Source: Alphaproteobacteria bacterium (GTDB lineage Bacteria > Pseudomonadota > Alphaproteobacteria > Micropepsales > Micropepsaceae). Taken from it: a stretch of DNA of 64,000 nucleotides. Positions within the stretch are counted from its first letter, which is position 1. Each line of letters starts with the position of its first letter. Below, in pieces: positions 1 through 64,000 of this stretch. Where the stretch lies: NCBI GenBank assembly GCA_025350465.1, contig JANXXU010000031.1:62001-126000 (forward strand), read 5' to 3'. Under the pieces are notes generated by a model, which saw nothing but the letters and a program-made list of their open reading frames with translations, searched no databases and was not told the DNA's origin. Both the position numbers and the translations under genes were made by a program.

Positions 1-5
1 TCGAA

Positions 6-1604
6 ATGGCGCGCACTCGCCTGTTCTCGATCGCGCAATTTGCTTTGGCAGCGGACGGCGCGGCCTCGGGCGGACCGCGTGCATTGTCGCGGCGCCAAGC
101 CCTTTTGCTTGGTGGTGCAGGCGCACTTGCCGCATGCGCGCCGATGAATGCGCCAGAGACGATGCCGACGCCCGACGGCGTCGGCGAGATCGCCATCGTC
201 GGCGGCGGGGTCGCGGGGCTAACCCTTGCCTATCGTCTGGCGAAAGCCGGCAGGCGGGCGACGATCTATGAGGCCAGCGGGCGGCTTGGCGGGCGCATGT
301 TCACCAAGCGCGATTTCAATACCGAAGGCATGTTTTGCGAACTTGGCGGCGAACTCGTCGACAGCAATCATGCACCGCTGATAGCGCTCGCAAAGGAGCT
401 TGGCGTCGGCATCGAGCGGCTAAAGGCGGAGAAAGACGCGGGCGAAGATATCTATGCGATCGGCGGACGCCTTCATACCGAGCATGAACTGCTTCGCGCC
501 GGCAAAGGTGGCTTCCTGACGATCGCGCGCCAGATGGCGAATGACAAAGAAGCGCTCACCGACAAAAGTGACAATTGGACCGCGCGGGCGCACCAACTCG
601 ACCAAATCAGCATCGCGGCCTATCTCGCGCAATTCCACGGCAAGGCGCCGGCATGGGTGATCGAGCTTCTCGATCTTGCGTATTGCGGCGAATACGGCGT
701 TCCGACCGATCAACAATCCGCGCTCAACCTGGTCGATTTCATGGCGCCCGACCCCACCGGCGACTTCGCGATGTTCGGCAAGAGCGATGAGGCGTTCCGT
801 ATCAGCGGCGGCTCGTCGGCGCTGCCCGATGCGCTTGCCGCGCGCCTCGGCGATGGGATTTCGATCAAACGCTCGCACGCTCTTGAAGCAATAGGGATGG
901 AGGAAGGCGTGTTGGTCCTGTCGTTCAAGACGGATCAAAGGTCAGTACAGGCGGCCTACGATACGGTCGTGCTAGCACTCCCGTTTACGAAGCTGCGCGA
1001 AGTCGCCGGGCTCGACGGCTTGGGCCTTGATGCGATGAAGCTCAAGTCGATTCGAGAGCTCGGTTACGGCGACAATGCGAAAATCATGGTCGGAACGACG
1101 GGCCGGCCGTGGGAAAGCTTAGCCGCGCATCTGCCGGTGCGTTCGAACGGCGAATTCTATTCGAAAGACTTCCAAGTCGTCTGGGACACGAGCCGCGGCC
1201 AACCGGGTAAGCGTGGGATATTGACGAATTTCTTGACCGGCACCGAAGATCAAGCCGAGGCGCTGACCCGAATGCAGCATGGCCTGCGCGCCATTTCGCC
1301 GGCGATGGCAGATAGTCTCGACACCAGCAATGTCGCGTCGTTCTTCTGGGCCCGATACCCTTATGCGCGCGGCTCGTACAGCTCCGCCAAGGTCGGACAA
1401 TACACATCCCTTCTTGAAGCCGCTGCCATCCCGGAGCTTGGCGGACGGTTGCAATTTGCCGGTGAGCATACGAGCGCGGACTTCCCGGGCTTCATGTGTG
1501 GCGGCGTGCAGAGCGGCGAACGCGTGGCAGCCGCGGTGTTGGCGCTCAAAACCGCTGGGGCCGAGCAAGCAAGACCCAATGGCCGGGCGACGCGGCGCGC
1601 TTGA
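6..1604 (+). CDS. Tat-exported flavin amine oxidase family protein
   Basis: A 532-residue flavoprotein of the monoamine-oxidase/amino-acid-oxidase family, expected to oxidise an amine using FAD. A twin-arginine motif SRRQALLL (R29-R30), a hydrophobic stretch and a lipobox LAAC (C44) predict export by Tat and lipid anchoring. The FAD Rossmann motif GGGVAG (66-71) is followed by EASGRLGGR, and the C-terminus carries the family signature FAGEHTSADFPGF with a trailing GG-SGERVA helix. The ATG is only six bases into the window, so a start further upstream cannot be excluded, although the Tat signal is already complete. It stands alone before a tRNA gene. Substrate unknown. Confidence 0.85.
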   Translation: MARTRLFSIAQFALAADGAASGGPRALSRRQALLLGGAGALAACAPMNAPETMPTPDGVGEIAIVGGGVAGLTLAYRLAKAGRRATIYEASGRLGGRMFTKRDFNTEGMFCELGGELVDSNHAPLIALAKELGVGIERLKAEKDAGEDIYAIGGRLHTEHELLRAGKGGFLTIARQMANDKEALTDKSDNWTARAHQLDQISIAAYLAQFHGKAPAWVIELLDLAYCGEYGVPTDQQSALNLVDFMAPDPTGDFAMFGKSDEAFRISGGSSALPDALAARLGDGISIKRSHALEAIGMEEGVLVLSFKTDQRSVQAAYDTVVLALPFTKLREVAGLDGLGLDAMKLKSIRELGYGDNAKIMVGTTGRPWESLAAHLPVRSNGEFYSKDFQVVWDTSRGQPGKRGILTNFLTGTEDQAEALTRMQHGLRAISPAMADSLDTSNVASFFWARYPYARGSYSSAKVGQYTSLLEAAAIPELGGRLQFAGEHTSADFPGFMCGGVQSGERVAAAVLALKTAGAEQARPNGRATRRA

Positions 1605-1646
1605 CCTAGGGGGCCGGGGGAGCGATTTTCCGTGCGCCTTGGCAGC

Positions 1647-1723
1647 GACCCCGTAGCTCAGCTGGATAGAGCACGAGATTCCTAATCTCGGGGCCGGAGG
1701 TTCAAATCCTCTCGGGGTCACCA
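1647..1723 (+). tRNA. tRNA-Arg (anticodon CCT)
   Basis: A 77-nt cloverleaf can be folded by eye. The acceptor stem is GACCCCG (1647-1653) with CGGGGTC (1713-1719), followed by discriminator A and an encoded CCA (1721-1723). The anticodon arm is CGAGA-TTCCTAA-TCTCG, giving anticodon CCT, which reads the arginine codon AGG. The T arm contains GTTCAAATC. A short T-run (1725-1729) follows and may end the transcript. Confidence 0.97.
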
Positions 1724-1782
1724 GTTTTTGTAAGACTTTGTGTTTGGAGGTGTGCGCGCAATTGGTGCAGAGGTTGCAACGG

Positions 1783-2466
1783 ATGCTTTACCGATGGACC
1801 ATCGTTTGCCTTTTTGCCGCGCTCTGCGGCGAGGCCCTGGCCGGTGCCGCCGGCGGTGCGCGCGAGCGCTGCCTGGGCGATCACGACATCGATGTCGATA
1901 TGCGCATCTCGGCCTGCGACACGATCATAGAGGCGGGCACGCTGCCGGATCTCGATCAGGGGGTCGCGCTGGCCAATCGCGGTGCGGCTTATCTGAGCGA
2001 AGGCGAATATGTCTTGGCGATCGACGACTACGATCGCGCGATCAAGCTTCGTCCAAACGACGCCAACGTCCTGCAAGGGCGGTGCTTGGCGCGGGCGGTG
2101 TCGAAGAGAGATCTTGAACTCGCCCTTGCCGACTGCAACGAAGCGCTTCAACTGCAGCCGAACAATGCACGCGTTCTGGGTTATCGCGCGCTCGTCTATC
2201 TGCGCCTCGGGCTGAACGAAACGGCGATCTCCGATTACTCGGCGGCGCTCGAGCTCGATCCGAAAGATGCCGAGTACTTGTATGGGCGCGGCCAAGCGAA
2301 ATTGCGCGGCGGCGACGTCGAGGGCGGCAAGGCCGACGTTGCGGCGGCGCGCGGTATCAACCCAAAGATCGCCGATGCCTTCCGGCAGTTGGAGCACGAC
2401 GAGAGCGCGTGGGGCTGGAGCGCGATGCTGGCGTACTGGCGCGCCGTGATGAAATTCGTCTACTGA
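1783..2466 (+). CDS. Secreted tetratricopeptide-repeat protein
   Basis: A 227-residue protein with about four TPR units, for example ALANRGAAYLSEGEYVLAI followed by DYDRAIKLRPND, then repeats ending in LQLQPNN, LELDPKD and INPK. TPRs mediate protein-protein contacts. The ATG at 1783 was chosen because it gives a clean signal peptide (MLYRWTIVCLFAALCGEALA); a longer open frame begins at 1738 but adds charged residues ahead of the signal. Two cysteines after the signal (ERC and SAC) may form a disulfide in the periplasm. It lies 60 bp after tRNA-Arg with no obvious partner, so the biological role is unknown. Confidence 0.8.
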   Translation: MLYRWTIVCLFAALCGEALAGAAGGARERCLGDHDIDVDMRISACDTIIEAGTLPDLDQGVALANRGAAYLSEGEYVLAIDDYDRAIKLRPNDANVLQGRCLARAVSKRDLELALADCNEALQLQPNNARVLGYRALVYLRLGLNETAISDYSAALELDPKDAEYLYGRGQAKLRGGDVEGGKADVAAARGINPKIADAFRQLEHDESAWGWSAMLAYWRAVMKFVY

Positions 2467-2567
2467 CGCGGCCCGACGATTCGGTGCCTTCAGAAAAAAT
2501 CCCTTGCATCGACGAGTGACAGCGCGATCATTCGAACGACTCGAAAGCCCACCAGACGCGAGCGCTC

Positions 2568-3539
2568 ATGAAAATCGGCCTGACCTACGATCTGCGTTCC
2601 GATTATTTGCGGGAAGGCTATAGCGCCGAAGAGACGGCCGAATTCGACAAAGAAGACACGATCGAAGGCCTCGAGAGTGCTATTCGCGCCAACGGACACA
2701 CGCCCGAACGTATCGGACACGCTCGCGCACTGATCGGGCGGCTTGCCAAGGGCGAGCGCTGGGACTTGGTGTTCAACATCGCCGAAGGCTTGCGCGGCGT
2801 CGCGCGCGAAGCGCAGGTGCCGTCCATCCTCGACGTCTATGGGATCCCATGCGTGTTCTCCGATGCCGCCGTGCTGACGCTGTGCTTGCATAAAGGGTTC
2901 ACGAAGGCCGTGCTGCAGGCGGCCCGCGTCGCAACGGCGCCGTTCGCGGTCGTCACGCAAGCAAGCGAGGCGCACGATATCGCGCTGCCCTGCCCGCTCT
3001 TCGTCAAGCCGGTCGCGGAAGGCACCGGCAAGGGCGTGAGCCCGCGCTCGATCGTTCGCTCCAAGGCCGAATTGAAGCCGGCAATCGTCGAGCTGCTCGA
3101 AAAATTCAATCAGCCGGTCTTGGTCGAACCCTATCTTTCCGGGCGCGAGTTCACGGTCGGATTGCTGGGGCGCGGCGAAAACACGCGCGCCGTCGCGGTG
3201 ATGGAAGTCCACCTGCTCGCGAACGCCGAGGCCGGGCTCTATTCGTACTCGAACAAGGAGAACTACGAAGATCGGGTGAAATATACGCTGGCCGACGACG
3301 CGATGGCGCGCGAGGCGGCGAAGGTGGCGCGCGAAGCATGGATCGCGCTTGGCTGTCGCGACGGAGGACGCGCCGACCTTCGGGCCGGCGCCGACGGCAG
3401 AGTTTATTTTCTGGAGGTCAATCCGCTCGCCGGTCTCAATCCGGTGACGTCGGATTTGCCGATCATGTGGCGCATGCTCGGCCGCAATTACGACGACTTG
3501 ATCGGCGAGATTTTGAAGGAAGCGATCGGCAGGTTGTAG
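2568..3539 (+). CDS. D-alanine-D-alanine ligase-like ATP-grasp enzyme
   Basis: A 323-residue ATP-grasp ligase resembling D-Ala-D-Ala ligases. The N-terminal domain begins MKIGLTYDLRSDYL and has the NIAEG motif typical of Ddl-like proteins. It is followed by YGIPCVFSD and HKGFTK at the usual lysine position. The ATP-grasp core is visible as LPCPLFVKPVAEGTGKGVS (nucleotide-binding loop) and YFLEVNPLAGLNPVTSDLP (metal-binding Glu/Asn). It is not in a cell-division cluster, so it is probably not the housekeeping ddl and may join other amino acids or peptides. A roughly 100-bp gap separates it from the TPR gene, and no partner is adjacent. Confidence 0.8.
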   Translation: MKIGLTYDLRSDYLREGYSAEETAEFDKEDTIEGLESAIRANGHTPERIGHARALIGRLAKGERWDLVFNIAEGLRGVAREAQVPSILDVYGIPCVFSDAAVLTLCLHKGFTKAVLQAARVATAPFAVVTQASEAHDIALPCPLFVKPVAEGTGKGVSPRSIVRSKAELKPAIVELLEKFNQPVLVEPYLSGREFTVGLLGRGENTRAVAVMEVHLLANAEAGLYSYSNKENYEDRVKYTLADDAMAREAAKVAREAWIALGCRDGGRADLRAGADGRVYFLEVNPLAGLNPVTSDLPIMWRMLGRNYDDLIGEILKEAIGRL

Positions 3540-3582
3540 GTGCGTACCCCCTGTCAGAGTTTGGGTCGCCCGCAATCTCGAC

Positions 3583-3690
3583 TGTCATTCCCGCCCGCGG
3601 GTCGGGGCTTCGCCTTGTCCGAGGGTAAACTCCGGTGGGAATCCAGTTTTTTCTTGAAGAGGCTGGATTCCCGCCTTCGCGGGAATGACA
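3583..3690. repeat. 108-bp palindromic repeat (ATTCCCGC family) inserted in the 3' end of btuD
   Basis: The element is bounded by TGTCATTCCCGC (3583-3594) and its inverted copy GCGGGAATGACA (3679-3690). Inside the right end is a hairpin ATTCCCGC-CTTC-GCGGGAAT (3667-3686). Elements of this kind are widespread intergenic repeats in Proteobacteria and typically translate as VIPAKAGIQ, which is exactly what happens here on the minus strand. It carries no gene of its own. Confidence 0.85.
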
Positions 3691-4469
3691 TTGAGGGTGG
3701 TGCGCGTCAGCGGTACGACGTAGCGAGCGTCGCCGTGTCTGCCGATCAAAGCGTCGACACCGAAGGTTTGGTTCAAGATTTCGCGCGTTAGCACGGCATC
3801 GGGTGGGCCGTCGGCGACAATGCGACCTTCGTTCAGCAGGGCGATACGATCGCAAAAGCGCGCAGCCACCGAGAGATCGTGCAGGACGACGAGAACCAGA
3901 GTGCCTCTGCGGGCGACACCCTTGAGAACCTCCATGGCGTGAAGCTGGTGCGACGGATCGAGCTGGGCGAAGGGTTCATCGGCAAGCAAGATCGGCGCCT
4001 CGGCGGCCAACGCGCGTGCCAGCAAGACGCGGGCGCGTTCGCCGCCCGACAGCTGTGTCACGGCACGGTCAGCCAATGAATCGACCTCGCAGGCGAGCAT
4101 CGCGGCATCGATGGCGGTTTCGTCGCTGAGTGCGGCGCGAACAAATGGTTGTCGATGCGGCAGGCGGCCGAGAGACACAAGGGCACGCACGGTGAGCGGC
4201 CAGTGTACGGTTCCGCCTTGCGGCAAAAAGCTGAGCACGCGCGCAAGATCGCCCCGCTGCCAATCGCCACTTGCGCGACCGCGCACGACGACCCGCCCGC
4301 TGTCGAGACGCAGGAGACCCGCGCCCGCTCGCAGCATCGTCGATTTTCCGGCACCGTTCGGGCCCATAACGCCGACAAGCTCGCCCGGCGCAAACGAGAG
4401 CGTCACGCCATCGAGTGCACGATGGGTGCCGAGCGTGACCTTTGCATCATGAAACGCGAGCGCCGTCAT
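3585..4469 (-). CDS. btuD: Cobalamin ABC transporter ATP-binding protein (BtuD-like)
   Basis: The ATPase of a FecCD-type importer, here assigned to vitamin B12 because the locus has a cobalamin riboswitch. Walker A is GPNGAGKST, the signature is LSGGERARVLLARAL, Walker B is ILLADEP, and a D-loop and switch His (VVLHDLS) follow. The ATG at 4469 overlaps the btuC stop by ATGA, so translation is coupled; a longer open frame reaches 4502. The last 34 residues, starting VIPAKAGIQ, are encoded by the repeat at 3583-3690, whose terminal TGA is the stop. The native protein was therefore about 260 residues instead of 294. The catalytic part is intact. Confidence 0.85.
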   Translation of the reverse strand: MTALAFHDAKVTLGTHRALDGVTLSFAPGELVGVMGPNGAGKSTMLRAGAGLLRLDSGRVVVRGRASGDWQRGDLARVLSFLPQGGTVHWPLTVRALVSLGRLPHRQPFVRAALSDETAIDAAMLACEVDSLADRAVTQLSGGERARVLLARALAAEAPILLADEPFAQLDPSHQLHAMEVLKGVARRGTLVLVVLHDLSVAARFCDRIALLNEGRIVADGPPDAVLTREILNQTFGVDALIGRHGDARYVVPLTRTTLNVIPAKAGIQPLQEKTGFPPEFTLGQGEAPTRGRE

Positions 4470-5461
4470 CGCATCTCTCTGCGCATGCGAACGATCAGCC
4501 AAAGAAAGAACGGAGCGCCGCTCAACGAGGTCAACACGCCCAACATCAGCTCAGGCGTCACCGGCACCAACCGCACGCCGATATCGGCGATCGTCACAAG
4601 CAGCGCGCCACCAAAGGCACTCGGCAACAAAAGCCTCGACGGCTCGTGGCCGACAAAGGGCCGCATCAAATGCGGTACGACGAGGCCGACAAAGCCGATC
4701 GTTCCGGTGACAGCAACCGAGCCGCCGACGGCAAGTGCTACACCCAAGGCACTGCGCCGCGCGAGCGCGCGCATGTCGATACCGAGCGATTGCGCAGCGT
4801 CCTCTCCCAGGGTCAAAGCATCGAGGGCGCGACCGGTCGTCGATAAGAGCGCAAGACCGGCAACGACGAACGGCGTTGAAATCGCGACATCCTGAAGGCT
4901 GCGATCCTTGAGCGAGCCCAAGAGCCAGAACACGATTTCGCTGACCGCATAGGGATTGGGCGAGAGATTGAGCGCGAGCGACGTCAACGCGCCGGCGAGA
5001 CTCGACAACGCGACACCGGCGAGGATCAAGGTGAGAATACCGCTGTCGCGCGCGCTCAACGCGAAGAGGAGAGCCGCCGAGGCGAGCGCGCCGATGATCG
5101 CAAGTATCGGCAACGCCAGCGGCCATGCTGCCGATATTCCAAAATACATTGCGATGACCGCGCCCAAGGCCGCAAAAGCCGAGACGCCGGTAACGCCGGG
5201 CTCGGCCAATGGATTGCGCAACTGACCTTGGAGGACGGCGCCGCTCATGCCCAGCGCCGCGCCGGCAATCAACCCCAGCAACATCCGCGGCAAGCGAATC
5301 TCCTGCATGATGACGCCAGCCGTGCCGCCGGCGCCGAACAAGCCGCCGATCACCTGGTCGGGCGGCAGCGCCGCATAACCAACAAAGAGCGACACGGCGG
5401 CGGCGCCAAGAGTTGTCGCGACAAGGGCAACGACCAATGAGGCACCGCCGCCGCGTGTCAT
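4466..5461 (-). CDS. btuC: Cobalamin ABC transporter permease (FecCD family, BtuC-like)
   Basis: A 331-residue inner-membrane permease of the FecCD family with about ten hydrophobic segments. Family motifs include RLPRMLLGLIAGAALGMSGAVLQG and RNPLAEPGVTGVS in the first half and TGTIGFVGLVVPHLMRP in the second. The start ATG (5461) shares a base with the btuB stop (TGATG), and the stop overlaps the btuD start, so receptor, permease and ATPase form one translationally coupled unit. In-frame TTG at 5464 is a less likely start. The family also imports heme and siderophores; B12 is inferred from the riboswitch. Confidence 0.87.
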   Translation of the reverse strand: MTRGGGASLVVALVATTLGAAAVSLFVGYAALPPDQVIGGLFGAGGTAGVIMQEIRLPRMLLGLIAGAALGMSGAVLQGQLRNPLAEPGVTGVSAFAALGAVIAMYFGISAAWPLALPILAIIGALASAALLFALSARDSGILTLILAGVALSSLAGALTSLALNLSPNPYAVSEIVFWLLGSLKDRSLQDVAISTPFVVAGLALLSTTGRALDALTLGEDAAQSLGIDMRALARRSALGVALAVGGSVAVTGTIGFVGLVVPHLMRPFVGHEPSRLLLPSAFGGALLVTIADIGVRLVPVTPELMLGVLTSLSGAPFFLWLIVRMRREMR

Positions 5462-7347
5462 CAAAATGCCGCGCTCACGCCGCCGAAGATCGAGGCGCGT
5501 TGCGTCGAAAAGCCGAGCACCTCCTCATAGTGCTCGTCGAAGACGTTCACGCCCTTCACCGTCAGCGAAACGCCGGGCACAACCTCGTATGACCCGGCGA
5601 GATTGACCACAACGTGACCGTCGAGCGGCGTGTGGGAGAGAAGGAAGAACGGCGGCGGGAAATCGACATCCTCCTGCTTGGCGGCAAATTCGAGATTGGC
5701 GTTCAAATTTGCGCGACCTTCAAAGAACGAATAGTTGGCGGTGACACTGCCGCTGTGTCGCGGGCGCCTTGCGCGGGCAAGACCGTTCTCGGCATCGTTC
5801 GATGCGATCTTTGCGTCGGTGTATGTGTAGTCGCCCGTGAACGTCAACCCGTCGACGGGTTCATAGGTCAGCTCGAGCTCGACGCCGCGACTGGTCGAGG
5901 TGGATTGAGACTGAAAATAGGTGAAGAAGATCGTTTGATCGAAGCGGATTTCATCCTTGATACGCTGATCGAAATACGTGACGCCTAACGCGCCGTGCGG
6001 AAAGGTCACATCGAAGCCAGCGTCGAAGCCACGCCCCGTTTCCTCCTTCAAGTTCGGGTTCCCGGAAAAGGAATCGTAAAGCTCAAACAAACTCGGCGCG
6101 CGAAAGCCAGTGCCGTAGCTTGCGCGGAACTTGACGGGTTGCCATCCGTCGACAAGTGGAACCAGATAGGCGCCAGTCGCACGCCAAGTGAGGTGGTCGC
6201 CGAACTGATTGTCATTGTCGAAGCGGACGCCCGCCGTCAGGAATAAATTGTCACCGAACCGGCTTAGCCATTCGCCATAGACGGCTGCGTCCTGCCGACT
6301 GCGATTGAGAAAATCCGTGACTGCCGCCTCGCGCTCGACGTCGCCGCCGGCGAGCAAGCGTTGGCCAGGTGCAACCTCCAGCGAACCTGAGGCGTCGCCG
6401 CGCCAACGATCGGAGTCGAAGCGTGAGCCGCAAGAAAACGGTGGGCACGAAAACGGTATGCCGTTTTCATAATCGGCGCGGTCTTGCGAGAAATAGGCGA
6501 GCTTCGCGTCGGCGGTGATGCGCTGATCATCCCAGGCGCCGTGAGCGGAGACTTGGCCCGCCAATTGCCTCGTGTACAGCACATCGTTGGTGTCGCCGAA
6601 ACGGTCGAAGTCCGCGGCGGAGTCGGTGTAGCGCAACACCGTTTCGATCCTTGTGTTTTCGCTCGGCGTCACCCCGAAGACGGCATGGACCATTTTATTC
6701 TTGAAACCGTCGGGTTCGCTGAAGCCTGGGCCTTCTTTGGCAGTGAAACCGCCGGTGTCATAGCGATCGCCTACGACGGACCAATCGAAAATTCCTGACG
6801 CGCCGCGCACGTAACCCTGGAGATCCGTCGTGCCGAAGCTGCCCGCGACGGCGGCGCCGCCATACTGCACGCCCTGCACGCCGCGCTTGGTGATAATGTT
6901 GATCACGCCGCCGATCGCTTCCGCTCCATAGAGCAACGATTGCGGGCCCCGCACGATTTCGATGCGCTCGATGCCAGTCGCCGGCAAGTTGGTGAAGTAG
7001 CTTATGTTCTGCGTGCCCGAGGGGTCCGACACCTTGATCCCGTCGATCAAAAGCAAGGTTCGATAACCCTCTTCACCGCGCAGACGGACTGCCGCAAAGC
7101 CACCTGGTCCGCCGGTTTGGGTCACGGTGACGCCGGGCTGGCCACGCAGCACGTCGATGGCGAACGTCGCGCCGCGGTGCTTGATCTCGGCTTCGTCGAT
7201 GATCGTGACGTCGGAGCCGACCTCACGCACCGGTTGCGGAAGCCGATTGGCGCTGACGACGACTTTCTCGGTTGTTTCGTCGGCGAAGGCAGCGGTCACG
7301 GCGCCAAAGGTCGAAAGGCAAGCAAGTGCAAGAATGCGAAATCTCAT
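5461..7347 (-). CDS. btuB: TonB-dependent outer-membrane cobalamin receptor (BtuB-like)
   Basis: A 628-residue outer-membrane beta-barrel receptor that takes up B12 with TonB energy. There is a signal peptide (MRFRILALACLSTFGAVTAAFA), then a TonB-box-like segment EKVVVSANR, a plug domain (VIDVLRGQPGVTVTQ-like segment, RLRGEEGYRTLLLIDGI, IEIVRGPQSLLYGAEAIGGV) and a barrel ending in phenylalanine (SAAF), as is usual for outer-membrane proteins. The ATG at 7347 has GGAG six bases upstream. Open reading continues to 7623 but would run into the riboswitch, so it is rejected as the start. Regulation by the upstream cobalamin riboswitch is expected. Confidence 0.9.
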   Translation of the reverse strand: MRFRILALACLSTFGAVTAAFADETTEKVVVSANRLPQPVREVGSDVTIIDEAEIKHRGATFAIDVLRGQPGVTVTQTGGPGGFAAVRLRGEEGYRTLLLIDGIKVSDPSGTQNISYFTNLPATGIERIEIVRGPQSLLYGAEAIGGVINIITKRGVQGVQYGGAAVAGSFGTTDLQGYVRGASGIFDWSVVGDRYDTGGFTAKEGPGFSEPDGFKNKMVHAVFGVTPSENTRIETVLRYTDSAADFDRFGDTNDVLYTRQLAGQVSAHGAWDDQRITADAKLAYFSQDRADYENGIPFSCPPFSCGSRFDSDRWRGDASGSLEVAPGQRLLAGGDVEREAAVTDFLNRSRQDAAVYGEWLSRFGDNLFLTAGVRFDNDNQFGDHLTWRATGAYLVPLVDGWQPVKFRASYGTGFRAPSLFELYDSFSGNPNLKEETGRGFDAGFDVTFPHGALGVTYFDQRIKDEIRFDQTIFFTYFQSQSTSTSRGVELELTYEPVDGLTFTGDYTYTDAKIASNDAENGLARARRPRHSGSVTANYSFFEGRANLNANLEFAAKQEDVDFPPPFFLLSHTPLDGHVVVNLAGSYEVVPGVSLTVKGVNVFDEHYEEVLGFSTQRASIFGGVSAAF

Positions 7348-7361
7348 AGCGTTCTCCATCG

Positions 7362-7380
7362 CGATCCCGCATGGGGATCG
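7362..7380 (-). promoter_or_regulatory. Hairpin just upstream of the btuB ribosome binding site
   Basis: CGATCCC and GGGATCG form a 7-bp stem with a 5-nt loop, ending about five bases before the GGAG ribosome-binding site (7354-7357) of btuB. Its place between riboswitch and start codon suggests part of the expression platform; the function is inferred. The rest of the leader (7381-7545) is GC-rich with no recognisable gene. Confidence 0.45.
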
Positions 7381-7545
7381 ATAAGAGCTCGCGCTTGTCT
7401 CGCGTGTGGATTCTCGATGAGACGGATGATCCGGTCCCAACGACGCCGCCCGCGGGACGGGCGCAAAGCCCGGCCACACATGTCGTGTCGCCGCGACGGA
7501 TGACCGTTCCGCGCGCGCACCCCGCGGGCGGATGGACGACGTGAT

Positions 7546-7752
7546 CCGGCAGGTTTCCTGGCTCGCAGCTCTTACGCGCCTCCTCCGCCTTCCCAAGACG
7601 CGAGAAACGCGTCTCAGTGGCACTCTGGAGAGGGCGCTCGCCGCTTACAGTTGCGGGGGCAGCCACGGAATTGGGTGAAACAACACCCGCACCGCGTTCC
7701 CTTTTTCCATCCGCCTTCGCTAAAGCTTCGGCAGACAGACACCGGATACGAG
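7546..7752 (-). promoter_or_regulatory. Cobalamin (B12) riboswitch
   Basis: Read on the minus strand, the conserved blocks of the AdoCbl-type aptamer occur in order: AAAGGGAACGCGGTGCGG, then GCTGCCCCCGCAACTGTAA (the B12-box core), GTGCCACTG, TTGGGAAGGCG and finally GAGCCAGGAAACCTGCC. The ends are approximate. It sits 8 bp beyond the btuF-like stop and about 200 nt before the btuB start. High intracellular cobalamin should therefore lower expression of btuB-btuC-btuD. Confidence 0.95.
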
Positions 7753-7759
7753 GATTCGA

Positions 7760-8620
7760 CTACTCTTGAATCGATTGCGCGGCAAGAGGCCGGATGCGTG
7801 AATCGAGCACGCGTGTCTTTTCGGCTGCAAGACGCTCGACCGCTTCGGCGACCCATGGGCCGGGACAGAGCCAAAGCCTTGAGGGGATCGACGTCACCAT
7901 CGTGCGATCGCGCAACGCACGAAACGCCGGATGGCGTAGCAAGCTCTGAGCGCGACTGGATTGCCCGGCATAGGCGTCATCGAGGATCAACAAATCCGGC
8001 GCCGTCGCGACGACGAGCTCGAGCGGCACGGCACCGTAGCTGCCGGTCATCAATTCGGGCGCTAAATTATGAAGTCCGGCCGCCGACAACAATTCGTGCG
8101 TGAGCGTGCCATTGCCGGAGGTGATTCCGTTCGGTTCGTAAACGAGCGTGCGCACATCGCGGTTGTCATTCTTGATCGCACGCAGGCGCTCATCCATCGC
8201 TCCGATTTGCGCCTCGCCCCGCTCGCTTTCGCCGAGCGCCTTTGCGGCGTCGCGAATAATTTTGCGCACGTCGTCGATCGACGATCCGGCACCGACGATT
8301 TGAACCGGAATGCCGGAGACCTCGGCGAACCGCATCACCCGCGCGCCTTCGTAAACGTCACCGAGCACGAGGTCCGGGCGAAGCAGCACGATTTCTTCCG
8401 CGCGTGCGGCGTTGACCGGAATGTTCTTCGCTTCGCGCGCAAAATTCGAAATATTGGGGTCAACAGCATTGAACGAGACGGAGACGACGCGCTCGGGCGC
8501 CAGCAGCAGCGCGAGCTGATCGGCACAGACATTGGTCGAGACGATGCGCTGCGGTTTGGCTTCCACGCCAAGCGGGACAAGCAGCGCGGCCAAGGCAATG
8601 GCTATCCCCGTCAATCGCAT
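7760..8620 (-). CDS. btuF: Periplasmic cobalamin-binding protein (BtuF-like)
   Basis: A 286-residue periplasmic substrate-binding protein of the TroA/BtuF type. It begins with a signal peptide (MRLTGIAIALAALLVPLGVEA) followed by KPQRIVSTNVCADQLALLL, typical of this family. The long linker helix GSSIDDVRKIIRDAAKALGE and the segment VVATAPDLLILDDAY are also characteristic. The ATG at 8620 was chosen because it starts the signal peptide; the open frame extends to 8707. The gene lies upstream of the riboswitch in the same direction, so it probably has its own promoter in the 90-bp gap shared with the divergent enoyl-CoA hydratase gene. The B12 ligand is inferred from context. Confidence 0.83.
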   Translation of the reverse strand: MRLTGIAIALAALLVPLGVEAKPQRIVSTNVCADQLALLLAPERVVSVSFNAVDPNISNFAREAKNIPVNAARAEEIVLLRPDLVLGDVYEGARVMRFAEVSGIPVQIVGAGSSIDDVRKIIRDAAKALGESERGEAQIGAMDERLRAIKNDNRDVRTLVYEPNGITSGNGTLTHELLSAAGLHNLAPELMTGSYGAVPLELVVATAPDLLILDDAYAGQSSRAQSLLRHPAFRALRDRTMVTSIPSRLWLCPGPWVAEAVERLAAEKTRVLDSRIRPLAAQSIQE

Positions 8621-8711
8621 TGGTGGCGCTCGCTTCGCTCTGGACCCGATGGGGGCATCCTTGCGTATAGTTCCAGCTGTCTTATTGCGCCAGTCCGGAA
8701 GGGACAATTCG

Positions 8712-9515
8712 ATGTCGCCTTATCAAACTTTGCTTGTCGAGAAGAAGGGCCCGGTTGATTGGGTGACCTTCAACCGGCCGGAGTCGCTCAATGCGCTCAA
8801 TCGGCAGATGGTTGACGACCTGCTCGACTATTTCGGCAAGGCGTACTGGGACAAGGCAACGCGGATTATTGTGTTGAAGGGCGCGGGGCGCGCCTATTGC
8901 GCCGGACTCGATCTCAAGGAGCGCAGACAGAATGAAGGCGATGCGCGCGGCGCGGCCGCCGGTCTGACATCGCAACGACGGATCAGCGAGATCGTGATGC
9001 GCATGCGCCGCTGTCCGCAGGCGATCATCTCTCTCGTGCATGGACCGGCGTGCGGCGGTGGATTTGCGCTGGCACTCGCGAGCGACGTGCGCATCGCAGG
9101 CACGAGCGCGCGAATGAACGCCGCCTTCATCCGCCTCGGGCTGTCGGCGTGCGATATCGGCGTCAGCTATTTCCTGCCGCGCCTCGTCGGGGTCTCGGTC
9201 GCGTCCGAATTGATGATGACCGGGCGCTTCATCAACGCCGATCGCGCCTTGCGGGTCGGCCTCGTCAGCGAGGTCGTCGCCGACAGCCAAATGGAAGTCG
9301 CCGCACAAACCTTCATCGACGAGATGCTGACGACCTCGCCGCTCGGCCTGCGGCTGACCAAGGAATGCCTGAATATGAGCGTCGATGCCGGGAGCCTCGA
9401 AGCGGCAGTGGCGATGGAGGATCGCAACCAAATATTGTGTGCGCAGACGCGCGATTTCGGCGAAGGCGTTCGCGCGTTTCTGGAAAAGCGAAAGCCGGCC
9501 TACGAGGATCGCTAG
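8712..9515 (+). CDS. Enoyl-CoA hydratase/isomerase family protein
   Basis: A 267-residue crotonase-fold enzyme. Visible motifs are VTFNRPESLNALN near the N-terminus, GAGRAYCAGLDL for CoA and oxyanion-hole binding, and GPACGGGFALALASDVRIA for the second oxyanion loop. A glutamate at the usual catalytic spot is not obvious (RLGLSACDIG), so the reaction may be isomerisation or another crotonase reaction and not hydration. The start at 8712 begins MSPYQTLLVEKKG; the open frame extends upstream but through the btu promoter region. It is the first gene of a run with an alpha-galactosidase 2 bp downstream and an acyl-CoA dehydrogenase after that. Confidence 0.85.
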   Translation: MSPYQTLLVEKKGPVDWVTFNRPESLNALNRQMVDDLLDYFGKAYWDKATRIIVLKGAGRAYCAGLDLKERRQNEGDARGAAAGLTSQRRISEIVMRMRRCPQAIISLVHGPACGGGFALALASDVRIAGTSARMNAAFIRLGLSACDIGVSYFLPRLVGVSVASELMMTGRFINADRALRVGLVSEVVADSQMEVAAQTFIDEMLTTSPLGLRLTKECLNMSVDAGSLEAAVAMEDRNQILCAQTRDFGEGVRAFLEKRKPAYEDR

Positions 9516-9517
9516 AC

Positions 9518-11617
9518 GTGGGCGAGCGCTGGTTTTATCTGCGCGGCGGTGAAGCTTCGCTGCTTATCGACGTGGCGCCCGTCAGCGGCGCCCTGCCGCG
9601 CGTCGCGCATTTCGGATCTGATCTCGGCGAGGACCCGGATTTCGAAGCACTCGCAGCTGCGGCGCCGGTTCCCTTGTGGGGCGCACGCCTCGATGTGCCC
9701 TGCCCGCCCTGCGTGCTCCCAGGGATGGAAGGCGGTTATTTCGGCCTTTCAGCTCTGGCGCCGGCGCATACCCAAGGCTGGTCCTTCGACGGCATCGATG
9801 AGGACGACGACGGCCTAACGTTGCGGTTCGATATGCAAGGGCAGCATGCGACGCGCATCGAGATCGATTTTTGGCTGTCGGACAATGGCGTCCTGCAGAC
9901 GCGAACAAGGGCAGCCGATCTTCCGGACGGATTGACGTGGCTTGCGGCGCTTGCGTTACCGCTGCCGCAATGGACACACGAGGTTTTGAGTTTCGGCGGA
10001 GATTGGGCGCGCGAGTTCGCGCTTCATCGCCAAACGCTCGTAAACGGTGCGGCGGTGTTCGAAAGCCGGCGCGGGCGACCCGGGCACGATCGCTTTCCGG
10101 GGCTGATTGCCGGCTCGGCCGGTTTTGCCGACGACAGCGGCGAAGTCTATGCCGTGACGCTGGGATGGAGCGGCAGCCATCGCTTAAGCGTCGAACGGCT
10201 GCGCGAAGGCGAGGTGATCGTACAGGCTGGCGAGCTGATGCCGGACAGCGACATCATCGACGAAGCGTATGAGAGCCCGTGGGCCTATGCGGCGTTCTCG
10301 GGACGCGGGCTCAACGGCGTGATGCACACGCTACACGCCTTCCTGCGCGAACGGATCATCCCAAAGTCGGTGGCAAAGAAACCAAGGCCCGTTCATCTGA
10401 ACACGTGGGAGGCCGTCTATTTCGATCACGATCGGGACGCGCTCCGCGCGCTTGCCACGCGCGCGGCCGAACTCGGCGTAGAGCGGTTCGTGCTGGACGA
10501 CGGTTGGTTCAAGGGACGGGCGCACGATCGGTCCGGGCTCGGCGATTGGATTCCAGACCGCGGCAAATACCCTGACGGTCTCGCGCCCCTGATCGATCAC
10601 GTACGTGGGCTTGGACTGGAGTTCGGATTGTGGGTCGAGCCGGAAATGGTCAATCCCGACAGCGACCTCGCGCGGGCGCACCCACATTGGCTGCGGCGTG
10701 AAGCAGACGGATCTCTGCTCCTGCAGCGCAACCAAGCCGTGCTCGATTTGAGCGAACCGGAGATCGTCGAACATCTGTTCGATACGTTGCGTGCGTTACT
10801 CGCCGCTCATCCCATCACATATCTCAAATGGGACATGAACCGCGATCTGACCGGCGTTTCGCGCTCGGGCATGCCGGGGCACGGCGCCTACGTTCGCGCC
10901 CTCTACGATTTGATCGACCGGTTGCGCGCAGCGTATCCCAGCGTCGAGATCGAATCCTGCGCGAGCGGTGGCGGACGAGCCGATTGGGGCATCGCTTCGC
11001 GAACGGAGCGCGTTTGGACTTCGGATTCAAACGACGCGCTCGATCGCTTCGACATTCAGCGCAACGCGTTCCTGTTCCTGCCGCCCGAGATTCTGGGCGC
11101 GCATGTCGGCCCGGCGGCGTGCCACATCACGGGGCGGCGCCTCAGCCTCGATCTGCGCGCGCATGTCGCGATGTACGGCCACATGGGGCTCGAACTCGAC
11201 GTGCGCGCATTGTCGGGCGCAGAGACCACACGGCTCAAGGCGCACATCGCGAACTACAAACGCTTTCGCGGACTGCTGCATTCGGGGCGTGTGTGGCGGT
11301 TGAATTTAGACGACCCAGACCATGGCGCGGTCGGCGTTACGAGCGGCGACAAGCGGCAAGCGTTGTTCCTTCTCGTGCGCCGCACGTCCGAAGCGATCGG
11401 ACGCGGCGTCAACCTCAGGTTTCCGGGCCTTGCCGCCGACGGGCGCTATCGCGTGACGCCCGTTGCGCCGATCAGCCCGAGCGCCGAACAATGTCTCGGC
11501 CCTGTGTTGCGCTCCGGCGACCTCGTTCTCACCGGCAACATCTTGATGGCGCGCGGCCTCGACTTCTTCTTGCCCCGGCCGGAAAGCTCATTGCTGCTGC
11601 ATCTCGAGCGCGTCTGA
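9518..11617 (+). CDS. Alpha-galactosidase, glycoside hydrolase family 36
   Basis: A 699-residue GH36 enzyme that would hydrolyse terminal alpha-galactosides. An N-terminal beta-sandwich is followed by the catalytic barrel with VHLNTWEAVYFDHD, FVLDDGWFKGR, GLWVEPEMVNPDSDL, YLKWDMNRD (D439, nucleophile) and ESCASGGGRADWG, then WTSDSNDALDR (D503, acid/base), all hallmark GH36 motifs. No signal peptide is seen, so it is cytoplasmic. The start is GTG at 9518, two bases after the enoyl-CoA hydratase stop; longer open reading upstream overlaps that gene and is rejected. A sugar enzyme between two acyl-CoA genes is unusual, and no sugar transporter is near. Confidence 0.9.
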   Translation: MGERWFYLRGGEASLLIDVAPVSGALPRVAHFGSDLGEDPDFEALAAAAPVPLWGARLDVPCPPCVLPGMEGGYFGLSALAPAHTQGWSFDGIDEDDDGLTLRFDMQGQHATRIEIDFWLSDNGVLQTRTRAADLPDGLTWLAALALPLPQWTHEVLSFGGDWAREFALHRQTLVNGAAVFESRRGRPGHDRFPGLIAGSAGFADDSGEVYAVTLGWSGSHRLSVERLREGEVIVQAGELMPDSDIIDEAYESPWAYAAFSGRGLNGVMHTLHAFLRERIIPKSVAKKPRPVHLNTWEAVYFDHDRDALRALATRAAELGVERFVLDDGWFKGRAHDRSGLGDWIPDRGKYPDGLAPLIDHVRGLGLEFGLWVEPEMVNPDSDLARAHPHWLRREADGSLLLQRNQAVLDLSEPEIVEHLFDTLRALLAAHPITYLKWDMNRDLTGVSRSGMPGHGAYVRALYDLIDRLRAAYPSVEIESCASGGGRADWGIASRTERVWTSDSNDALDRFDIQRNAFLFLPPEILGAHVGPAACHITGRRLSLDLRAHVAMYGHMGLELDVRALSGAETTRLKAHIANYKRFRGLLHSGRVWRLNLDDPDHGAVGVTSGDKRQALFLLVRRTSEAIGRGVNLRFPGLAADGRYRVTPVAPISPSAEQCLGPVLRSGDLVLTGNILMARGLDFFLPRPESSLLLHLERV

Positions 11618-11680
11618 GCTTGCTTGCCTTGGCGGCTGAGGCGATAACCAGCGCCAAGCCATTATCCAACGGACGCACCC

Positions 11681-13522
11681 ATGCCGAGCTACAAGCCGCC
11701 TGTCGCCGATTTCGAGTTCTTGATGTTCGACATGCTCGAGATCGAGAAACATACCGACCTCAGAGGCTATGCCGATCTCGACCGCGCCACCGTGCACGAC
11801 GTGCTAGAGGGCGCCGGCAAGTTCATGTCGCAGGTGCTCCAACCGCTCAATCAGAGCGGCGACGAAGAAGGCTGCCACTATGAAAACGGCGTCGTTCGCA
11901 CGCCGAAGGGATTCAAGGAAGCCTACAAAGCCTATTGCGAAGCGGGCTGGAACAGGCTCGGCGTGCCGGAGCAATTCGGCGGCGCGGGCCTCCCGATCAT
12001 TTTGACATTTGCCGTCGCGGAGATGGGATCGTCGTCGAACCAAGCCTTCGCGATGTATCCCGGGCTCACGGCTGCTGCTTATTCCGCGCTGCTCGCGACC
12101 GGCGCGCCGTGGATGCGCGAGCACGTCGCGACGAAAATGATCTCGGGCGAATGGACTGGCACCATGTGCCTGACCGAGCCGCATTGCGGCACCGATTTGC
12201 GCTTGATGAAGACGAAGGCGGTCGAGCAGCCGGACGGAACGTATCGCTTGTCCGGGACCAAGATCTTCATCTCGGGCGGCGATCATGACCTCACCAACAA
12301 CATCATCCACATGGTGATCGCCAAGATCCCGGATGAGAACGGCAAGATCGCCGACGATCTGTCGACCGTGAATTTTTTCATGGTACCGAAGTTTCTGGTT
12401 TCGGAAGACGGCAAGATGGGCACGCGCAACGGCGTCTCGACGGGCTCGATCGAAAAGAAGATGGGCATCAAGGCGAACGCGACCGCCGTGCTGAACTTCG
12501 ACGAAGCGGTGGCCTGGCGGCTTGGGCCGAAGCCGCAGCCGAAATCCGCGAGCGCGGACAGCAAGAAATCGTCGAGCGCCGGTATGAAAGGCATGTTCGG
12601 GATGATGAACGCGGCGCGCCTGGGCGTCGGCGTACAAGGCGTCGCGATCGCCGAGGTCGCCTACCAAAACGCAGTGGCATACGCGAAGGAGCGTCTGGTG
12701 GGGCGCGCGTTAACGGGACCAAAGGCGCCCGACAAACCCGCCGACCCTGAGATCGTGCACCCAGACGTGCGGCGCATGCTGCTGTTCGCGCGCACCGCGG
12801 CCGAAGGCGGGCGCGCGCTTGCGACCTGGATCAGCTATTTGCTTGGTGTGGCATCGAGCGGACGTTCGGAGAGCGAACGGCAAGAGGCCGGCGACATCGC
12901 GGATCTTTTGACGCCCGTCATCAAAGCGTTTTGCACCGACATGGGGTTCGACGCGGCGAATGCGGCGATGCAGGTGTTCGGCGGGCACGGCTATATCCGC
13001 GATCACGGCATGGAGCAGTTCGTGCGAGATTCGCGCATCAATCAGACCTATGAGGGCGCCAACGGCGTGCAGGCGTTGGACCTCGTCGGGCGCAAGCTCG
13101 GCCGCAACGCCGGACGTGCACCGTTCGCGTTGTTCAAGCTTATCAATGATTTCGCGAGCGCCGAATCAAGCGATGCGATGAAACCATTCGTCGGGCCGCT
13201 GAAGACGGGCGTCGATCGGTTGCAGGACGCTACGGTTTGGCTGGCGCAGAACGGGATGAAAAATCCGGACAATGCGGGCGCCGCGTCGGTCGACTATTTG
13301 CGGATGTTCGGAATCGTAACCGTCGGTTTCTTGTGGGCGCGGATGGCAAAGGCGGCACAGGCTAAGCTTGCTGCGAAGCCGGCGAACGCCGCGTTCTATG
13401 AGGCGAAACTCGTGAGCGCGCGGTTCTGGATGGAACGGATGATGCCCGACACTGCTTCGTTGAGTGAACGGATCAAAGCCGGCGCCGACGGATTGATGAT
13501 GCTCGACGCCGCCAATTTCTGA
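11681..13522 (+). CDS. Long-form acyl-CoA dehydrogenase (DmdC-like family)
   Basis: A 613-residue flavin acyl-CoA dehydrogenase with a C-terminal extension, the length and domain layout of the family that includes 3-methylmercaptopropionyl-CoA dehydrogenase DmdC. Motifs are GWNRLGVPEQFGGAGLP, TMCLTEPHCGTDL for FAD binding, GTKIFISGG, QVFGGHGYIRDHGMEQFVRD, and RINQTYEGANGVQALDLVGRKL carrying the catalytic-base region. It forms an electron-transferring complex with ETF in known members. The specific substrate cannot be read; DMSP catabolism would need dmdA, dmdB and dmdD, of which only general crotonase and CoA-ligase homologues are in the window. A VOC gene follows after 14 bp. Confidence 0.88.
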   Translation: MPSYKPPVADFEFLMFDMLEIEKHTDLRGYADLDRATVHDVLEGAGKFMSQVLQPLNQSGDEEGCHYENGVVRTPKGFKEAYKAYCEAGWNRLGVPEQFGGAGLPIILTFAVAEMGSSSNQAFAMYPGLTAAAYSALLATGAPWMREHVATKMISGEWTGTMCLTEPHCGTDLRLMKTKAVEQPDGTYRLSGTKIFISGGDHDLTNNIIHMVIAKIPDENGKIADDLSTVNFFMVPKFLVSEDGKMGTRNGVSTGSIEKKMGIKANATAVLNFDEAVAWRLGPKPQPKSASADSKKSSSAGMKGMFGMMNAARLGVGVQGVAIAEVAYQNAVAYAKERLVGRALTGPKAPDKPADPEIVHPDVRRMLLFARTAAEGGRALATWISYLLGVASSGRSESERQEAGDIADLLTPVIKAFCTDMGFDAANAAMQVFGGHGYIRDHGMEQFVRDSRINQTYEGANGVQALDLVGRKLGRNAGRAPFALFKLINDFASAESSDAMKPFVGPLKTGVDRLQDATVWLAQNGMKNPDNAGAASVDYLRMFGIVTVGFLWARMAKAAQAKLAAKPANAAFYEAKLVSARFWMERMMPDTASLSERIKAGADGLMMLDAANF

Positions 13523-13536
13523 GACGGAGAGAGCTC

Positions 13537-13923
13537 ATGCCGCGCGTTGCACACTTTGAAATTCACGCCGAACATCCGGAGAAGGCGGCCGAGTTCTACC
13601 GCGAGCTGTTCGGCTGGAAGATGCAGCACATGCCGCACATCAATTATTGGCTCATTGACACCACCCACGAGAACGAGCCCGGCATCAACGGGGGCATCGT
13701 CAAACGGATGGGGGCGAAGCCCGCCGACGGTCAGGCGGTCAATGCCTTCGTCTGCACGGCGACCGTGCCATCGGTCGACGCCTATTTCGCGCGGGCCCAA
13801 AAACTCGGCGGCACTGTGGCGCTGCCGAAGATGGCAATCCCCGGCGTCGGCTGGGTTGCCTACTGCAAAGACCCAGACGGCAATATTTTCGGCCTGCATC
13901 AGGCAGATCCGAAGGCGAAGTAG
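13537..13923 (+). CDS. VOC-family (glyoxalase-fold) protein
   Basis: A 128-residue single VOC module. It begins PRVAHFEIHAEHPEKAAEFYRELFGW, contains GGIVKRMG and TVPSVDAYFARAQKLGG, and ends KDPDGNIFGLHQAD, the usual signature of small metal-binding glyoxalase/bleomycin-resistance domains. It is 14 bp downstream of the acyl-CoA dehydrogenase with a good GGAGAG ribosome-binding site, so the two are probably co-transcribed. Such proteins act as isomerases, lyases or dioxygenases; which one cannot be told here. Confidence 0.82.
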   Translation: MPRVAHFEIHAEHPEKAAEFYRELFGWKMQHMPHINYWLIDTTHENEPGINGGIVKRMGAKPADGQAVNAFVCTATVPSVDAYFARAQKLGGTVALPKMAIPGVGWVAYCKDPDGNIFGLHQADPKAK

Positions 13924-13944
13924 CGGCTCCCCTGGACCCACTGC

Positions 13945-13974
13945 TGTCATGGTCGGCCTACGCGGACCATGACA
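13945..13974. repeat. 30-bp palindrome, TGTCATGGTC family
   Basis: TGTCATGGTC and GACCATGACA form 10-bp arms around a 10-nt centre. The left 14 bases, TGTCATGGTCGGCC, recur exactly at 61161-61174 between hutI and hutF, and an 11-base half copy is at 20772-20782. It lies between convergent genes. There is no T-run, so it is not a typical terminator. Confidence 0.7.
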
Positions 13975-14001
13975 AAAAGAGGATTGCAGCGGTGCGAAGT
14001 A

Positions 14002-14234
14002 TCACTGCGACGATGCCAGTGCTTTCAGACCATCGTCGATGCTGGTTGGCGGCGCGTAGCCCATTTCGCGGCGAGCTTTTGAATCGTTCAGGATGCAACC
14101 GCACGACATGATGTTGGCGGCGAAGCGGGTGAGCGGCGGCTTGCCCTTCAGATTGAACGGCAGTGGATGACGACGTCAGCTTTCACGTACACGCCGCCGA
14201 CAAAGCCGGACGCGCCGATGAGGGAGATCTTCAC
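14002..14234 (-). pseudogene. Remnant of an NAD-dependent epimerase/reductase with internal deletion
   Basis: From a GTG at 14234 the minus strand reads VKISLIGASGFVGG, the Rossmann GxxGxxG start of an extended-SDR epimerase/reductase, and stops after about 28 codons. A second frame ending at 14002 then reads FNLKGKPPLTRFAANIMSC and continues NDSKARREMGYAPPTSIDDGLKALASS, the typical C-terminus of the same family. The roughly 250 residues that should lie between are missing and the two parts are out of frame. It follows the alpha/beta hydrolase stop by 4 bp, so it was probably the last gene of that operon. Confidence 0.72.
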
Positions 14235-14238
14235 GGCG

Positions 14239-15189
14239 CTACTGCCCGGCGCGCTCGCCGCAACAGCCGGACGTCACGGGGCGCGCGAAAGCCTCGTCGC
14301 GATCGCGTTCGACCGTTTCGACGAACGAGGCGATGTGATCGACCAGCATCGGGATGGCGGTCCGCGGGAAATTGTGGCCCCAGCCTTCGATGATCTTGAG
14401 CTCGGCACCGGGAATGCAGGCGGCCGTGTGGCGACCCGCTTCGGGCATGATCAAGATATCCGCCGCGCCGTGCAGCACCAGCGTGCGCGTGCGCAATTTC
14501 TTCAACAGCTCGGTGCGCGCGGGCGACGCCATGATCGCGGCCCACTGACGGAGTGCGCCTTGCGGGTAGTAGCTGCGGTCGTAGTTTTTTGCGACGTGTC
14601 CTCGCAGCCAGTTTTCATCCTCAGGGAAGCCGGGGCTGCCGATGATGCGGCGGTTCTTCAAGGTGTGCTCGACGACGGAGGTCTTGTCCTCCGCCGCCGG
14701 CTTCGACATCAACGCTTCTTGCGCCTGCGGCGCCGAACGCGGTAACGACGGATCGCTCGTCGTCGACATCAGCGACACGAGACTGCGTGTCTTCTGCGGA
14801 TGACGCAGCGCTACGAGTTGGGCGATCATGCCGCCCATCGAAGCGCCGGCGATATGCGCCGACGCAATTCCCAATTCGTCGAGCAGGCCCGCCGCATCGT
14901 CTGCCATGTCATCGAGCACGTACGGCACGTCGGGCTTACGGCCCTCGGCGACGGCCTTCGTGACAGCGCGCATGTCGGGCAAGATGCCGTCGAACTTTTG
15001 GCTCAAGCCGGTGTCGCGATTGTCGAAGCGGATGACGCGGAAGCCGCGAGCGACAAAGCCTTCGTGCAAGTCGTCCGGCCACGACGTCATTTGCGACGAG
15101 TAGCCATTGACGATCAGGAGCGGCGGTGCGCTCTTCGCGCCGTGCTCGTCGTAGTTCAGCGTGATTCCGTTGGCGCGAATTTGGGGCAT
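14239..15189 (-). CDS. Alpha/beta hydrolase
   Basis: A 316-residue alpha/beta-hydrolase. It shows the oxyanion-hole region LLIVNGYSSQMTSWPDD, the strand RVIRFDNRDTGLSQ, the nucleophile elbow GASMGG, a late acidic segment LHGAADILIMPE and the catalytic histidine in GWGHNFP. It lies one base after a paralogous hydrolase gene, and both begin MPQ-(I/L)-(R/K)-ANG, so they arose by tandem duplication. No signal peptide is seen. The substrate is unknown; esterases and lactonases of this type are common beside CoA-dependent catabolism. Confidence 0.85.
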   Translation of the reverse strand: MPQIRANGITLNYDEHGAKSAPPLLIVNGYSSQMTSWPDDLHEGFVARGFRVIRFDNRDTGLSQKFDGILPDMRAVTKAVAEGRKPDVPYVLDDMADDAAGLLDELGIASAHIAGASMGGMIAQLVALRHPQKTRSLVSLMSTTSDPSLPRSAPQAQEALMSKPAAEDKTSVVEHTLKNRRIIGSPGFPEDENWLRGHVAKNYDRSYYPQGALRQWAAIMASPARTELLKKLRTRTLVLHGAADILIMPEAGRHTAACIPGAELKIIEGWGHNFPRTAIPMLVDHIASFVETVERDRDEAFARPVTSGCCGERAGQ

Positions 15190-15190
15190 G

Positions 15191-16102
15191 TTAGGCCGCC
15201 TTGCGTCGAGCTTCGACGTCGGAGACGAAGTTGCCGATTTCGCGCAGATAGACCGGCAAGAGCTTCATCGTGAAATCGTGACCCATGCCGGGGACCGTCA
15301 CGAGGCGCGCACCCGGGATCGAGGCCGCCGTGTCGCGGCCGGCCGCGATGTCGACGAGGGGATCTGCTTCGCCGTGAATGACAAGGGCCGGACACTTCAC
15401 GTTGGCCAACATCTCGTGACGCGGTGGCGAAGCCAAAATGCCGACGAGCTGACGAGCGATGCCTTGCGGGTAGTACGCCACGCGATCGACCTCGCGCTCG
15501 GCAGTCGCACGCAGTTCTTTGTCGTCGGCCGCGTAGGGCGCCTGGCTGCCGATGATGCGCCAAGCGTTCATCGCGTAGACGATGCGCGTTTCGCGTTCCG
15601 TGTTCGGCGGCGGCGTCATTAGGACGGCCATCGCCTCGGGTTTGCTCGGCGGCAGTCCGGGCCGGCCAGTCGACGACATGATCGAGGTCAGACTGCGCGC
15701 ATGCCGCGGGTGGTTGACGGCGACGAGCTGGGCGATCATCCCGCCCATCGAGGCGCCGACGATGTGCGCCTCGGGAATGTCGAGAGCACCCAGCAAGCCC
15801 ACCGCATCGGCCGCCATGTCGTTGAGGACGTAGGGTGCGGTGATTTTTTCGCCGGCCGCGATTTTTCCGAACACCTCGACGGCGCTGACCTGACCCAAGC
15901 GCTCCAGTTTTTCGGATTTGCCGACGTCGCGATTGTCGAAACGAACGACGCGAAAGCCCTTCGATGCCAACCCATCGCAGAGCTCGCGCGGCCACATCGT
16001 CATCTGGGCCGAAAAGCCCATGATCAGCAGAATGGCCGGGTCGACCGCGCGGCCGAAGCTTTCATATTCAATCGTCAGACCATTCGCTTTGAGCTGCGGC
16101 AT
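15191..16102 (-). CDS. Alpha/beta hydrolase, tandem paralogue
   Basis: A 303-residue alpha/beta-hydrolase with the same architecture as its downstream neighbour: ILLIMGFSAQMTMWPREL, RVVRFDNRDVGKSEKLE, nucleophile elbow GASMGG, VIHGEADPLVD and a final GMGHDF histidine. The ATG at 16102 aligns with the start of the paralogue; an in-frame GTG at 16114 is possible. It is the first gene of a minus-strand run that ends in a broken epimerase gene. Retention of two close copies side by side suggests divergent substrate ranges, but this is inference. Confidence 0.84.
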   Translation of the reverse strand: MPQLKANGLTIEYESFGRAVDPAILLIMGFSAQMTMWPRELCDGLASKGFRVVRFDNRDVGKSEKLERLGQVSAVEVFGKIAAGEKITAPYVLNDMAADAVGLLGALDIPEAHIVGASMGGMIAQLVAVNHPRHARSLTSIMSSTGRPGLPPSKPEAMAVLMTPPPNTERETRIVYAMNAWRIIGSQAPYAADDKELRATAEREVDRVAYYPQGIARQLVGILASPPRHEMLANVKCPALVIHGEADPLVDIAAGRDTAASIPGARLVTVPGMGHDFTMKLLPVYLREIGNFVSDVEARRKAA

Positions 16103-16234
16103 TGGGTTTCCCACTTGCTATTTGAATTGCGATGGCTTGAGCCTAGCAGGCGGTGAATGAGGGGCAAGCCGCTCATTTCCGCCATTTGTTGACAAAGGCG
16201 GGGCGGCCTGTTCGTTTAGCCCCATTCACTCCGG

Positions 16235-17881
16235 ATGAGCCAACGCATGCGGCGCAACCTGCCAGATATGGGGTCGCAGACCTTCGACCTCGCCATCATC
16301 GGCGGCGGGATCACGGGCGCTTGCATCGCGCGCGACGCGGCCCGGCGCGGCTTGCGCGTGGCGCTGGTCGAGAAGCGCGACTTTTCGTGCGGGACGAGTT
16401 CCGCCTCGTCGAAGCTGGTGCATGGCGGCCTGCGGTATCTGCAGACCTTCGAATTCGGTCTGGTGCGCGAGTCGCTGCGCGAGCGGCGGGTGTGGGAACA
16501 AATTGCGCCGCACATGGTCTATCCGTTGCAATTTCTCCTTCCGGTCTACGGGCGCGGCGCGCGATTTTTTCTGAATGCGGGCCTCACGGTCTACGATCTC
16601 CTGTCGTTCGATCGCAACCGGCTGGACGATCCCGACAAGCACATGCCCGGACATCGCCGGATCTCGGCGGCGGCGGCGCTCGAACTCGAGCCGCGGCTCA
16701 AGCCCGACGGACTCGCGGGGGCGATGCTCTATTACGATTGCCAGATGTATTCGCCCGAGCGGTTGGGCCTGGAATGCCTGATCGACGCTGTAGCGCACGG
16801 CGCCGCGATCGCCAATTATGCCGAGGTCATCGGCTTCAAGCGCGACGGACTCAACATCGCCGGCATCGACGTGCGCGACGCACTGAACGGAGACACAACA
16901 ACCATCAAAGCGAAAACCGTCGTCAACGCCGCCGGGCCCTGGGCAGATCGTCTGCTGAGCATGCTGGAAAACGGCCCGCCCTCGCACAAGCTCATCCGCT
17001 CGAAGGGCATTCATTTGATCGTCGGGCCGATGACGCGCGGGCATGCGCTCACCGTCGCGCACAAGGGCGGGCATTTCTTCGTCTTGCCGTGGCGCGGGCA
17101 TACGATCATCGGCACGACCGACAGCGTTTTCGACGGCAATCCGGATGACGTTCATGTGGGCGATGCCGAGATCGCGGCCTTTCTCGCCTTCGTCAACGAA
17201 GGCTTGCCGGGTGCGAATCTGAAGGCCCAAGACGTGATCTACGCCTATGCCGGCCTGCGACCGCTCGTCGACGACGGAAAGAAGGATAGCTACAACGCGA
17301 GCCGGCGCGCCGAACTCGTCGACCATGCGGCGGAAGGCGGCGTCAGTAATCTCATCTCGGCAATCGGCGGTAAATGGACGACGTCGCGCGACATCGCCGA
17401 GAAATGCGTTGATCTGATCGAAACCAAATCCGGGCGAAAGCTCAAGGCCTGCGATACGGCGGACGCACCTCTGCCCGGTGGCACGACCGGACGCTTCGCT
17501 GCCTTCGTCGAAGGCGCTACGAAGGAGCAGCCAAGCGTCGAGGCGGAAGTCATCGCCAACCTCACACGCAACTACGGCGCGCGATATGGAGAGGTACTGG
17601 CCTTGGCAACGACGCGACGCGACTTGATGGAGCGGATCACGCCGCGCTTGCCCGACATCGGCGCGCAGATCCTGTTCGCTATTCGAGAGGAGATGGCATT
17701 GACCCTCGACGATGCCCTGTTCCGGCGCACGGGCCTGGGCACGCTCGGCCGCCTCGATGCCGTGGCGATCGAGCGCGCCGCCAAAATCATGGCGGCGGAG
17801 CTCGGTTGGAACGAAGCCGAGACCGCGCGTCAAATCGCCAGCATCGCACCGCGCTACGCCCCCTTGGCCAAAGCCGCATGA
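16235..17881 (+). CDS. glpD: FAD-dependent glycerol-3-phosphate dehydrogenase (GlpD-like)
   Basis: A 548-residue flavoenzyme expected to oxidise sn-glycerol 3-phosphate to DHAP at the inner membrane and pass electrons to quinone. It shows the FAD Rossmann motif IIGGGITGACIARDAARRG, then TSSASSKLVHGGLRYL, the GlpD signature, and later RSKGIHLIVG, GTTDSVFDGNPDDV and YAGLRPLVDD. The C-terminal domain with EEMALTLDDALFRRTGLGTLG is complete. The stop overlaps the start of a lipid kinase gene (ATGA) and an AGPS-like gene follows, which points to lipid synthesis instead of ordinary glycerol catabolism. Confidence 0.9.
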   Translation: MSQRMRRNLPDMGSQTFDLAIIGGGITGACIARDAARRGLRVALVEKRDFSCGTSSASSKLVHGGLRYLQTFEFGLVRESLRERRVWEQIAPHMVYPLQFLLPVYGRGARFFLNAGLTVYDLLSFDRNRLDDPDKHMPGHRRISAAAALELEPRLKPDGLAGAMLYYDCQMYSPERLGLECLIDAVAHGAAIANYAEVIGFKRDGLNIAGIDVRDALNGDTTTIKAKTVVNAAGPWADRLLSMLENGPPSHKLIRSKGIHLIVGPMTRGHALTVAHKGGHFFVLPWRGHTIIGTTDSVFDGNPDDVHVGDAEIAAFLAFVNEGLPGANLKAQDVIYAYAGLRPLVDDGKKDSYNASRRAELVDHAAEGGVSNLISAIGGKWTTSRDIAEKCVDLIETKSGRKLKACDTADAPLPGGTTGRFAAFVEGATKEQPSVEAEVIANLTRNYGARYGEVLALATTRRDLMERITPRLPDIGAQILFAIREEMALTLDDALFRRTGLGTLGRLDAVAIERAAKIMAAELGWNEAETARQIASIAPRYAPLAKAA

Positions 17882-18816
17882 AAACCTTCGCTGTAATCAA
17901 CCCGCATTCGAGCGGCGGCCGCACCGGCCGGGCCGCGAAGAGCATCGCGCAAAAACTCGCGGAGGTGTCGGGCCCTCTGACCGTCGCCATGACCACCGGG
18001 CCGATGGATGCGGCCACGATCACGCGCCACGCGCTGCGCGACGGGTTTGGGCGCGTCATCGCGGTCGGCGGCGACGGCACAATCAACGAAGTCGTCAACG
18101 GCTTTTTCCAAAACGGGATATCGATCAATCCCGAAGCGGAATTGGCGCTATTGACGAACGGCACAGGCGGCGACTTCCGCCGAACGTTCGGCATCGGCCA
18201 GACGTTGGATGAATCGCTCGAGCGGATCGCCAACGGTCGCACGCGGCAGATCGACGTCGGACGGCTGACGTTCGTTTCACCCGAGGGCAAGACCGGCGAG
18301 CGCTATTTTGCCAATATCGCGAGCTTCGGGATGAGCGGCGACGTCGTCCGGCGCGTCGACAAGGCCAAGGTCATCAAGCGCGTGTTCGGGCGCTTCGCGT
18401 TTACGTGGGGCAGCTTGCGAAGCTTGCTCGGTTATAAAGCGCGGCCAATCCGGCTGAAGATCGACAACGCCTTCGATGAGGTCGTCACGATCTCAACTTG
18501 CGCGGTCGCCAACGGCCAATATTTCGGGGGCGGCATGCGGGTCGCGCCGGACGCCTCGCCCGACGACGGCATGTTCGACGTTATTGTGATCGGCGACGCG
18601 CCGAAGCGCGAAGTGGCGGCGACGCTCAATCAAATCTATACCGGCGAACATATTCACAGCCCGCACGTCAAAGTATTTCGCGCGCGGAGCGTCATTGCAA
18701 CGCCGGTCGAAGCAACGGAAGGCGCGCCCGTGTTCATCGAAGCCGATGGGGAATCACCTGGACATCTGCCAGCTGTGTTCGAAGTCATTCCCAAGTCTCT
18801 CAAATTTCGCTGCTGA
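17878..18816 (+). CDS. Diacylglycerol/lipid kinase family protein
   Basis: A 312-residue kinase of the DAGK-catalytic family (YegS/DgkB-like). It opens KTFAVINPHSSGGRTGR, has the glycine-rich nucleotide motif AVGGDGTINEVVNGFF, and NGTGGDFRRTFG, all family hallmarks. The C-terminal beta-sandwich includes NGQYFGGGMRVAPDASPDDG. The ATG at 17878 overlaps the glpD stop; longer open reading inside glpD is rejected. In the family the substrate is diacylglycerol, or sometimes a sphingoid base or phosphatidylglycerol. Between glpD and an AGPS-like gene, an alkyl- or acylglycerol substrate is a reasonable inference. Confidence 0.87.
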   Translation: MKTFAVINPHSSGGRTGRAAKSIAQKLAEVSGPLTVAMTTGPMDAATITRHALRDGFGRVIAVGGDGTINEVVNGFFQNGISINPEAELALLTNGTGGDFRRTFGIGQTLDESLERIANGRTRQIDVGRLTFVSPEGKTGERYFANIASFGMSGDVVRRVDKAKVIKRVFGRFAFTWGSLRSLLGYKARPIRLKIDNAFDEVVTISTCAVANGQYFGGGMRVAPDASPDDGMFDVIVIGDAPKREVAATLNQIYTGEHIHSPHVKVFRARSVIATPVEATEGAPVFIEADGESPGHLPAVFEVIPKSLKFRC

Positions 18817-18822
18817 GAACCG

Positions 18823-20493
18823 ATGCCGATCGATCGCAAAGACACACGCTGGAATGGGTGGGGCTGGAGCCGCGCCCACAATCCGCTCGAGGGGCGCGAC
18901 GCGGCGTGGCCGTGGATGGCGGCGGCCCTCGGCGTCGGCGACCTGCCACGTACACCGGCGAAACCGCTTGAGCAGATTACGTTGCCGGAGAGTCGGCTCG
19001 ACGCGAGTTTGCGCGGCGCGCTGGCGACGGCGATCGGCGCCGACAAAGTTCGCGACACGGTCTTCGAGCGCGCAGCTCACGCGCGCGGTAAGAGCTTTCA
19101 CGATCTCCTGCATCTGCGGTCGGGCCGGATCGAGGCGGCGCCGGACGCCGTCGTCTATCCAAGCTCGCGAGACGACGTAGTCCGTGTGTTGCAATGGGCA
19201 AGCGCGCATGGCGTCGCGATCGTTCCGTTCGGCGGCGGATCGAGCGTGGTCGGCGGCGTAACGGCGGCGCGCGGAAAGCAGCGCGCTTGCGTGGCGCTCG
19301 ACCTGACGGAAATGCGCAAGATGATGGCGGTCGACCCCGTCTCGATGACCGCAACCGCCGAGGCCGGCATCTACGGCAGCGATCTCGAAGCCGCGTTGAA
19401 CGCGCAAGGCTTTACGCTCGGACATTTTCCGCAGTCCTATGAGTTCTCGACGCTCGGCGGTTGGATCGCCGCGCGCGGGGCCGGGCAACAATCCAATCGT
19501 TACGGCAAAGCGGAGGAATGGTTCGCGGGCGGCGAAATCGCGACGCCGAAGGGGCTCTGGCAGATCAAGGCCATGCCTGCGTCTGCGGCGGGTCCCGATT
19601 TGCGCGCCATCGTCGCGGGCTCGGAAGGCGCGTTTGGCGTGATCACGAGCGCGACGGTTCGCATTCACCGGCTGGCGCGCACGCGCGATTATCGCGCCTA
19701 TCTGTTCGCCGACTTCTTCAAGGGCGCGGAAGCCATCCGGGAAATCGTGCAGTTGGAAATCCCGGTTGCAAGTCTGCGTTTGTCGGACCCCGACGAAACG
19801 TATTTCTTTCAGGCGTTCGGAAAAGCCGGGCAAGAGCCGACACTGAAAGATCGAATTCAGCGCAATTACCTGTCGGCGCGAGGTTTGGGCCAGCGGCCTT
19901 GCGCACTGATCTTCGGCGTCGAGGGGCCCACATCGGCGGTCGCGGTCGCCAGCGTGCACGCGCGACATATCTTAGGAGCCCACGGCGCTGTCCCGGCCGG
20001 CCGCGGACCCGCCGAGCGGTGGTCAGCTGGACGCTTCCATGGACCTTACTCGCGCGACCCGCTGATGGATCGCGGCCTTGGTGTCGATACGCTCGAGACG
20101 GCGACGACTTGGTCGAACCTGAAGCGACTCTATGATGCCGTGCGCGAGGCGCTGGAGCGCGCGATGCGCGAGACGGCGTCCTCCAAAGGCGCACACGGGA
20201 TCGTGCTCGGCCATGTCAGCCATTCCTACCACGACGGCGCGAGCCTCTATTTCACTTACATCTATCCGCGCGACCTGCCGCGCGAGATCGAGCAGTGGCA
20301 GGCAATCAAGAAAGCCGCGAGCGACGCGATAATCGCCAGCGGCGGCACGATCAGCCATCACCACGGCGTGGGCGAAGATCACCTGCCGTGGCTGGAAGCG
20401 GAAAAAGGCGCAATCGGGATCAACGTATTGAAGGCGATCAAGCGTGAGCTTGACCCGGCCGGCGTGCTGAACCCGGGGAAGTTGATTCCTTAG
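18823..20493 (+). CDS. Alkyldihydroxyacetonephosphate synthase-like FAD-binding oxidase
   Basis: A 556-residue FAD enzyme of the FAD-binding-4/C families, most like AGPS, which swaps the acyl chain of acyl-DHAP for a fatty alcohol to make ether lipids. The N-terminal RWNGWGW motif is typical of AGPS. The FAD domain shows VPFGGGSSVVGGV and GSEGAFGVITSATVRI. VASLRLSD carries an arginine matching the AGPS active-site Arg, HVSHSYHDGASLYF precedes the catalytic Tyr region, and the histidine run is H512-H514 (ISHHHGVGEDH). It lies 6 bp after the lipid kinase. Other FAD oxidases (D-lactate or glycolate type) share the fold, so the reaction is likely but unproven. Confidence 0.82.
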   Translation: MPIDRKDTRWNGWGWSRAHNPLEGRDAAWPWMAAALGVGDLPRTPAKPLEQITLPESRLDASLRGALATAIGADKVRDTVFERAAHARGKSFHDLLHLRSGRIEAAPDAVVYPSSRDDVVRVLQWASAHGVAIVPFGGGSSVVGGVTAARGKQRACVALDLTEMRKMMAVDPVSMTATAEAGIYGSDLEAALNAQGFTLGHFPQSYEFSTLGGWIAARGAGQQSNRYGKAEEWFAGGEIATPKGLWQIKAMPASAAGPDLRAIVAGSEGAFGVITSATVRIHRLARTRDYRAYLFADFFKGAEAIREIVQLEIPVASLRLSDPDETYFFQAFGKAGQEPTLKDRIQRNYLSARGLGQRPCALIFGVEGPTSAVAVASVHARHILGAHGAVPAGRGPAERWSAGRFHGPYSRDPLMDRGLGVDTLETATTWSNLKRLYDAVREALERAMRETASSKGAHGIVLGHVSHSYHDGASLYFTYIYPRDLPREIEQWQAIKKAASDAIIASGGTISHHHGVGEDHLPWLEAEKGAIGINVLKAIKRELDPAGVLNPGKLIP

Positions 20494-20520
20494 AGCGGGT
20501 CGCGTAACGGGCGCAAGTCA

Positions 20521-20701
20521 CTCACCCCTCTCCCTTCCACCTTTGGAAGGGAGAGGGGCCGGGGGTGAGGGATGGCCGCAGGCGGTGTACCGATGAAACC
20601 GAATTGGCGCAGCGGTTTATATAAGATGTCTATGTTTGATCTGCGCAGCGCCCATCCCTCACCCCGACCCTCTCCCTTCCCGAAGTGAGAAGGGAGAGGG
20701 A
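20521..20701. repeat. Double-hairpin palindromic repeat, copy 1
   Basis: Hairpin CCCTCTCCCTTCC/GGAAGGGAGAGGG (20526-20558) is followed by GGGGGTGAGGGATGG, about 70 nt of unique sequence, the complementary CCATCCCTCACCCC, and a second CCCTCTCCCTTCCC/GAAGGGAGAGGG hairpin. The whole can fold as one long-range stem with two end hairpins. Related copies are at 32094-32248 and 43701-43882. The rest of the 319-bp gap (20494-20812) holds only a half copy of the TGTCATGGTC palindrome at 20772-20782. Confidence 0.85.
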
Positions 20702-20812
20702 GGAATTGAGTGCGCGTCCGTTTAGTCGGAAATTCACCGCGTCTGGCAAGGCGGTGCCGCGACCCCGGGGACGGACCATGACGGTTGAGGGAGTGACTAC
20801 GAGCGGCTCTTA

Positions 20813-21751
20813 CTAACCGAACGCCTTGCGTAGCGCGGCGCTGGCGTCGGTGATGGCTTGGCGTGCTTGCGGCAAGACGCCCGACATGCCGAAGAAGCCG
20901 TGGATCATCGATGGATAGTCAACATAGACAGCGGCGACGCCGGCGCGGTTGAGCTTGTCGGCATAGGCCTTGCCTTCGTCGCGAAGCGGGTCGAAGCCGG
21001 CGGTGACAACGTAAGCGCGCGGCAAGCCGGAAAGGTCGGCAGCCGCGAGCGGCGAAACGCGCGGGTCGTTGGGATCAGTCCCCGGCGTCGTGTACTGATC
21101 GAAGAACCAATCCATCGTCTTCTTCTCTAGAAAATAACCCTCGGCGAAGCTCTTCATCGACTCCGTGTTGGCGTGCAATTGCGTGACCGGGTAGATCAGC
21201 AGCTGGAAGACAATATGGGGGCCGCCCTTTTGCTTCGCGGTCTGGCAGACGACTGCGGCGAGATTGCCGCCGGCCGAGTCGCCGCCGACGGCAATCCGGT
21301 TCGGGTCGACGCCGAGCGAGGCGGCATTCGTCTCGACCCATTTGACGGCGGCGTAACTGTCGTCGGCCGCCGCCGGAAATTTGTGTTCAGGCGCCAATCG
21401 ATAATCGACGGCGATGACCTTGGCCCCCGTCTCGTTGGCGAGCGCGCGGCACAGCGGGTCATGGGTCTCCAGATCGCCGATGACAAAACCTCCGCCGTGG
21501 AAGTAGACGAGGACCGGTAGAGCGGTGCCGCCACTCGCCACCGGCGTATAGATTCGAATTTGAATCGGCGTCGCCGGACCGGGGATCGATACATTTTCGG
21601 TCTTGCCGATCGAAATCCCCTGAGACTCCATCGTGTTCGCAATCATGCGATACATTTCGCGACCCTGGGCCGGCGATACCTCCCATAATTTCGGCATGGG
21701 ACTGGCGGCCATTTCGTCGAGTAGGCCTTTGACGATCGCGTCGAGCGACAT
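20813..21751 (-). CDS. HSL-family alpha/beta hydrolase (esterase/lipase)
   Basis: A 312-residue esterase of the hormone-sensitive-lipase (bacterial family IV) type. The HGGG motif is in VYFHGGGFVIGDLETHDPLC, the nucleophile elbow is GDSAGGN, the acidic residue lies near TAGFDPLRDEGKAYAD and the histidine in SMIHGFFGMSG. It is cytoplasmic (no signal peptide) and typically hydrolyses short-chain acyl esters. It is the downstream neighbour of the MOSC gene on the same strand with an 80-bp gap. Active-site residues are all present. Confidence 0.9.
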   Translation of the reverse strand: MSLDAIVKGLLDEMAASPMPKLWEVSPAQGREMYRMIANTMESQGISIGKTENVSIPGPATPIQIRIYTPVASGGTALPVLVYFHGGGFVIGDLETHDPLCRALANETGAKVIAVDYRLAPEHKFPAAADDSYAAVKWVETNAASLGVDPNRIAVGGDSAGGNLAAVVCQTAKQKGGPHIVFQLLIYPVTQLHANTESMKSFAEGYFLEKKTMDWFFDQYTTPGTDPNDPRVSPLAAADLSGLPRAYVVTAGFDPLRDEGKAYADKLNRAGVAAVYVDYPSMIHGFFGMSGVLPQARQAITDASAALRKAFG

Positions 21752-21831
21752 TTTGAAATCCTCAAGGGTCGAGTCTTAGGCAGATGATCGCAGGCCAAGG
21801 CACAATTGCGCAAGCACCGGCTCTCGCTCAG

Positions 21832-22269
21832 TCAGACTACTTCAACTCTATCACCAAGTGCGATCGTTCCGTCCTGCAAGACTCGGCAGGCGACGCCGGC
21901 GCGCCAATCAGGTTGCAGTGCAACGCGCAAACCTTCCGCCAGAATATCCATCAGCCGGCATGGCGGGTTCTCTTCGGTGATTTCAAGCAGCGCGGAACCG
22001 ACCTTGAGTTGCGCTCCAACGCGTTTGAAGTCGGCTAGGCCCTCAACCAGAAGGTTGCCGCGCCGTGTGACCCAGGGCAACTCGCGACCGAGTGCCTGGC
22101 ACGCGGCGGTCCAATCCTCTCGGAAGATGAGCGTGACCTGACGATCTTGGACGGTGCCACGACAGTCGCCAACGATACCGGCCTGGGTCGTGACGTTGGC
22201 GCGATCCAAAGTTTCCATCGGCGCGCGCGGCTTGTCGCGTCTGGCGATACCGATCAGTCTTGCGCTCAT
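21832..22269 (-). CDS. MOSC-domain protein
   Basis: A 145-residue protein consistent with a MOSC (molybdenum cofactor sulfurase C-terminal) domain: ARRDKPRAPMETLDRANVT, GIVGDCRGTVQDRQVTLI, GRELPWVTRRGNLLVEGL and a late cysteine in ENPPCRLMD, the likely sulfur-carrying or cofactor residue. Standalone MOSC proteins bind molybdenum cofactor or detoxify N-hydroxylated compounds. Its ATG overlaps the stop of the upstream feruloyl-CoA synthase-like gene by 4 bp, so the two are translationally coupled; the reason for that pairing is unclear. Confidence 0.78.
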   Translation of the reverse strand: MSARLIGIARRDKPRAPMETLDRANVTTQAGIVGDCRGTVQDRQVTLIFREDWTAACQALGRELPWVTRRGNLLVEGLADFKRVGAQLKVGSALLEITEENPPCRLMDILAEGLRVALQPDWRAGVACRVLQDGTIALGDRVEVV

Positions 22270-24140
22270 ACAACAATCACGTCTGGCGGCGCGACTTTCT
22301 CGTAGAGCGCGCTCACGAGCTTGGTGCGCCGGTCGAGCGTCGCGCGCTGATTGACGTAGCCCTTGTCCGTGATCTCATGGCCGTCGATCGATGGCGGTTC
22401 CGTCATCAGCATAAGTCGACCGACCCGGCCCGATGAACCTCCCGCACCCTTGTTGTGTTTCGCCAGGCGCTCGCGCACGAATTCAACGACGCCGGACGAG
22501 CGCACCAGCTCGTCCGGCGTTTTGAGTTCCGGGTCGGCGCAGATTTCGCGCGCAACGCCCAGATTGGGCCAGGCGAGAACGGAGATGTATTCCTTGTCCA
22601 AGCCCGCGATCACACAATCCTGGATCAGCGGCGACACTGCCGCCACGATGTCTGCGCGCAACGTGCCGACGGAGACCCAAGTGCCGGAGGATAGTTTGAA
22701 ATCCTCGGTCACCCGGCCGTCGAAGATGAGGCCCTTGGCGGGCTCCATCGGATCGACGAATTTGGCGGCATCGCCGAGTTTGTAGAAGCCTTCTTCGTCG
22801 AAGGCTGCTTCGGTCAGATCGGGGCGGTTCAGATAGCCGGGCGTCACCGTCGGCCCTTTGACGCGCACTTCAAGCTTCTGGCCGTTCGGCACGAGCTTCA
22901 GCGTGATCCCCGGCAACGGCAGACCGATCAGCCCTACCCGCTCGGTGATCCAATGCACGACGGTGATGCCCTGTGTCTCTGTCGCGCCGTACATCGTGGT
23001 CAGCGGCATGCGATTGCCCGTCGATTTGATCGCGAGCGCCTGCATGCGCTCATAAAGGTCATCAGACAACGTGGCGCCGCCGTAGCCCATGTAACGCAGC
23101 TTGGCGAAGAACTTGTCGCGCAGCGCGTCGTCGCGCTCCATCGCATCGGCGAGCATCGTGAAAGCAATCGGTGCTGAGCCGAAGACGAGCGGCGAAATCT
23201 CGCGCAGGTTTCGGATCGTTTCGTCGAACATGCCGGGTAACGGCTTGCCGTTGTCGAGATAGACCGTGCCGCCGGCGTTCAGGTTGTTGTTGAAGCCGAT
23301 ATTGCCGGCGGAGATATGATTCCAGGGCATCCATTCGAGACTTTGCGGTATTTCGGTCGGGTCTTGCGGTTCGGCGCGCAGGGCTTCTTGACCGGCCACC
23401 ACCGCGCACATCATGCGATGGGTTTGGACCACACCCTTCGGCATGCCGGTCGAGCCGGAGGTGAAGAGATATTTGGCGTCCGTGTCGTGGTCGATTGTGT
23501 CCATCGATGCGCGGACGGCAGGTCCGGCGTTCGTCTGCAGCAAGCTCTCGTAGCTGGTCGAGGCGACATCGGGCGCAGAGACGATCGTTACGACCTCGAC
23601 TTCGCCGAGATCAAGCGCCTTCAACGCCTTGGCGTAAAGCGGTCCGTTGTCGACGAAGACCATCTTGGGCTTCGCCAGCTGAACCACATGGCGAAGCTTG
23701 CCGTGGTCTTGGCTGAAGAGCGAATAGGCAACCGATACCGGCGCCACGGGAACGCGCGCCTTCATTGCGCCCAGCATCATCACGGCGTGTTCGAGCGAAT
23801 TGCCCGATAGGATCAAGAGCGGCGTGTCGGGACCAAGCTTGCGATCGAGAAGCGCCTGCGCGACAGCGTTCGCCTGGGCGTTCGCCTCACCGTAGGTGAT
23901 AAAGCGCCAAGGGCCTTGCGGCGTGCGCTGGGCGAGCAGATTGCGCGTCGGGTGTTGGTTCGCGCGCTCCTCGAGCAGATGCGCGATCGAACGGTGCATT
24001 GTGCCGAGGTCGTAAAGCGAGCGGATGATGTAGGACCCGTCGGTGCGCCGCTGCGAGTAGATCTTCGGCGGCAGCATCGGCAGCGGCTTGAAGGGCGGCA
24101 GGTTTTTGGCGGCCGACGCAGCAGCTGGTTGGGCACTCAT
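22266..24140 (-). CDS. Feruloyl-CoA synthase-like AMP-forming ligase
   Basis: A 624-residue ANL-superfamily acyl-CoA ligase. The P-loop is YLFTSGSTGMPKGVVQTHRMM, then WMPWNHISAGN, YGATETQGITVVHW and FKLSSGTWVSVGTLR near the hinge, a set of motifs seen in feruloyl-CoA synthases. These activate hydroxycinnamates for side-chain removal. The ATG at 24140, preceded by GAGGAACACCCG, gives a sensible N-terminus (MSAQPAAASAAKNLPPFKP); open reading to 24260 is rejected. A hydroxycinnamoyl-CoA hydratase-lyase is not adjacent. The MOSC gene overlaps downstream and a MocR gene lies 73 bp upstream on the same strand. Confidence 0.8.
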   Translation of the reverse strand: MSAQPAAASAAKNLPPFKPLPMLPPKIYSQRRTDGSYIIRSLYDLGTMHRSIAHLLEERANQHPTRNLLAQRTPQGPWRFITYGEANAQANAVAQALLDRKLGPDTPLLILSGNSLEHAVMMLGAMKARVPVAPVSVAYSLFSQDHGKLRHVVQLAKPKMVFVDNGPLYAKALKALDLGEVEVVTIVSAPDVASTSYESLLQTNAGPAVRASMDTIDHDTDAKYLFTSGSTGMPKGVVQTHRMMCAVVAGQEALRAEPQDPTEIPQSLEWMPWNHISAGNIGFNNNLNAGGTVYLDNGKPLPGMFDETIRNLREISPLVFGSAPIAFTMLADAMERDDALRDKFFAKLRYMGYGGATLSDDLYERMQALAIKSTGNRMPLTTMYGATETQGITVVHWITERVGLIGLPLPGITLKLVPNGQKLEVRVKGPTVTPGYLNRPDLTEAAFDEEGFYKLGDAAKFVDPMEPAKGLIFDGRVTEDFKLSSGTWVSVGTLRADIVAAVSPLIQDCVIAGLDKEYISVLAWPNLGVAREICADPELKTPDELVRSSGVVEFVRERLAKHNKGAGGSSGRVGRLMLMTEPPSIDGHEITDKGYVNQRATLDRRTKLVSALYEKVAPPDVIVV

Positions 24141-24213
24141 CGGGTGTTCCTCGGTTCTTGAATGGCGTTTCGAGGCATATTGCACAACCGGGCCGCAATT
24201 GTCGCGCCGGTCT

Positions 24214-25590
24214 CTAGACCACACCGCGCCCAGAAACTCCGGGCGCGTCAGAGAGCGCACTCTCCACCACCCTCAATCCTCGCTCGAGTGCGGCCAGGTC
24301 GGCAGGTGCGCCGATGCAGAGGCGCAGGCCCGCCATCTCGCGGGCGTCGACAATGGGGGCGGATGGCGGTGTCACAGAAACGCCTTCACGCAACGCGCGG
24401 CCGGCGACACGTTCCGCAGTGAGTTCGCTCATCGGCAGCCAAACGTGGGGTGCTCCGGAGACGTGTGGACCTTCGATCGCTTTGCCCAAGATTTGCCCGG
24501 TCAGTTTGGCGCGTGTAACGATCTCGCGCCTGACCGAGGTAGCGATTTCATCGGCGGTTCCGTCCTCAATCCACTGCGTCGCGATGAGCGCGCCGAAACC
24601 TGCCGGCGCATAAGAGTAGGCGCGCACTGTTCTGATGACGCGTTCCAAACGATCTTCATCGGGCACGAGCAGATAGCCACAACGCAGACCAGGCGCGATT
24701 ATCTTCGAGAGGGACGCAGTGTAGAAGGTGCGTTCCGGCACGAGCGTCGCGATAGGGGGCGGCAAGCCGTCGCCTTGGGCGAACGGCGCGTAGACGTCAT
24801 CCTCCACCAACGTGAGATTTCGCTCGCGCGCGATCTTAGCGATTTCGCCGCGCCGCTTGGCACCCATCACTCGGCCGGTCGGATTCTGCAGCGTGGGAAT
24901 CGTGTAGAGGATTTTGGCGCCGCCTGCCGCCGCGCGATCGAGCGCGTCCGGCAGAAGACCTTGGTCGTCCATCTTGAGACCGAGGAGATGCAAGCCCAGT
25001 TGTTCCGCCAATGCCTTCACGCCGAAAAACGTAGCGGCCTCGGTCATCACCGTGTCGCCCGGCCGGCAGAGTGAGGAGAACGCCAGCGCCAGCGCGTGCT
25101 GACCGCCTTCGCAGACGAGCAGACGTTTCCAATCGACATCCACGATGCCCGCCGATCGCGCCAACCACCCTGCCCCGGCGCGGCGATGCGCCGTCACGCC
25201 TGCGGGTGGTGGGTAAGAAAGATGCTCAGCAAGGTCCGCCCGGCGGCGCAACGCGATTAGCGCATCGCCGAGGCGAGCAGCGGCCGCATTATGCGGTGAA
25301 ATATTGCGGCTGAAATCGACGGTTCGATTGCCTTCGGCGGATTTCGCTTCTCCCGATGGTGCAACGAAACTGCCCCGGCCAACCGTCGCGGTCAGTAAGC
25401 CGCGGCGCCGCGCTTCGGCGTAGACTTTGGTGACGGTCCCGACGCCGATCTTCAGTCGATAGGCGAGATCGCGTTGCGGGGGCAATTTATCGCCCGGCGG
25501 CAGCGCGCCGTTGATGACGTCCCGTTCGAGCCCTTCGATCAGTTGCTCGTAGATCGGTTTCGCGCCTTTGCGCAGCGCCGGATGCCACAT
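24214..25590 (-). CDS. MocR-type regulator (GntR winged helix fused to PLP aminotransferase fold)
   Basis: A 458-residue regulator. The N-terminal GntR winged helix is clear: PIYEQLIEGLERDVINGALPPG, KLPPQRDLAYRLKIGVGTVTK and YAEARRRGLLTATVGRGSFV. The C-terminal type-I aminotransferase domain has the PLP-binding lysine in TASLSKIIAPGLRCGYL and the TIPTLQNPTGR loop. MocR proteins sense amines or PLP and control neighbouring genes. The ATG at 25590 was chosen over an in-frame ATG at 25626 because it begins at the winged helix. It is divergent from phzF- and lysE-like genes with a palindrome between, so those are its likely targets. Confidence 0.9.
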   Translation of the reverse strand: MWHPALRKGAKPIYEQLIEGLERDVINGALPPGDKLPPQRDLAYRLKIGVGTVTKVYAEARRRGLLTATVGRGSFVAPSGEAKSAEGNRTVDFSRNISPHNAAAARLGDALIALRRRADLAEHLSYPPPAGVTAHRRAGAGWLARSAGIVDVDWKRLLVCEGGQHALALAFSSLCRPGDTVMTEAATFFGVKALAEQLGLHLLGLKMDDQGLLPDALDRAAAGGAKILYTIPTLQNPTGRVMGAKRRGEIAKIARERNLTLVEDDVYAPFAQGDGLPPPIATLVPERTFYTASLSKIIAPGLRCGYLLVPDEDRLERVIRTVRAYSYAPAGFGALIATQWIEDGTADEIATSVRREIVTRAKLTGQILGKAIEGPHVSGAPHVWLPMSELTAERVAGRALREGVSVTPPSAPIVDAREMAGLRLCIGAPADLAALERGLRVVESALSDAPGVSGRGVV

Positions 25591-25603
25591 CGGAGGCCCT
25601 TCT

Positions 25604-25621
25604 ATTGTCCTATGGGACAAT
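25604..25621. promoter_or_regulatory. 18-bp palindrome, likely MocR operator
   Basis: ATTGTCC-TATG-GGACAAT is a perfect inverted repeat with 7-bp arms in the 101-bp gap between the divergent MocR and PhzF genes, 14 bp upstream of the MocR start. Further ACAAT boxes follow at about 25637 and 25650 in an AT-rich stretch unlike the surrounding DNA, a good place for divergent promoters. The role as the regulator's own site is inferred from position. Confidence 0.6.
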
Positions 25622-25691
25622 ATCATAATTGACTCACAATTGTATCGCAACAATATGGGAGCAAGCGCGGATCTGAAATAGGGGCCAAGCG

Positions 25692-26600
25692 ATGAGGCAG
25701 ATTGCATACGAGACCGTCGACGTCTTCACCGAGCAGCGATTTGGCGGCAATCCATTGGCGGTGATCCCGGATGCGCGCGGCCTGGAGAGCACCGACATGC
25801 AGCGCATCGCCCGCGAGTTCAACTATTCCGAGACGACGTTCGTCGAGCCGCCCGCAGATCCGTCCAACACCGCCAAGGTGCGCATCTTCACACCCGCCTC
25901 CGAACTCCCGTTTGCCGGTCACCCGAATGTCGGTACGGCGTTCGTGCTCGGCCGCGCACGTTCGGTGTTCGGCAACGAAATCGGCGACATGTTGCGCTTT
26001 GAAGAAGGCGTCGGCTTGGTACCAGTCGAACTCGTTCGGCGCGACGGGCAAGTCGCCGGCGCCAGCTTCCGTGCGCCGCGGGATTTGGAAGTTGGCGACG
26101 AGATCGACCCGGTGATCGTCGCAGCCTGCGCCTCGCTCCGCGCCGACGAAATCATCACAGATCGGCACAAGCCAGTGATCGCGTCGGTGGGCCTGCCCTT
26201 CATCATCGCGCAAGTACGATCGGTCGAGAGCCTCGCAAATGCTGCGCCCGAGACGGCAGGATTCGTGGCTGCGCGACAGCGCTACGGCGGGTCTAACGAG
26301 CGGTTCTCCCTGTTTTTGTATGTGCGGATCTCCGAGACCCGCGTCAGAGCGAGAATGTTCGCGCCGCTGAGCAAGGTCTTGGAAGACCCGGCGACGGGAA
26401 GCGCGTCAGCCGCGCTCGGTGGATTGCTCTCTTCGCTCGATAAGGGTGGCAGTGACACGCTCCAAATCACAATCGAACAGGGAATCGAAATGGGCCGGCC
26501 GAGTCTCATCGTGGTGCGCGCGGAAAAGCGGCACGGCAAGCGGAGCATCATCGTCAGCGGCACCTGCGTTCCGGTGATGCGGGGAACGCTGACGCTTTGA
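25692..26600 (+). CDS. PhzF-family isomerase/epimerase
   Basis: A 302-residue PhzF-like protein of two similar halves. It begins YETVDVFTEQRFGGNPLAV, has the catalytic glutamate region FNYSETTFVEPP (E47) and RIFTPASELPFAGHPNVGTA, and the second-half motif LEDPATGSASAALGG. The family includes phenazine enzymes and many uncharacterised amino-acid-related isomerases; no other phenazine gene is here, so phenazine synthesis is unlikely. It is divergent from the MocR regulator and 46 bp ahead of a LysE exporter, which suggests an amino-acid-derived substrate. Confidence 0.87.
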   Translation: MRQIAYETVDVFTEQRFGGNPLAVIPDARGLESTDMQRIAREFNYSETTFVEPPADPSNTAKVRIFTPASELPFAGHPNVGTAFVLGRARSVFGNEIGDMLRFEEGVGLVPVELVRRDGQVAGASFRAPRDLEVGDEIDPVIVAACASLRADEIITDRHKPVIASVGLPFIIAQVRSVESLANAAPETAGFVAARQRYGGSNERFSLFLYVRISETRVRARMFAPLSKVLEDPATGSASAALGGLLSSLDKGGSDTLQITIEQGIEMGRPSLIVVRAEKRHGKRSIIVSGTCVPVMRGTLTL

Positions 26601-26646
26601 TCGTCATCGGTCGGAAGTCGAGGGTCGACAATATGAGCCACGTTCC

Positions 26647-27258
26647 GTGAGCGAAGCGATGCTTTTGGCGTTGGCCACGTTTGCCTTCGTGTCGTCAATC
26701 ACGCCGGGTCCAAACAACATGATGCTGCTTGCCTCCGGCGCCAATTTCGGTTTTCGGCGGACGCTGCCCCACCTTCTCGGCGTGACGCTCGGCTTCGGCG
26801 CGATGGTACTGGCGGTCGGGCTCGGCGTCAGCGGGTTGTTCACCGCTTATCCGGCGCTTTATTCGGTTCTGCGTGTCGTCGGCGGCGCTTACATGCTCTG
26901 GCTGGCATGGCGCATTGCCACAGCCGATGGGCTCGGGCAGGCGAACGCAACCGCACGCCCGATGAGCTTCCTCGAAGCCGCGGCATTTCAATGGGTGAAC
27001 CCGAAGGCATGGGCGATGTCGCTGGGCGCGATGGCAGCCTTCGTCTCGCCCAACCAACTCGTAGGCGGTGTGTTGATCGTCACCGGCGTGTTCACACTCG
27101 TCAATTTGCCATGCGTCGCCTCGTGGGCGGGGTTCGGCGTGGTGCTGCGGCGATTGCTCGACCGGCCATGGACGCTGCGCGCGTTCAACGTGACGATGGC
27201 CGTGCTGTTGGTGCTATCGCTTTATCCGATGTTCGAAGGCCTGAGGTCTGCAGCCTAG
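26647..27258 (+). CDS. LysE/RhtB-family amino-acid exporter
   Basis: A 203-residue membrane protein with about six hydrophobic segments. The family signature is near the N-terminus: SSITPGPNNMMLLASGANFG, followed by GGAYMLWLAWRIA and FLEAAAFQWVNPKAWAMSLGA. These proteins export amino acids or homoserine-like compounds. A GTG at 26647 is used; ATG at 26659 is an alternative and no strong ribosome-binding site separates them. Its stop shares the bases CTAG with the stop of the convergent gene at 27255. It is probably co-transcribed with the phzF-like gene under MocR control. Confidence 0.87.
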   Translation: MSEAMLLALATFAFVSSITPGPNNMMLLASGANFGFRRTLPHLLGVTLGFGAMVLAVGLGVSGLFTAYPALYSVLRVVGGAYMLWLAWRIATADGLGQANATARPMSFLEAAAFQWVNPKAWAMSLGAMAAFVSPNQLVGGVLIVTGVFTLVNLPCVASWAGFGVVLRRLLDRPWTLRAFNVTMAVLLVLSLYPMFEGLRSAA

Positions 27259-27638
27259 CCGCGGATGGCCACGAGGTAAGACGCGAACAGCACGACCATG
27301 ATCAAGTCGGCAATTACCGCGATGCCGGCTTGACGGCGGAGGTAGCGTCCGCCTTGCGCGACGACGAGCGCTATGAAGATCAGCTTGGTGGCGCCGGCGA
27401 ATACCAATATCAGCGGGCGCGAGGCTTCGTCATAAGCGCCATAAATCAACAACGCGCCAACGAGCGCGATCAATGCGCCCCAATTGCGAACGACGACTTC
27501 GACAAGGGGCCCTTCGAGCGTCTCACCGAAGGTAGCGCGCAGGGCCGCGTGCGGCGCGATGGCGGCAAAGATCATCGTCGCAGTGAGAACACCACTGATC
27601 AGCATGATCCAGTAGATGTGGTCGACGATCCAATCCAT
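27255..27638 (-). CDS. Small four-helix integral membrane protein, function unknown
   Basis: A 127-residue protein with four predicted transmembrane segments: WIMLISGVLTATMIFAAIAP, WGALIALVGALLIYGAYD, PLILVFAGATKLIFIALVVA and IAVIADLIMVVLFASYLVA. I do not recognise a named family with certainty. The ATG at 27638 follows the upstream gene's stop by 4 bp; the longer open frame to 27959 runs through that gene and is rejected. The two are likely co-transcribed. Confidence 0.72.
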   Translation of the reverse strand: MDWIVDHIYWIMLISGVLTATMIFAAIAPHAALRATFGETLEGPLVEVVVRNWGALIALVGALLIYGAYDEASRPLILVFAGATKLIFIALVVAQGGRYLRRQAGIAVIADLIMVVLFASYLVAIRG

Positions 27639-27642
27639 GGCG

Positions 27643-28056
27643 TCAGCCGCCGCGGCCGCGCTGCTTGCTCGGAGACGCGGGGCCTCGGCCGACGGGCGCG
27701 CCCGAACGATGCGGCGAGCCGGTCGTTTTGGCGTTGCGATTGACGTCCTGGTGGCCGTGCTTGGCCTGAAGCTCCGCGGCAAGGGCCGCACGCACCGCCT
27801 CGATCGGGCCGTTGACCGGCGCGATCTGCAGCATGGTGACGATGCGCCGCTCGGCGCTGCCCTCCTCGACTGGCGTCGACCAGGCATAGGCGCGCTTCGC
27901 CTTTGGGTGATCGGCCAGATCGAAGACGTGAACGATGCCGTGCCAGATCGACTGGCCACGTTCTTTTTCGTTCACCGGCACGGCGTGATGGTGCGTGGCC
28001 TTCCCGCCGTGTTCTTTCTCGATCGCTTGCTTGAGTTCGTCTTTCGAAGCATCCAT
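27643..28056 (-). CDS. Small unrecognised protein with basic C-terminal tail
   Basis: A 137-residue protein, MDASKDELKQAIEKEHGG then HHHAVPVNEKERGQSIWHG and VHVFDLADHPKAKRAYAWS. The first 100 residues look like a folded domain, while the last 30 (GSPHRSGAPVGRGP and following) are low-complexity and basic. The start at 28056 was preferred to one at 28089. It is 4 bp from the downstream small membrane protein gene, forming a two-gene unit. I do not recognise the family. A histidine cluster (HHH near residue 34) could bind metal, but this is speculative. Confidence 0.65.
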   Translation of the reverse strand: MDASKDELKQAIEKEHGGKATHHHAVPVNEKERGQSIWHGIVHVFDLADHPKAKRAYAWSTPVEEGSAERRIVTMLQIAPVNGPIEAVRAALAAELQAKHGHQDVNRNAKTTGSPHRSGAPVGRGPASPSKQRGRGG

Positions 28057-28116
28057 GCCGAACCCTATAGCATGGTTCGGCGCGGGCATCCTACCCGCGC
28101 CGTCGATTTTCCGACC

Positions 28117-28265
28117 CTACGCCGCGAGCCGTTTGCGCAGGTCCATTTCCTCAGCAAAGGCTTTGGCAACGGTGGGCCTGGCCATGATCTGCTGATAGTA
28201 GGCGCCGAGCGTCGGCCAGCGTTTCTGGTCGGCGCCGACATAGGCCGCCCAGGTGACCCGATGCA
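28117..28265 (-). pseudogene. C-terminal fragment of a glutathione S-transferase
   Basis: The minus strand reads RVTWAAYVGADQKRW, then PTLGAYYQQIMARPTVAKAF and EEMDLRKRLAA before a stop at 28117. This is the usual last helix pair of a GST-family protein. Sequence upstream loses all GST resemblance at about 28265, where a TetR fragment begins on the other strand. The N-terminal thioredoxin domain is absent, so it is a relic. Confidence 0.65.
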
Positions 28266-28269
28266 TTCC

Positions 28270-28500
28270 AAGATCGGTAAGGTGGCAGCCGAACTGATGA
28301 GCAAGATCGAGGACGCATTCGCCCGGGCATTCGCGAAGGCCATGCGGGAAGGACAAATGAAGGCGAGCTCCTCGCCTGCAGCGCGGGCGCGGCTCGCGAG
28401 CGCCGTGCTCGACACGATGGCCGTGCGCGCGCGGATCGGGGCGAGCGCGGCAAGCCTTACGGCTTACGTCGCGACGATCGTGCCGGCGATTTGTGGGTAA
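28270..28500 (+). pseudogene. C-terminal fragment of a TetR-type regulator
   Basis: The plus strand reads KIGKVAAELMSKIEDAFARA, FAKAMREGQM, ARLASAVLDTMAVRARIGAS and AASLTAYVATIVPAICG, then stops at 28500. This matches the ligand-binding C-terminus common in TetR repressors. No helix-turn-helix precedes it; instead the DNA changes abruptly to the GST fragment on the opposite strand. It looks like a deletion scar joining two genes. The identification rests on pattern only. Confidence 0.55.
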
Positions 28501-28530
28501 GCGCACCGCCGGCTATACACTCGGTCGCCC

Positions 28531-29865
28531 ATGGAACAACGCTGCGCCGGTTGCAACTACACGTCGGCAACCTCATCATTCTTTCGCAGCGAGCCAGACG
28601 GCGCGCGCGGCCGACGCAGCGCCTTTTGCAACGGTTGCGTTCCCTACGCGCGCACGCCCGGCGATCGCGGCTCAACAGCGCGTCTGGTCATGGCGATCTT
28701 GCTTCTTCCAGCAGGCCTCTTGATCTTTGCAGCCGCGCCGAAATTGCTACCGCTCGGCATGAGCTTGGCCGCCGCCGGCGCCATGTGCGCTGCGCGACCG
28801 CTGACCATCGCGGTGCATGAGTTCGGACATTGGTGCGCGGCGACGCTGGTTGGCTACAAGGTCGTCCGCGTTGCCGTCGGAACCGGCCCTACCATCGCCG
28901 CACGCCGCTACGGGAGCACAGTGTGGGAGTTGCGCCGATTTCTTTTCTCCGGTGGACATACGCTCTCCTATTCGCAGTCGAGCGCAGCGAAGAAGTGGCG
29001 GCACGCGCTCATGCTGCTCGGCGGTATTACGGCGAACGCCGTTGTCGCGCTCGCGCTCCTTGCCGTGCTCGCTTGGCACATCAAGAGCGCGGGGGCTGCA
29101 TCGCCTTCGGTCGTTGCAATTCTGACGGGCGCCACCCTCAGTCAAGCATTGAGCTTCGCTTTCAGCCTTTGGCCGCAGAGGCTCTCAGGCCCGGGTAATG
29201 TTCGCGGCACGGACGGCCAGATGCTCGTCGATCTCTACCGCGTGAAAGATTTCGGCGAGCAGGCGAAGAGTCAGCAGTTCTATACGGAGAACCGCGAGCT
29301 CATGGCGCAAGGCCGCTTCGACGAGGCGGTCCGGCGCTGCGCGGACTTGCGCCGCGAGCGCCCGAGCGACCCGTTGCTCTTCTCCCAGCTGCAGCACGCC
29401 TTGCAGCGCGAACGAGGCGCGCGCGAGGCGTTCGACTATTTTCAAAATCACGCCGGCGAATTGGAGATGGCGCAGCCGCAGCGCGGCGCTTGGGTGCGGG
29501 CGAACGCCGCCTGGCACGCACTGTTGAGCGAGGATGCAAATCTCTTGGCCGAAGCGGGGCCACTGTCGGAGGAAGCCTTCGAGGCCTTCCCCACAGTTCC
29601 AGAAATACGTGGGACACGCGGTGCCTATCTCACGCGCACGAACAATCACGAGCGGGCGTTGCCGCTCCTGCTCGACGGATTGCGGAAGGTTGAGGACAAG
29701 ATAGATCGGGCCGATTTCGCGCATTTTCTAGCGCACTGCGAGCATGGGCGCGGTCATGCCGATCTTGCTACCGAGTACGACAATTTGGCCGAGCATCTGC
29801 GCGACAAGGCGCGGCGCGGTCTCACCTTAAGTGACGCCGCGGTCCGCGAAGCCGTCAAAAATTGA
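28531..29865 (+). CDS. Zinc-ribbon/M50-like membrane metalloprotease/TPR fusion protein
   Basis: A 444-residue protein with three parts. Residues 5-36 carry CxxC pairs (C5/C8 and C33/C36), a zinc-ribbon-like module. A hydrophobic region (52-90) leads to the metalloprotease motif HEFGH (96-100), more membrane segments (about 158-215), and GTDGQ (D228), placed like the third metal ligand of site-2-type M50 proteases. The C-terminal half (about 240-440) is helical with TPR-like units such as LMAQGRFDEAVRRCADL. The protease side suggests regulated intramembrane cleavage, with TPRs binding a partner. It stands alone on the plus strand, 31 bp after the TetR relic. Confidence 0.75.
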   Translation: MEQRCAGCNYTSATSSFFRSEPDGARGRRSAFCNGCVPYARTPGDRGSTARLVMAILLLPAGLLIFAAAPKLLPLGMSLAAAGAMCAARPLTIAVHEFGHWCAATLVGYKVVRVAVGTGPTIAARRYGSTVWELRRFLFSGGHTLSYSQSSAAKKWRHALMLLGGITANAVVALALLAVLAWHIKSAGAASPSVVAILTGATLSQALSFAFSLWPQRLSGPGNVRGTDGQMLVDLYRVKDFGEQAKSQQFYTENRELMAQGRFDEAVRRCADLRRERPSDPLLFSQLQHALQRERGAREAFDYFQNHAGELEMAQPQRGAWVRANAAWHALLSEDANLLAEAGPLSEEAFEAFPTVPEIRGTRGAYLTRTNNHERALPLLLDGLRKVEDKIDRADFAHFLAHCEHGRGHADLATEYDNLAEHLRDKARRGLTLSDAAVREAVKN

Positions 29866-29870
29866 AGCGG

Positions 29871-30431
29871 CTAGTAATTCTGCGGCGGCAGGTCTTTGCC
29901 TTCGCTGCGCGGCGTGTTGCGCAGTTTGAGGATAGCGACGACGGCGTCGATGTCGTCTTTCAGTGCTTTCTCCGCGTCGTTGCCGGGGCACGTCAGGTCG
30001 TCGGTGCGATCGCCGCCGAGCGCCAAATATGTCGACGTGCCGAAGGAGGCGGACTTCATACACGACACCGCGCGCGGCAGGCCGGACAACGGCTTTGCGG
30101 CATCGATGTCGCCTTTGAGTTTGGCGAAAAGCGCTGCAGGCAGGGTCGCGTTCCCCGGGCCATCACCGCTGACGTAGGAAGCCTCGCCGTTTGCGCCGAT
30201 CGAAATGCGATAGCCGATGAGGTTGGTGGCGCCATTGTTGGTGATCACGATCGTCGTCGTCATCACCATGCCGTGCGACGGCGGCAAGGCGCCGCTCTGT
30301 GGGGCCGCGGGTTGCGGATCCGCCGCTTGCGCAGGCGCCGCTTGAGGATCGGCACTTTGCGGCGCCGGCTTCGAGCACGCGACGGTCGTTGCGAGCGCGA
30401 CGATCAACGATGCAACAGCCCAAGGTCTCAT
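29871..30431 (-). CDS. Hypothetical lipoprotein
   Basis: A 186-residue lipoprotein: signal and lipobox LATTVAC (C19), then a Pro/Ala/Gln-rich linker (about 20-50) and a globular domain with TTTIVITNNGATNLIGYRIS and ALFAKLKGDIDAAKPLSGLP. Two cysteines (SCMK and LTCPG) could pair. It probably resides in the periplasm or outer-membrane inner leaflet. I do not recognise a named family. It is convergent with the M50/TPR gene (5 bp apart) and 25 bp downstream of the acyl-CoA ligase on the same strand. Confidence 0.75.
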   Translation of the reverse strand: MRPWAVASLIVALATTVACSKPAPQSADPQAAPAQAADPQPAAPQSGALPPSHGMVMTTTIVITNNGATNLIGYRISIGANGEASYVSGDGPGNATLPAALFAKLKGDIDAAKPLSGLPRAVSCMKSASFGTSTYLALGGDRTDDLTCPGNDAEKALKDDIDAVVAILKLRNTPRSEGKDLPPQNY

Positions 30432-30456
30432 GGCGTCCCTTCCATCTCCGATCTCG

Positions 30457-32022
30457 TCAATTCACGCGACGCGTCTTGCCGGCCCAATACGGTTCGCGCA
30501 ATTCGCGGCGCAAGATTTTGCCTGATGGATTGCGCGGCAGGCTTTGCGCGAAGTCGATCGACTTTGGGACCTTGTAGCTGGCGATGCGCGTGCGGGTGAA
30601 GGCGATGATCTCCTCGGCGGTCGCGCGTGCCTCGGGCTTCAGAACGACGATCGCCTTGACCGCCTCGCCCCATTTGTCGTCGGGCACGCCGATGACGGCG
30701 ACGTCGGCAACGGCGGGGTGACCAAAGACCGCGTTCTCGACCTCGGCCGGATAGATGTTCTCGCCGCCCGAGACGATCATGTCCTTCACGCGGTCGTGGA
30801 TGTAGAGATAGCCGTCTTTGTCGGTGAAGCCGGCGTCGCCGGTGTAGAACCAGCCGTCCTTGATCGATTTCGCCGTCGCCTCGGCGTTGTTCCAATAGCC
30901 TTTCATCACGGTTGGTCCGCGAATGACGATCTCGCCCACCTCGCCCACTTTCACTTCGTTGCCGTCAGCACCGAACACTTTGACGTCGAGGCCCGGGTAG
31001 GGTTTTCCGCACGAGCGCAGCAATGCACCCACATGATCGGAGGGCTGCAGCGCGGTGCCAGCGCCGACCGTTTCGGTCAAACCGTAAAGCTGGGTGAAGC
31101 CGCAGCCCTTGATGAGCGACTGTGCGGTCTTTAGCAACTCCTCGGCGATCGGCGAGGCGCCGTAGAACATCTGCTTCACCGAGGAGAGGTTCGTCGTTTT
31201 GATGCGCGGGTTTTGCACCAGCATCATGATCACGGCCGGCACCAAGAAAAGGCTCTTGATGTGATGGCGCTCGATCAAATCGAAGATGTCGTTGGGCGCC
31301 ACGTCCTTCATGACGATGCCCTTTGAGCCTTGCGCCAACGTCGTCAGGCCCATATTGGCGCCGGCGACGTGGAAGTTCGGCATGGCGACGAGATTGGCGT
31401 CGCCGGCATCGAACGCGCCCCACTTGGCTTCCTGAGCGCATTGGAAGAAGGCCATGTAGTTGCCGTTGGTCAGCTGTACGCCCTTCGGATGGCCGGTGGT
31501 GCCGGAGGTGTAAAGCTGGATCGCGTCGTCGTCGGCATTGATGGGCACGCGCGGATCTTCGCTCTTCTGCTTGTCGCGCCACGACTGATAGGCGGGCCAT
31601 GAGGTGTGGCCGCCGTCGATGGCGATCACGTGCTGGAGCTTCGAGCACTCGGCCTTGCACTTTTCGATCAGGGCCATGAACTCGGCGCCGACGAACATGA
31701 TCTCGCAGCCCGCGTCGTTGAGGATATAGGCGACCTCAGGCGGCGCGAGGCGCCAATTGACGCCGACGAGAACCGTGTTTGCCTTCGCGGTTCCAAGCAG
31801 AACCTCGAAATAAGCATCCGAGTTCTTGCCGATATAGCCGATGCGGGTTTGCGGCTTGGCGCCGAGCGCGATCAAGCCGTTGGCGACCTGGCTCGTGTGT
31901 TTGTCGAAGGCGGCGTAGGTGGTTTCGCGACCTTCGAAGACCAAGGCGGTCGAGTTGCCCCGCGTCTTGGCCTGCTGGCGCGGGATGTCGGCGAGCACTT
32001 TGAGCCCGTTGAAATCGTACAC
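30457..32022 (-). CDS. Fatty-acid/aryl acyl-CoA ligase (AMP-forming)
   Basis: A 521-residue ANL ligase that activates a carboxylic acid to its CoA thioester. The P-loop is LYTSGTTGHPKGVQLTNGN. Other motifs are QLYGLTETVG, GWFYTGDAGFTDKDGYLYIHDR and VSGGENIYPAEVENAV. The catalytic lysine is in LPRNPSGKILRREL. The GTG at 32022 has GGAGG eight bases upstream and yields the expected N-terminus (YDFNGLKVLADIPRQQAK). Open reading to 32202 passes through the repeat at 32094-32248 and is rejected. The substrate is not readable; medium-chain or aromatic acids are typical. Confidence 0.88.
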   Translation of the reverse strand: MYDFNGLKVLADIPRQQAKTRGNSTALVFEGRETTYAAFDKHTSQVANGLIALGAKPQTRIGYIGKNSDAYFEVLLGTAKANTVLVGVNWRLAPPEVAYILNDAGCEIMFVGAEFMALIEKCKAECSKLQHVIAIDGGHTSWPAYQSWRDKQKSEDPRVPINADDDAIQLYTSGTTGHPKGVQLTNGNYMAFFQCAQEAKWGAFDAGDANLVAMPNFHVAGANMGLTTLAQGSKGIVMKDVAPNDIFDLIERHHIKSLFLVPAVIMMLVQNPRIKTTNLSSVKQMFYGASPIAEELLKTAQSLIKGCGFTQLYGLTETVGAGTALQPSDHVGALLRSCGKPYPGLDVKVFGADGNEVKVGEVGEIVIRGPTVMKGYWNNAEATAKSIKDGWFYTGDAGFTDKDGYLYIHDRVKDMIVSGGENIYPAEVENAVFGHPAVADVAVIGVPDDKWGEAVKAIVVLKPEARATAEEIIAFTRTRIASYKVPKSIDFAQSLPRNPSGKILRRELREPYWAGKTRRVN

Positions 32023-32093
32023 GGCGGTCCTCCCAAGGGTCGGATTTTTCTTTGGAGTGTAGCGGCGGCGTGAGCAAGCGCAACCGGAGAACA

Positions 32094-32248
32094 CGGGAGA
32101 GGGGCCGGGGGTGAGGGATGGCTGTTGCGCGGCGCCCAGGCAAAGAAGAATTACTTCGGCGACTGCGCAACTAGTCGGCGCACGACGCTGCATATCGCCC
32201 ATCCCTCACCCCGACCCTCTCCCTTCCCGAAGTGGGAAGGGAGAGGGA
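32094..32248. repeat. Double-hairpin palindromic repeat, copy 2
   Basis: The same GGGAGAGGGGCCGGGGGTGAG and GGATGG block as copy 1 is followed after about 70 nt by CCATCCCTCACCCCGACCC and TCTCCCTTCCCGAAGTGGGA, ending GGGAGAGGG. The left outer hairpin has lost its first half. It occupies most of the 294-bp gap (32023-32316) between the divergent ligase and CMD genes, so it may lie between their promoters. Confidence 0.83.
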
Positions 32249-32316
32249 AATCTGTTCGGCTTTGCGTCTCTTTCTCCAAGGGCTAGTGTCGGGCAACGAC
32301 AGAATTGGAGGAAACG

Positions 32317-32871
32317 ATGGCCCGTGTTCCCTACCCCGACCCGAAGACGCTGAGCGCCGACACGCAAGAGAGGCTCGGCAAGCTGCCGAAGCTCAACATC
32401 TTTCGCATGATGGCGGGCGGCGAAGGTCTGCTTGCGGCGTTCACGCGAATGGGCAACTACATCCTGGCGAAATCGAAGATCGATCCGGTCTTACGCGAGA
32501 TCGCCATCGTGCGCGTCGGCGTGCTATCGAAAGCCAAATACGAAGTGTTCCAGCATGAGCGCATCAGCCGCCAGCTCGGGATGAGCGCGGAACTGATCGC
32601 CGCCATTCATAAGGGGCCGGACGATTCTGCATTCAACGACCTGCAGCGCATGGTCATGCGCTTTACGGACGACGTCGTGCGCAACGTGCGAGCCTCCGAC
32701 GCGACGTTCAAGCCGCTGCTCGAACATCTCTCGTTGCAGGAAATGCAGGAGCTCGTCACCACCATCGGCTATTACATGACGGCGAGCCGGTTCTTGGAAA
32801 ACTTCGACGTCGATATCGAAAGCGACGCCGATCCGAAGCAATCGCCGCTCAAAGGGTTGCACGCGCAATGA
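32317..32871 (+). CDS. Carboxymuconolactone decarboxylase/AhpD-family protein
   Basis: A 184-residue protein of the CMD family: PKLNIFRMMAGGEGLLAAF, LREIAIVRVGVLSKAKYEVF, HERISRQLGMSAELIAAI and LQEMQELVTTIGYYMTASRF. The CxxC redox pair of AhpD is not present where KAKYE stands, so this is not a typical thiol peroxidase reductase. The ATG at 32317 has GGAGGAAACG in front; an in-frame TTG at 32305 is rejected. It is the first gene of a six-gene run and its stop overlaps the SDR start (ATGA). Confidence 0.85.
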   Translation: MARVPYPDPKTLSADTQERLGKLPKLNIFRMMAGGEGLLAAFTRMGNYILAKSKIDPVLREIAIVRVGVLSKAKYEVFQHERISRQLGMSAELIAAIHKGPDDSAFNDLQRMVMRFTDDVVRNVRASDATFKPLLEHLSLQEMQELVTTIGYYMTASRFLENFDVDIESDADPKQSPLKGLHAQ

Positions 32872-33710
32872 GCGGCGTGAGTGAGCGCCCGCTCGCCGCC
32901 GAATCTCGGGGCGAGGCGCCTGGACGCGGACGCCTCAGGGAACGGCGCATTCTGATCGTCGGCGGCGGGCAAGACGAGCGCGACGATCCCGATCCGCCAA
33001 TGGGCAACGGCCGGGCGATGTCGATCTTGTTTGCGCGTGAGGGCGCCGACATCGCTATCGCCGATCGAAGAGTCGAAGCAATTAAAAAAACGATTGACCA
33101 CATTGCTGCGGACAACCTCGCAAGGGAAGGCTCTGCATTTTCCGTAGTCGCCGACGTCGGTCAGCCGGACGACATCCGCCAAATGGTCGTGAAAGCGCGC
33201 GAGGGGCTCGGCGGCCTCGACGGGCTTGTCTATAACGTCGGCATTGGCGGTGGCATGGGGCTTGAGGGCTCGACGCCAGAGATTTGGGACCGCGTGTTCG
33301 CGGTCAATCTGCGCGGGGCGATGCTGACGTTGCAGGCGGCGATGCCCGTTCTCGCCGACGGGTCGTCGATCGTGCTGATCTCATCGATCGCGTCGATGAA
33401 ACCGGGGAGCCGGATGCCGTCTTACGACGCGTCGAAGGCGGCACTCGGCGGCCTCATGCGTCACGCGGGTATCGAAGGCGAACGGCGCGGTATCCGCGTC
33501 AACATCATCGCGCCGGGCCTGATGGACACCTCGATTGGGCGCGAAGCGACGCGCGGGCGGCCAAATCGCGCCAAGACGCCAGTACCGCTCGGCCGCCAGG
33601 GCACGGGCTGGGAAACGGCCTATGCCGCACTCTTTCTGATATCGGATGAAGCCGCCTACATTACCGGCCAGACGATTGCGGTCGACGGCGGGATGACGGG
33701 ACTGCGCTAA
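32868..33710 (+). CDS. Short-chain dehydrogenase/reductase
   Basis: A 280-residue SDR oxidoreductase. The catalytic Ser is in ISSIASM and the YxxxK motif in PSYDASKAALGG; AYITGQTIAVDGGMTGL is the classical C-terminus. The nucleotide loop is expanded, GGGQDERDDPDPPMGNGRAM instead of the short TGxxxGIG, as in an SDR subgroup that carries GNGRA. NVGIGGG replaces the NNAG motif. Start ATG overlaps the CMD stop; the first 22 residues are charged and unlike other SDRs. It probably oxidises or reduces a pathway hydroxyl or keto group. Confidence 0.85.
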   Translation: MSGVSERPLAAESRGEAPGRGRLRERRILIVGGGQDERDDPDPPMGNGRAMSILFAREGADIAIADRRVEAIKKTIDHIAADNLAREGSAFSVVADVGQPDDIRQMVVKAREGLGGLDGLVYNVGIGGGMGLEGSTPEIWDRVFAVNLRGAMLTLQAAMPVLADGSSIVLISSIASMKPGSRMPSYDASKAALGGLMRHAGIEGERRGIRVNIIAPGLMDTSIGREATRGRPNRAKTPVPLGRQGTGWETAYAALFLISDEAAYITGQTIAVDGGMTGLR

Positions 33711-33717
33711 CAACAAA

Positions 33718-34950
33718 ATGACGGAGATGGTAATGGACGGGAACGGGACGACGTGGCTTGCGGGCGCGAAGGGCTTATTGCCGAACGCGGTGGCGTTGCG
33801 CCGGCGCATTCATGAGCATCCGGAACTCGGACTCCATCTGCCGAAAACCGTCGCCGCTGTGCGAGAGGTTCTGGACGGGCTCGACGTCAAGATCGAACAC
33901 GGACCCTCATCGAGCGGGATGATCGTGACGCTGCAGGGACCGACGCAAGGGCGCACGATTTTGTTGCGCGGCGATATGGATGCGCTGCCGATGCCGGAAG
34001 ATACCGGTCTCGCCTTCGCCTCCAAGGAGCCGGGGCGCATGCATGCCTGCGGGCACGACTCGCATACGGCGATGCTGGCGATGGCGGTGAAGCTCTTGCA
34101 CGCCAATCGCAGCAAACTGTCGGGCACGGTCAAATTCATGTTCCAGCCGGGCGAGGAAGGCCACTTCGGCGCGCGGCATATGATCGACGATGGTCTCATC
34201 GACAAGCATCCGAAGCCCGACGGCGCCTTCGCGATCCACATCACGCCGAACGTGCCGACGGGCGTCATGACGGCGAAGGCGGGCGCATTCATGGCATCGA
34301 CCGACACCATCGAAGTGCGCATCATCGGCAAGGGCGGGCATGCGTCCGCCCCGCATCACACGGTCGATCCGATGCCGGTCGCGTGCGAGATCGTGCTGGC
34401 GCTGCAGAGTTTCGTCACGCGCAAGATCAACGCGTTCGATCCGGTCGTTCTGACGATCGCCAAGATCGACGGCGGTACGACAAGCAACGTCATTCCGGAG
34501 GCGGTGAACCTCTTGGGAACGCTGCGCTCCGTGTCGGAAACCTCGCGGACGCGCGCGAAAGAAGGCCTGAAGAAGGTCATCGAGAAGATTGCCGAGGCGC
34601 ATGATGCGCGCGCCGAGGTCAAGCTGACGCCCGGCTATGACGTGACCGTGAACGATGGCCGCATGGTGGCGCTCGGCGCCGATGTCGCACGCAATCTGTT
34701 CGGCGAAAAGGGATTTATGCCGATGCCTGCGCCGGTCATGGGCGCAGAAGATTGGTCCTATGTCTTACAGCGCATTCCAGGCTGCATGATGTTCCTGGGC
34801 GTCGCGCCCGAAGGACACAGCCATCACCATGCGGCGCCCTGCCACTCCAACCGTATGATGCTGGACGAAGACGCGATGGCGCACGGCATCGCGATGTACG
34901 CGGCGGTCGCTGCGAATTTCCTCGACAACGGTTTGCCGGCGGCGGCTTGA
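33718..34950 (+). CDS. M20-family amidohydrolase (hippurate hydrolase-like)
   Basis: A 410-residue zinc amidohydrolase or carboxypeptidase. It shows LRRRIHEHPELGLHLPKT, LRGDMDALPMPEDTGLAFAS, MHACGHDSHTAMLAMAVKLL, FMFQPGEEGHFGARHM and MGAEDWSYVLQRIPGCMMFLG, a complete set of M20D metal and catalytic motifs including the Cys-His pair. Such enzymes release amino acids from N-acyl or N-aryl conjugates. The start may be at 33718, 33730 or 33736, with ACGGAG before the later ATGs. It is 7 bp after the SDR and 3 bp before the MBL gene. Confidence 0.9.
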   Translation: MTEMVMDGNGTTWLAGAKGLLPNAVALRRRIHEHPELGLHLPKTVAAVREVLDGLDVKIEHGPSSSGMIVTLQGPTQGRTILLRGDMDALPMPEDTGLAFASKEPGRMHACGHDSHTAMLAMAVKLLHANRSKLSGTVKFMFQPGEEGHFGARHMIDDGLIDKHPKPDGAFAIHITPNVPTGVMTAKAGAFMASTDTIEVRIIGKGGHASAPHHTVDPMPVACEIVLALQSFVTRKINAFDPVVLTIAKIDGGTTSNVIPEAVNLLGTLRSVSETSRTRAKEGLKKVIEKIAEAHDARAEVKLTPGYDVTVNDGRMVALGADVARNLFGEKGFMPMPAPVMGAEDWSYVLQRIPGCMMFLGVAPEGHSHHHAAPCHSNRMMLDEDAMAHGIAMYAAVAANFLDNGLPAAA

Positions 34951-34953
34951 GCC

Positions 34954-35934
34954 ATGGGAACATCACTCGGCGTAAAGCCTTATCAACGCGGCTTGACCGA
35001 TCTCGGCCGCAGCGCGTTCGCGTGGCTGCAGCCGGACGGCGGTTGGGGTTGGTCGAATTCGGGGCTCATCACCGACGGCGACCAGTCGCTGCTGGTCGAC
35101 ACACTTTACGATTTGCATCTGACGCGCGACATGCTGGACGCGATGCGCGACGCAGCGCCCAAGGCGGCGAAGTCGATCGGCACGCTCGTCAATACGCACC
35201 ACAACGGCGATCATTGCTACGGCAATGAACTCGTCGGTGCGGCCGAGATCATATCGTCGGCGCACGCGCTTGAGGAAATGAAGCGCGAGGCGCCTGCCTT
35301 GCTGCAAGGCTTCATGAAGGCCGCGCCGGGGTTGGGCGACGTCGGCGTTTATATCCAGCACTGCTTCGGCGCCTTCGATTATAACGGCATCACGCAGACC
35401 TTGCCGACGACGACGTTCAGCGGACGGATGACGCGGCACGTCGGCTCGAAGCGCGTCGAGCTCATCGAAGTGGGCCCGGCGCATTCGGGCGGCGACATTT
35501 TGGTGCACGTTCCCGCCGACCGCACTGTCTTCACGGGCGACATTCTTTTCATCGAGGGTACGCCGATCATGTGGGCGGGGCCGGTCGAGAATTGGATCGC
35601 GGCCTGCGATACCATCCTCGCCCTTGATTGCGAGACCATCGTGCCAGGACACGGGCCGATCACCGACGCGCGCGGCGTCAAAGCGGTGCGTGCCTATCTC
35701 GTCTATGTCCGCGACGAGGCCAAGAAGCGGTTCGACGCGGGAATGAAGGCGAGCGACGCTGCGCGCGATATCGCGCTGCGCGACTACGATGCCTGGGGCG
35801 ATGCGGAGCGCATCGCGGTCAATGTCGCGACGCTCTATCGCGAGTTCGCGCACGACCATACGCCGCCCAACGTCGTCGAATTGTTCGGCCAGATGGCACA
35901 GATTTGGAACGACAGAAAGAACCGCCGCAAATGA
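34954..35934 (+). CDS. Metallo-beta-lactamase-fold hydrolase
   Basis: A 326-residue MBL hydrolase. The metal motif is in NTHHNGDHCYGNELVGAAEI, with downstream VGPAHSGGDILVH, TVFTGDILFIEGTPIMWAG and TIVPGHGPITDARG giving the remaining ligands. It resembles the group with long C-terminal helices that hydrolyse thioesters, lactones or sulfate esters. It starts 3 bp after the M20 stop and its own stop overlaps the next GST start (ATGA at 35931), so the operon continues. No export signal. Confidence 0.87.
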   Translation: MGTSLGVKPYQRGLTDLGRSAFAWLQPDGGWGWSNSGLITDGDQSLLVDTLYDLHLTRDMLDAMRDAAPKAAKSIGTLVNTHHNGDHCYGNELVGAAEIISSAHALEEMKREAPALLQGFMKAAPGLGDVGVYIQHCFGAFDYNGITQTLPTTTFSGRMTRHVGSKRVELIEVGPAHSGGDILVHVPADRTVFTGDILFIEGTPIMWAGPVENWIAACDTILALDCETIVPGHGPITDARGVKAVRAYLVYVRDEAKKRFDAGMKASDAARDIALRDYDAWGDAERIAVNVATLYREFAHDHTPPNVVELFGQMAQIWNDRKNRRK

Positions 35935-36716
35935 TCACGCTCTACGAACATCCGCTCTCGCCTTACGCACAGAAATGCAAGATCGCGCTCTACGAAAAGG
36001 GCGTGACGTTCGACTTGAAGATGCCGACCGCGCTCGGCACCGGCCAAGTCGATGCCGAATTTCTGAAGGCCAATCCGCGCGCGGAAGTGCCGGCGCTGAT
36101 CGACGATGGTTTCGCCATCTTCGATTCCACTGTCATCCTCGAATATATCGAAGACAAATTCCCGACGCCGCCCCTGTTGCCGCGCGATCTCAAAGCGCGG
36201 GCCACGGCGCGCATGATCGAAGATGCGATGGACACGCATTACGAGCCGATCAATTGGGGGATGGGCGAATTGCGCTGGTTCAAACGGGCCGAGGGCGAGC
36301 AGGCGCGGGTCATCGAAGCACGAGCGGCCGCCCAAGCGCGCGGGTTCTACGCGTGGCTCGAGCGCCATCTCGGCGATCAGCAATGGTTCGGCGGTGAAAC
36401 CTTTGGGTGGGCCGATCTTTCGGTCATCCCCTATATCAACGGCTCCACGGGCCAAGGCATCGGACCGGACGGTTCATCAAAGCTCGGGAAATGGCAGACG
36501 CGGGCGAACGCGCGGCCCTCCGTGCAAAAAACCGCGGCCGCCGCGACTGATTCCATCAAGACCTTGGCGAATGTGAGCGAAGCGGTGAGGTTGCGCCTCT
36601 TCAAGCGCGAATATCGCGACCATCGGTTGGAATGGATGATCCGCTCGGGCGGACTCGACGTCGTGCTCGAGGGCATCAAGACCGAGACGATCCGCTTCTC
36701 AAATGAGTTTCATTGA
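35931..36716 (+). CDS. Glutathione S-transferase family protein
   Basis: A 261-residue GST. The thioredoxin-fold half reads MITLYEHPLSPYAQKCKIAL and PRAEVPALIDDGFAIFDSTV with the cis-proline VP and the ES-type glutathione contact DST; the helical half has GWADLSVIPYINGSTGQG. About 45 residues follow the usual end, making it longer than a typical 210-residue GST. The catalytic Ser or Cys candidates lie in SPYAQKC. The ATG overlaps the MBL stop; a second GST follows after 2 bp. Confidence 0.87.
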   Translation: MITLYEHPLSPYAQKCKIALYEKGVTFDLKMPTALGTGQVDAEFLKANPRAEVPALIDDGFAIFDSTVILEYIEDKFPTPPLLPRDLKARATARMIEDAMDTHYEPINWGMGELRWFKRAEGEQARVIEARAAAQARGFYAWLERHLGDQQWFGGETFGWADLSVIPYINGSTGQGIGPDGSSKLGKWQTRANARPSVQKTAAAATDSIKTLANVSEAVRLRLFKREYRDHRLEWMIRSGGLDVVLEGIKTETIRFSNEFH

Positions 36717-36718
36717 GC

Positions 36719-37642
36719 ATGGCGCACGAGATCATCTTTCATCACTACTGGACGTCGCCGTTCTCGGAAAAGGTGCGGTTGGTGTTCGGCGTCAAGGGGC
36801 TCACGTGGCGTTCGGTCGAGATACCGAACATGATGCCCAAGCCCGATCTGATGCCGTTGACGGGCGGCTATCGCAAGACGCCGGTGATGCAGATCGGCGC
36901 CGACATCTATTGCGATACACAGATCATCTTTCGCGAACTGGAACGCCGCTACCCCTCGGCGCCCGCCGTACGCGACAAGGGCCTGAGTTTCGCACTCGGG
37001 TTTTGGAGCGACCGGCCGTTCTTCCAAGCGACGGTTCCGCTGATTTTCGGCGAGGTCGGTCCCATGATCCCGGAAGCGTTCAAAAAAGACCGTGAACAGA
37101 TGTTTCCCGAGCGCCCGTTCGATTACGTGCAAATGAAACGGGCGATTCCGATCTTCAAGGATCAGTATCGCGCGCACGCCGACTTGCTCAACGCGCAGCT
37201 GAAGGACGGACGCAAATTCCTGCGCGGGCCAGAACCCTGCCTCGACGACGTGCATGGCATGCTCAACATATGGTTCTTGAAGAGTTTCTTTGCGCCGACG
37301 GCGGATGCGTTGCTCAAGGAATTTCCGCTCGTCGTCGACTGGTTTGAGCGCTTGAAGGGCATCGGCCACGGCAAATACGAGCCGATGACCGCGCAGGAGG
37401 CGCTTGCCGTCGCGAAGGCTTCGACGTCGGAGTCTATGCCGCTCGCTGACCCGCATGACCCAAACGGACGCAAGCCCGGCCAGCGGGTCACCGTCGCCGC
37501 CGACGATTACGGGCGCGATCCCGTCGCGGGCGAGCTCGTGTACTCAAATGCGCAAGAGATCGCTATCAAACGCCAAGACCCACAAGTCGGCGAAGTCGTC
37601 GTGCATTTTCCGCGCGCAGGATTCCTGGTGCTGCCGGCCTGA
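36719..37642 (+). CDS. GST-fold protein with extended C-terminus
   Basis: A 307-residue GST-fold protein. The N-terminal thioredoxin half has HHYWTSPFSEKVRLVFGVKG, KTPVMQIGADIYCDTQIIF and a cis-Pro (TPVM); a helical half follows. The last 70 residues (from about 240, NGRKPGQRVTVAADDYGRDPV) form a beta-rich tail not usual in GSTs. The ATG at 36719 was selected over TTG at 36713. It ends the six-gene run beginning at 32317; a convergent VOC gene begins 5 bp beyond. Joint placement of two GSTs suggests sequential glutathione steps. Confidence 0.85.
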   Translation: MAHEIIFHHYWTSPFSEKVRLVFGVKGLTWRSVEIPNMMPKPDLMPLTGGYRKTPVMQIGADIYCDTQIIFRELERRYPSAPAVRDKGLSFALGFWSDRPFFQATVPLIFGEVGPMIPEAFKKDREQMFPERPFDYVQMKRAIPIFKDQYRAHADLLNAQLKDGRKFLRGPEPCLDDVHGMLNIWFLKSFFAPTADALLKEFPLVVDWFERLKGIGHGKYEPMTAQEALAVAKASTSESMPLADPHDPNGRKPGQRVTVAADDYGRDPVAGELVYSNAQEIAIKRQDPQVGEVVVHFPRAGFLVLPA

Positions 37643-37646
37643 GTGC

Positions 37647-37997
37647 TTACTTCGAACCGACGATGCCGATCATCGCGCCTTCGGGATCGTGGATCCAGGC
37701 GAACAGGCGGCCATCGGGCGTCGGTAGCGGGCCGACGCGCACCTTGCCGCCGAGCGTCTTGGTGCGCTCAACCGCCTTCGCCACGTCGTCGACCTCGACA
37801 TAGATCATGACGTAGTTATGCGGCTCGTGGCCGAGGGCCGTGTAGGCGCCGGGAATCCCTTTATTGCCGGCCACAACCTCGTTCGAATAGGGATTGGTGT
37901 CGGGTTTCGGCGACCAGCCGAACAAATTGCCGTAGAACTCGGCGGTCTTCTTACGATCACGGCAACCGATTTCGAAGCGAACGACAGGGTCTGCCAT
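37647..37997 (-). CDS. VOC-family protein
   Basis: A 116-residue single VOC module: VVRFEIGCRDRKKTAEFYGN, LFGWSPKPDTNPYSNEV, HNYVMIYVEVDDVAKAVERT and WIHDPEGAMIGIVG. It lies 9 bp downstream of the zinc alcohol dehydrogenase on the same strand, so the two are probably co-transcribed. It is related in form to the VOC protein at 13537 but is not obviously a recent copy. The exact reaction is unknown. Confidence 0.82.
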   Translation of the reverse strand: MADPVVRFEIGCRDRKKTAEFYGNLFGWSPKPDTNPYSNEVVAGNKGIPGAYTALGHEPHNYVMIYVEVDDVAKAVERTKTLGGKVRVGPLPTPDGRLFAWIHDPEGAMIGIVGSK

Positions 37998-38006
37998 GAT
38001 GATCTC

Positions 38007-39035
38007 CTAATTCTCCAGCATCACCTTGCATTGATGCGACGGTTTGCGCAGGGCCTCGAACGCGGCCGGTAGTGCGTTGAGATCGACGACGTCGGTGATC
38101 ATATGCTCGACGTCGACACGATCCTTGGCGATCATGTCGATGACATAGTCGAAGTCGCCGGGCCGGTAGCCGAGCACGAATTGCAGCGTTAATTCCTTGA
38201 CGATGCCCATGAGCGGCAGGATCGAGTCCATCTGCTGACAGACGCCGGCAATCACGATCTTCGCGTTGCGCGGCGCCATCATCATTGTTTCGTTGATCAG
38301 GCCCGGCGCGCCGACGCATTCGAAGATGATGTCCGGTCCCTTGCCGGCGATCGCTTCGACCTGGGGCATCAAGGCCTTGGCCGGATCGATCGCGTCGGTT
38401 GCACCGAAGCGTGCGGCCATCTTGGCGCGAAGCTCGGCACGCTCGCTGACGATGACATGGCGCGCGCCCAAGAATTTCGCCCACAGCATCACGGAGAGAC
38501 CGACGGGCCCGGCGCCGATGACCAATACCGTCGCGCCGCGCTCCATTTGCGCTTTGTCGACGGCATGAAGGCCGACGGACAACGGTTCGATCATGGCACC
38601 TTCGTGGAAGTTGACGATCGACGGCAGGCGATGCGCACCGGTCGCGCCAATGCGCACGAATTCCGCATAGGCGCCGTGACTTTGGCCCAAGCCGACGCCG
38701 ACACCCTGCTCACAGACGCCGAAGCCGGCACCGGCGTTGCGGCAGCCCGCACACTCGCCGCAATAGATGTAGGGGAAGCCTGCGACGCGCTCGCCGACTT
38801 TCCACTGGCCTTTCAGGGCTGAGCCGATCTCGACGATTTCACCGGCGAACTCATGGCCCATCACACTGCCGCCGGGGAGCGGCTGGATCGACGTCGGTTC
38901 GGTCATGTGTAGATCGGAACCGCAAATGCCGCAGTTTTTCACCTTGAGAATAAGGTCCGTCGGGCCGCATTGCGGATTGGCAATGGTTTCGATGGCGAGC
39001 GGTTTGCCCATTTCCTTAAAGACGGCGGCGCGCAT
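38007..39035 (-). CDS. Zinc-dependent alcohol dehydrogenase
   Basis: A 342-residue medium-chain dehydrogenase. The catalytic zinc site is NCGICGSDLH with GHEFAGEIVEIG; the structural zinc site is YCGECAGCRNAGAGFGVCEQ (four cysteines). The NAD-binding motif VIGAGPVGLSVMLWAKFLGA follows. It would oxidise a secondary alcohol, polyol or aldehyde adduct. The ATG at 39035 starts the family N-terminus (MRAAVFKEMGKPLAIE); the open frame to 39095 is rejected. It is divergent from the LLM oxidoreductase with a 102-bp gap and upstream of a VOC gene. Confidence 0.9.
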   Translation of the reverse strand: MRAAVFKEMGKPLAIETIANPQCGPTDLILKVKNCGICGSDLHMTEPTSIQPLPGGSVMGHEFAGEIVEIGSALKGQWKVGERVAGFPYIYCGECAGCRNAGAGFGVCEQGVGVGLGQSHGAYAEFVRIGATGAHRLPSIVNFHEGAMIEPLSVGLHAVDKAQMERGATVLVIGAGPVGLSVMLWAKFLGARHVIVSERAELRAKMAARFGATDAIDPAKALMPQVEAIAGKGPDIIFECVGAPGLINETMMMAPRNAKIVIAGVCQQMDSILPLMGIVKELTLQFVLGYRPGDFDYVIDMIAKDRVDVEHMITDVVDLNALPAAFEALRKPSHQCKVMLEN

Positions 39036-39137
39036 GGGATTTCCTTGAAGATCGTGTGATGTCGCTGAAGCTGACTTTAGCCTGACAATATGCAACTGTC
39101 GCCGCTATCGCTATCGCCTCTCGAGGACACAAGACCC

Positions 39138-40316
39138 ATGACGATGAAACTTCGCAACGGCATCTTTTTGGCCCCCTTCCACCCGATCGACGAAGATCCG
39201 ACCCTTTGCCTGCAGCGCGACTTCGAGTTGATCGAGCATTTGGACAGGCTCGGTTACGAGGAAGCGTGGGTCGGCGAGCATCATTCGGCGGGCTTTGAAA
39301 TCATCGCCTCGCCTGAGGTGTTCATCGCGGCGGCGGCGGAGCGGACGAAGCGCATCAAACTCGGCACCGGCGTCGTTTCGCTTCCCTATCACTCGCCGCT
39401 CACCACGGCCAATCGCATCATTCAGCTCGACCATCAGACGCGCGGGCGGGTGATGTTCGGCGTCGGCCCCGGCCTCTTGCCGTCGGACGCCTTCCAGCTC
39501 GGTATCGATCCATCAACGCAGCGCGACCGCATGGCCGAAGGCATCGAGGTGATCTTGAAGCTTTTCGCCGGCGAGCGCGTGACGAAGAAGACCGATTGGT
39601 TCAACCTGGTCAACGCGACCTGCCAACTGCGCCCCTATACCTGGCCGCATCCGGAGATCTGCGTCGCCTCGAGCGTTACGCCTTCCGGCGGAAAGCTGGC
39701 CGGGCGGCACGGCTTCGGAATGCTATGTGTCGCGGCGACGCAAATGGGCGGCTACGACGCGCTCGGCATCAACTGGAAGGTCGCGAACGACACGGCGCAA
39801 GAGAACGGTCGCAAAATGGATGCCGAACGCCTGCGCCTCGTAGGCCCTACACACATCGCAGAGACGCGCGAACAGGCGTTCAAGAACCTCGAGTTCGGCT
39901 TCAAGAAGTGGCAAACCTATTTCAACAGCATCAATCCGGCGGGTCAGTTGCAGCCGGAAATGCAAACGCCGCAGAACTTGGTCGAACAAGGGGTCATCGT
40001 CGTCGGCACGCCAGACGATGCGATCGCCCAAATCCGTCGGCTGCAGGCCAAGCAAGGCGAGTTCGGCTGCTTCCTGCAGCTCGCGCACAACTGGGCGACG
40101 TTCGAAGCGACGAAGCACTCCTACGATCTGTGGCAGCGTTACGTGACGCCGGTGATCAACGGTGCGAACAAGGGACGCGAGGAAGCCTTCGCCTGGGCGA
40201 CGGACAAGGATCGCGCCGCGACCTTCATCGGCGCCGCGACGAACGCGGCGCTCTCCACCATCCAAAAGCATCACGCCGATCAGGCAGCGAAAGAGAAGAA
40301 ATCGGCGGCGGAATAG
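39138..40316 (+). CDS. LLM-class (luciferase-like) flavin-dependent monooxygenase
   Basis: A 392-residue luciferase-like oxidoreductase using FMN. Typical stretches are LRNGIFLAPFHPIDEDP, GYEEAWVGEHHSAGFEIIAS, IKLGTGVVSLPYHSPLTTAN and GRVMFGVGPGLLPSDAFQLG. The family includes alkanal monooxygenases and limonene- or alkane-type enzymes. The ATG at 39138 with GAGGAC upstream is preferred over 39090. A GFA-like gene follows after 7 bp and is probably co-transcribed. A flavin reductase partner is not adjacent. Confidence 0.87.
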   Translation: MTMKLRNGIFLAPFHPIDEDPTLCLQRDFELIEHLDRLGYEEAWVGEHHSAGFEIIASPEVFIAAAAERTKRIKLGTGVVSLPYHSPLTTANRIIQLDHQTRGRVMFGVGPGLLPSDAFQLGIDPSTQRDRMAEGIEVILKLFAGERVTKKTDWFNLVNATCQLRPYTWPHPEICVASSVTPSGGKLAGRHGFGMLCVAATQMGGYDALGINWKVANDTAQENGRKMDAERLRLVGPTHIAETREQAFKNLEFGFKKWQTYFNSINPAGQLQPEMQTPQNLVEQGVIVVGTPDDAIAQIRRLQAKQGEFGCFLQLAHNWATFEATKHSYDLWQRYVTPVINGANKGREEAFAWATDKDRAATFIGAATNAALSTIQKHHADQAAKEKKSAAE

Positions 40317-40323
40317 TTTCGCC

Positions 40324-40758
40324 ATGAGTGCGATGCTGGCCTATCACGGGGGGTGCCATTGCGGCGCCCTCCGCATCACATTCGAAAGCGCGCGGGCGCC
40401 CGCCGAGCTTCAGCGGCGCGCCTGCCAGTGCTCGTTCTGTCGCTCGCATGGCGCGGTCACGATGAGCGATCCGGACGGAGCGATGCGCATCGACGCCAAA
40501 GCCGACGCGCTCGTGCGTTACCAGTTCGGCCTCAAGACCGCGGACTTTTTGATCTGCGCACAGTGTGGCGTCTATCTTGCCGCGATCTGTCTCGAAGACA
40601 ACGACGGGTGGGCGATCGTCAACGTCAACGCCTTGCATGAGCGTGAGGCCTTCTCGGCGCCCATCGACGCGATCAGCTACGACGGCGAGGCACCGGGGTC
40701 ACGCGGCGCGCGGCGCAAGACGCGGTGGACGCCGTTGCATGCGTTCAACGTCGCGTGA
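40324..40758 (+). CDS. GFA-family zinc protein (DUF636)
   Basis: A 144-residue protein of the glutathione-dependent formaldehyde-activating enzyme family. Zinc ligands are in YHGGCHCGALRITFES (Cys-x-Cys), CQCSFCRSHGAVTM and FLICAQCGVYLAAI. Some members bind glutathione or S-hydroxymethylglutathione, but activity is disputed in the family. The ATG at 40324 is 7 bp after the LLM gene. Its 3' end overlaps the convergent GNAT gene by 14 bp. Its presence among five GST-related genes fits glutathione chemistry. Confidence 0.87.
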   Translation: MSAMLAYHGGCHCGALRITFESARAPAELQRRACQCSFCRSHGAVTMSDPDGAMRIDAKADALVRYQFGLKTADFLICAQCGVYLAAICLEDNDGWAIVNVNALHEREAFSAPIDAISYDGEAPGSRGARRKTRWTPLHAFNVA

Positions 40759-41182
40759 GCCTCGTGTAAACATCGGGGTCGTGGCGTTCCATCACGCGGG
40801 GCGGGTTGGCGAGCGGCGTGAAGCCGAATTGCGCGTAGAGGCTGTGCGCATCGCGCGTCATCAACAGCCAGCGGCGCAGCCCCTGAAGCTCCGGATGGGC
40901 AATGATTGCTTCCATCAACCGCTTCGACAGGCCCCGGCCGCGATGTTCGGCAAGCACGAACACGTCGGCCAGATAGGCGAAGGTCGCGCGATCCGTGACC
41001 AGGCGCGCGAAGCCCACTTGGCTGAAGTCTGGCGCGTAGACGCCGAAGCACAGCGAGTTTTCGACTGCGCGCTCGACCGTCGCGCGCGGCACGCCGGGTG
41101 ACCAGTAAGCCTCCTCGCTCAAATAGCGATGGACGACGTCGAGATCGAGGCGCGCGGGATCGGTCGAAATCTCATACGTCAT
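40745..41182 (-). CDS. GNAT-family N-acetyltransferase
   Basis: A 145-residue GNAT enzyme. YLADVFVLAEHRGRGLSKRLME contains the acetyl-CoA pyrophosphate loop (RGRGLSK), and SLYAQFGFTPLANP is the usual C-terminal strand. The segment RYLSEEAYWSPGVPRATVER is common in a widespread bacterial GNAT group. The ATG at 41182 overlaps the phosphoesterase 3' end by 11 bp, making it the last gene of a minus-strand operon; the open frame to 41248 is not used. The substrate is unknown. Confidence 0.87.
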   Translation of the reverse strand: MTYEISTDPARLDLDVVHRYLSEEAYWSPGVPRATVERAVENSLCFGVYAPDFSQVGFARLVTDRATFAYLADVFVLAEHRGRGLSKRLMEAIIAHPELQGLRRWLLMTRDAHSLYAQFGFTPLANPPRVMERHDPDVYTRLTRR

Positions 41183-41867
41183 CGGACCAACCTTCCGCGG
41201 CGACGGCATGGAGGAAACGCGGCTCGCCATCGCCGAGCACGACAGCACTCAATCTCCCGGCAAAGAAGACGCCGGAATCGACGTTGATGCGGTTTGCCTT
41301 GATCTCGGGCCAGCCCGTGCCGTTGGGCGTGTGGCCGTGTACGACGATAAAGCCGTGGTCGCCCTCGTGATTCAGAAATTCGTCGCGGATCCAGATCAAC
41401 GCGCGTTCGGGCTGATCGGCGAGGGCGCGGCCGGGGATGATGCCGGCATGGACGAAAAGATATTTCTTGCCGCCGGTTTCGAACGTCTTGGTCAATGGCA
41501 GTTCGCTCATCCAATAAATGTCGGCGGCCAAATCGTCATCGTAGCCGAGATAGCTCTCGAACGTCCGGTCCTGGCCGATGTCGGCGCCGACATCGAGACC
41601 GGGCTCCCTGATACAGTCAACGAGAAGCTGTTCGTGATTGCCCTTGAGGAAGGTCAAAGAGAATCCCGGTTGCCAGCCGCGCAAGCGGGCGATGACGCCG
41701 CGCGAGTCCGGACCGCGGTCGACATAGTCGCCGACGAAGACAATTTCGATCGGCCGGCCTTGATACTTCGCGGCGTCGCGCTCGATCTGTTCCAGCAGAT
41801 CGTCGAGCAGGTCGACGTAACCGTGAATATCGCCGACGGCGTAGATGACGGGGTCAGCGTTCGCCAT
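41172..41867 (-). CDS. Calcineurin-like metallophosphoesterase (PPP-type phosphatase)
   Basis: A 231-residue phosphoesterase with all PPP-family metal motifs: YAVGDIHGYVDLLDDLL (GDIHG), IVFVGDYVDRGPDSRGV (GDYVDRG), TFLKGNHEQLL (GNHE), LFVHAGIIPG and VVHGHTPNG. It could dephosphorylate proteins on Ser/Thr/Tyr or cleave diadenosine tetraphosphate. It lies 3 bp after a GST gene and overlaps the downstream GNAT gene. All metal ligands are present. Confidence 0.9.
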   Translation of the reverse strand: MANADPVIYAVGDIHGYVDLLDDLLEQIERDAAKYQGRPIEIVFVGDYVDRGPDSRGVIARLRGWQPGFSLTFLKGNHEQLLVDCIREPGLDVGADIGQDRTFESYLGYDDDLAADIYWMSELPLTKTFETGGKKYLFVHAGIIPGRALADQPERALIWIRDEFLNHEGDHGFIVVHGHTPNGTGWPEIKANRINVDSGVFFAGRLSAVVLGDGEPRFLHAVAAEGWSDDV

Positions 41868-41870
41868 ATG

Positions 41871-42878
41871 TCATACGCGCAACGCCGCGAGGCAATGCGC
41901 CTCCTCGAGCGCTGGATCAACGCGAAGCTTGGTGTTTGGCGACAGCCGCGCGTAAGCGGTGCGCAATTCGACGAGGCATTTCATCTGATATTTGAACGCG
42001 CCTTGGGTATACGGCATGCCAAGCGCTTCGAAGGAAAATGTCTCCTTTCCGCTTTGCGCCGCTGCTGCGTTCGCCGCGAGGAACGGGAAATAGACATCGC
42101 CCGCCAGTCCGAGCAGGCCTTTGACCGCAGGCGACAATGGCGTGAATGGATCGCGCCATTCGCCGTCGATGCCCGACGCGTCGTCGAGATTCATCAACCA
42201 GCGAAAGACGAAGGGAAACTCGGCGCGCATCATGTCGGCCGGCGTCGGATCGACGGCAAGCTGCGAGAGTTGCCCCATCCAGCCGAAGTCAGCGAGCGAC
42301 GGCCTCGTGCCGAAGAGATATGGCTCCTCGGTCACATGTCGTTCGAGCAACCCCAAGATCCGTTTCGTCGTCGTCTCGATCAAAGGCGCGTTTTCTTGCG
42401 TGCAGCCGACGAGCGCCATGCGCCCGACCTGGCGATCGCGGAACATGCGTGCGGCATCTTTGACCGCGGCGAGACCTGAGCCCGAAAGGCGGTCGAACGA
42501 CAGCCACTCGCTCATTTGGACCTGATCGCGCTCGCGAAGCCAGCGATAGAGAAACATCGCCTTGGTGCCCCACTCATCGGCGAAGTCTTCGAGCAGATAA
42601 GCAAGAAAGGCCTGCGCCTCGTCGTCGGGAACGATCGAGCGCTGGCCCGGATGGCGCTTCTCAAGCTCAAAGACGAGTGGCGTCGAGTCGTTCATCCACG
42701 TTCCATCGGGAAAGCGGAAGACGGGAATGACCGGCGCTTTGACGTGCGAAAAGATGAGCGGGGAGTCTTTGCGCATCTGATGCCAAACATGCGGCAAGCG
42801 GCGATAGCGCAGCACCGCGCGCATCTTCATCGAATAGGGCGAACCCAAACCGCCATAGATATCGTAGCGCTCGATCAT
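41871..42878 (-). CDS. Glutathione S-transferase-like protein with long C-terminal domain
   Basis: A 335-residue GST-like protein. The thioredoxin half is IYGGLGSPYSMKMRAVLRYR, APVIPVFRFPDGTWMNDSTP with the cis-Pro and DST glutathione contact. The helical half is unusually long (about 230 residues), containing FGTRPSLADFGWMGQLSQLA and KYQMKCLVELRTAYARLSP. The start at 42878 gives MIERYDIYGGLGSPY. It lies one base after another GST gene and 3 bp before the phosphoesterase. The family known for such long forms is poorly characterised. Confidence 0.85.
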   Translation of the reverse strand: MIERYDIYGGLGSPYSMKMRAVLRYRRLPHVWHQMRKDSPLIFSHVKAPVIPVFRFPDGTWMNDSTPLVFELEKRHPGQRSIVPDDEAQAFLAYLLEDFADEWGTKAMFLYRWLRERDQVQMSEWLSFDRLSGSGLAAVKDAARMFRDRQVGRMALVGCTQENAPLIETTTKRILGLLERHVTEEPYLFGTRPSLADFGWMGQLSQLAVDPTPADMMRAEFPFVFRWLMNLDDASGIDGEWRDPFTPLSPAVKGLLGLAGDVYFPFLAANAAAAQSGKETFSFEALGMPYTQGAFKYQMKCLVELRTAYARLSPNTKLRVDPALEEAHCLAALRV

Positions 42879-42879
42879 C

Positions 42880-43566
42880 TCAGCGCTGCACAATCTTCTG
42901 CGCGTTCTCAACGACGCGCTTGGCGCCCTCGCCATCACCGCGACGAAGGGCATCGAGATCGACCGGCACTTTGATGCCACGCTGAACGGCGGGACGCTCT
43001 TCGATCACCTTGATCCAGCGCTGAACGTGATTGAGTCCGTCGATGGAAACGCCCGACCATTTGTGGGTTCGCACCCAGCAGTAATTCGCGATATCGGCGA
43101 TCGAATAGTCGCCGGCGAGATACTCATGATCCTTGAGCTGGCGGTCGAGCACCGTGATCAGTCGCTTCGATTCATGCTGATAGCGATCGATCGCCGGCTG
43201 ATATTTCTCGTTCCAATAGCGGAAGAAAACGTTCGCCTGCCCCATCATCGGACCGATGCCGCCCATTTGAAACATGAGCCATTGAATGACGCGACTGCGG
43301 CTTTTCACGTCTTTCGGCATCAAGCGTCCGGTCTTCTCGGCGAGGTAAATCATGATTGCGCCGGATTCGAAGACCGGAAAATCACCAACCTCACGATCGA
43401 CGATCGCCGGAATGCGGCCATTCGGATTGATCGCCAAGAACCAAGGCTCTTTCTGCTCCTGCTTGGAAAGTTCGATGGCCCTGACCTGATATGCCAAACC
43501 AAGCTCTTCAAGCGTGACCGAGGCCTTCCAGCCGTTGGGTGTGGCCGATGTGTAGAGGTCGATCAT
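42880..43566 (-). CDS. Nu-class-like glutathione transferase (YfcG/YghU type)
   Basis: A 228-residue GST. The motif [18 protein letters not shown], with TPN in place of a catalytic Ser, is the mark of Nu-class disulfide-bond oxidoreductases such as YfcG and Ygh[31 protein letters not shown] and [18 protein letters not shown] complete the fold. It is the first gene of the minus-strand operon GST-GST-phosphoesterase-GNAT. The start at 43566 was chosen as the family N-terminus; the open frame reaches 43629. Known members reduce disulfides or peroxides with glutathione. Confidence 0.88.
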
Positions 43567-43700
43567 GACGATGTCCCGGCGAATAGCGTGGGGCGGAGCG
43601 TAGCCGGTCAAGCCGGCGCTGTCATCCAAGCACCGACCAACGGCACCGACTGTTTGCGCGGTGGATCGATGGCAACGCGCGGGCCGCGATCGGGGGATCT

Positions 43701-43882
43701 TGCCCCTCGCCCTTCCACCTTCTGGAAGGGAGAGGGGATGGGGTGAGGGATGGCTGATATGCCGTACACGGACGATTGTCGGCTTGCGGAAGACAGTGTG
43801 CGTTTACTCGGTTGGCGACTTCGCGCCGACGCCTTCCCTCACCCCGGACCCCTCTCCCTTCCGATTCCGGACGGGCGAGGGG
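43701..43882. repeat. Double-hairpin palindromic repeat, copy 3
   Basis: CCCTCGCCCTTCCACCTTCT and GGAAGGGAGAGGGG form the left hairpin, then ATGGGGTGAGGGATGG, about 85 nt, CTTCCCTCACCCCGGACCCC, and a right hairpin TCTCCCTTCCG/CGGGCGAGGGG. It is more diverged than copies 1 and 2. It fills most of the 359-bp gap between the GST operon (start 43566) and the acyl-CoA synthetase end (43926); I see no gene in the flanks 43567-43700 and 43883-43925. Confidence 0.8.
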
Positions 43883-43925
43883 ACTTGAGGTCAATGGCAA
43901 ATCGATCCAATTGACGACGACGCAA

Positions 43926-45767
43926 CTAAAATCGCACTTCGCCGGCCATGATGCGGTCGAAGAGTTCGGCGGTCAGATTCACGTAGTGACCGTCGACCGG
44001 GTCGAGGAAATAAAGCTGCTCCTTGATCAACTTCGGATCGAAGCCCTCTTTCACCAACTCGATCTTGCGATGCTTGAACGTGCCGGTGACTTCGATCTCG
44101 CCTTGCAGGCGCAAGAAGATCGGCCGCGCGTAGGTCGGCAAATTCTTCTCGACATGCGCCTTGAATTTCGCCAGGTCGAGCGCGGCTTCGACAACGAGCG
44201 ACGCCATGCCGGCGCGCCCGTCCGCGCCCGGCACTTTCACGCCATAAATGTTCGCTTCCTTGATGCCGGGAAACACCGAGATCGCTTCGGCGACCTCGCT
44301 CGTCGCGACGTTTTCACCTTTCCAGCGAAAGGTGTCGCCAATGCGGTCGATGAAAAAGAAATAGCCCGCCTTGTCGCGCTTCAGGAGATCGCCGGTGCGA
44401 AACCAGGCATCCCCCTTGGCGAACACGTCGCGCAAGATTTTCTTCTCGGTCTCGATGCCTTTGCTGTAGCCCTCGAAGCGCCCGCGCTCGGGATCGATGA
44501 GGCCGATCGCCTCGCCGACTTCGCCGGGCTTGCATTCGACGCAAAAACCGTCGCCCCCGCGCACTGGTTGCTCGCGCTCGACGTCGAAGAGGACGAGGCG
44601 CGTCGGCAAGATGTTGCGCAGATAGCGTGGAATGCGGCCGATCGCGCCAACTTTGCCATCGACATTGACGAGCGCGACGTTGCCTTCGGTCGCACCATAG
44701 AACTCGATGATTTTCGGGATGCGGAAGCGCGCCTTGAAGCCGGGCCAGATCTCGGGACGCAAGCCGTTGCCCATGACGACGCGCAATTGGTGCTTGCGCT
44801 CGAGCTTGTGCGGCGGCGCGTTCAATAAGTAGCGACAGAGTTCGCCGATATATTCGAACTGGGTGGCGCCGTATTTGGCGCAATCGTCCCAAAACTGGGT
44901 CGCGGAAAACCGGCGGCGAATGATGACGGAGCCGCCACTCGTGAGGGTCGAACCTATGGCGCAAACACCGCCGGCCGAATGATAGAGCGGCAGGACGACG
45001 TACATGCGGTCGCGCTCTGTCGATTTCATCGCCGCGGCGAAACTGTGCATCATGTTCTGGATGCGCAGATGACTCATGTTTGCCGCTTTGGGCAGGCCCG
45101 TCGTCCCGCTCGTATAGATGTAAAAGCACTTGTCGCCGGCCACCATCCCTGCGCGCACGTCCTTCGGCAGGGAATCGGTCGATTGGGCGGCCAGCGCGGC
45201 GTCGAGATCTTCCGAACCCTGAACCGCTCCACCCGTCGTCCAAACTTTGATCGGCGCGGCGAGGTCGTCGAGACAGGTGGCGAAATTGTCCGCGACCTCG
45301 GCTCCTAAGATTAGATGCTTGGCTTCGGCGACGGCGATCGAATGGGCGAGCGCCTTCTCCTTCAGGTTGGCGTTGATGAGGGCGGCGACGACTCCGATTT
45401 TGACGAGGCCCGTCCAGGCGAAAAGATACTCGGGCCGATTTTCCATCAGGAGGGCAACGACATCCCCTCTCTTCAACCCTTGCGCTTGTGCCCAGCGGGC
45501 ATAGCGGTTCGCAGCGCCGTCGTACTCGCCATAGGTGTAGCGTTTGTCCTCGAAATAGATCGCGACGTTGTCGGGGCGCTCGCGGGCCCAGCGCTCGATG
45601 ATATCGGCGACCGTATTGGGGCTGTCGGCCTTTAGCTTGCCCACGCGACGCAACAGTCGCCGCATGCTGCCAAGGATGCGGAATTCGCGCGCAACGGGCT
45701 CTAGAAGCTGCAAGGTTTTCCCCTTGGATGGGCCATCGCATTTAGGCCATAGAGGTGCGCCCGCCAT
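43926..45767 (-). CDS. Long/very-long-chain acyl-CoA synthetase (FATP-like)
   Basis: A 613-residue ANL synthetase of the fatty-acid transport protein type. The P-loop is YIYTSGTTGLPKAANMSHLR; FYGATEGNVALVNVDG and RDVFAKGDAWFRTGDLLKRD are typical of FATP/very-long-chain synthetases. RIGDTFRWKGENVATSEVAE and TGTFKHRKIELVKEGF follow at the C-terminus. The ATG at 45767 has no clear ribosome-binding site; a TTG near 45713 preceded by GGGGAAAA is an alternative start. It activates long-chain fatty acids, possibly during uptake. It is divergent from tusA by 24 bp. Confidence 0.87.
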   Translation of the reverse strand: MAGAPLWPKCDGPSKGKTLQLLEPVAREFRILGSMRRLLRRVGKLKADSPNTVADIIERWARERPDNVAIYFEDKRYTYGEYDGAANRYARWAQAQGLKRGDVVALLMENRPEYLFAWTGLVKIGVVAALINANLKEKALAHSIAVAEAKHLILGAEVADNFATCLDDLAAPIKVWTTGGAVQGSEDLDAALAAQSTDSLPKDVRAGMVAGDKCFYIYTSGTTGLPKAANMSHLRIQNMMHSFAAAMKSTERDRMYVVLPLYHSAGGVCAIGSTLTSGGSVIIRRRFSATQFWDDCAKYGATQFEYIGELCRYLLNAPPHKLERKHQLRVVMGNGLRPEIWPGFKARFRIPKIIEFYGATEGNVALVNVDGKVGAIGRIPRYLRNILPTRLVLFDVEREQPVRGGDGFCVECKPGEVGEAIGLIDPERGRFEGYSKGIETEKKILRDVFAKGDAWFRTGDLLKRDKAGYFFFIDRIGDTFRWKGENVATSEVAEAISVFPGIKEANIYGVKVPGADGRAGMASLVVEAALDLAKFKAHVEKNLPTYARPIFLRLQGEIEVTGTFKHRKIELVKEGFDPKLIKEQLYFLDPVDGHYVNLTAELFDRIMAGEVRF

Positions 45768-45791
45768 GGGTCAAGCAAGGGCCAAGCGCGC

Positions 45792-46055
45792 ATGGGGACG
45801 ATGCAACAAGCAGCAGAAGAATTGGACCTGACCGGCCTTAAATGCCCGTTGCCGGCGCTGATGACGGCAAAGGCCCTTCGAAGGCTTGCACCCGGAACGC
45901 TGCTCGCCGTGACCGTCAGTGATCCCTTGGCACCGCTCGACATCAAGTTCTTGTGCGAGCGCGAGGGACACGACTTTCTGGAGCAGACGAAGATCGAAGC
46001 GGTTACGCGAATTCTGCTGCGATGCCGCCAACCTGAGAATTCTAACCGAGTTTGA
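45792..46055 (+). CDS. tusA: TusA-family sulfur-carrier protein
   Basis: An 87-residue TusA/SirA-like protein. LDLTGLKCPLPALMTAKALR carries the CPxP motif with the sulfur-accepting cysteine (C19), and PLAPLDIKFLCEREGHDFLE is the usual second half. TusA proteins relay persulfide sulfur for tRNA thiolation or molybdenum cofactor synthesis. ATG at 45792 is used; ATG at 45801 is an alternative. It lies 24 bp from the divergent acyl-CoA synthetase and is convergent with the small peptide genes at 46121-46392. Confidence 0.9.
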   Translation: MGTMQQAAEELDLTGLKCPLPALMTAKALRRLAPGTLLAVTVSDPLAPLDIKFLCEREGHDFLEQTKIEAVTRILLRCRQPENSNRV

Positions 46056-46063
46056 AAAGAGGC

Positions 46064-46095
46064 GGGGCCCATTGGACATTCGTCCAACAGACCCC
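46064..46095 (-). terminator. Hairpin between tusA and the small-peptide genes
   Basis: Minus-strand GGGGTCTGTTGGACGAATGT continues CCAATGGGCCCC and can fold with an inner TTGGAC-GAAT-GTCCAA stem and outer GGGG/CCCC pairing, followed by GCCTCTTTTC. It lies 25 bp past the stop of the second small-peptide gene and 8 bp past tusA, so it may end transcription from either side. Confidence 0.55.
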
Positions 46096-46120
46096 GATCG
46101 ATACCGACTTTGCGGGCGGC

Positions 46121-46225
46121 TTAGCCGAAAAGGGCTACTGTCTGTCCGGCCATCAAGAACATCGCGCCGGCATAAAGCGCGACTGCAACGGCTGACCACT
46201 GAAACAACGTCGTAAGCGTATTCAT
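46121..46225 (-). CDS. 34-residue membrane peptide, paralogue 2
   Basis: A 34-codon gene: M N T L T T followed by LFQWSAVAVALYAGAM and FLMAGQTVALFG. It has one hydrophobic helix (about residues 8-33) and no charge after the N-terminus. AAGG lies seven bases before the ATG (46225). It shares the pattern M-x-TLTT-x2-x-WSAVAVA-x-YA with the peptide encoded 62 bp upstream (46288-46392) and both are exactly 34 residues. The paired conservation at protein level, with different codons, supports real translation. The family is not recognised; type I toxins and membrane-protein regulators can look similar. Confidence 0.7.
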   Translation of the reverse strand: MNTLTTLFQWSAVAVALYAGAMFLMAGQTVALFG

Positions 46226-46287
46226 GACCTTGGTCTCTCTTTGCTGCGCCGCAGTTCGCGGCTGATGTCTGTTCGAATTGGGATGGC

Positions 46288-46392
46288 CTAAACGAGGGTC
46301 GCCAGGGCCTGAGCGCTCGTCGCGAAGCTGATCGCGGCATAGACGGCAACCGCCACTGCGCTCCATTCGATCATCGTCGTCAGGGTTCTCAT
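46288..46392 (-). CDS. 34-residue membrane peptide, paralogue 1
   Basis: A 34-codon gene: MRTLTTMIEWSAVAVAVYAA followed by ISFATSAQALATLV. A GGAGAG ribosome-binding site precedes the ATG at 46392 by about four bases of spacer. One hydrophobic segment (about residues 9-33) predicts a single-pass inner-membrane peptide with R2 and E9 near the N-terminal boundary. It resembles the downstream peptide (46121-46225), and the two are probably co-transcribed from a promoter near the palindrome at 46460-46478. Too short for most gene finders. Function unknown. Confidence 0.72.
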   Translation of the reverse strand: MRTLTTMIEWSAVAVAVYAAISFATSAQALATLV

Positions 46393-46459
46393 GGTTCTCT
46401 CCTCTTCAAGGCGCTGTCTTTCGCGGGGGCGACGGGCAGCTCATTTCTTTGTTCGCCAC

Positions 46460-46478
46460 TAGTATGTATCTCATACTA
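46460..46478. promoter_or_regulatory. 19-bp palindrome upstream of the small-peptide genes
   Basis: TAGTATG-TATCT-CATACTA is a perfect inverted repeat with 7-bp arms in an AT-rich stretch, 68 bp upstream of the first 34-codon gene. It may be an operator or overlap a promoter. The regulator is unknown; the sequence differs from the TetR-adjacent palindrome at 46634-46647. Confidence 0.5.
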
Positions 46479-46580
46479 TGAGTAATTCAACTGCATTCTG
46501 TGCATACCACCCCTGCAAAGAATGCACGTCTCGGGTTCTTGAACCTGAAACCACCTGCAATACCAATGTGTTAAGTCGCC

Positions 46581-46601
46581 ATTCAGCATTGCTGAATTTT
46601 T
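46581..46601 (+). terminator. Terminator-like hairpin in the 46393-46660 gap
   Basis: ATTCAGC-ATT-GCTGAAT is a perfect 7-bp stem with a 3-nt loop followed by TTTT on the plus strand. No coding gene on the plus strand ends here (tusA stops at 46055), so it would fit the 3' end of a short untranslated RNA starting in 46480-46560. A second palindrome GGTTC-TT-GAACC lies at 46532-46543. Both are inferred from pattern only. Confidence 0.4.
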
Positions 46602-46633
46602 CCTTGGATCACGAACGCTCGATCTTATATAAC

Positions 46634-46647
46634 TAACTGGTCAGTTA
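46634..46647. promoter_or_regulatory. Likely TetR operator
   Basis: TAACTG-GT-CAGTTA is an inverted repeat with 6-bp arms located 14-27 bp upstream of the TetR start (46661), inside the AT-rich segment TTATATAACTAACTGG that resembles a promoter. Such placement is usual for autoregulated TetR repressors, so binding here should control the whole exporter operon. Confidence 0.65.
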
Positions 46648-46660
46648 TTAAATTAACCAC

Positions 46661-47299
46661 ATGACACAAACCGCAGTCCAACGTTGGCGTCGACGCAAAG
46701 AGGCAAGACCCGCCGAGCTTCTCGACGCGGCCCTCGACGTGTTTTTCGAAAAGGGATTTTCAGCGGCGCGGCTGGAAGACATCGCGGCGCGCGCGGGCGT
46801 CAGCAAAGGTACCGTCTATCTCTACTTCAGCAGCAAGGAAGACGTGTTCGATGCGCTGGTCCGAGCAATACCGCAGGCCAATATCGAGCAGGTGCGCGCG
46901 CTCGCCGGCGACCCGACAATTCCGGCCGACCAACTTCTGGGCCGCGTGCTGCGCTTCATCGGCGGATTGATCCGCGATCCGCGCATGATCAAGTTTCCGC
47001 GGCTCATCGTGGGCGAGGCCGGCAACTTTCCGAAGCTCGCGGAGACCTATAAGCGCGAAGTGATCTCGCGCGGCTCGGCAATCCTGACGCGCATCATCGA
47101 ACGCGGGATCGAAGAGGGCCGACTGCGCCCCGTCGATCCGCAGCATGCCGCCTACGCGGCGATCGCACCCCTGCTCTTCACCGCCATCTGGCGCACGACC
47201 TTCGAACAATTCGACGCGACGCCGCTCGATGCAGACGCCTTCATCGAACAGCACATCGAGACATTCCTGCGTGGTCTCTCGACCGAGGCTCGGCCATGA
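46661..47299 (+). CDS. TetR-family transcriptional regulator
   Basis: A 212-residue TetR repressor. The helix-turn-helix is LLDAALDVFFEKGFSAARLE and DIAARAGVSKGTVYLYFSSK, followed by EDVFDALVRAIPQ. The ligand-binding domain is complete and of usual length, containing FIGGLIRDPRMIKFPRLIVGEA and IIERGIEEGRLRPVDPQHAA. The stop overlaps the HlyD start (ATGA), so it is the first gene of the exporter operon and probably controls it through the palindrome at 46634-46647. The ligand is likely a toxic compound exported by the system, by analogy with CecR/YbhGFSR. Confidence 0.92.
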   Translation: MTQTAVQRWRRRKEARPAELLDAALDVFFEKGFSAARLEDIAARAGVSKGTVYLYFSSKEDVFDALVRAIPQANIEQVRALAGDPTIPADQLLGRVLRFIGGLIRDPRMIKFPRLIVGEAGNFPKLAETYKREVISRGSAILTRIIERGIEEGRLRPVDPQHAAYAAIAPLLFTAIWRTTFEQFDATPLDADAFIEQHIETFLRGLSTEARP

Positions 47300-48243
47300 G
47301 ATTGCGTCATCTCATCGTGGCAATGGCCGTCGTTGCCCTGGCGGCGTGCGAAAACCAACAACCGAATACGATCACGGGCTACACCGAGGGCGACTACGTC
47401 TATGTCGCCGCTCCCGACGGCGGGTGGGTCACTGAGGTCCTGGTCAAACGCGGCTCGCAGGTGAAAGCCGGCGACTCGCTTTTCACGCTCGACGCCGATG
47501 CCCAACTGGCTCAACGCAATCAGGCGGCGGCGCAAGCCGCTCAGGCTCAAGCCCAACTCGCCGACCTGCAAAAACCGCGTCGGCCGGACGAGATCGCGGC
47601 CCTTGAAGCGATGCTCAAGCAAGCCCAGTCCAATCTGGAGTTCGCCCAGGGCGATTTCGAGCGCACGAATGATCTGCATGCGCGCGGATTTGCCAGCCAA
47701 CAATTGCTCGACTCCAAACGATCGGCGCGCGATAGCGGCGCGGCGCAGGTCAAACAGGCCGCGGCCAATCTCGATCTCGCCCGCAAAGGTTCGCGGCCCG
47801 ACGAAATCGCAGCCGCTATGGCAAACGTCGCCGCGACGAAGGCGGCATTGGCGCGGACCGAATACGCGCTGCAACAGCGCCGCGTCACCGCCAAGGTTGC
47901 CGCGCGCGTCGAAGACACATTAAGGCGCACGGGCGAATTCGTACCGCCGGGCGGCGCGGTCATATCGCTCTTGCCGCCCAGCAACATCAAAGTCCGCTTC
48001 TTTGTGCCGGAAGCCGCGCGCGCGAAATTGTCCGTTGGGCAAGAAATCAGAGTCGCTTGCGATGGTTGCGGCGCGAATCTGAGCGCCAAAGTGACGTTCG
48101 TCGCGGCGAGCGCCGAGTATACGCCTCCGGTCATCTATAGCGTCGGCTCGCGCGAGAAGCTGGTGTGGCTGGTGGAAGCGGCGCCGGAAGGCGGCACGGT
48201 CCGCCTCAGCCCCGGCCAACCCGTAGACGTCACATTGCCATGA
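47296..48243 (+). CDS. HlyD-family periplasmic adaptor lipoprotein
   Basis: A 315-residue membrane-fusion protein. Lipobox LAAC (C18) predicts inner-membrane lipid anchoring. The biotinyl-lipoyl half-motif is VYVAAPDGGWVTEVLVKRGS and QVKAGDSLFTLDAD; an Ala/Gln-rich coiled coil (about 75-180, with LQKPRRPDEIAALEAMLKQA) is followed by the second half-motif TGEFVPPGGAVISLLPPS. It resembles YbhG/YhiI, linking an ABC-2 exporter to an outer-membrane channel. ATG overlaps the TetR stop, and the ATPase gene follows after 31 bp. Confidence 0.9.
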   Translation: MRLRHLIVAMAVVALAACENQQPNTITGYTEGDYVYVAAPDGGWVTEVLVKRGSQVKAGDSLFTLDADAQLAQRNQAAAQAAQAQAQLADLQKPRRPDEIAALEAMLKQAQSNLEFAQGDFERTNDLHARGFASQQLLDSKRSARDSGAAQVKQAAANLDLARKGSRPDEIAAAMANVAATKAALARTEYALQQRRVTAKVAARVEDTLRRTGEFVPPGGAVISLLPPSNIKVRFFVPEAARAKLSVGQEIRVACDGCGANLSAKVTFVAASAEYTPPVIYSVGSREKLVWLVEAAPEGGTVRLSPGQPVDVTLP

Positions 48244-48274
48244 CTTGCGAACTCTTAAGCGATCTCTCCGGGCC

Positions 48275-49204
48275 ATGAGCGGCGGTCTCGCCATCGACGT
48301 TTCCGGGCTGACAAAAAAATTCGGCTCGCGCACGGTCGTCAAGGATTTCAGCATCCAAGTGCCGAAAGGTCAGGTCTGGGGATTTCTCGGCCCTAACGGC
48401 AGCGGCAAGACAACAACAATCCGCATGTTGTGCGGCCTGCTCGTGCCGGATAGCGGCCGAGGCAAGTGCCTCGGCTACGACATCCGGACCGAATCCGCGG
48501 CGATCAAACGCAACGTCGGCTACATGACGCAGCGCTTCTCGTTCTACGAGGACCTTTCGATCCGCGAGAATCTCGATTTCGTCGCGCGCATCTACGAGAT
48601 GAAGGATCGCGGCGAGGCGGTCGACAAAGCCATCGCGCAACTCGGATTGACCAAGCGGCAGGGGCAGTTGGCAGGCCAGCTTTCCGGCGGATGGAAGCAA
48701 CGATTGGCCCTGGCGGCCTGCATCCTCCATCGCCCGCAGCTGTTGCTGCTCGACGAGCCGACGGCGGGCGTCGATCCGCAGGCGCGGCGCGAGTTCTGGG
48801 AAGAGATCCACATGCTGGCGGCCCAAGGGCTGACGGTGCTGGTCTCGACCCACTACATGGACGAAGCCGAACGCTGCGACCGCATCGTCTATCTTGCTTA
48901 CGGCACCATCCTCGCGCGCGGCACGGTCGACGAGGTCATTGCAAATTCAAAGCTCTACACCTGGATCGTGACCGGCGGGGAGGTTCGCGATCTGGCACGC
49001 GAGCTACACGACAAGCCTGGGATCGAACAGGTCTCGGTCTTCGGCATCACACTGCACATCAGCGGCACAGACGACGCGAAGCTGGAAAAAGCAATCGAGC
49101 CTTATCGAAATCGACCGGGCTTCACGTGGACGAAGTCGCACCCAAGCCTCGAGGACGTCTTCATCCATTTGATGGGGCCGTTTCGCGAACAGGTCACAGG
49201 CTAG
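48275..49204 (+). CDS. ABC exporter ATP-binding protein (ABC-2 type)
   Basis: A 309-residue ATPase: Walker A GPNGSGKTTT, Q-loop YMTQRFSFYEDLSIRENL, signature LSGGWKQRLALAACI, Walker B LLLLDEPTAGVDPQ and switch His in VSTHYMDEAERCD. The C-terminal 80 residues form the usual DUF4162-like regulatory tail of drug and polysaccharide exporters. The ATG at 48275 (MSGGLAIDV) is preferred over 48245. It pairs with the permease 4 bp downstream. Only one nucleotide-binding domain is present, unlike the fused double ATPase YbhF. Confidence 0.92.
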   Translation: MSGGLAIDVSGLTKKFGSRTVVKDFSIQVPKGQVWGFLGPNGSGKTTTIRMLCGLLVPDSGRGKCLGYDIRTESAAIKRNVGYMTQRFSFYEDLSIRENLDFVARIYEMKDRGEAVDKAIAQLGLTKRQGQLAGQLSGGWKQRLALAACILHRPQLLLLDEPTAGVDPQARREFWEEIHMLAAQGLTVLVSTHYMDEAERCDRIVYLAYGTILARGTVDEVIANSKLYTWIVTGGEVRDLARELHDKPGIEQVSVFGITLHISGTDDAKLEKAIEPYRNRPGFTWTKSHPSLEDVFIHLMGPFREQVTG

Positions 49205-49208
49205 CGCC

Positions 49209-50342
49209 ATGCTCGGCATCTCGTTCGGCCGGATTGCCGCCGTCTTCGTCAAAGAGCTGATCCAGATGCGACGCGACCGGCTAACCTTCGCGATGATCAT
49301 CGGCATTCCAATCGTGCAGCTCGTGCTCTTCGGCTATGCGATCAATTCCGACCCCAAGCATCTGCCCACCGCTTTGAACGTGCAGGATAATTCGGTGTTT
49401 ACCCGCTCGCTAACCGCAGCGATACAGAACACCGGCTATTTTCGCATCACCAACATCGTGCATAGCGAAGGCGAGGGCGAGAAGTTGCTGGCAAGCGGCG
49501 GCGTCGCATTCTTGTTGACCGTGCCGCCGCAATTCTCGCGCGCACTGGCTCGCGGCGACAAGCCGTCGCTGCTCATCGAAGCGGATGCGAGTGACCCTTC
49601 GGCCGCCGCGAACGCAATGGCCGCGATCTCTCAACTGCCGGCAACAGTCTTCAACAACGACTTGAAGGGCGCGCTGCGACCACTTCAGGCGACGGCGGCG
49701 CCGTTCAACGTCGTGGTTCACCGCCGTTACAATCCGGAGGGCATCACCTCTTACAACGTCGTCCCCGGACTCATCGGCGTGATTTTGACGATGACCATGG
49801 TCTTGATCACCGCGCTTGCGGTGACGCGCGAGGTCGAGCGCGGGACCATGGAAAACCTGCTGGCGATGCCGCTCCAGCCGTTCGAAGTGATGATCGGCAA
49901 GATCGCGCCCTATATCGTGATGGGCTACATCCAGGTCACCGTCGTGATTGTCGCGGCGCTGCTCCTCTTCGGCGTGCCGATGCTCGGCTCGTTCTTCGAT
50001 CTCTCCGTTGCGCTGGCGATCTTCATCGCAGCCAATTTGTCGGTCGGCTTCACAATCTCAACCATCGCGCAGAACCAACTGCAAGCGATGCAAATGACGT
50101 TCTTCTTCTTCCTGCCGTCGATCCTGCTCTCGGGATTCATGTTCCCGTTCAGAGGTATGCCGGCCTGGGCGCAAGTCATCGGCGAGGTCCTGCCGAACAC
50201 TCACTTCATGAGGATCGTGCGCGGCATCATGCTGAAGGGCAGCGGCCTTGCCGACCTCTTCGGCGACATTTGGCCGTTGCTCATCTTCATGGTCGCGGTC
50301 ATGGCCCTCGCGCTCGTGCGATACCGCCGCACGCTAGACTAG
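49209..50342 (+). CDS. ABC-2 type permease
   Basis: A 377-residue permease of the YhhJ/YbhS-YbhR type. It has one N-terminal membrane segment (LTFAMIIGIPIVQLVLFGYA), a large periplasmic domain (about 45-170) and five more segments near the C-terminus (VIVAALLLFGVPML and following). The motif AVTREVERGTMENLLAMPLQ is typical. It is the last gene of the exporter operon; as only one permease gene is present the transporter is likely a homodimer. Probable role: efflux of a toxic compound together with HlyD. Confidence 0.92.
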   Translation: MLGISFGRIAAVFVKELIQMRRDRLTFAMIIGIPIVQLVLFGYAINSDPKHLPTALNVQDNSVFTRSLTAAIQNTGYFRITNIVHSEGEGEKLLASGGVAFLLTVPPQFSRALARGDKPSLLIEADASDPSAAANAMAAISQLPATVFNNDLKGALRPLQATAAPFNVVVHRRYNPEGITSYNVVPGLIGVILTMTMVLITALAVTREVERGTMENLLAMPLQPFEVMIGKIAPYIVMGYIQVTVVIVAALLLFGVPMLGSFFDLSVALAIFIAANLSVGFTISTIAQNQLQAMQMTFFFFLPSILLSGFMFPFRGMPAWAQVIGEVLPNTHFMRIVRGIMLKGSGLADLFGDIWPLLIFMVAVMALALVRYRRTLD

Positions 50343-50498
50343 GGCCATTAACTCCTAGGCAATCATGTCTGCCGATCGCTAAGGGCCGAACGGCTCGATA
50401 CGGACAATTTGATGCAAATTCCCGCCAAGCGCTGAAGTGGCCTGAAATGGGCCTGTGTCAGGTTAATCGCCGCGCGCAGGCTCAACTGCGCCGGGGAT

Positions 50499-51044
50499 AT
50501 GATCATGCAGGCGTATTGGCTCAGTCGAAACATAGCGGCACTGGCGCTCGTGTTCTCGCTGGCGGCTTGCGCCGACTTCGACGATCCGGGACCGGTTGCG
50601 ACGCACGCCTCCGGCGCCTACCCGCGCATCGACTCAAGCGGGCCCAGACAACAATGCGTGCCCTATGCCCGCAATCGTTCCGGCATCGGGATCTGGGGCG
50701 ACGCATGGACCTGGTGGGCAAAGGCCGCCGGGCGCTTCGAGCGTTCGCATCAACCGGCGACCGGCGCGGTGATGGTGATGATCGGTTACGGGGGCGACGA
50801 TCATGGACATGTCGCCGTCGTGCGGCGCGTCCTGAACGGCCGCGAGATCGTCGTCGACCACGCCAACTGGCTCAATCACGGCGAAGTCAGCCTCGACAAT
50901 CCCGTCATGGACGTTTCCGACGACAATGATTGGTCGGAAGTGCGCGTCTGGTACACGCCCGGGCACCACTATGGCGGTCGCGTCTACCGTGTTGCCGGTT
51001 TCATCCTGCGGTCCGGCCCAGAAGAGCGAGTCGCCTCGCGGTAG
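50499..51044 (+). CDS. CHAP-domain lipoprotein, paralogue 1
   Basis: A 181-residue lipoprotein with a CHAP (cysteine, histidine-dependent amidohydrolase/peptidase) domain. Signal and lipobox SLAAC (C24) precede a short linker. The catalytic Cys is in QQCVPYARNRSGI, the His in HGHVAVVRRVL, and the polar third residue in VDHANWLN. CHAP enzymes cleave peptidoglycan cross-bridges or stems, so it is probably a cell-wall hydrolase facing the periplasm. ATG at 50505 with GGGG eight bases before is an equally likely start. Its paralogue is 213 bp downstream. Confidence 0.85.
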   Translation: MIMQAYWLSRNIAALALVFSLAACADFDDPGPVATHASGAYPRIDSSGPRQQCVPYARNRSGIGIWGDAWTWWAKAAGRFERSHQPATGAVMVMIGYGGDDHGHVAVVRRVLNGREIVVDHANWLNHGEVSLDNPVMDVSDDNDWSEVRVWYTPGHHYGGRVYRVAGFILRSGPEERVASR

Positions 51045-51256
51045 CGGGCAGGACACTTAACTCAACAACTTTGCGTTGCAACCTCAAGATCATGGGGTCA
51101 GTGCGCATTCAAATACGACCCGTTGCGGCAATTCTTGGTTGCAGTGTAGAGCTGAATTGACAAGTCGATTTTGACCCGGCAGGAAGCCCCCTCGAATTAA
51201 CGTTCGATTAACCAAATCGGCGTTGATTGGGTAAACGGAAGTTAAGGGGCTGAACA

Positions 51257-51994
51257 TTGGCGACGACTCATCGCGCGTCTATTGTCTCGATCCTCGCTGT
51301 GGGCGTTAGTCTCAGCGGTTGTGCAGACATTTCTTTCGGGAGTCTCGGAACTACTCAAGAGCATTCATTCGCGGAAGCCGGCGACCCGGCACCCGCTGAC
51401 GTTTCGGTGGCGGCCGCCGCTGAAGGGCCGCCCGCCATCCGGGGCCGGATCGAGGAGCCGGAGACGAAGCTCTCAGGCCTCGACGACCGGCAAAGCCTCG
51501 CTTCGCCCAGAACGAAGCCGGAAGAAATCCAACTGACGGCCAGGCTCAACCCGCACGTGGTCAGCGACGGGCGCCATCTGCAATGCGTACCCTTCGTTCG
51601 CGAGGCAACCGGCATCGACATCCGGGGCAACGCCAACCGGTGGTGGGACTTGGCCAAAGGCCACTACGAGCGCTCGCGCCAGCCCGAGGAAGGCGCGATC
51701 CTCGTCATGCGCGGCTGGCGCACCGACCGCCACGGCCACGTCGCCGTCGTCAAAGAGATCCTCGACGACCGGACCATTGTGATCGACCACGCCAATTGGC
51801 TCAACGACGGCAAGATTTACGTCAACGCGCCGGTCCGCGACGAGTCGCCGAAGAACGATTGGAGCAAGGTGCGGGTCTGGTACACGCCGGGTGAGCAATG
51901 GGGTCACCGCATCTACGCGGCGAAGGGCTTTATTTATCCGACCGAGAACGCGGCGCAGAACGGCCCCGGCCCAGTTCTCGCACTTAGCCGATAA
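51257..51994 (+). CDS. CHAP-domain lipoprotein, paralogue 2
   Basis: A 245-residue lipoprotein. TTG at 51257 is preceded by AAGGGG and starts a signal with lipobox SLSGC (C22). A 90-residue linker rich in Ala, Glu and Pro leads to a CHAP domain closely matching paralogue 1: LQCVPFVREATGIDIRGNA, HGHVAVVKEILDD and DHANWLNDGK, with the shared tail RVWYTPG. The longer linker would let the catalytic domain reach further into the peptidoglycan. The 212-bp gap upstream (51045-51256) holds no gene. Confidence 0.85.
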   Translation: MATTHRASIVSILAVGVSLSGCADISFGSLGTTQEHSFAEAGDPAPADVSVAAAAEGPPAIRGRIEEPETKLSGLDDRQSLASPRTKPEEIQLTARLNPHVVSDGRHLQCVPFVREATGIDIRGNANRWWDLAKGHYERSRQPEEGAILVMRGWRTDRHGHVAVVKEILDDRTIVIDHANWLNDGKIYVNAPVRDESPKNDWSKVRVWYTPGEQWGHRIYAAKGFIYPTENAAQNGPGPVLALSR

Positions 51995-52004
51995 GCCAAG
52001 ACGA

Positions 52005-52105
52005 CTAGAGCGAAATCATTTCAATCCGAAAACGATCTCGCTCCAGGTTTTCTTGTTTGACCGTGATCTTTTCCGAAAACCGGTTCCACTTTTCGGGATC
52101 ACGCT

Positions 52106-52109
<4 letters not shown>
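52005..52109. repeat. 105-bp palindromic element of the type common in Hyphomicrobiales
   Basis: The ends CTAGAGCG (52005-52012) and CGCTCTAG (52102-52109) are inverted, and the interior has the familiar GATCTTTTCCGAAAACCGGT followed by TCCACTTTTCGGGATC, itself a palindrome. Sequences of this type are scattered in many alphaproteobacterial genomes. The histidine kinase stop codon (52106-52108) lies inside the right end. Confidence 0.85.
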
Positions 52110-54940
<2,831 letters not shown>

Positions 54941-54976
54941 AAGTTTCTTGGACCCGGGTTGAACAGTCGATGTCGC

Positions 54977-55375
54977 TTAGGCGGCGCTCTCACCGCGTTT
55001 GAGAACCGCGGCGGCAAGCAAGGCGTCAACCTTTTGACGCAGAGCCATCGGGCGAAACGGCTTTTGGATCACATCGTCCGCGCCAAACGCCGATGCCGCA
55101 ATCAGAAGAGGATCCTTGAGCGAGGCGAGTCCCGCCGTCATCGCCAGGACGGCGATCGGATTTTCAGCGCGGCGAACGTCTTTGATCAGCTCAAGGCCAT
55201 CCTTGCCAGGCATGACAAGATCGGTGACGAGGACGTCGACGGCGTTCGCCGCAATTACCCTTAGAGCCTCATCGCCGTTCGTCGCGAATAGGATGTTGTG
55301 ACCACTCTCGGTGAAAGCGGCGCCCGCAATCTCGCGATAGAGTTCGTCGTCGTCGCAGATCAAGATTGCGGCCAT
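54977..55375 (-). CDS. Single-domain response regulator (CheY-like)
   Basis: A 132-residue receiver domain without an output domain: acidic pocket LICDDDELY, phospho-acceptor Asp in VLVTDLVMPGKDGLELIKDV, AMTAG for the switch Thr and VIQKPFRPMALRQK with the conserved Lys. It is immediately upstream of the hybrid kinase in the same direction and is likely its terminal phospho-acceptor. It is divergent from an MFS transporter gene. Confidence 0.92.
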   Translation of the reverse strand: MAAILICDDDELYREIAGAAFTESGHNILFATNGDEALRVIAANAVDVLVTDLVMPGKDGLELIKDVRRAENPIAVLAMTAGLASLKDPLLIAASAFGADDVIQKPFRPMALRQKVDALLAAAVLKRGESAA

Positions 55376-55485
55376 TTCGCTCCCCGGCGATCAGAGCCCG
55401 GCGCGCCGCCTGCGCGCCTTTGATGCCTGTTTCGTTGTCATTGTTACGGGGAATGTGCCAAGGAGCGGTTAAGGAGCGAGCAACC

Positions 55486-56778
55486 TTGCCGCGTTTCAAT
55501 GATTTACGATCCGTGAACGGAGCAATTCGGCGCGACCCGCAGTCGCTGTGGTCGCATCGCGACTTTCTGCGTTTATGGACCGCACAAGGGGTCAGCGCCC
55601 TCGGTAGCCGCCTTACGCGTACCGTGCTGCCGATTGTTGCGGTCAAAAGTTTGGGCGCGTCGCCGTTTGACCTGTCGATTCTTGGCGCTTTGAGCGTCGC
55701 ACCGGGGGTGGCCGTCGGCCTCTTGGCCAGCGGTATGATCGACCGCACGTCGAAACAGCGTGCGCTGATCGCGATGGATCTGACGCGAGCCGCCCTGCTT
55801 TTGATTCTCCCGGCTGCGGCACTGCTCGGACTCTTGGCGATTTGGCAATTGTGGTTGGTCGCGGCGCTGACGGGAGCGGCAACCATGGCGTTTCGCATGG
55901 CAGACACGGCCTATCTGCCGCGCCTTGTCGATCCCGATCAAATTCTTGAAGGGAATGCAAAGCTTCAAACGACTGAGGCGATCGCCGAGATTGGCGGACC
56001 GGCCGCCGCCGGCATTCTCATTCAAATGATCACTGCACCTGCGGCGATTATGATCGATGCGCTGTCGTTTGTGTGGTCGGCTTGTTGGCTGTCGCGCATC
56101 CGTGCAGAGGAGGAGCCAAACACCGAAGAAGCCCCTCGGCACCCTCTCGCCGATATCGTCACCGGTTGGCGTGCCTGTTTTGCGCGCCCGCTAATGCGTC
56201 TTCTGCTGTTGGCACAAATGCTCTGGCTTGTGTTCGGCGGATTTTTCATGGCCCTCTATATGATTTTTTTATTGCGCGAGCTCGCGCTCGGCGAGGCCGT
56301 TGTCGGCGTGATCATCGGCGCGGGAGGCGTCGGCGCGTTGTGGGGCGTGTTGATTGTGGGACCAATCAGCCGACAACTCGGCTACGGTCCGGCACTCGTC
56401 ATCTGCATCGGCGGATGGATTGCGGCGACGGCATGCGTGCCTCTGGCGCAGGGTGCGGGCGCTCTGACTCTGCCGTTGCTCTTTGCGCAGCAACTCCTGG
56501 GGGATGGGTTCCTGGCGGCATTCCTGATCCTGCAAGTCAGTATGCAACAAGCGCTGCTGCCGCAGGAGATTCAAGCGCGCGTGGCAGCAGTCTTTCATAT
56601 CGCTGAAGGCATCGCTCTGCCGGCGGGCGCCTTCATTGCGGTATCGCTGGCGAACGTGTTTGGCATCGCGCACACGTTGTGGATAGCGGTTGGCGGAGGG
56701 CTGGCGAGCGTCCTTTTCCTCGGCTTTTCAAAGCTTTGGACGTTCCGTGAGCTGCCCGCCACGGCACTTGCGCGGTGA
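55486..56778 (+). CDS. MFS transporter (MFS_3/enterobactin-exporter-like)
   Basis: A 430-residue permease with about twelve membrane segments. It begins WSHRDFLRLWTAQGVSALGS, typical of the MFS_3/EntS group, with SGMIDRTSKQRALIAMDLTR as the loop 2-3 motif and AYLPRLVDPDQILEGNAKLQ in the middle. TTG at 55486 was chosen because AAGGAG lies nine bases upstream; ATG at 55453 or an earlier start at 55366 would overlap the divergent regulator. It probably exports a small molecule. No neighbour points to the substrate. Confidence 0.82.
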   Translation: MPRFNDLRSVNGAIRRDPQSLWSHRDFLRLWTAQGVSALGSRLTRTVLPIVAVKSLGASPFDLSILGALSVAPGVAVGLLASGMIDRTSKQRALIAMDLTRAALLLILPAAALLGLLAIWQLWLVAALTGAATMAFRMADTAYLPRLVDPDQILEGNAKLQTTEAIAEIGGPAAAGILIQMITAPAAIMIDALSFVWSACWLSRIRAEEEPNTEEAPRHPLADIVTGWRACFARPLMRLLLLAQMLWLVFGGFFMALYMIFLLRELALGEAVVGVIIGAGGVGALWGVLIVGPISRQLGYGPALVICIGGWIAATACVPLAQGAGALTLPLLFAQQLLGDGFLAAFLILQVSMQQALLPQEIQARVAAVFHIAEGIALPAGAFIAVSLANVFGIAHTLWIAVGGGLASVLFLGFSKLWTFRELPATALAR

Positions 56779-56866
56779 TGCGGCTCACTTGACCTGCCCC
56801 ATCGGCGAAGCCAAATTGCGGCCGCGTTAAGATTCGTTAAGACACGCGCTCACCGAGGGACAATTC

Positions 56867-58432
56867 ATGTACGGCTACCGTTTCGCGCGGCGCATGGCGC
56901 CAGCGCTATTTTTGGCTGTTTTTATCGCCGGTTGCGGCGGCTCGACCAAGCAGCCCGCTGTCGATCCAAAAGTTCTGCAAGAACGACTCGACGCCATCGT
57001 CCAGTCCGTAACCGCATCACAGCCGGGCTCCGAATTCACGGCCAAAGCCGACGGGCCGGCCAAAATCGAAACCAAGGATGACGGCACGGTCATCGGCACG
57101 TTCCCACGCATTCTCTTCACGGCGAAGGACGGCACGAACGCTTCGCTCGAGTCGGTCGCAATCCGCTTTACACCGGGTGAGGATGGCCAGACGCCGTTCG
57201 AAGCAACTGTGCCGAGCACGTTCACCGTCAAGGACAAGAACGGCAAAGTCGTCGGCGAAGCAAAGATCGGCAGCCAAACTCTGAAGGGCGTGTGGGTCGA
57301 GAAGCTGCAGACCGTCGACAATCTCGACATGCATCTCAGCAACATCACGATCACCGCTCCGGGCGAACAAGGCACCGGCAAAGTCAGCGAGCTCGCGCTG
57401 ACGGGCAAATTGCAAGCCAAAGGCGGCGGACTTTATGACGGCAAGTACGATCTCCACGTCACCGGCTTCAACATCGACGATCCCGCGAAGAAAGAAACCT
57501 TCAAGATGGCGGCGCTCGCCGTCACATCTTCGATCGCCGGCGCAAAACTCGAAGACTTCGCGAAGGCGGCACTCGAGGCCGGCTACACGCTCAAGAATCC
57601 GCAAATCTTCAAGGTGTGGACGGGCGGCACGCTCGACCCGAAGATGATCGCCTTCTTGAAGCGAATGCCGGAATTCTTGGGCACAGTCGACTACACCTAT
57701 ACGGTCGAAGGCATCGAAGCGACGCAAGACGGCAAGACACAATTCACCTTGAAAACGGCGTCGTTCGGCGTGGGTGCCGGAGCCGACGGCGCGGGTACCA
57801 CGAAGTTGCGTATGACGGCGGGCCTCGGCGGCATGGGAACGAGTGCCGATGCACCCCTTCTGCCGCCGGAAGCCGACGTGCAAGACGCCGCGGTTGAAAT
57901 CGAAGCGTCGGGTGTTCCGGGGCAACAGCTCTGGAACATCTACATCGATGCGCTGCCTGCCATTCAGGCCGAGGCTGCGCGTGCCGCGACTGCAGGCGCA
58001 GGCGGCGCTTCTCAGTCGGGAGGCGACATCGAAAAGGTGACCGGCGAGATGTCGGCCAAGTTCATGCAAGTACTGCAGACGGCGAAGCTGGTGATCGCGC
58101 TCGACAAGATGAACTTGCTGACGCCGACGGCGAAGATGACGGGCAAAGGCGGCGCGACCTATCTGCCGGCGCAGCAGATGCTTCCGGTCGGCAAGTTCTC
58201 GTTCCGCTTCTCCGGACTCGACGCGCTTGCCAAGGCCATGGAAAAGCGCGGTAAGGGCGATGCGATGGCACAGCAGGTGATGGGCGTCGTCGCGGGAATC
58301 CGCGCGATGGGCAAACCCGATCCGGCGTCGGCCGCCAACGATCCGGCCTATCTGATCGACATCGAGATCACCAAAGAGGGCAAGGTGCTGTCGAACGGTC
58401 AAGACATGTCGGGCGCCGCGGCGCCCGGCTAA
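56867..58432 (+). CDS. Large lipoprotein of unrecognised family
   Basis: A 521-residue lipoprotein. Signal and lipobox FIAGC (C23) are followed by a predominantly beta protein with long repeats of charged and glycine-rich strands, for example IGTFPRILFTAKDGTNASLE and LHVTGFNIDDPAKKETFKMA. It resembles in general the beta-rich DUF945/DUF2125-type envelope proteins, but I cannot assign it to one. A 22-residue Ala/Gly linker lies near 375-390. It is 88 bp after the MFS gene and ends at a strong terminator. The role is probably in the envelope. Confidence 0.75.
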   Translation: MYGYRFARRMAPALFLAVFIAGCGGSTKQPAVDPKVLQERLDAIVQSVTASQPGSEFTAKADGPAKIETKDDGTVIGTFPRILFTAKDGTNASLESVAIRFTPGEDGQTPFEATVPSTFTVKDKNGKVVGEAKIGSQTLKGVWVEKLQTVDNLDMHLSNITITAPGEQGTGKVSELALTGKLQAKGGGLYDGKYDLHVTGFNIDDPAKKETFKMAALAVTSSIAGAKLEDFAKAALEAGYTLKNPQIFKVWTGGTLDPKMIAFLKRMPEFLGTVDYTYTVEGIEATQDGKTQFTLKTASFGVGAGADGAGTTKLRMTAGLGGMGTSADAPLLPPEADVQDAAVEIEASGVPGQQLWNIYIDALPAIQAEAARAATAGAGGASQSGGDIEKVTGEMSAKFMQVLQTAKLVIALDKMNLLTPTAKMTGKGGATYLPAQQMLPVGKFSFRFSGLDALAKAMEKRGKGDAMAQQVMGVVAGIRAMGKPDPASAANDPAYLIDIEITKEGKVLSNGQDMSGAAAPG

Positions 58433-58454
58433 GCTCGACGTCGCCGGAATATCG

Positions 58455-58484
58455 AAGGGCCCGGTTTCGACCGGGCCCTTTTCC
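58455..58484 (+). terminator. Rho-independent terminator after the large lipoprotein gene
   Basis: AAGGGCCCGGT-TTCG-ACCGGGCCCTT is a perfect 11-bp stem with a stable tetraloop followed by TTCC. It lies 23 bp after the stop at 58432 and 9 bp before the convergent MFS gene stop, so it can serve both directions. Confidence 0.9.
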
Positions 58485-58492
58485 GTTGCGGA

Positions 58493-59812
58493 TCAGGCGG
58501 CCGCAGCGCGCTCAAGATCGGCCTTCAGGGTGCGTGGCGCTATCCAATAATGCCACGCGCCCCAGAGACCGAGCACTGAAAAGATGAAAAGCGCATAGCG
58601 GACCGAGTCTTTGGCGAAGACCGGATCCAAGAGCTGCGCGAGCGCTCCGACCACGAGCGGTCCCAAGCCCAACCCGATCAAGTTGATGATGAAAAGAAGC
58701 AATGCCGCCGCCGTCGAACGCATGCGAATACCGACGAGGTTCTGCACGAGAGCGAAGGTGGGCGCGAGATAGACGCCGCCCATAAGGATGACCACCGTCA
58801 TCACCCAGAGCACCGTGGTGGTGTCGTTCGTCCAGTAGACAACGAATGAGAACGGCGCGGAAATGAGGACCGCAGCGGTGACAACCCAGGCGCTCCAACC
58901 GATGTGGCGCTTGGCCAACATGTCGGCGAGATAACCGCCCATGAACGTGCCGATGCCGGCGACGATCCCCGTCTGCCAGGCGAGGTAATTGGCGACCTGC
59001 GGAAGCGTGAGACCGTGCGAATATTGAAGGAAGGCCGCTGTCCACGTCACGCCGCCGTAGCCCACCGCCGTAATCAGCGTCGCTCCGCTGATCGTGTGAA
59101 CGAGCGATTTTTGCGACCACATAAAGCGCGCAACATCAAAGAGCGAAGGTGCCTTTTCGTCGGTCTTGATCCCACCGTCCACATGACCACGCGCCGGTTC
59201 GCGAAGAGCGAACGCGATGTATCCCCCAAGCAGCAGGCCCGGGAGACCCAGGACATAGAACGCGGCGCGCCAGCCAAATGTGCCTCCGACGTGGCCACCG
59301 ATCATGTTTCCCAGAAAAATACCGAGCGGCACGCCGAGCGCATAAACCGCGAGGGCCGAGCCGCGACGGGCCGCCGAAAAGAGATCGGAAATCATGGAAT
59401 GAGAAGGCGGACTGCCACCGGCCTCTCCGACTCCAACGCCGACACGTGCGAGCGCCAATTGCCAGAAATCCGCGGCGAAACCACACCAGGTCGTCATGAC
59501 CGACCAGATCGTCAGAGATGCGACCAGAATCCACTTCCGGCTGGCGCGGTCGGCGAGCATCGCGAGTGGGATGCCCAGTGTTGCGTAGAACAGCGCAAAG
59601 GCCGGCCCCGACAAGAACCCAAACGCGAACTTGGTTATCTTGAGATCGGCCATGACCTGGACCGCCAGGACGTTCAAGATCTGACGATCGGCATAATTCG
59701 AAATGTAAACGATCAAAAGCAATACGAGCGCGAAATTACGCGCCGATTGCGCGCCGCTGTCGATTGCCGCCGGCGGAGGCGACGCCGGCGCAGCGTCGGA
59801 CGTGACGGTCAT
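58493..59812 (-). CDS. Spinster-type MFS transporter
   Basis: A 439-residue MFS permease. It shows YISNYADRQILNVLAVQVMA (the first-helix motif typical of spinster-like carriers), LAMLADRASRKWILVASLTI for loop 2-3, and ARVGVGVGEAGGSPPSHSMI in helix 4. About twelve hydrophobic segments are visible. Spinster-like bacterial proteins often lie beside aromatic or lipid catabolism genes. It is 102 bp downstream of hutI on the same strand, so it may serve uptake of histidine, urocanate or an unrelated compound. Confidence 0.87.
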   Translation of the reverse strand: MTVTSDAAPASPPPAAIDSGAQSARNFALVLLLIVYISNYADRQILNVLAVQVMADLKITKFAFGFLSGPAFALFYATLGIPLAMLADRASRKWILVASLTIWSVMTTWCGFAADFWQLALARVGVGVGEAGGSPPSHSMISDLFSAARRGSALAVYALGVPLGIFLGNMIGGHVGGTFGWRAAFYVLGLPGLLLGGYIAFALREPARGHVDGGIKTDEKAPSLFDVARFMWSQKSLVHTISGATLITAVGYGGVTWTAAFLQYSHGLTLPQVANYLAWQTGIVAGIGTFMGGYLADMLAKRHIGWSAWVVTAAVLISAPFSFVVYWTNDTTTVLWVMTVVILMGGVYLAPTFALVQNLVGIRMRSTAAALLLFIINLIGLGLGPLVVGALAQLLDPVFAKDSVRYALFIFSVLGLWGAWHYWIAPRTLKADLERAAAA

Positions 59813-59914
59813 AGGCGGTTTCCCCTCAAGCGCGTTTTTGGTTTGCGTCGAGCATGACGGGCGAGGCCGTTCTTGCCAAGCCTTCGCGGGCGAGACGCGT
59901 TTGACCTTGGCCGC

Positions 59915-61132
59915 TTATTGTGGCTTTCCGCCGCGGACGATGGTGTCCGGCGTCATCCCGCCGATCCAGTAGCTGAGTTCTGCCGGATGATCGATGGGCC
60001 AAACGACGAATTCGGCGGCCTTGCCGAGTTCGAGCGTGCCGATCTCGGTTTGGAGTCCGAGCGCTCGCGCGGCGTTGCGCGTCACTCCGGCGAGCGCCTC
60101 TTCCGGGGTCAACCGAAACAAGGTCGCTGCCATCGAGAGCATCACCAATAAGGAGCGAGCCGGCGAAGTTCCCGGGTTGCAATCGCTGGCGATGGCAATC
60201 GCCACACGGTGGCGGCGCAGGGCTTCGATCGGCGGAAGCGTCGTTTCGCGCAGCGCATAGAACGCGCCCGGCAGGAGCACGGCAACGGTGCCCGCCTCGG
60301 CCATTGCGGCGATTCCGGTTTCATTGGCGTATTCGAGGTGATCGGCCGAAAGCGCGCCGTACTTCGCCGCAAGGGCGGCGCCACCGCTGTCGGAGAGCTG
60401 ATCGGCGTGCAATTTGAGTTTGAAGCCAGCGGCCCTTGCTGCGATGAGGAAGCGCTCTGTCTCTTCGGGCGTGAACGCGATTCCCTCGCAAAACGCGTCG
60501 ACGGCATCGGCGAGGTGTTCGCTTGCGACTGCGTTCAATAACGGGCCGCAAATGAAGTTGACGGTTGCGCGACGATCTTTCGTTTGCTCGGGTGTCAGCG
60601 CATGTAGGCCGAGAAACGTTCTTTGAATGCGCGCGCCCGTTTGTTCGGCGAGGCGCTTGGCGGCGCGCAGCATCTTGCATTCGGTCTCGAGGTCGAGACC
60701 GTAACCCGACTTGATCTCGACCGTAGTGACGCCTTCGGCCATCAAAGATTGAAGGCGCGGCAGCGATTGCACGATGAGTTCGTCGACGGTGGCGGCGCGG
60801 GTCGCGCGCACAGTCGAGAGGATGCCGCCACCTTGCTTGGCGATTTGCTCGTATGTCGTGCCGTTCAAACGTTTGTCGAACTCATCGGCGCGGTTGCCAG
60901 CGAAGACCAGATGGGTGTGGCAATCGATCAGGCCAGGCGTAATCCAGCGGCCGCGCGCGTCGTGAATCTCCTTCGCCAGCGCCCCCGGTTCGCCAGGGAG
61001 ATCGCGTCGCGCGCCTGCGAACACGATCCGTCCGCCGACTACGCCGAGCGCGCCATCTTCAACGGCTCCGTAGGGCGCTGCCACTTCGCGCATCGTCGCG
61101 AGGCGTGCGTTGATCCACAGCTGATCCCACAT
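59915..61132 (-). CDS. hutI: Imidazolonepropionase
   Basis: A 405-residue amidohydrolase that opens 4-imidazolone-5-propanoate to N-formimino-L-glutamate in histidine degradation. Metal ligands are in PGLIDCHTHLVFAGNRADEF, and GVTTVEIKSGYGLDLETECK is a HutI hallmark. LKLHADQLSDSGGAALAAKY, ADHLEYANETGIAAMAEAG and AIASDCNPGTSPARSLLVML complete the active site. Divergent from hutF with a 122-bp intergenic region that contains a large palindrome. hutU and hutH are not in the window. Confidence 0.95.
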   Translation of the reverse strand: MWDQLWINARLATMREVAAPYGAVEDGALGVVGGRIVFAGARRDLPGEPGALAKEIHDARGRWITPGLIDCHTHLVFAGNRADEFDKRLNGTTYEQIAKQGGGILSTVRATRAATVDELIVQSLPRLQSLMAEGVTTVEIKSGYGLDLETECKMLRAAKRLAEQTGARIQRTFLGLHALTPEQTKDRRATVNFICGPLLNAVASEHLADAVDAFCEGIAFTPEETERFLIAARAAGFKLKLHADQLSDSGGAALAAKYGALSADHLEYANETGIAAMAEAGTVAVLLPGAFYALRETTLPPIEALRRHRVAIAIASDCNPGTSPARSLLVMLSMAATLFRLTPEEALAGVTRNAARALGLQTEIGTLELGKAAEFVVWPIDHPAELSYWIGGMTPDTIVRGGKPQ

Positions 61133-61151
61133 GATCCGATTCCGCCCGTTC

Positions 61152-61238
61152 TACCCAGATTGTCATGGTCGGCCGGAGTTTACCCTCGGGCAAACGCGAA
61201 GCATTTGACCCGGGGGCCGACCATGACAACACTGGGTA
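61152..61238. repeat. Large inverted repeat in the hutI-hutF intergenic region
   Basis: TTGTCATGGTCGGCC (61160-61174) and GGCCGACCATGACAA (61215-61229) form perfect 15-bp arms, and TACCCAG/CTGGGTA extend the pairing outside. The core matches the palindrome at 13945-13974. It occupies most of the 122-bp region between the divergent genes; a role as an operator for a hut regulator cannot be excluded. Confidence 0.8.
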
Positions 61239-61254
61239 CAGCATCGAGGTGTGC

Positions 61255-62613
61255 ATGCAAGTTTATCGTGCCGAATACGCGCTCTTGCCTACAGGTGTGA
61301 GACAAAACGTGCGGATCCACGTCGCCGACCGGCAGATCGTGGGCGTCGCAGAAGGTCCCGTCGGCGACGCGAGTGAAATCAAGATCAAAGGCCTCGCCCT
61401 GCCGGGCATGGCGAACGTGCACAGCCACGCTTTTCAACGCGCGATGGCGGGGCTGGCCGAATGGGACGCGGGCGGGCGCGACAATTTCTGGAGCTGGCGC
61501 GAGGCCATGTACCGCTTCGCCGAGCGGCTCGATCCCGATTCGCAACTGGCCATCGCACGATTTCTCTATGTCGAGATGTTGAAAGCCGGATACACGGCGG
61601 TCGGCGAATTCCACTATTTGCACAATCAACCCGGAGGCTCGGCCTATGCGCCGGCGCCCGCGATGATGGATGCGATAGCCCAGGCGGCGAACGAGAGCGG
61701 CATCGCGCTGACCCTTCTGCCGACGCTCTACATGCAAGGCGGCGTCGACGGGCGGCCTCTAAGCGAGCGCCAACGACGCTTCGGCAAGAGCGTCGACGAG
61801 CTTCTCGTCATGCGTAGCGCGATGCGTGGCAAACCGGGTGTGACGCAATTGGGCTTGGCGCTGCATTCTCTGCGCGCCGTGCCGTCCGACGCGATCCGTG
61901 ATGCGATCGCGGGCGTTGAGGCGACGACGCCCATTCATATTCACGCGGCAGAGCAAACCGGTGAAGTCGAGGAGACGGTCGCGCAGCTGAACGCGCGGCC
62001 GGTCGAGTACTTGCTTGACACATTCGGCGTCGACCGTCGCTGGTGTCTGGTGCATTCCACGCACCTGAGCTCAGGCGAGATCGCCCGCTTGGCGCAGAGC
62101 GGGGCGGTCGCAGGCTTGTGCCCGAACACGGAAGCGAATTTGGGTGATGGGATATTTCCACTGGAATCCTTTCTCGCAAGCAACGGGCGCTTGGCAATCG
62201 GCGGCGACAGCCACATTGGCGTCGACCCGGCCGAAGAGCTGAAGGCCATGGAGTATTCGCAGCGCCTCGCCCTTCGCAGGCGCAACGTGGCCGCATCGGC
62301 TCCGCAGCCGCATACGGCGGCACGACTCTGGTCGCTGGCGGCGTCGGGCGGCGCCCAGGCATTGGGTCTTGGTGCCGGCGCGATTGCGCCTGGGGCACGT
62401 GCCGATCTCGTCGTGATCGACACCGATCATATTTCGTTGGCGAGCCGAGACGGGGAACAGGCGCTCGACTCGTATGTCTTCGTCGCGGGCAAAGGCGCGG
62501 TGCGTGATGTGATGGTCGGCGGCGAGTGGGCCGTCAAGAACGGCCATCACTGGCAGGAAGACGCAGCGGCCAAGGACTATCGGGCGGCGGTGACGCGAAT
62601 TCTCAGCGTCTAG
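61255..62613 (+). CDS. hutF: Formimidoylglutamate deiminase
   Basis: A 452-residue amidohydrolase converting N-formimino-L-glutamate to N-formyl-L-glutamate and ammonia, the HutF branch of histidine utilisation. Metal ligands are in PGMANVHSHAFQRAMAGLAE; AGYTAVGEFHYLHNQPGG, PIHIHAAEQTGEVEE and IGGDSHIGVDPAEELKAMEY are typical. ATG at 61255 with GAGG ten bases upstream gives MQVYRAEYALLPTG; open reading from 61165 crosses the palindrome and is rejected. Pairs functionally with hutG. The 3' end overlaps the convergent VOC gene by 11 bp. Confidence 0.95.
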   Translation: MQVYRAEYALLPTGVRQNVRIHVADRQIVGVAEGPVGDASEIKIKGLALPGMANVHSHAFQRAMAGLAEWDAGGRDNFWSWREAMYRFAERLDPDSQLAIARFLYVEMLKAGYTAVGEFHYLHNQPGGSAYAPAPAMMDAIAQAANESGIALTLLPTLYMQGGVDGRPLSERQRRFGKSVDELLVMRSAMRGKPGVTQLGLALHSLRAVPSDAIRDAIAGVEATTPIHIHAAEQTGEVEETVAQLNARPVEYLLDTFGVDRRWCLVHSTHLSSGEIARLAQSGAVAGLCPNTEANLGDGIFPLESFLASNGRLAIGGDSHIGVDPAEELKAMEYSQRLALRRRNVAASAPQPHTAARLWSLAASGGAQALGLGAGAIAPGARADLVVIDTDHISLASRDGEQALDSYVFVAGKGAVRDVMVGGEWAVKNGHHWQEDAAAKDYRAAVTRILSV

Positions 62614-63370
62614 ACGGTTCGACTATCAGTGTCGGCACTCCCAGCGTGCCATCGCGCACGGTGAACACGCGGGTGCCGGGTTTGCGTCCGGGCCGGACAT
62701 CGGAGACATCGACACCATTTGCTTTGAGACGCGCATTGGCGGCCGCGGCATCGGCGACGCGCCATGAGAGACCCCAGAGTCGATCGGGCGCGTCGGACGG
62801 CTCGTCTTTGAGGTCGTGGACAACCTCGACGATCAGATCGCCGCAGCGGAAGAACATCAGGCGCGAGCCCCACTTCGGCTCTGTGCGGTCGAGGCGCATG
62901 TCGAGGCCGAGCCGTGCGCCATAGAGCGCGGCGGCGCGGTTGGGATGCGTCGTGCGGATAACGATATGATCGAGGCCGGTGACCGCGCCTTCAGCGATGG
63001 CCACGGCGTGCGCGACCGTCCTCGGACTTGTGTATTGAATCAACCGGGTGGGAACGCCGTGCGTTCCTTCCTCCGACAACCGAACCGTTCTGCCTTCAGG
63101 CAATGAGGCCGGCGGCCGCGGTTCGAGCGCCCGGCGCTCGGCGCTTCGAATGGCTGCATCGAGGTCGCGAACTTCGAACGCGATCCCACGAATTCCATCG
63201 GCATCCGCTTGCTCAAGTTGAAGCGTCATATTGTCGAGGCGAAACGCGACGCGCTCTGCTGAGACGCCCGCTCTGCGCGCCAAGATATTTTCCATCGTGG
63301 CAACCGCTGCTTGCGTCTCGCGTGCACCGATTGTGACCTTGTCGAGAGCGATGATCATGTGGCCGCTCAT
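62603..63370 (-). CDS. Two-domain VOC (glyoxalase-like) protein
   Basis: A 255-residue protein with two VOC-like halves. The first is MIIALDKVTIGARETQAAVA and IRGIAFEVRDLDAAIRSAER; the second is GLDHIVIRTTHPNRAAALYG with FFRCGDLIVEVVHD. The glyoxalase-like domain with AIAEGAVTGLDHI is typical of alphaproteobacterial proteins without assigned function. Its ATG overlaps the hutG stop (ATGA), so it is translationally coupled to the histidine pathway, but there is no known VOC step in that pathway. Confidence 0.8.
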   Translation of the reverse strand: MSGHMIIALDKVTIGARETQAAVATMENILARRAGVSAERVAFRLDNMTLQLEQADADGIRGIAFEVRDLDAAIRSAERRALEPRPPASLPEGRTVRLSEEGTHGVPTRLIQYTSPRTVAHAVAIAEGAVTGLDHIVIRTTHPNRAAALYGARLGLDMRLDRTEPKWGSRLMFFRCGDLIVEVVHDLKDEPSDAPDRLWGLSWRVADAAAANARLKANGVDVSDVRPGRKPGTRVFTVRDGTLGVPTLIVEPSRR

Positions 63371-64000
63371 AGCGCGTCGAGGGCGCCTTTGACGAGCGAT
63401 TTGATGGCGGTCGAGACCTTCCCGGCGCGTTCCGGGCGGAAGGTGAAGGGCGGGTCTTCGTCCATGTAGATGAGTTGCGCCATTTCGAGCTGGATCGCCT
63501 GGACGCCTTTTTTTGGATTGCCGTAGTGGCGGGTGATGTAACCACCTTTGAAGCGACCGTTGAGTTCGGCACTGAAGGGCAAATGCTGCGCGACAGCGAG
63601 CACTTGCGCGGCAATGTCGGCGTCGCAGGATTTTCCGGCGAAGGTGCCGAGACTAAAATCGGGCAACCGACCTTCGAACAGCGATGGCACGACGCTCGCG
63701 ATCGAGTGGGCGTCCCACAGAATTACGCTGCCGTGGATGGCTTTGAGCCGCGCGAGTTCGGCGGCCAGCGTGTCGTGATAGGGCTGCCAGAAGGTGCGTC
63801 GCGGTGGGATTTCGTTGTCCGACGGTTCCTGTCCGACGCGATAAAGCGGCTCGCCGGCGAATGTGTCGAGGGGCACGAGGCCCGTTTTCTTTTGTCCGGG
63901 ATAGAGCGCGGCATCGTCTGGCGGGCGGTTGAGATCGACGACGTAGCGCGAGTGTGTGGCCTCAATGCGTGAGGCACGCAGCTTGTCCAAGAATTCATAG
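63367..64000 (-). CDS. hutG: N-formylglutamate deformylase, 5' end beyond the window
   Basis: The 3' part (about 211 codons) of an N-formylglutamate amidohydrolase, the last step from formylglutamate to glutamate. It shows YVVDLNRPPDDAALYPGQKK, ILWDAHSIASVVPSLFEGRL, PDFSLGTFAGKSCDADIA and GYITRHYGNPKKGVQAIQLE, all family motifs. The reading frame continues past position 64000 and the N-terminal roughly 55 residues of the usual 265 are missing, so this is a window-edge truncation and not a broken gene. A TTG at 63990 is not a real start. Confidence 0.92.
   Translation of the reverse strand, partial: YEFLDKLRASRIEATHSRYVVDLNRPPDDAALYPGQKKTGLVPLDTFAGEPLYRVGQEPSDNEIPPRRTFWQPYHDTLAAELARLKAIHGSVILWDAHSIASVVPSLFEGRLPDFSLGTFAGKSCDADIAAQVLAVAQHLPFSAELNGRFKGGYITRHYGNPKKGVQAIQLEMAQLIYMDEDPPFTFRPERAGKVSTAIKSLVKGALDAL

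Follow-up and report, generated by a model that had tools for sequence, protein, structure and literature searches.

Short Membrane Peptides in Bacteria and Their Likeness to pepAB

Short helices that modulate a transporter have been described in bacteria, among them AcrZ, which acts on AcrB, and KdpF, which acts on a potassium transporter (PMC7267776). Accessory proteins of the AcrZ, KdpF, CydX, and CcoM type resemble the two peptides reported here, PepA and PepB, in being short, in having a single predicted helix, and in being separately conserved. However, each of those systems has one subunit gene, whereas pepA and pepB are tandem paralogs in what appears to be their own transcription unit, and neither peptide matches the sequence of any solved or curated member of this type. 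A second group comprises the membrane-acting type I toxins, hydrophobic proteins of fewer than 60 amino acids in which a positively charged C terminus is usual but not universal (PMC8309996). TisB, Ibs, Ldr, Hok, Fst, and DinQ have the size range, the hydrophobic helix, and duplication in common with pepAB. Ribo-seq in Sinorhizobium meliloti has identified a third group, membrane proteins encoded by short open reading frames such as SEP6 and SEP16 (PMC10117765). These share with pepAB an unannotated short frame, a predicted transmembrane helix, and confinement to a limited alphaproteobacterial lineage (PMC10117765), but they have translation evidence, whereas pepAB is known here from sequence and is likened to them by description rather than by sequence.

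Neither peptide matched Pfam, PADLOC, or the chains of the PDB, and the best matches in NCBIfam (E = 0.91) and PHROG (E = 0.075) were at noise level. The pepAB family itself looks undescribed, while lineage-restricted single-helix small proteins are already known as a kind.

Two Tandem Genes and Their Peptides

The window, by which we mean the whole 64,000-nucleotide stretch of alphaproteobacterial DNA that was analyzed, contains on its minus strand two short open reading frames that are separated by 62 bp and whose products are identical at 17 of 34 residues (50%). The first, pepA (46288 to 46392), encodes MRTLTTMIEWSAVAVAVYAAISFATSAQALATLV and is of the E9-W10-S11-A12 type; the second, pepB (46121 to 46225), encodes MNTLTTLFQWSAVAVALYAGAMFLMAGQTVALFG and belongs to a type with mostly Q9 and an invariant G27. 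A purine-rich AGGAGAG precedes pepA within a ribosome-binding site on the minus strand at 46397 to 46407 (GAAGAGGAGAG), the GGAGA core of which is seen again in relatives. The corresponding site of pepB, AGAGAG, is weaker in this genome, and several relatives have GGAGA or a similar sequence in its place. The earlier note's description of two minus-strand frames of 34 codons, 62 bp apart and each with a ribosome-binding site, was confirmed in position and spacing; a length of exactly 34 codons applies to both window copies but is not kept in relatives within the genus, where the peptides have 30 to 35 residues. A mechanical open reading frame caller gives pepB as an 81-amino-acid frame starting at an upstream ATG within pepA, but the alignment of pepB orthologs begins at the internal ATG with the ribosome-binding site and not at the start of the longer frame. 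When PepB was used as a tblastn query against its own 4.06-Mb genome, the matches were pepB and pepA only (E = 2e-5 for pepA).

AlphaFold2 predicts one helix spanning residues 2 to 33 in each peptide, with mean pLDDT values of 85.2 and 83.0, although such a prediction says little for a peptide of 34 residues. The peptides are marginally to moderately hydrophobic, with best 19-residue Kyte-Doolittle means of 1.6 to 2.2, and they carry almost no charge. Each is probably a single-pass inner-membrane helix, judging from these predictions, but the values of the window copies, 1.63 and 1.68, are borderline for a membrane helix and would also allow a surface helix. The membrane location suggested in the earlier note is plausible as a prediction; a stress-related role, also raised there, was neither favored nor disfavored by these results. 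Conserved residues lie in the N-terminal half (T3, T5, S11, A12, and A14), and the C-terminal half is variable. Position 9 is glutamate in all nine PepA sequences and glutamine in seven of the eight PepB sequences. A conserved helix face was sought by using the helical periodicity of conservation and of hydropathy, and no significant signal was obtained (permutation p of 0.23 to 0.93).

Distribution and Gene Order

A two-row profile run over 100 relatives matched nine genomes, all of one genus and including the source genome. Profile E values in the congeners were 1e-11 to 1e-16. Both genes are present in 8 of the 11 genomes of the genus (G000, G001, G002, G004, G005, G006, G007, and G010); G009 has pepA alone, on a contig that stops 36 bp past the gene. 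Orthologs outside the source genome therefore number eight for pepA and seven for pepB. The pair was not found in two congeners, G003 (64% complete) and G008 (86% complete, 2.1 Mb), and neither tetR nor the ABC-2 permease gene was found in them. Because these assemblies are incomplete and the neighboring genes searched for were not found either, the absence of the pair there says little.

Beyond the genus, a 17-row profile detected nothing more at E ≤ 0.01 in the family (96 genomes, 7 genera), and a profile search of 385 genomes of the class returned two weak matches only, both at chance level. The weak matches in the class and phylum lay within long open reading frames or were at chance level given how many genomes had been searched. 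When 84,980 species genomes were scanned with a pattern, the contig of G005 was the sole match, and a search of viral contigs and plasmids gave no relative. One of the weak matches, the N-terminal helix of a protein of ~380 amino acids from another lineage of the phylum (L095, around position 1500; NKLFNWSAVVFLVYCML), resembles the peptides, and an open reading frame of similar length in L094 was also matched; the L095 helix is read as convergence. As far as was found, the peptides are restricted to one alphaproteobacterial genus, apart from a diverged candidate, present as a single copy, in a second genus of the family (see below).

Gene order is the same in all carriers whose contigs are long enough: acyl-CoA synthetase, tusA, pepB, pepA, tetR, hlyD, ABC ATPase, and ABC-2 permease. 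In the window the convergent neighbor is a tusA-like gene on the plus strand (45792 to 46055; PF01206), and the divergent neighbor, which adjoins the pair in all carriers, is tetR on the plus strand (46661 to 47299; PF00440 and PF14246), both being placed by synteny. No partner gene was found to be co-inherited exclusively with the peptides.

Selection on Both Genes and History of the Pair

pN fell below pS in every within-group comparison, of which there were 36 for pepA and 28 for pepB. The pooled pN/pS ratios were 0.40 for pepA and 0.56 for pepB; these are not formal dN/dS values, and synonymous sites are near saturation. Identity at codon positions 1, 2, and 3 was 0.68, 0.82, and 0.48 for pepA and 0.59, 0.74, and 0.42 for pepB. 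The two genes formed separate orthologous clades in the tree (support of 97/93), which places the duplication before the radiation of the genus. Mean identity was 0.63 among the A copies, 0.49 among the B copies, and 0.36 when A was compared with B. No homogenization between pepA and pepB was seen. The window copies, at 50% identity, are unusually alike in comparison with the 27 to 39% found in other genomes, and the WSAVAVA motif that they share is therefore partly peculiar to this genome.

GC-rich DNA abounds in short frames, with 100 listed in 8 kb here, and on that ground the two frames might be functionless products of chance. That explanation is refuted by the conservation data: the profile E values in congeners, the tandem pairs free of frameshifts, and the excess of pS over pN in 64 of 64 within-group comparisons leave it next to no probability. 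We conclude that pepA and pepB are a real small-protein family whose pair is kept by selection across one genus. The earlier note had proposed an unannotated small-protein family under selection, to be examined with tblastn and a test for synonymous bias. Both analyses bore it out, with tandem orthologs in at least eight genomes, pN below pS in every within-group pair, purifying selection on both peptides, and no match to a curated family. The proposal also withstood the outcome named against it, a lack of homologs or frequent frameshifts without synonymous bias, as homologs exist, none of the copies seen in the genus was frameshifted, and the bias is present.

The earlier note had listed type I toxins among duplicated short hydrophobic peptides, and pepAB might accordingly be the locus of a membrane-acting toxin of this type that an antisense RNA silences. 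The size of 30 to 35 amino acids, the single predicted helix, and the tandem duplication all fit such a locus. However, unlike those toxins, pepAB is a single locus per genome inherited vertically in conserved synteny, and its paralogs are kept apart, each under its own purifying selection. The C terminus, where most such toxins carry positive charge, has little or none: net charge runs from −1 to +1, and C-terminal lysine or arginine is absent except for one lysine in two PepA orthologs. Nor is there a sign of a leader that sequesters the start. The mean unpaired probability of the Shine-Dalgarno sequence, calculated with an assumed transcription start site, was 0.36 to 0.75 versus 0.39 to 0.50 for the whole mRNA; ribosome-binding sites were about as unpaired as the mRNA average or more so in nearly all genomes, and the leader was not strongly folded. 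There was no Rfam match at the locus, and a consensus scan, which is a weak test, listed no antisense promoter. The toxin explanation is accordingly disfavored, and we regard it as quite improbable.

Conserved, Putatively Regulatory DNA on Either Side of the Pair

Apart from the coding and TetR-palindrome ends, the best-conserved stretch 5′ of pepA is a candidate promoter on the minus strand at 46461 to 46490, in which a −35-like TTGAAT (46485 to 46490) and a −10-like CATACT (46461 to 46466) are separated by an 18-nucleotide spacer. Its mean pairwise identity is 0.78 to 0.81 among nine genomes. It is missing from the output of a strict sigma-70 scan; calling it a promoter therefore relies on its conservation, and its sigma assignment is one that we infer. 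An inverted repeat read from the alignment, TAGTATG-N5-CATACTA (46460 to 46478, minus strand), spans the −10 element, with TAGT-N11-ACTA kept in seven of the nine genomes, and could possibly be an operator. Directly upstream of the −35 element, four TGCA half-sites on the minus strand (46491 to 46527, comprising 46491 to 46505 and 46514 to 46527) are conserved in the nine genomes and may form a regulator-binding region. The TGCA motif has one zero-mismatch place in its own genome, and a search of that genome for further copies of the promoter motif, as would be expected of a regulon, gave no second good match. Control by PhaR was considered in view of the many TGCA sites in the promoter and rejected for now, as the operator differs, in a comparison made by eye, from the boxes upstream of the phasin and phaR genes of this genome; those regions contain TGCTGCGCAGCAT-like and TTGTGC..GCACAA-like boxes, whereas the pep promoter has spaced TGCA.

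On the other side, a rho-independent terminator (46063 to 46096, minus strand) lies between pepB and the convergent tusA and consists of a 15-pair stem followed by the T-rich CCTCTTTT; a comparable GC-rich inverted repeat is found downstream of pepB in nearly all relatives. A short predicted transcript of about 400 nucleotides, bounded by a conserved upstream region and a terminator, might also be expected if the RNA were the main product, as a conserved small RNA or a dual-function mRNA with the peptides secondary. But conservation within the transcript is codon structured, with third positions varying most, while the leader from promoter to start is mostly poorly conserved and no Rfam family matches, and a primary role for the RNA seems to us highly improbable.

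A TetR-type palindrome, TAACTG-N2-CAGTTA (46634 to 46647), is located by the start of tetR; about 140 bp separate it from the pep promoter. The palindrome occurs family-wide with small variations, including in genera without the peptides, a distribution that fits autoregulation by TetR rather than control of pepAB and suggests a conserved autoregulatory TetR operator. Between this palindrome and the pep promoter, in the region of 46597 to 46613 in the window, is a GTGAACAAGATTAA element. Seven of the nine genomes have it almost unchanged, most distinctly L005 and L009, whereas it has decayed in L003 and in the window; possibly it serves as the −35 region of tetR.

A tusA-tetR Slot That Predates the Peptides

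In members of another genus of the family, tusA and tetR flank the corresponding slot, but its occupant is a lipoprotein-like gene of ~179 amino acids with the motif GTGY.D.QLA.NRYRVTF.GNS (plus strand, 2244 to 2783, in L049; minus strand, 822 to 1379, in L053; similar in L059, L060, and L061). The neighborhood therefore predates the peptides, and the site between tusA and tetR is a variable slot inside an otherwise conserved gene block. In G016, a member of another genus, the slot holds a single 27-amino-acid frame, MRTTFYFMEISAIALVTLSLLTLVIAS (plus strand, 2419 to 2502, in L050), which has GGAG ahead of its start and TGCA-rich DNA upstream and is like PepA at M1, T3, E9, S11, A12, and A14. 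It scored 11.2 bits against the family profile, and the best of 3,000 Markov-shuffled versions of the region scored 10.9, corresponding to a p value below about 1/3,000, or below about 0.006 when 17 loci are allowed for. The frame is likely, although not proven, to be a diverged homolog, and it is the sole convincing candidate outside the genus.

The age of the neighborhood matters for the proposal that the peptides regulate the adjoining ABC exporter, encoded by the tetR-hlyD-ABC-ABC2 operon, as AcrZ does for AcrB. The pair directly adjoins this divergent operon in every carrier, and in G003 and G008 the searches found none of the peptides, tetR, and the ABC-2 permease, but both of those assemblies are incomplete. 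The tusA-to-tetR arrangement existed before the peptides, with a lipoprotein gene in the slot elsewhere, so a position next to the exporter is a weak argument for a shared function; moreover, the exporter genes occur across the family without the peptides, and the peptides have a separate candidate promoter about 140 bp from the TetR palindrome. We consider regulation of this exporter unlikely.

A Possible Role in the Inner Membrane

The genes themselves, the selection on them, the constancy of their pairing, and the conservation of the DNA on both sides are established. The explanation that we prefer, at a probability of roughly 0.45, is that pepAB encodes an accessory pair of inner-membrane peptides for a larger membrane protein or complex. 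The two genes would make up a self-contained operon, presumably transcribed as one mRNA, in which a conserved region lies upstream and a terminator precedes the convergent tusA. Each peptide would insert in the inner membrane with its Thr-rich N terminus and E/Q9-W10 near the interface. That two versions of one helix always occur together and in the same order points to a function needing both; PepA and PepB may be synthesized jointly and work in partnership, either as a hetero-oligomer or as two alternative subunits, although the presence of a gene pair does not prove a heterodimer. Short helices of this sort whose role is known often act by binding to a bigger membrane protein and adjusting its activity. 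By analogy with AcrZ or KdpF, the pair might then do so with an inner-membrane protein or complex. A bolder version makes PepA and PepB obligate partners in a minimal heteromeric membrane-peptide device that are paired through E9 and Q9, invented by this lineage in the lipoprotein slot, and placed under a dedicated multi-operator promoter, and we think it decidedly doubtful.

Short membrane peptides escape both gene callers and curated libraries. Comparative genomics here validates a sub-35-residue pair that has a candidate promoter and a terminator of its own, a young gene pair in a position taken in another genus by a different envelope gene. The locus allows one to ask why a lineage should keep two versions of one tiny helix adjacent to each other.
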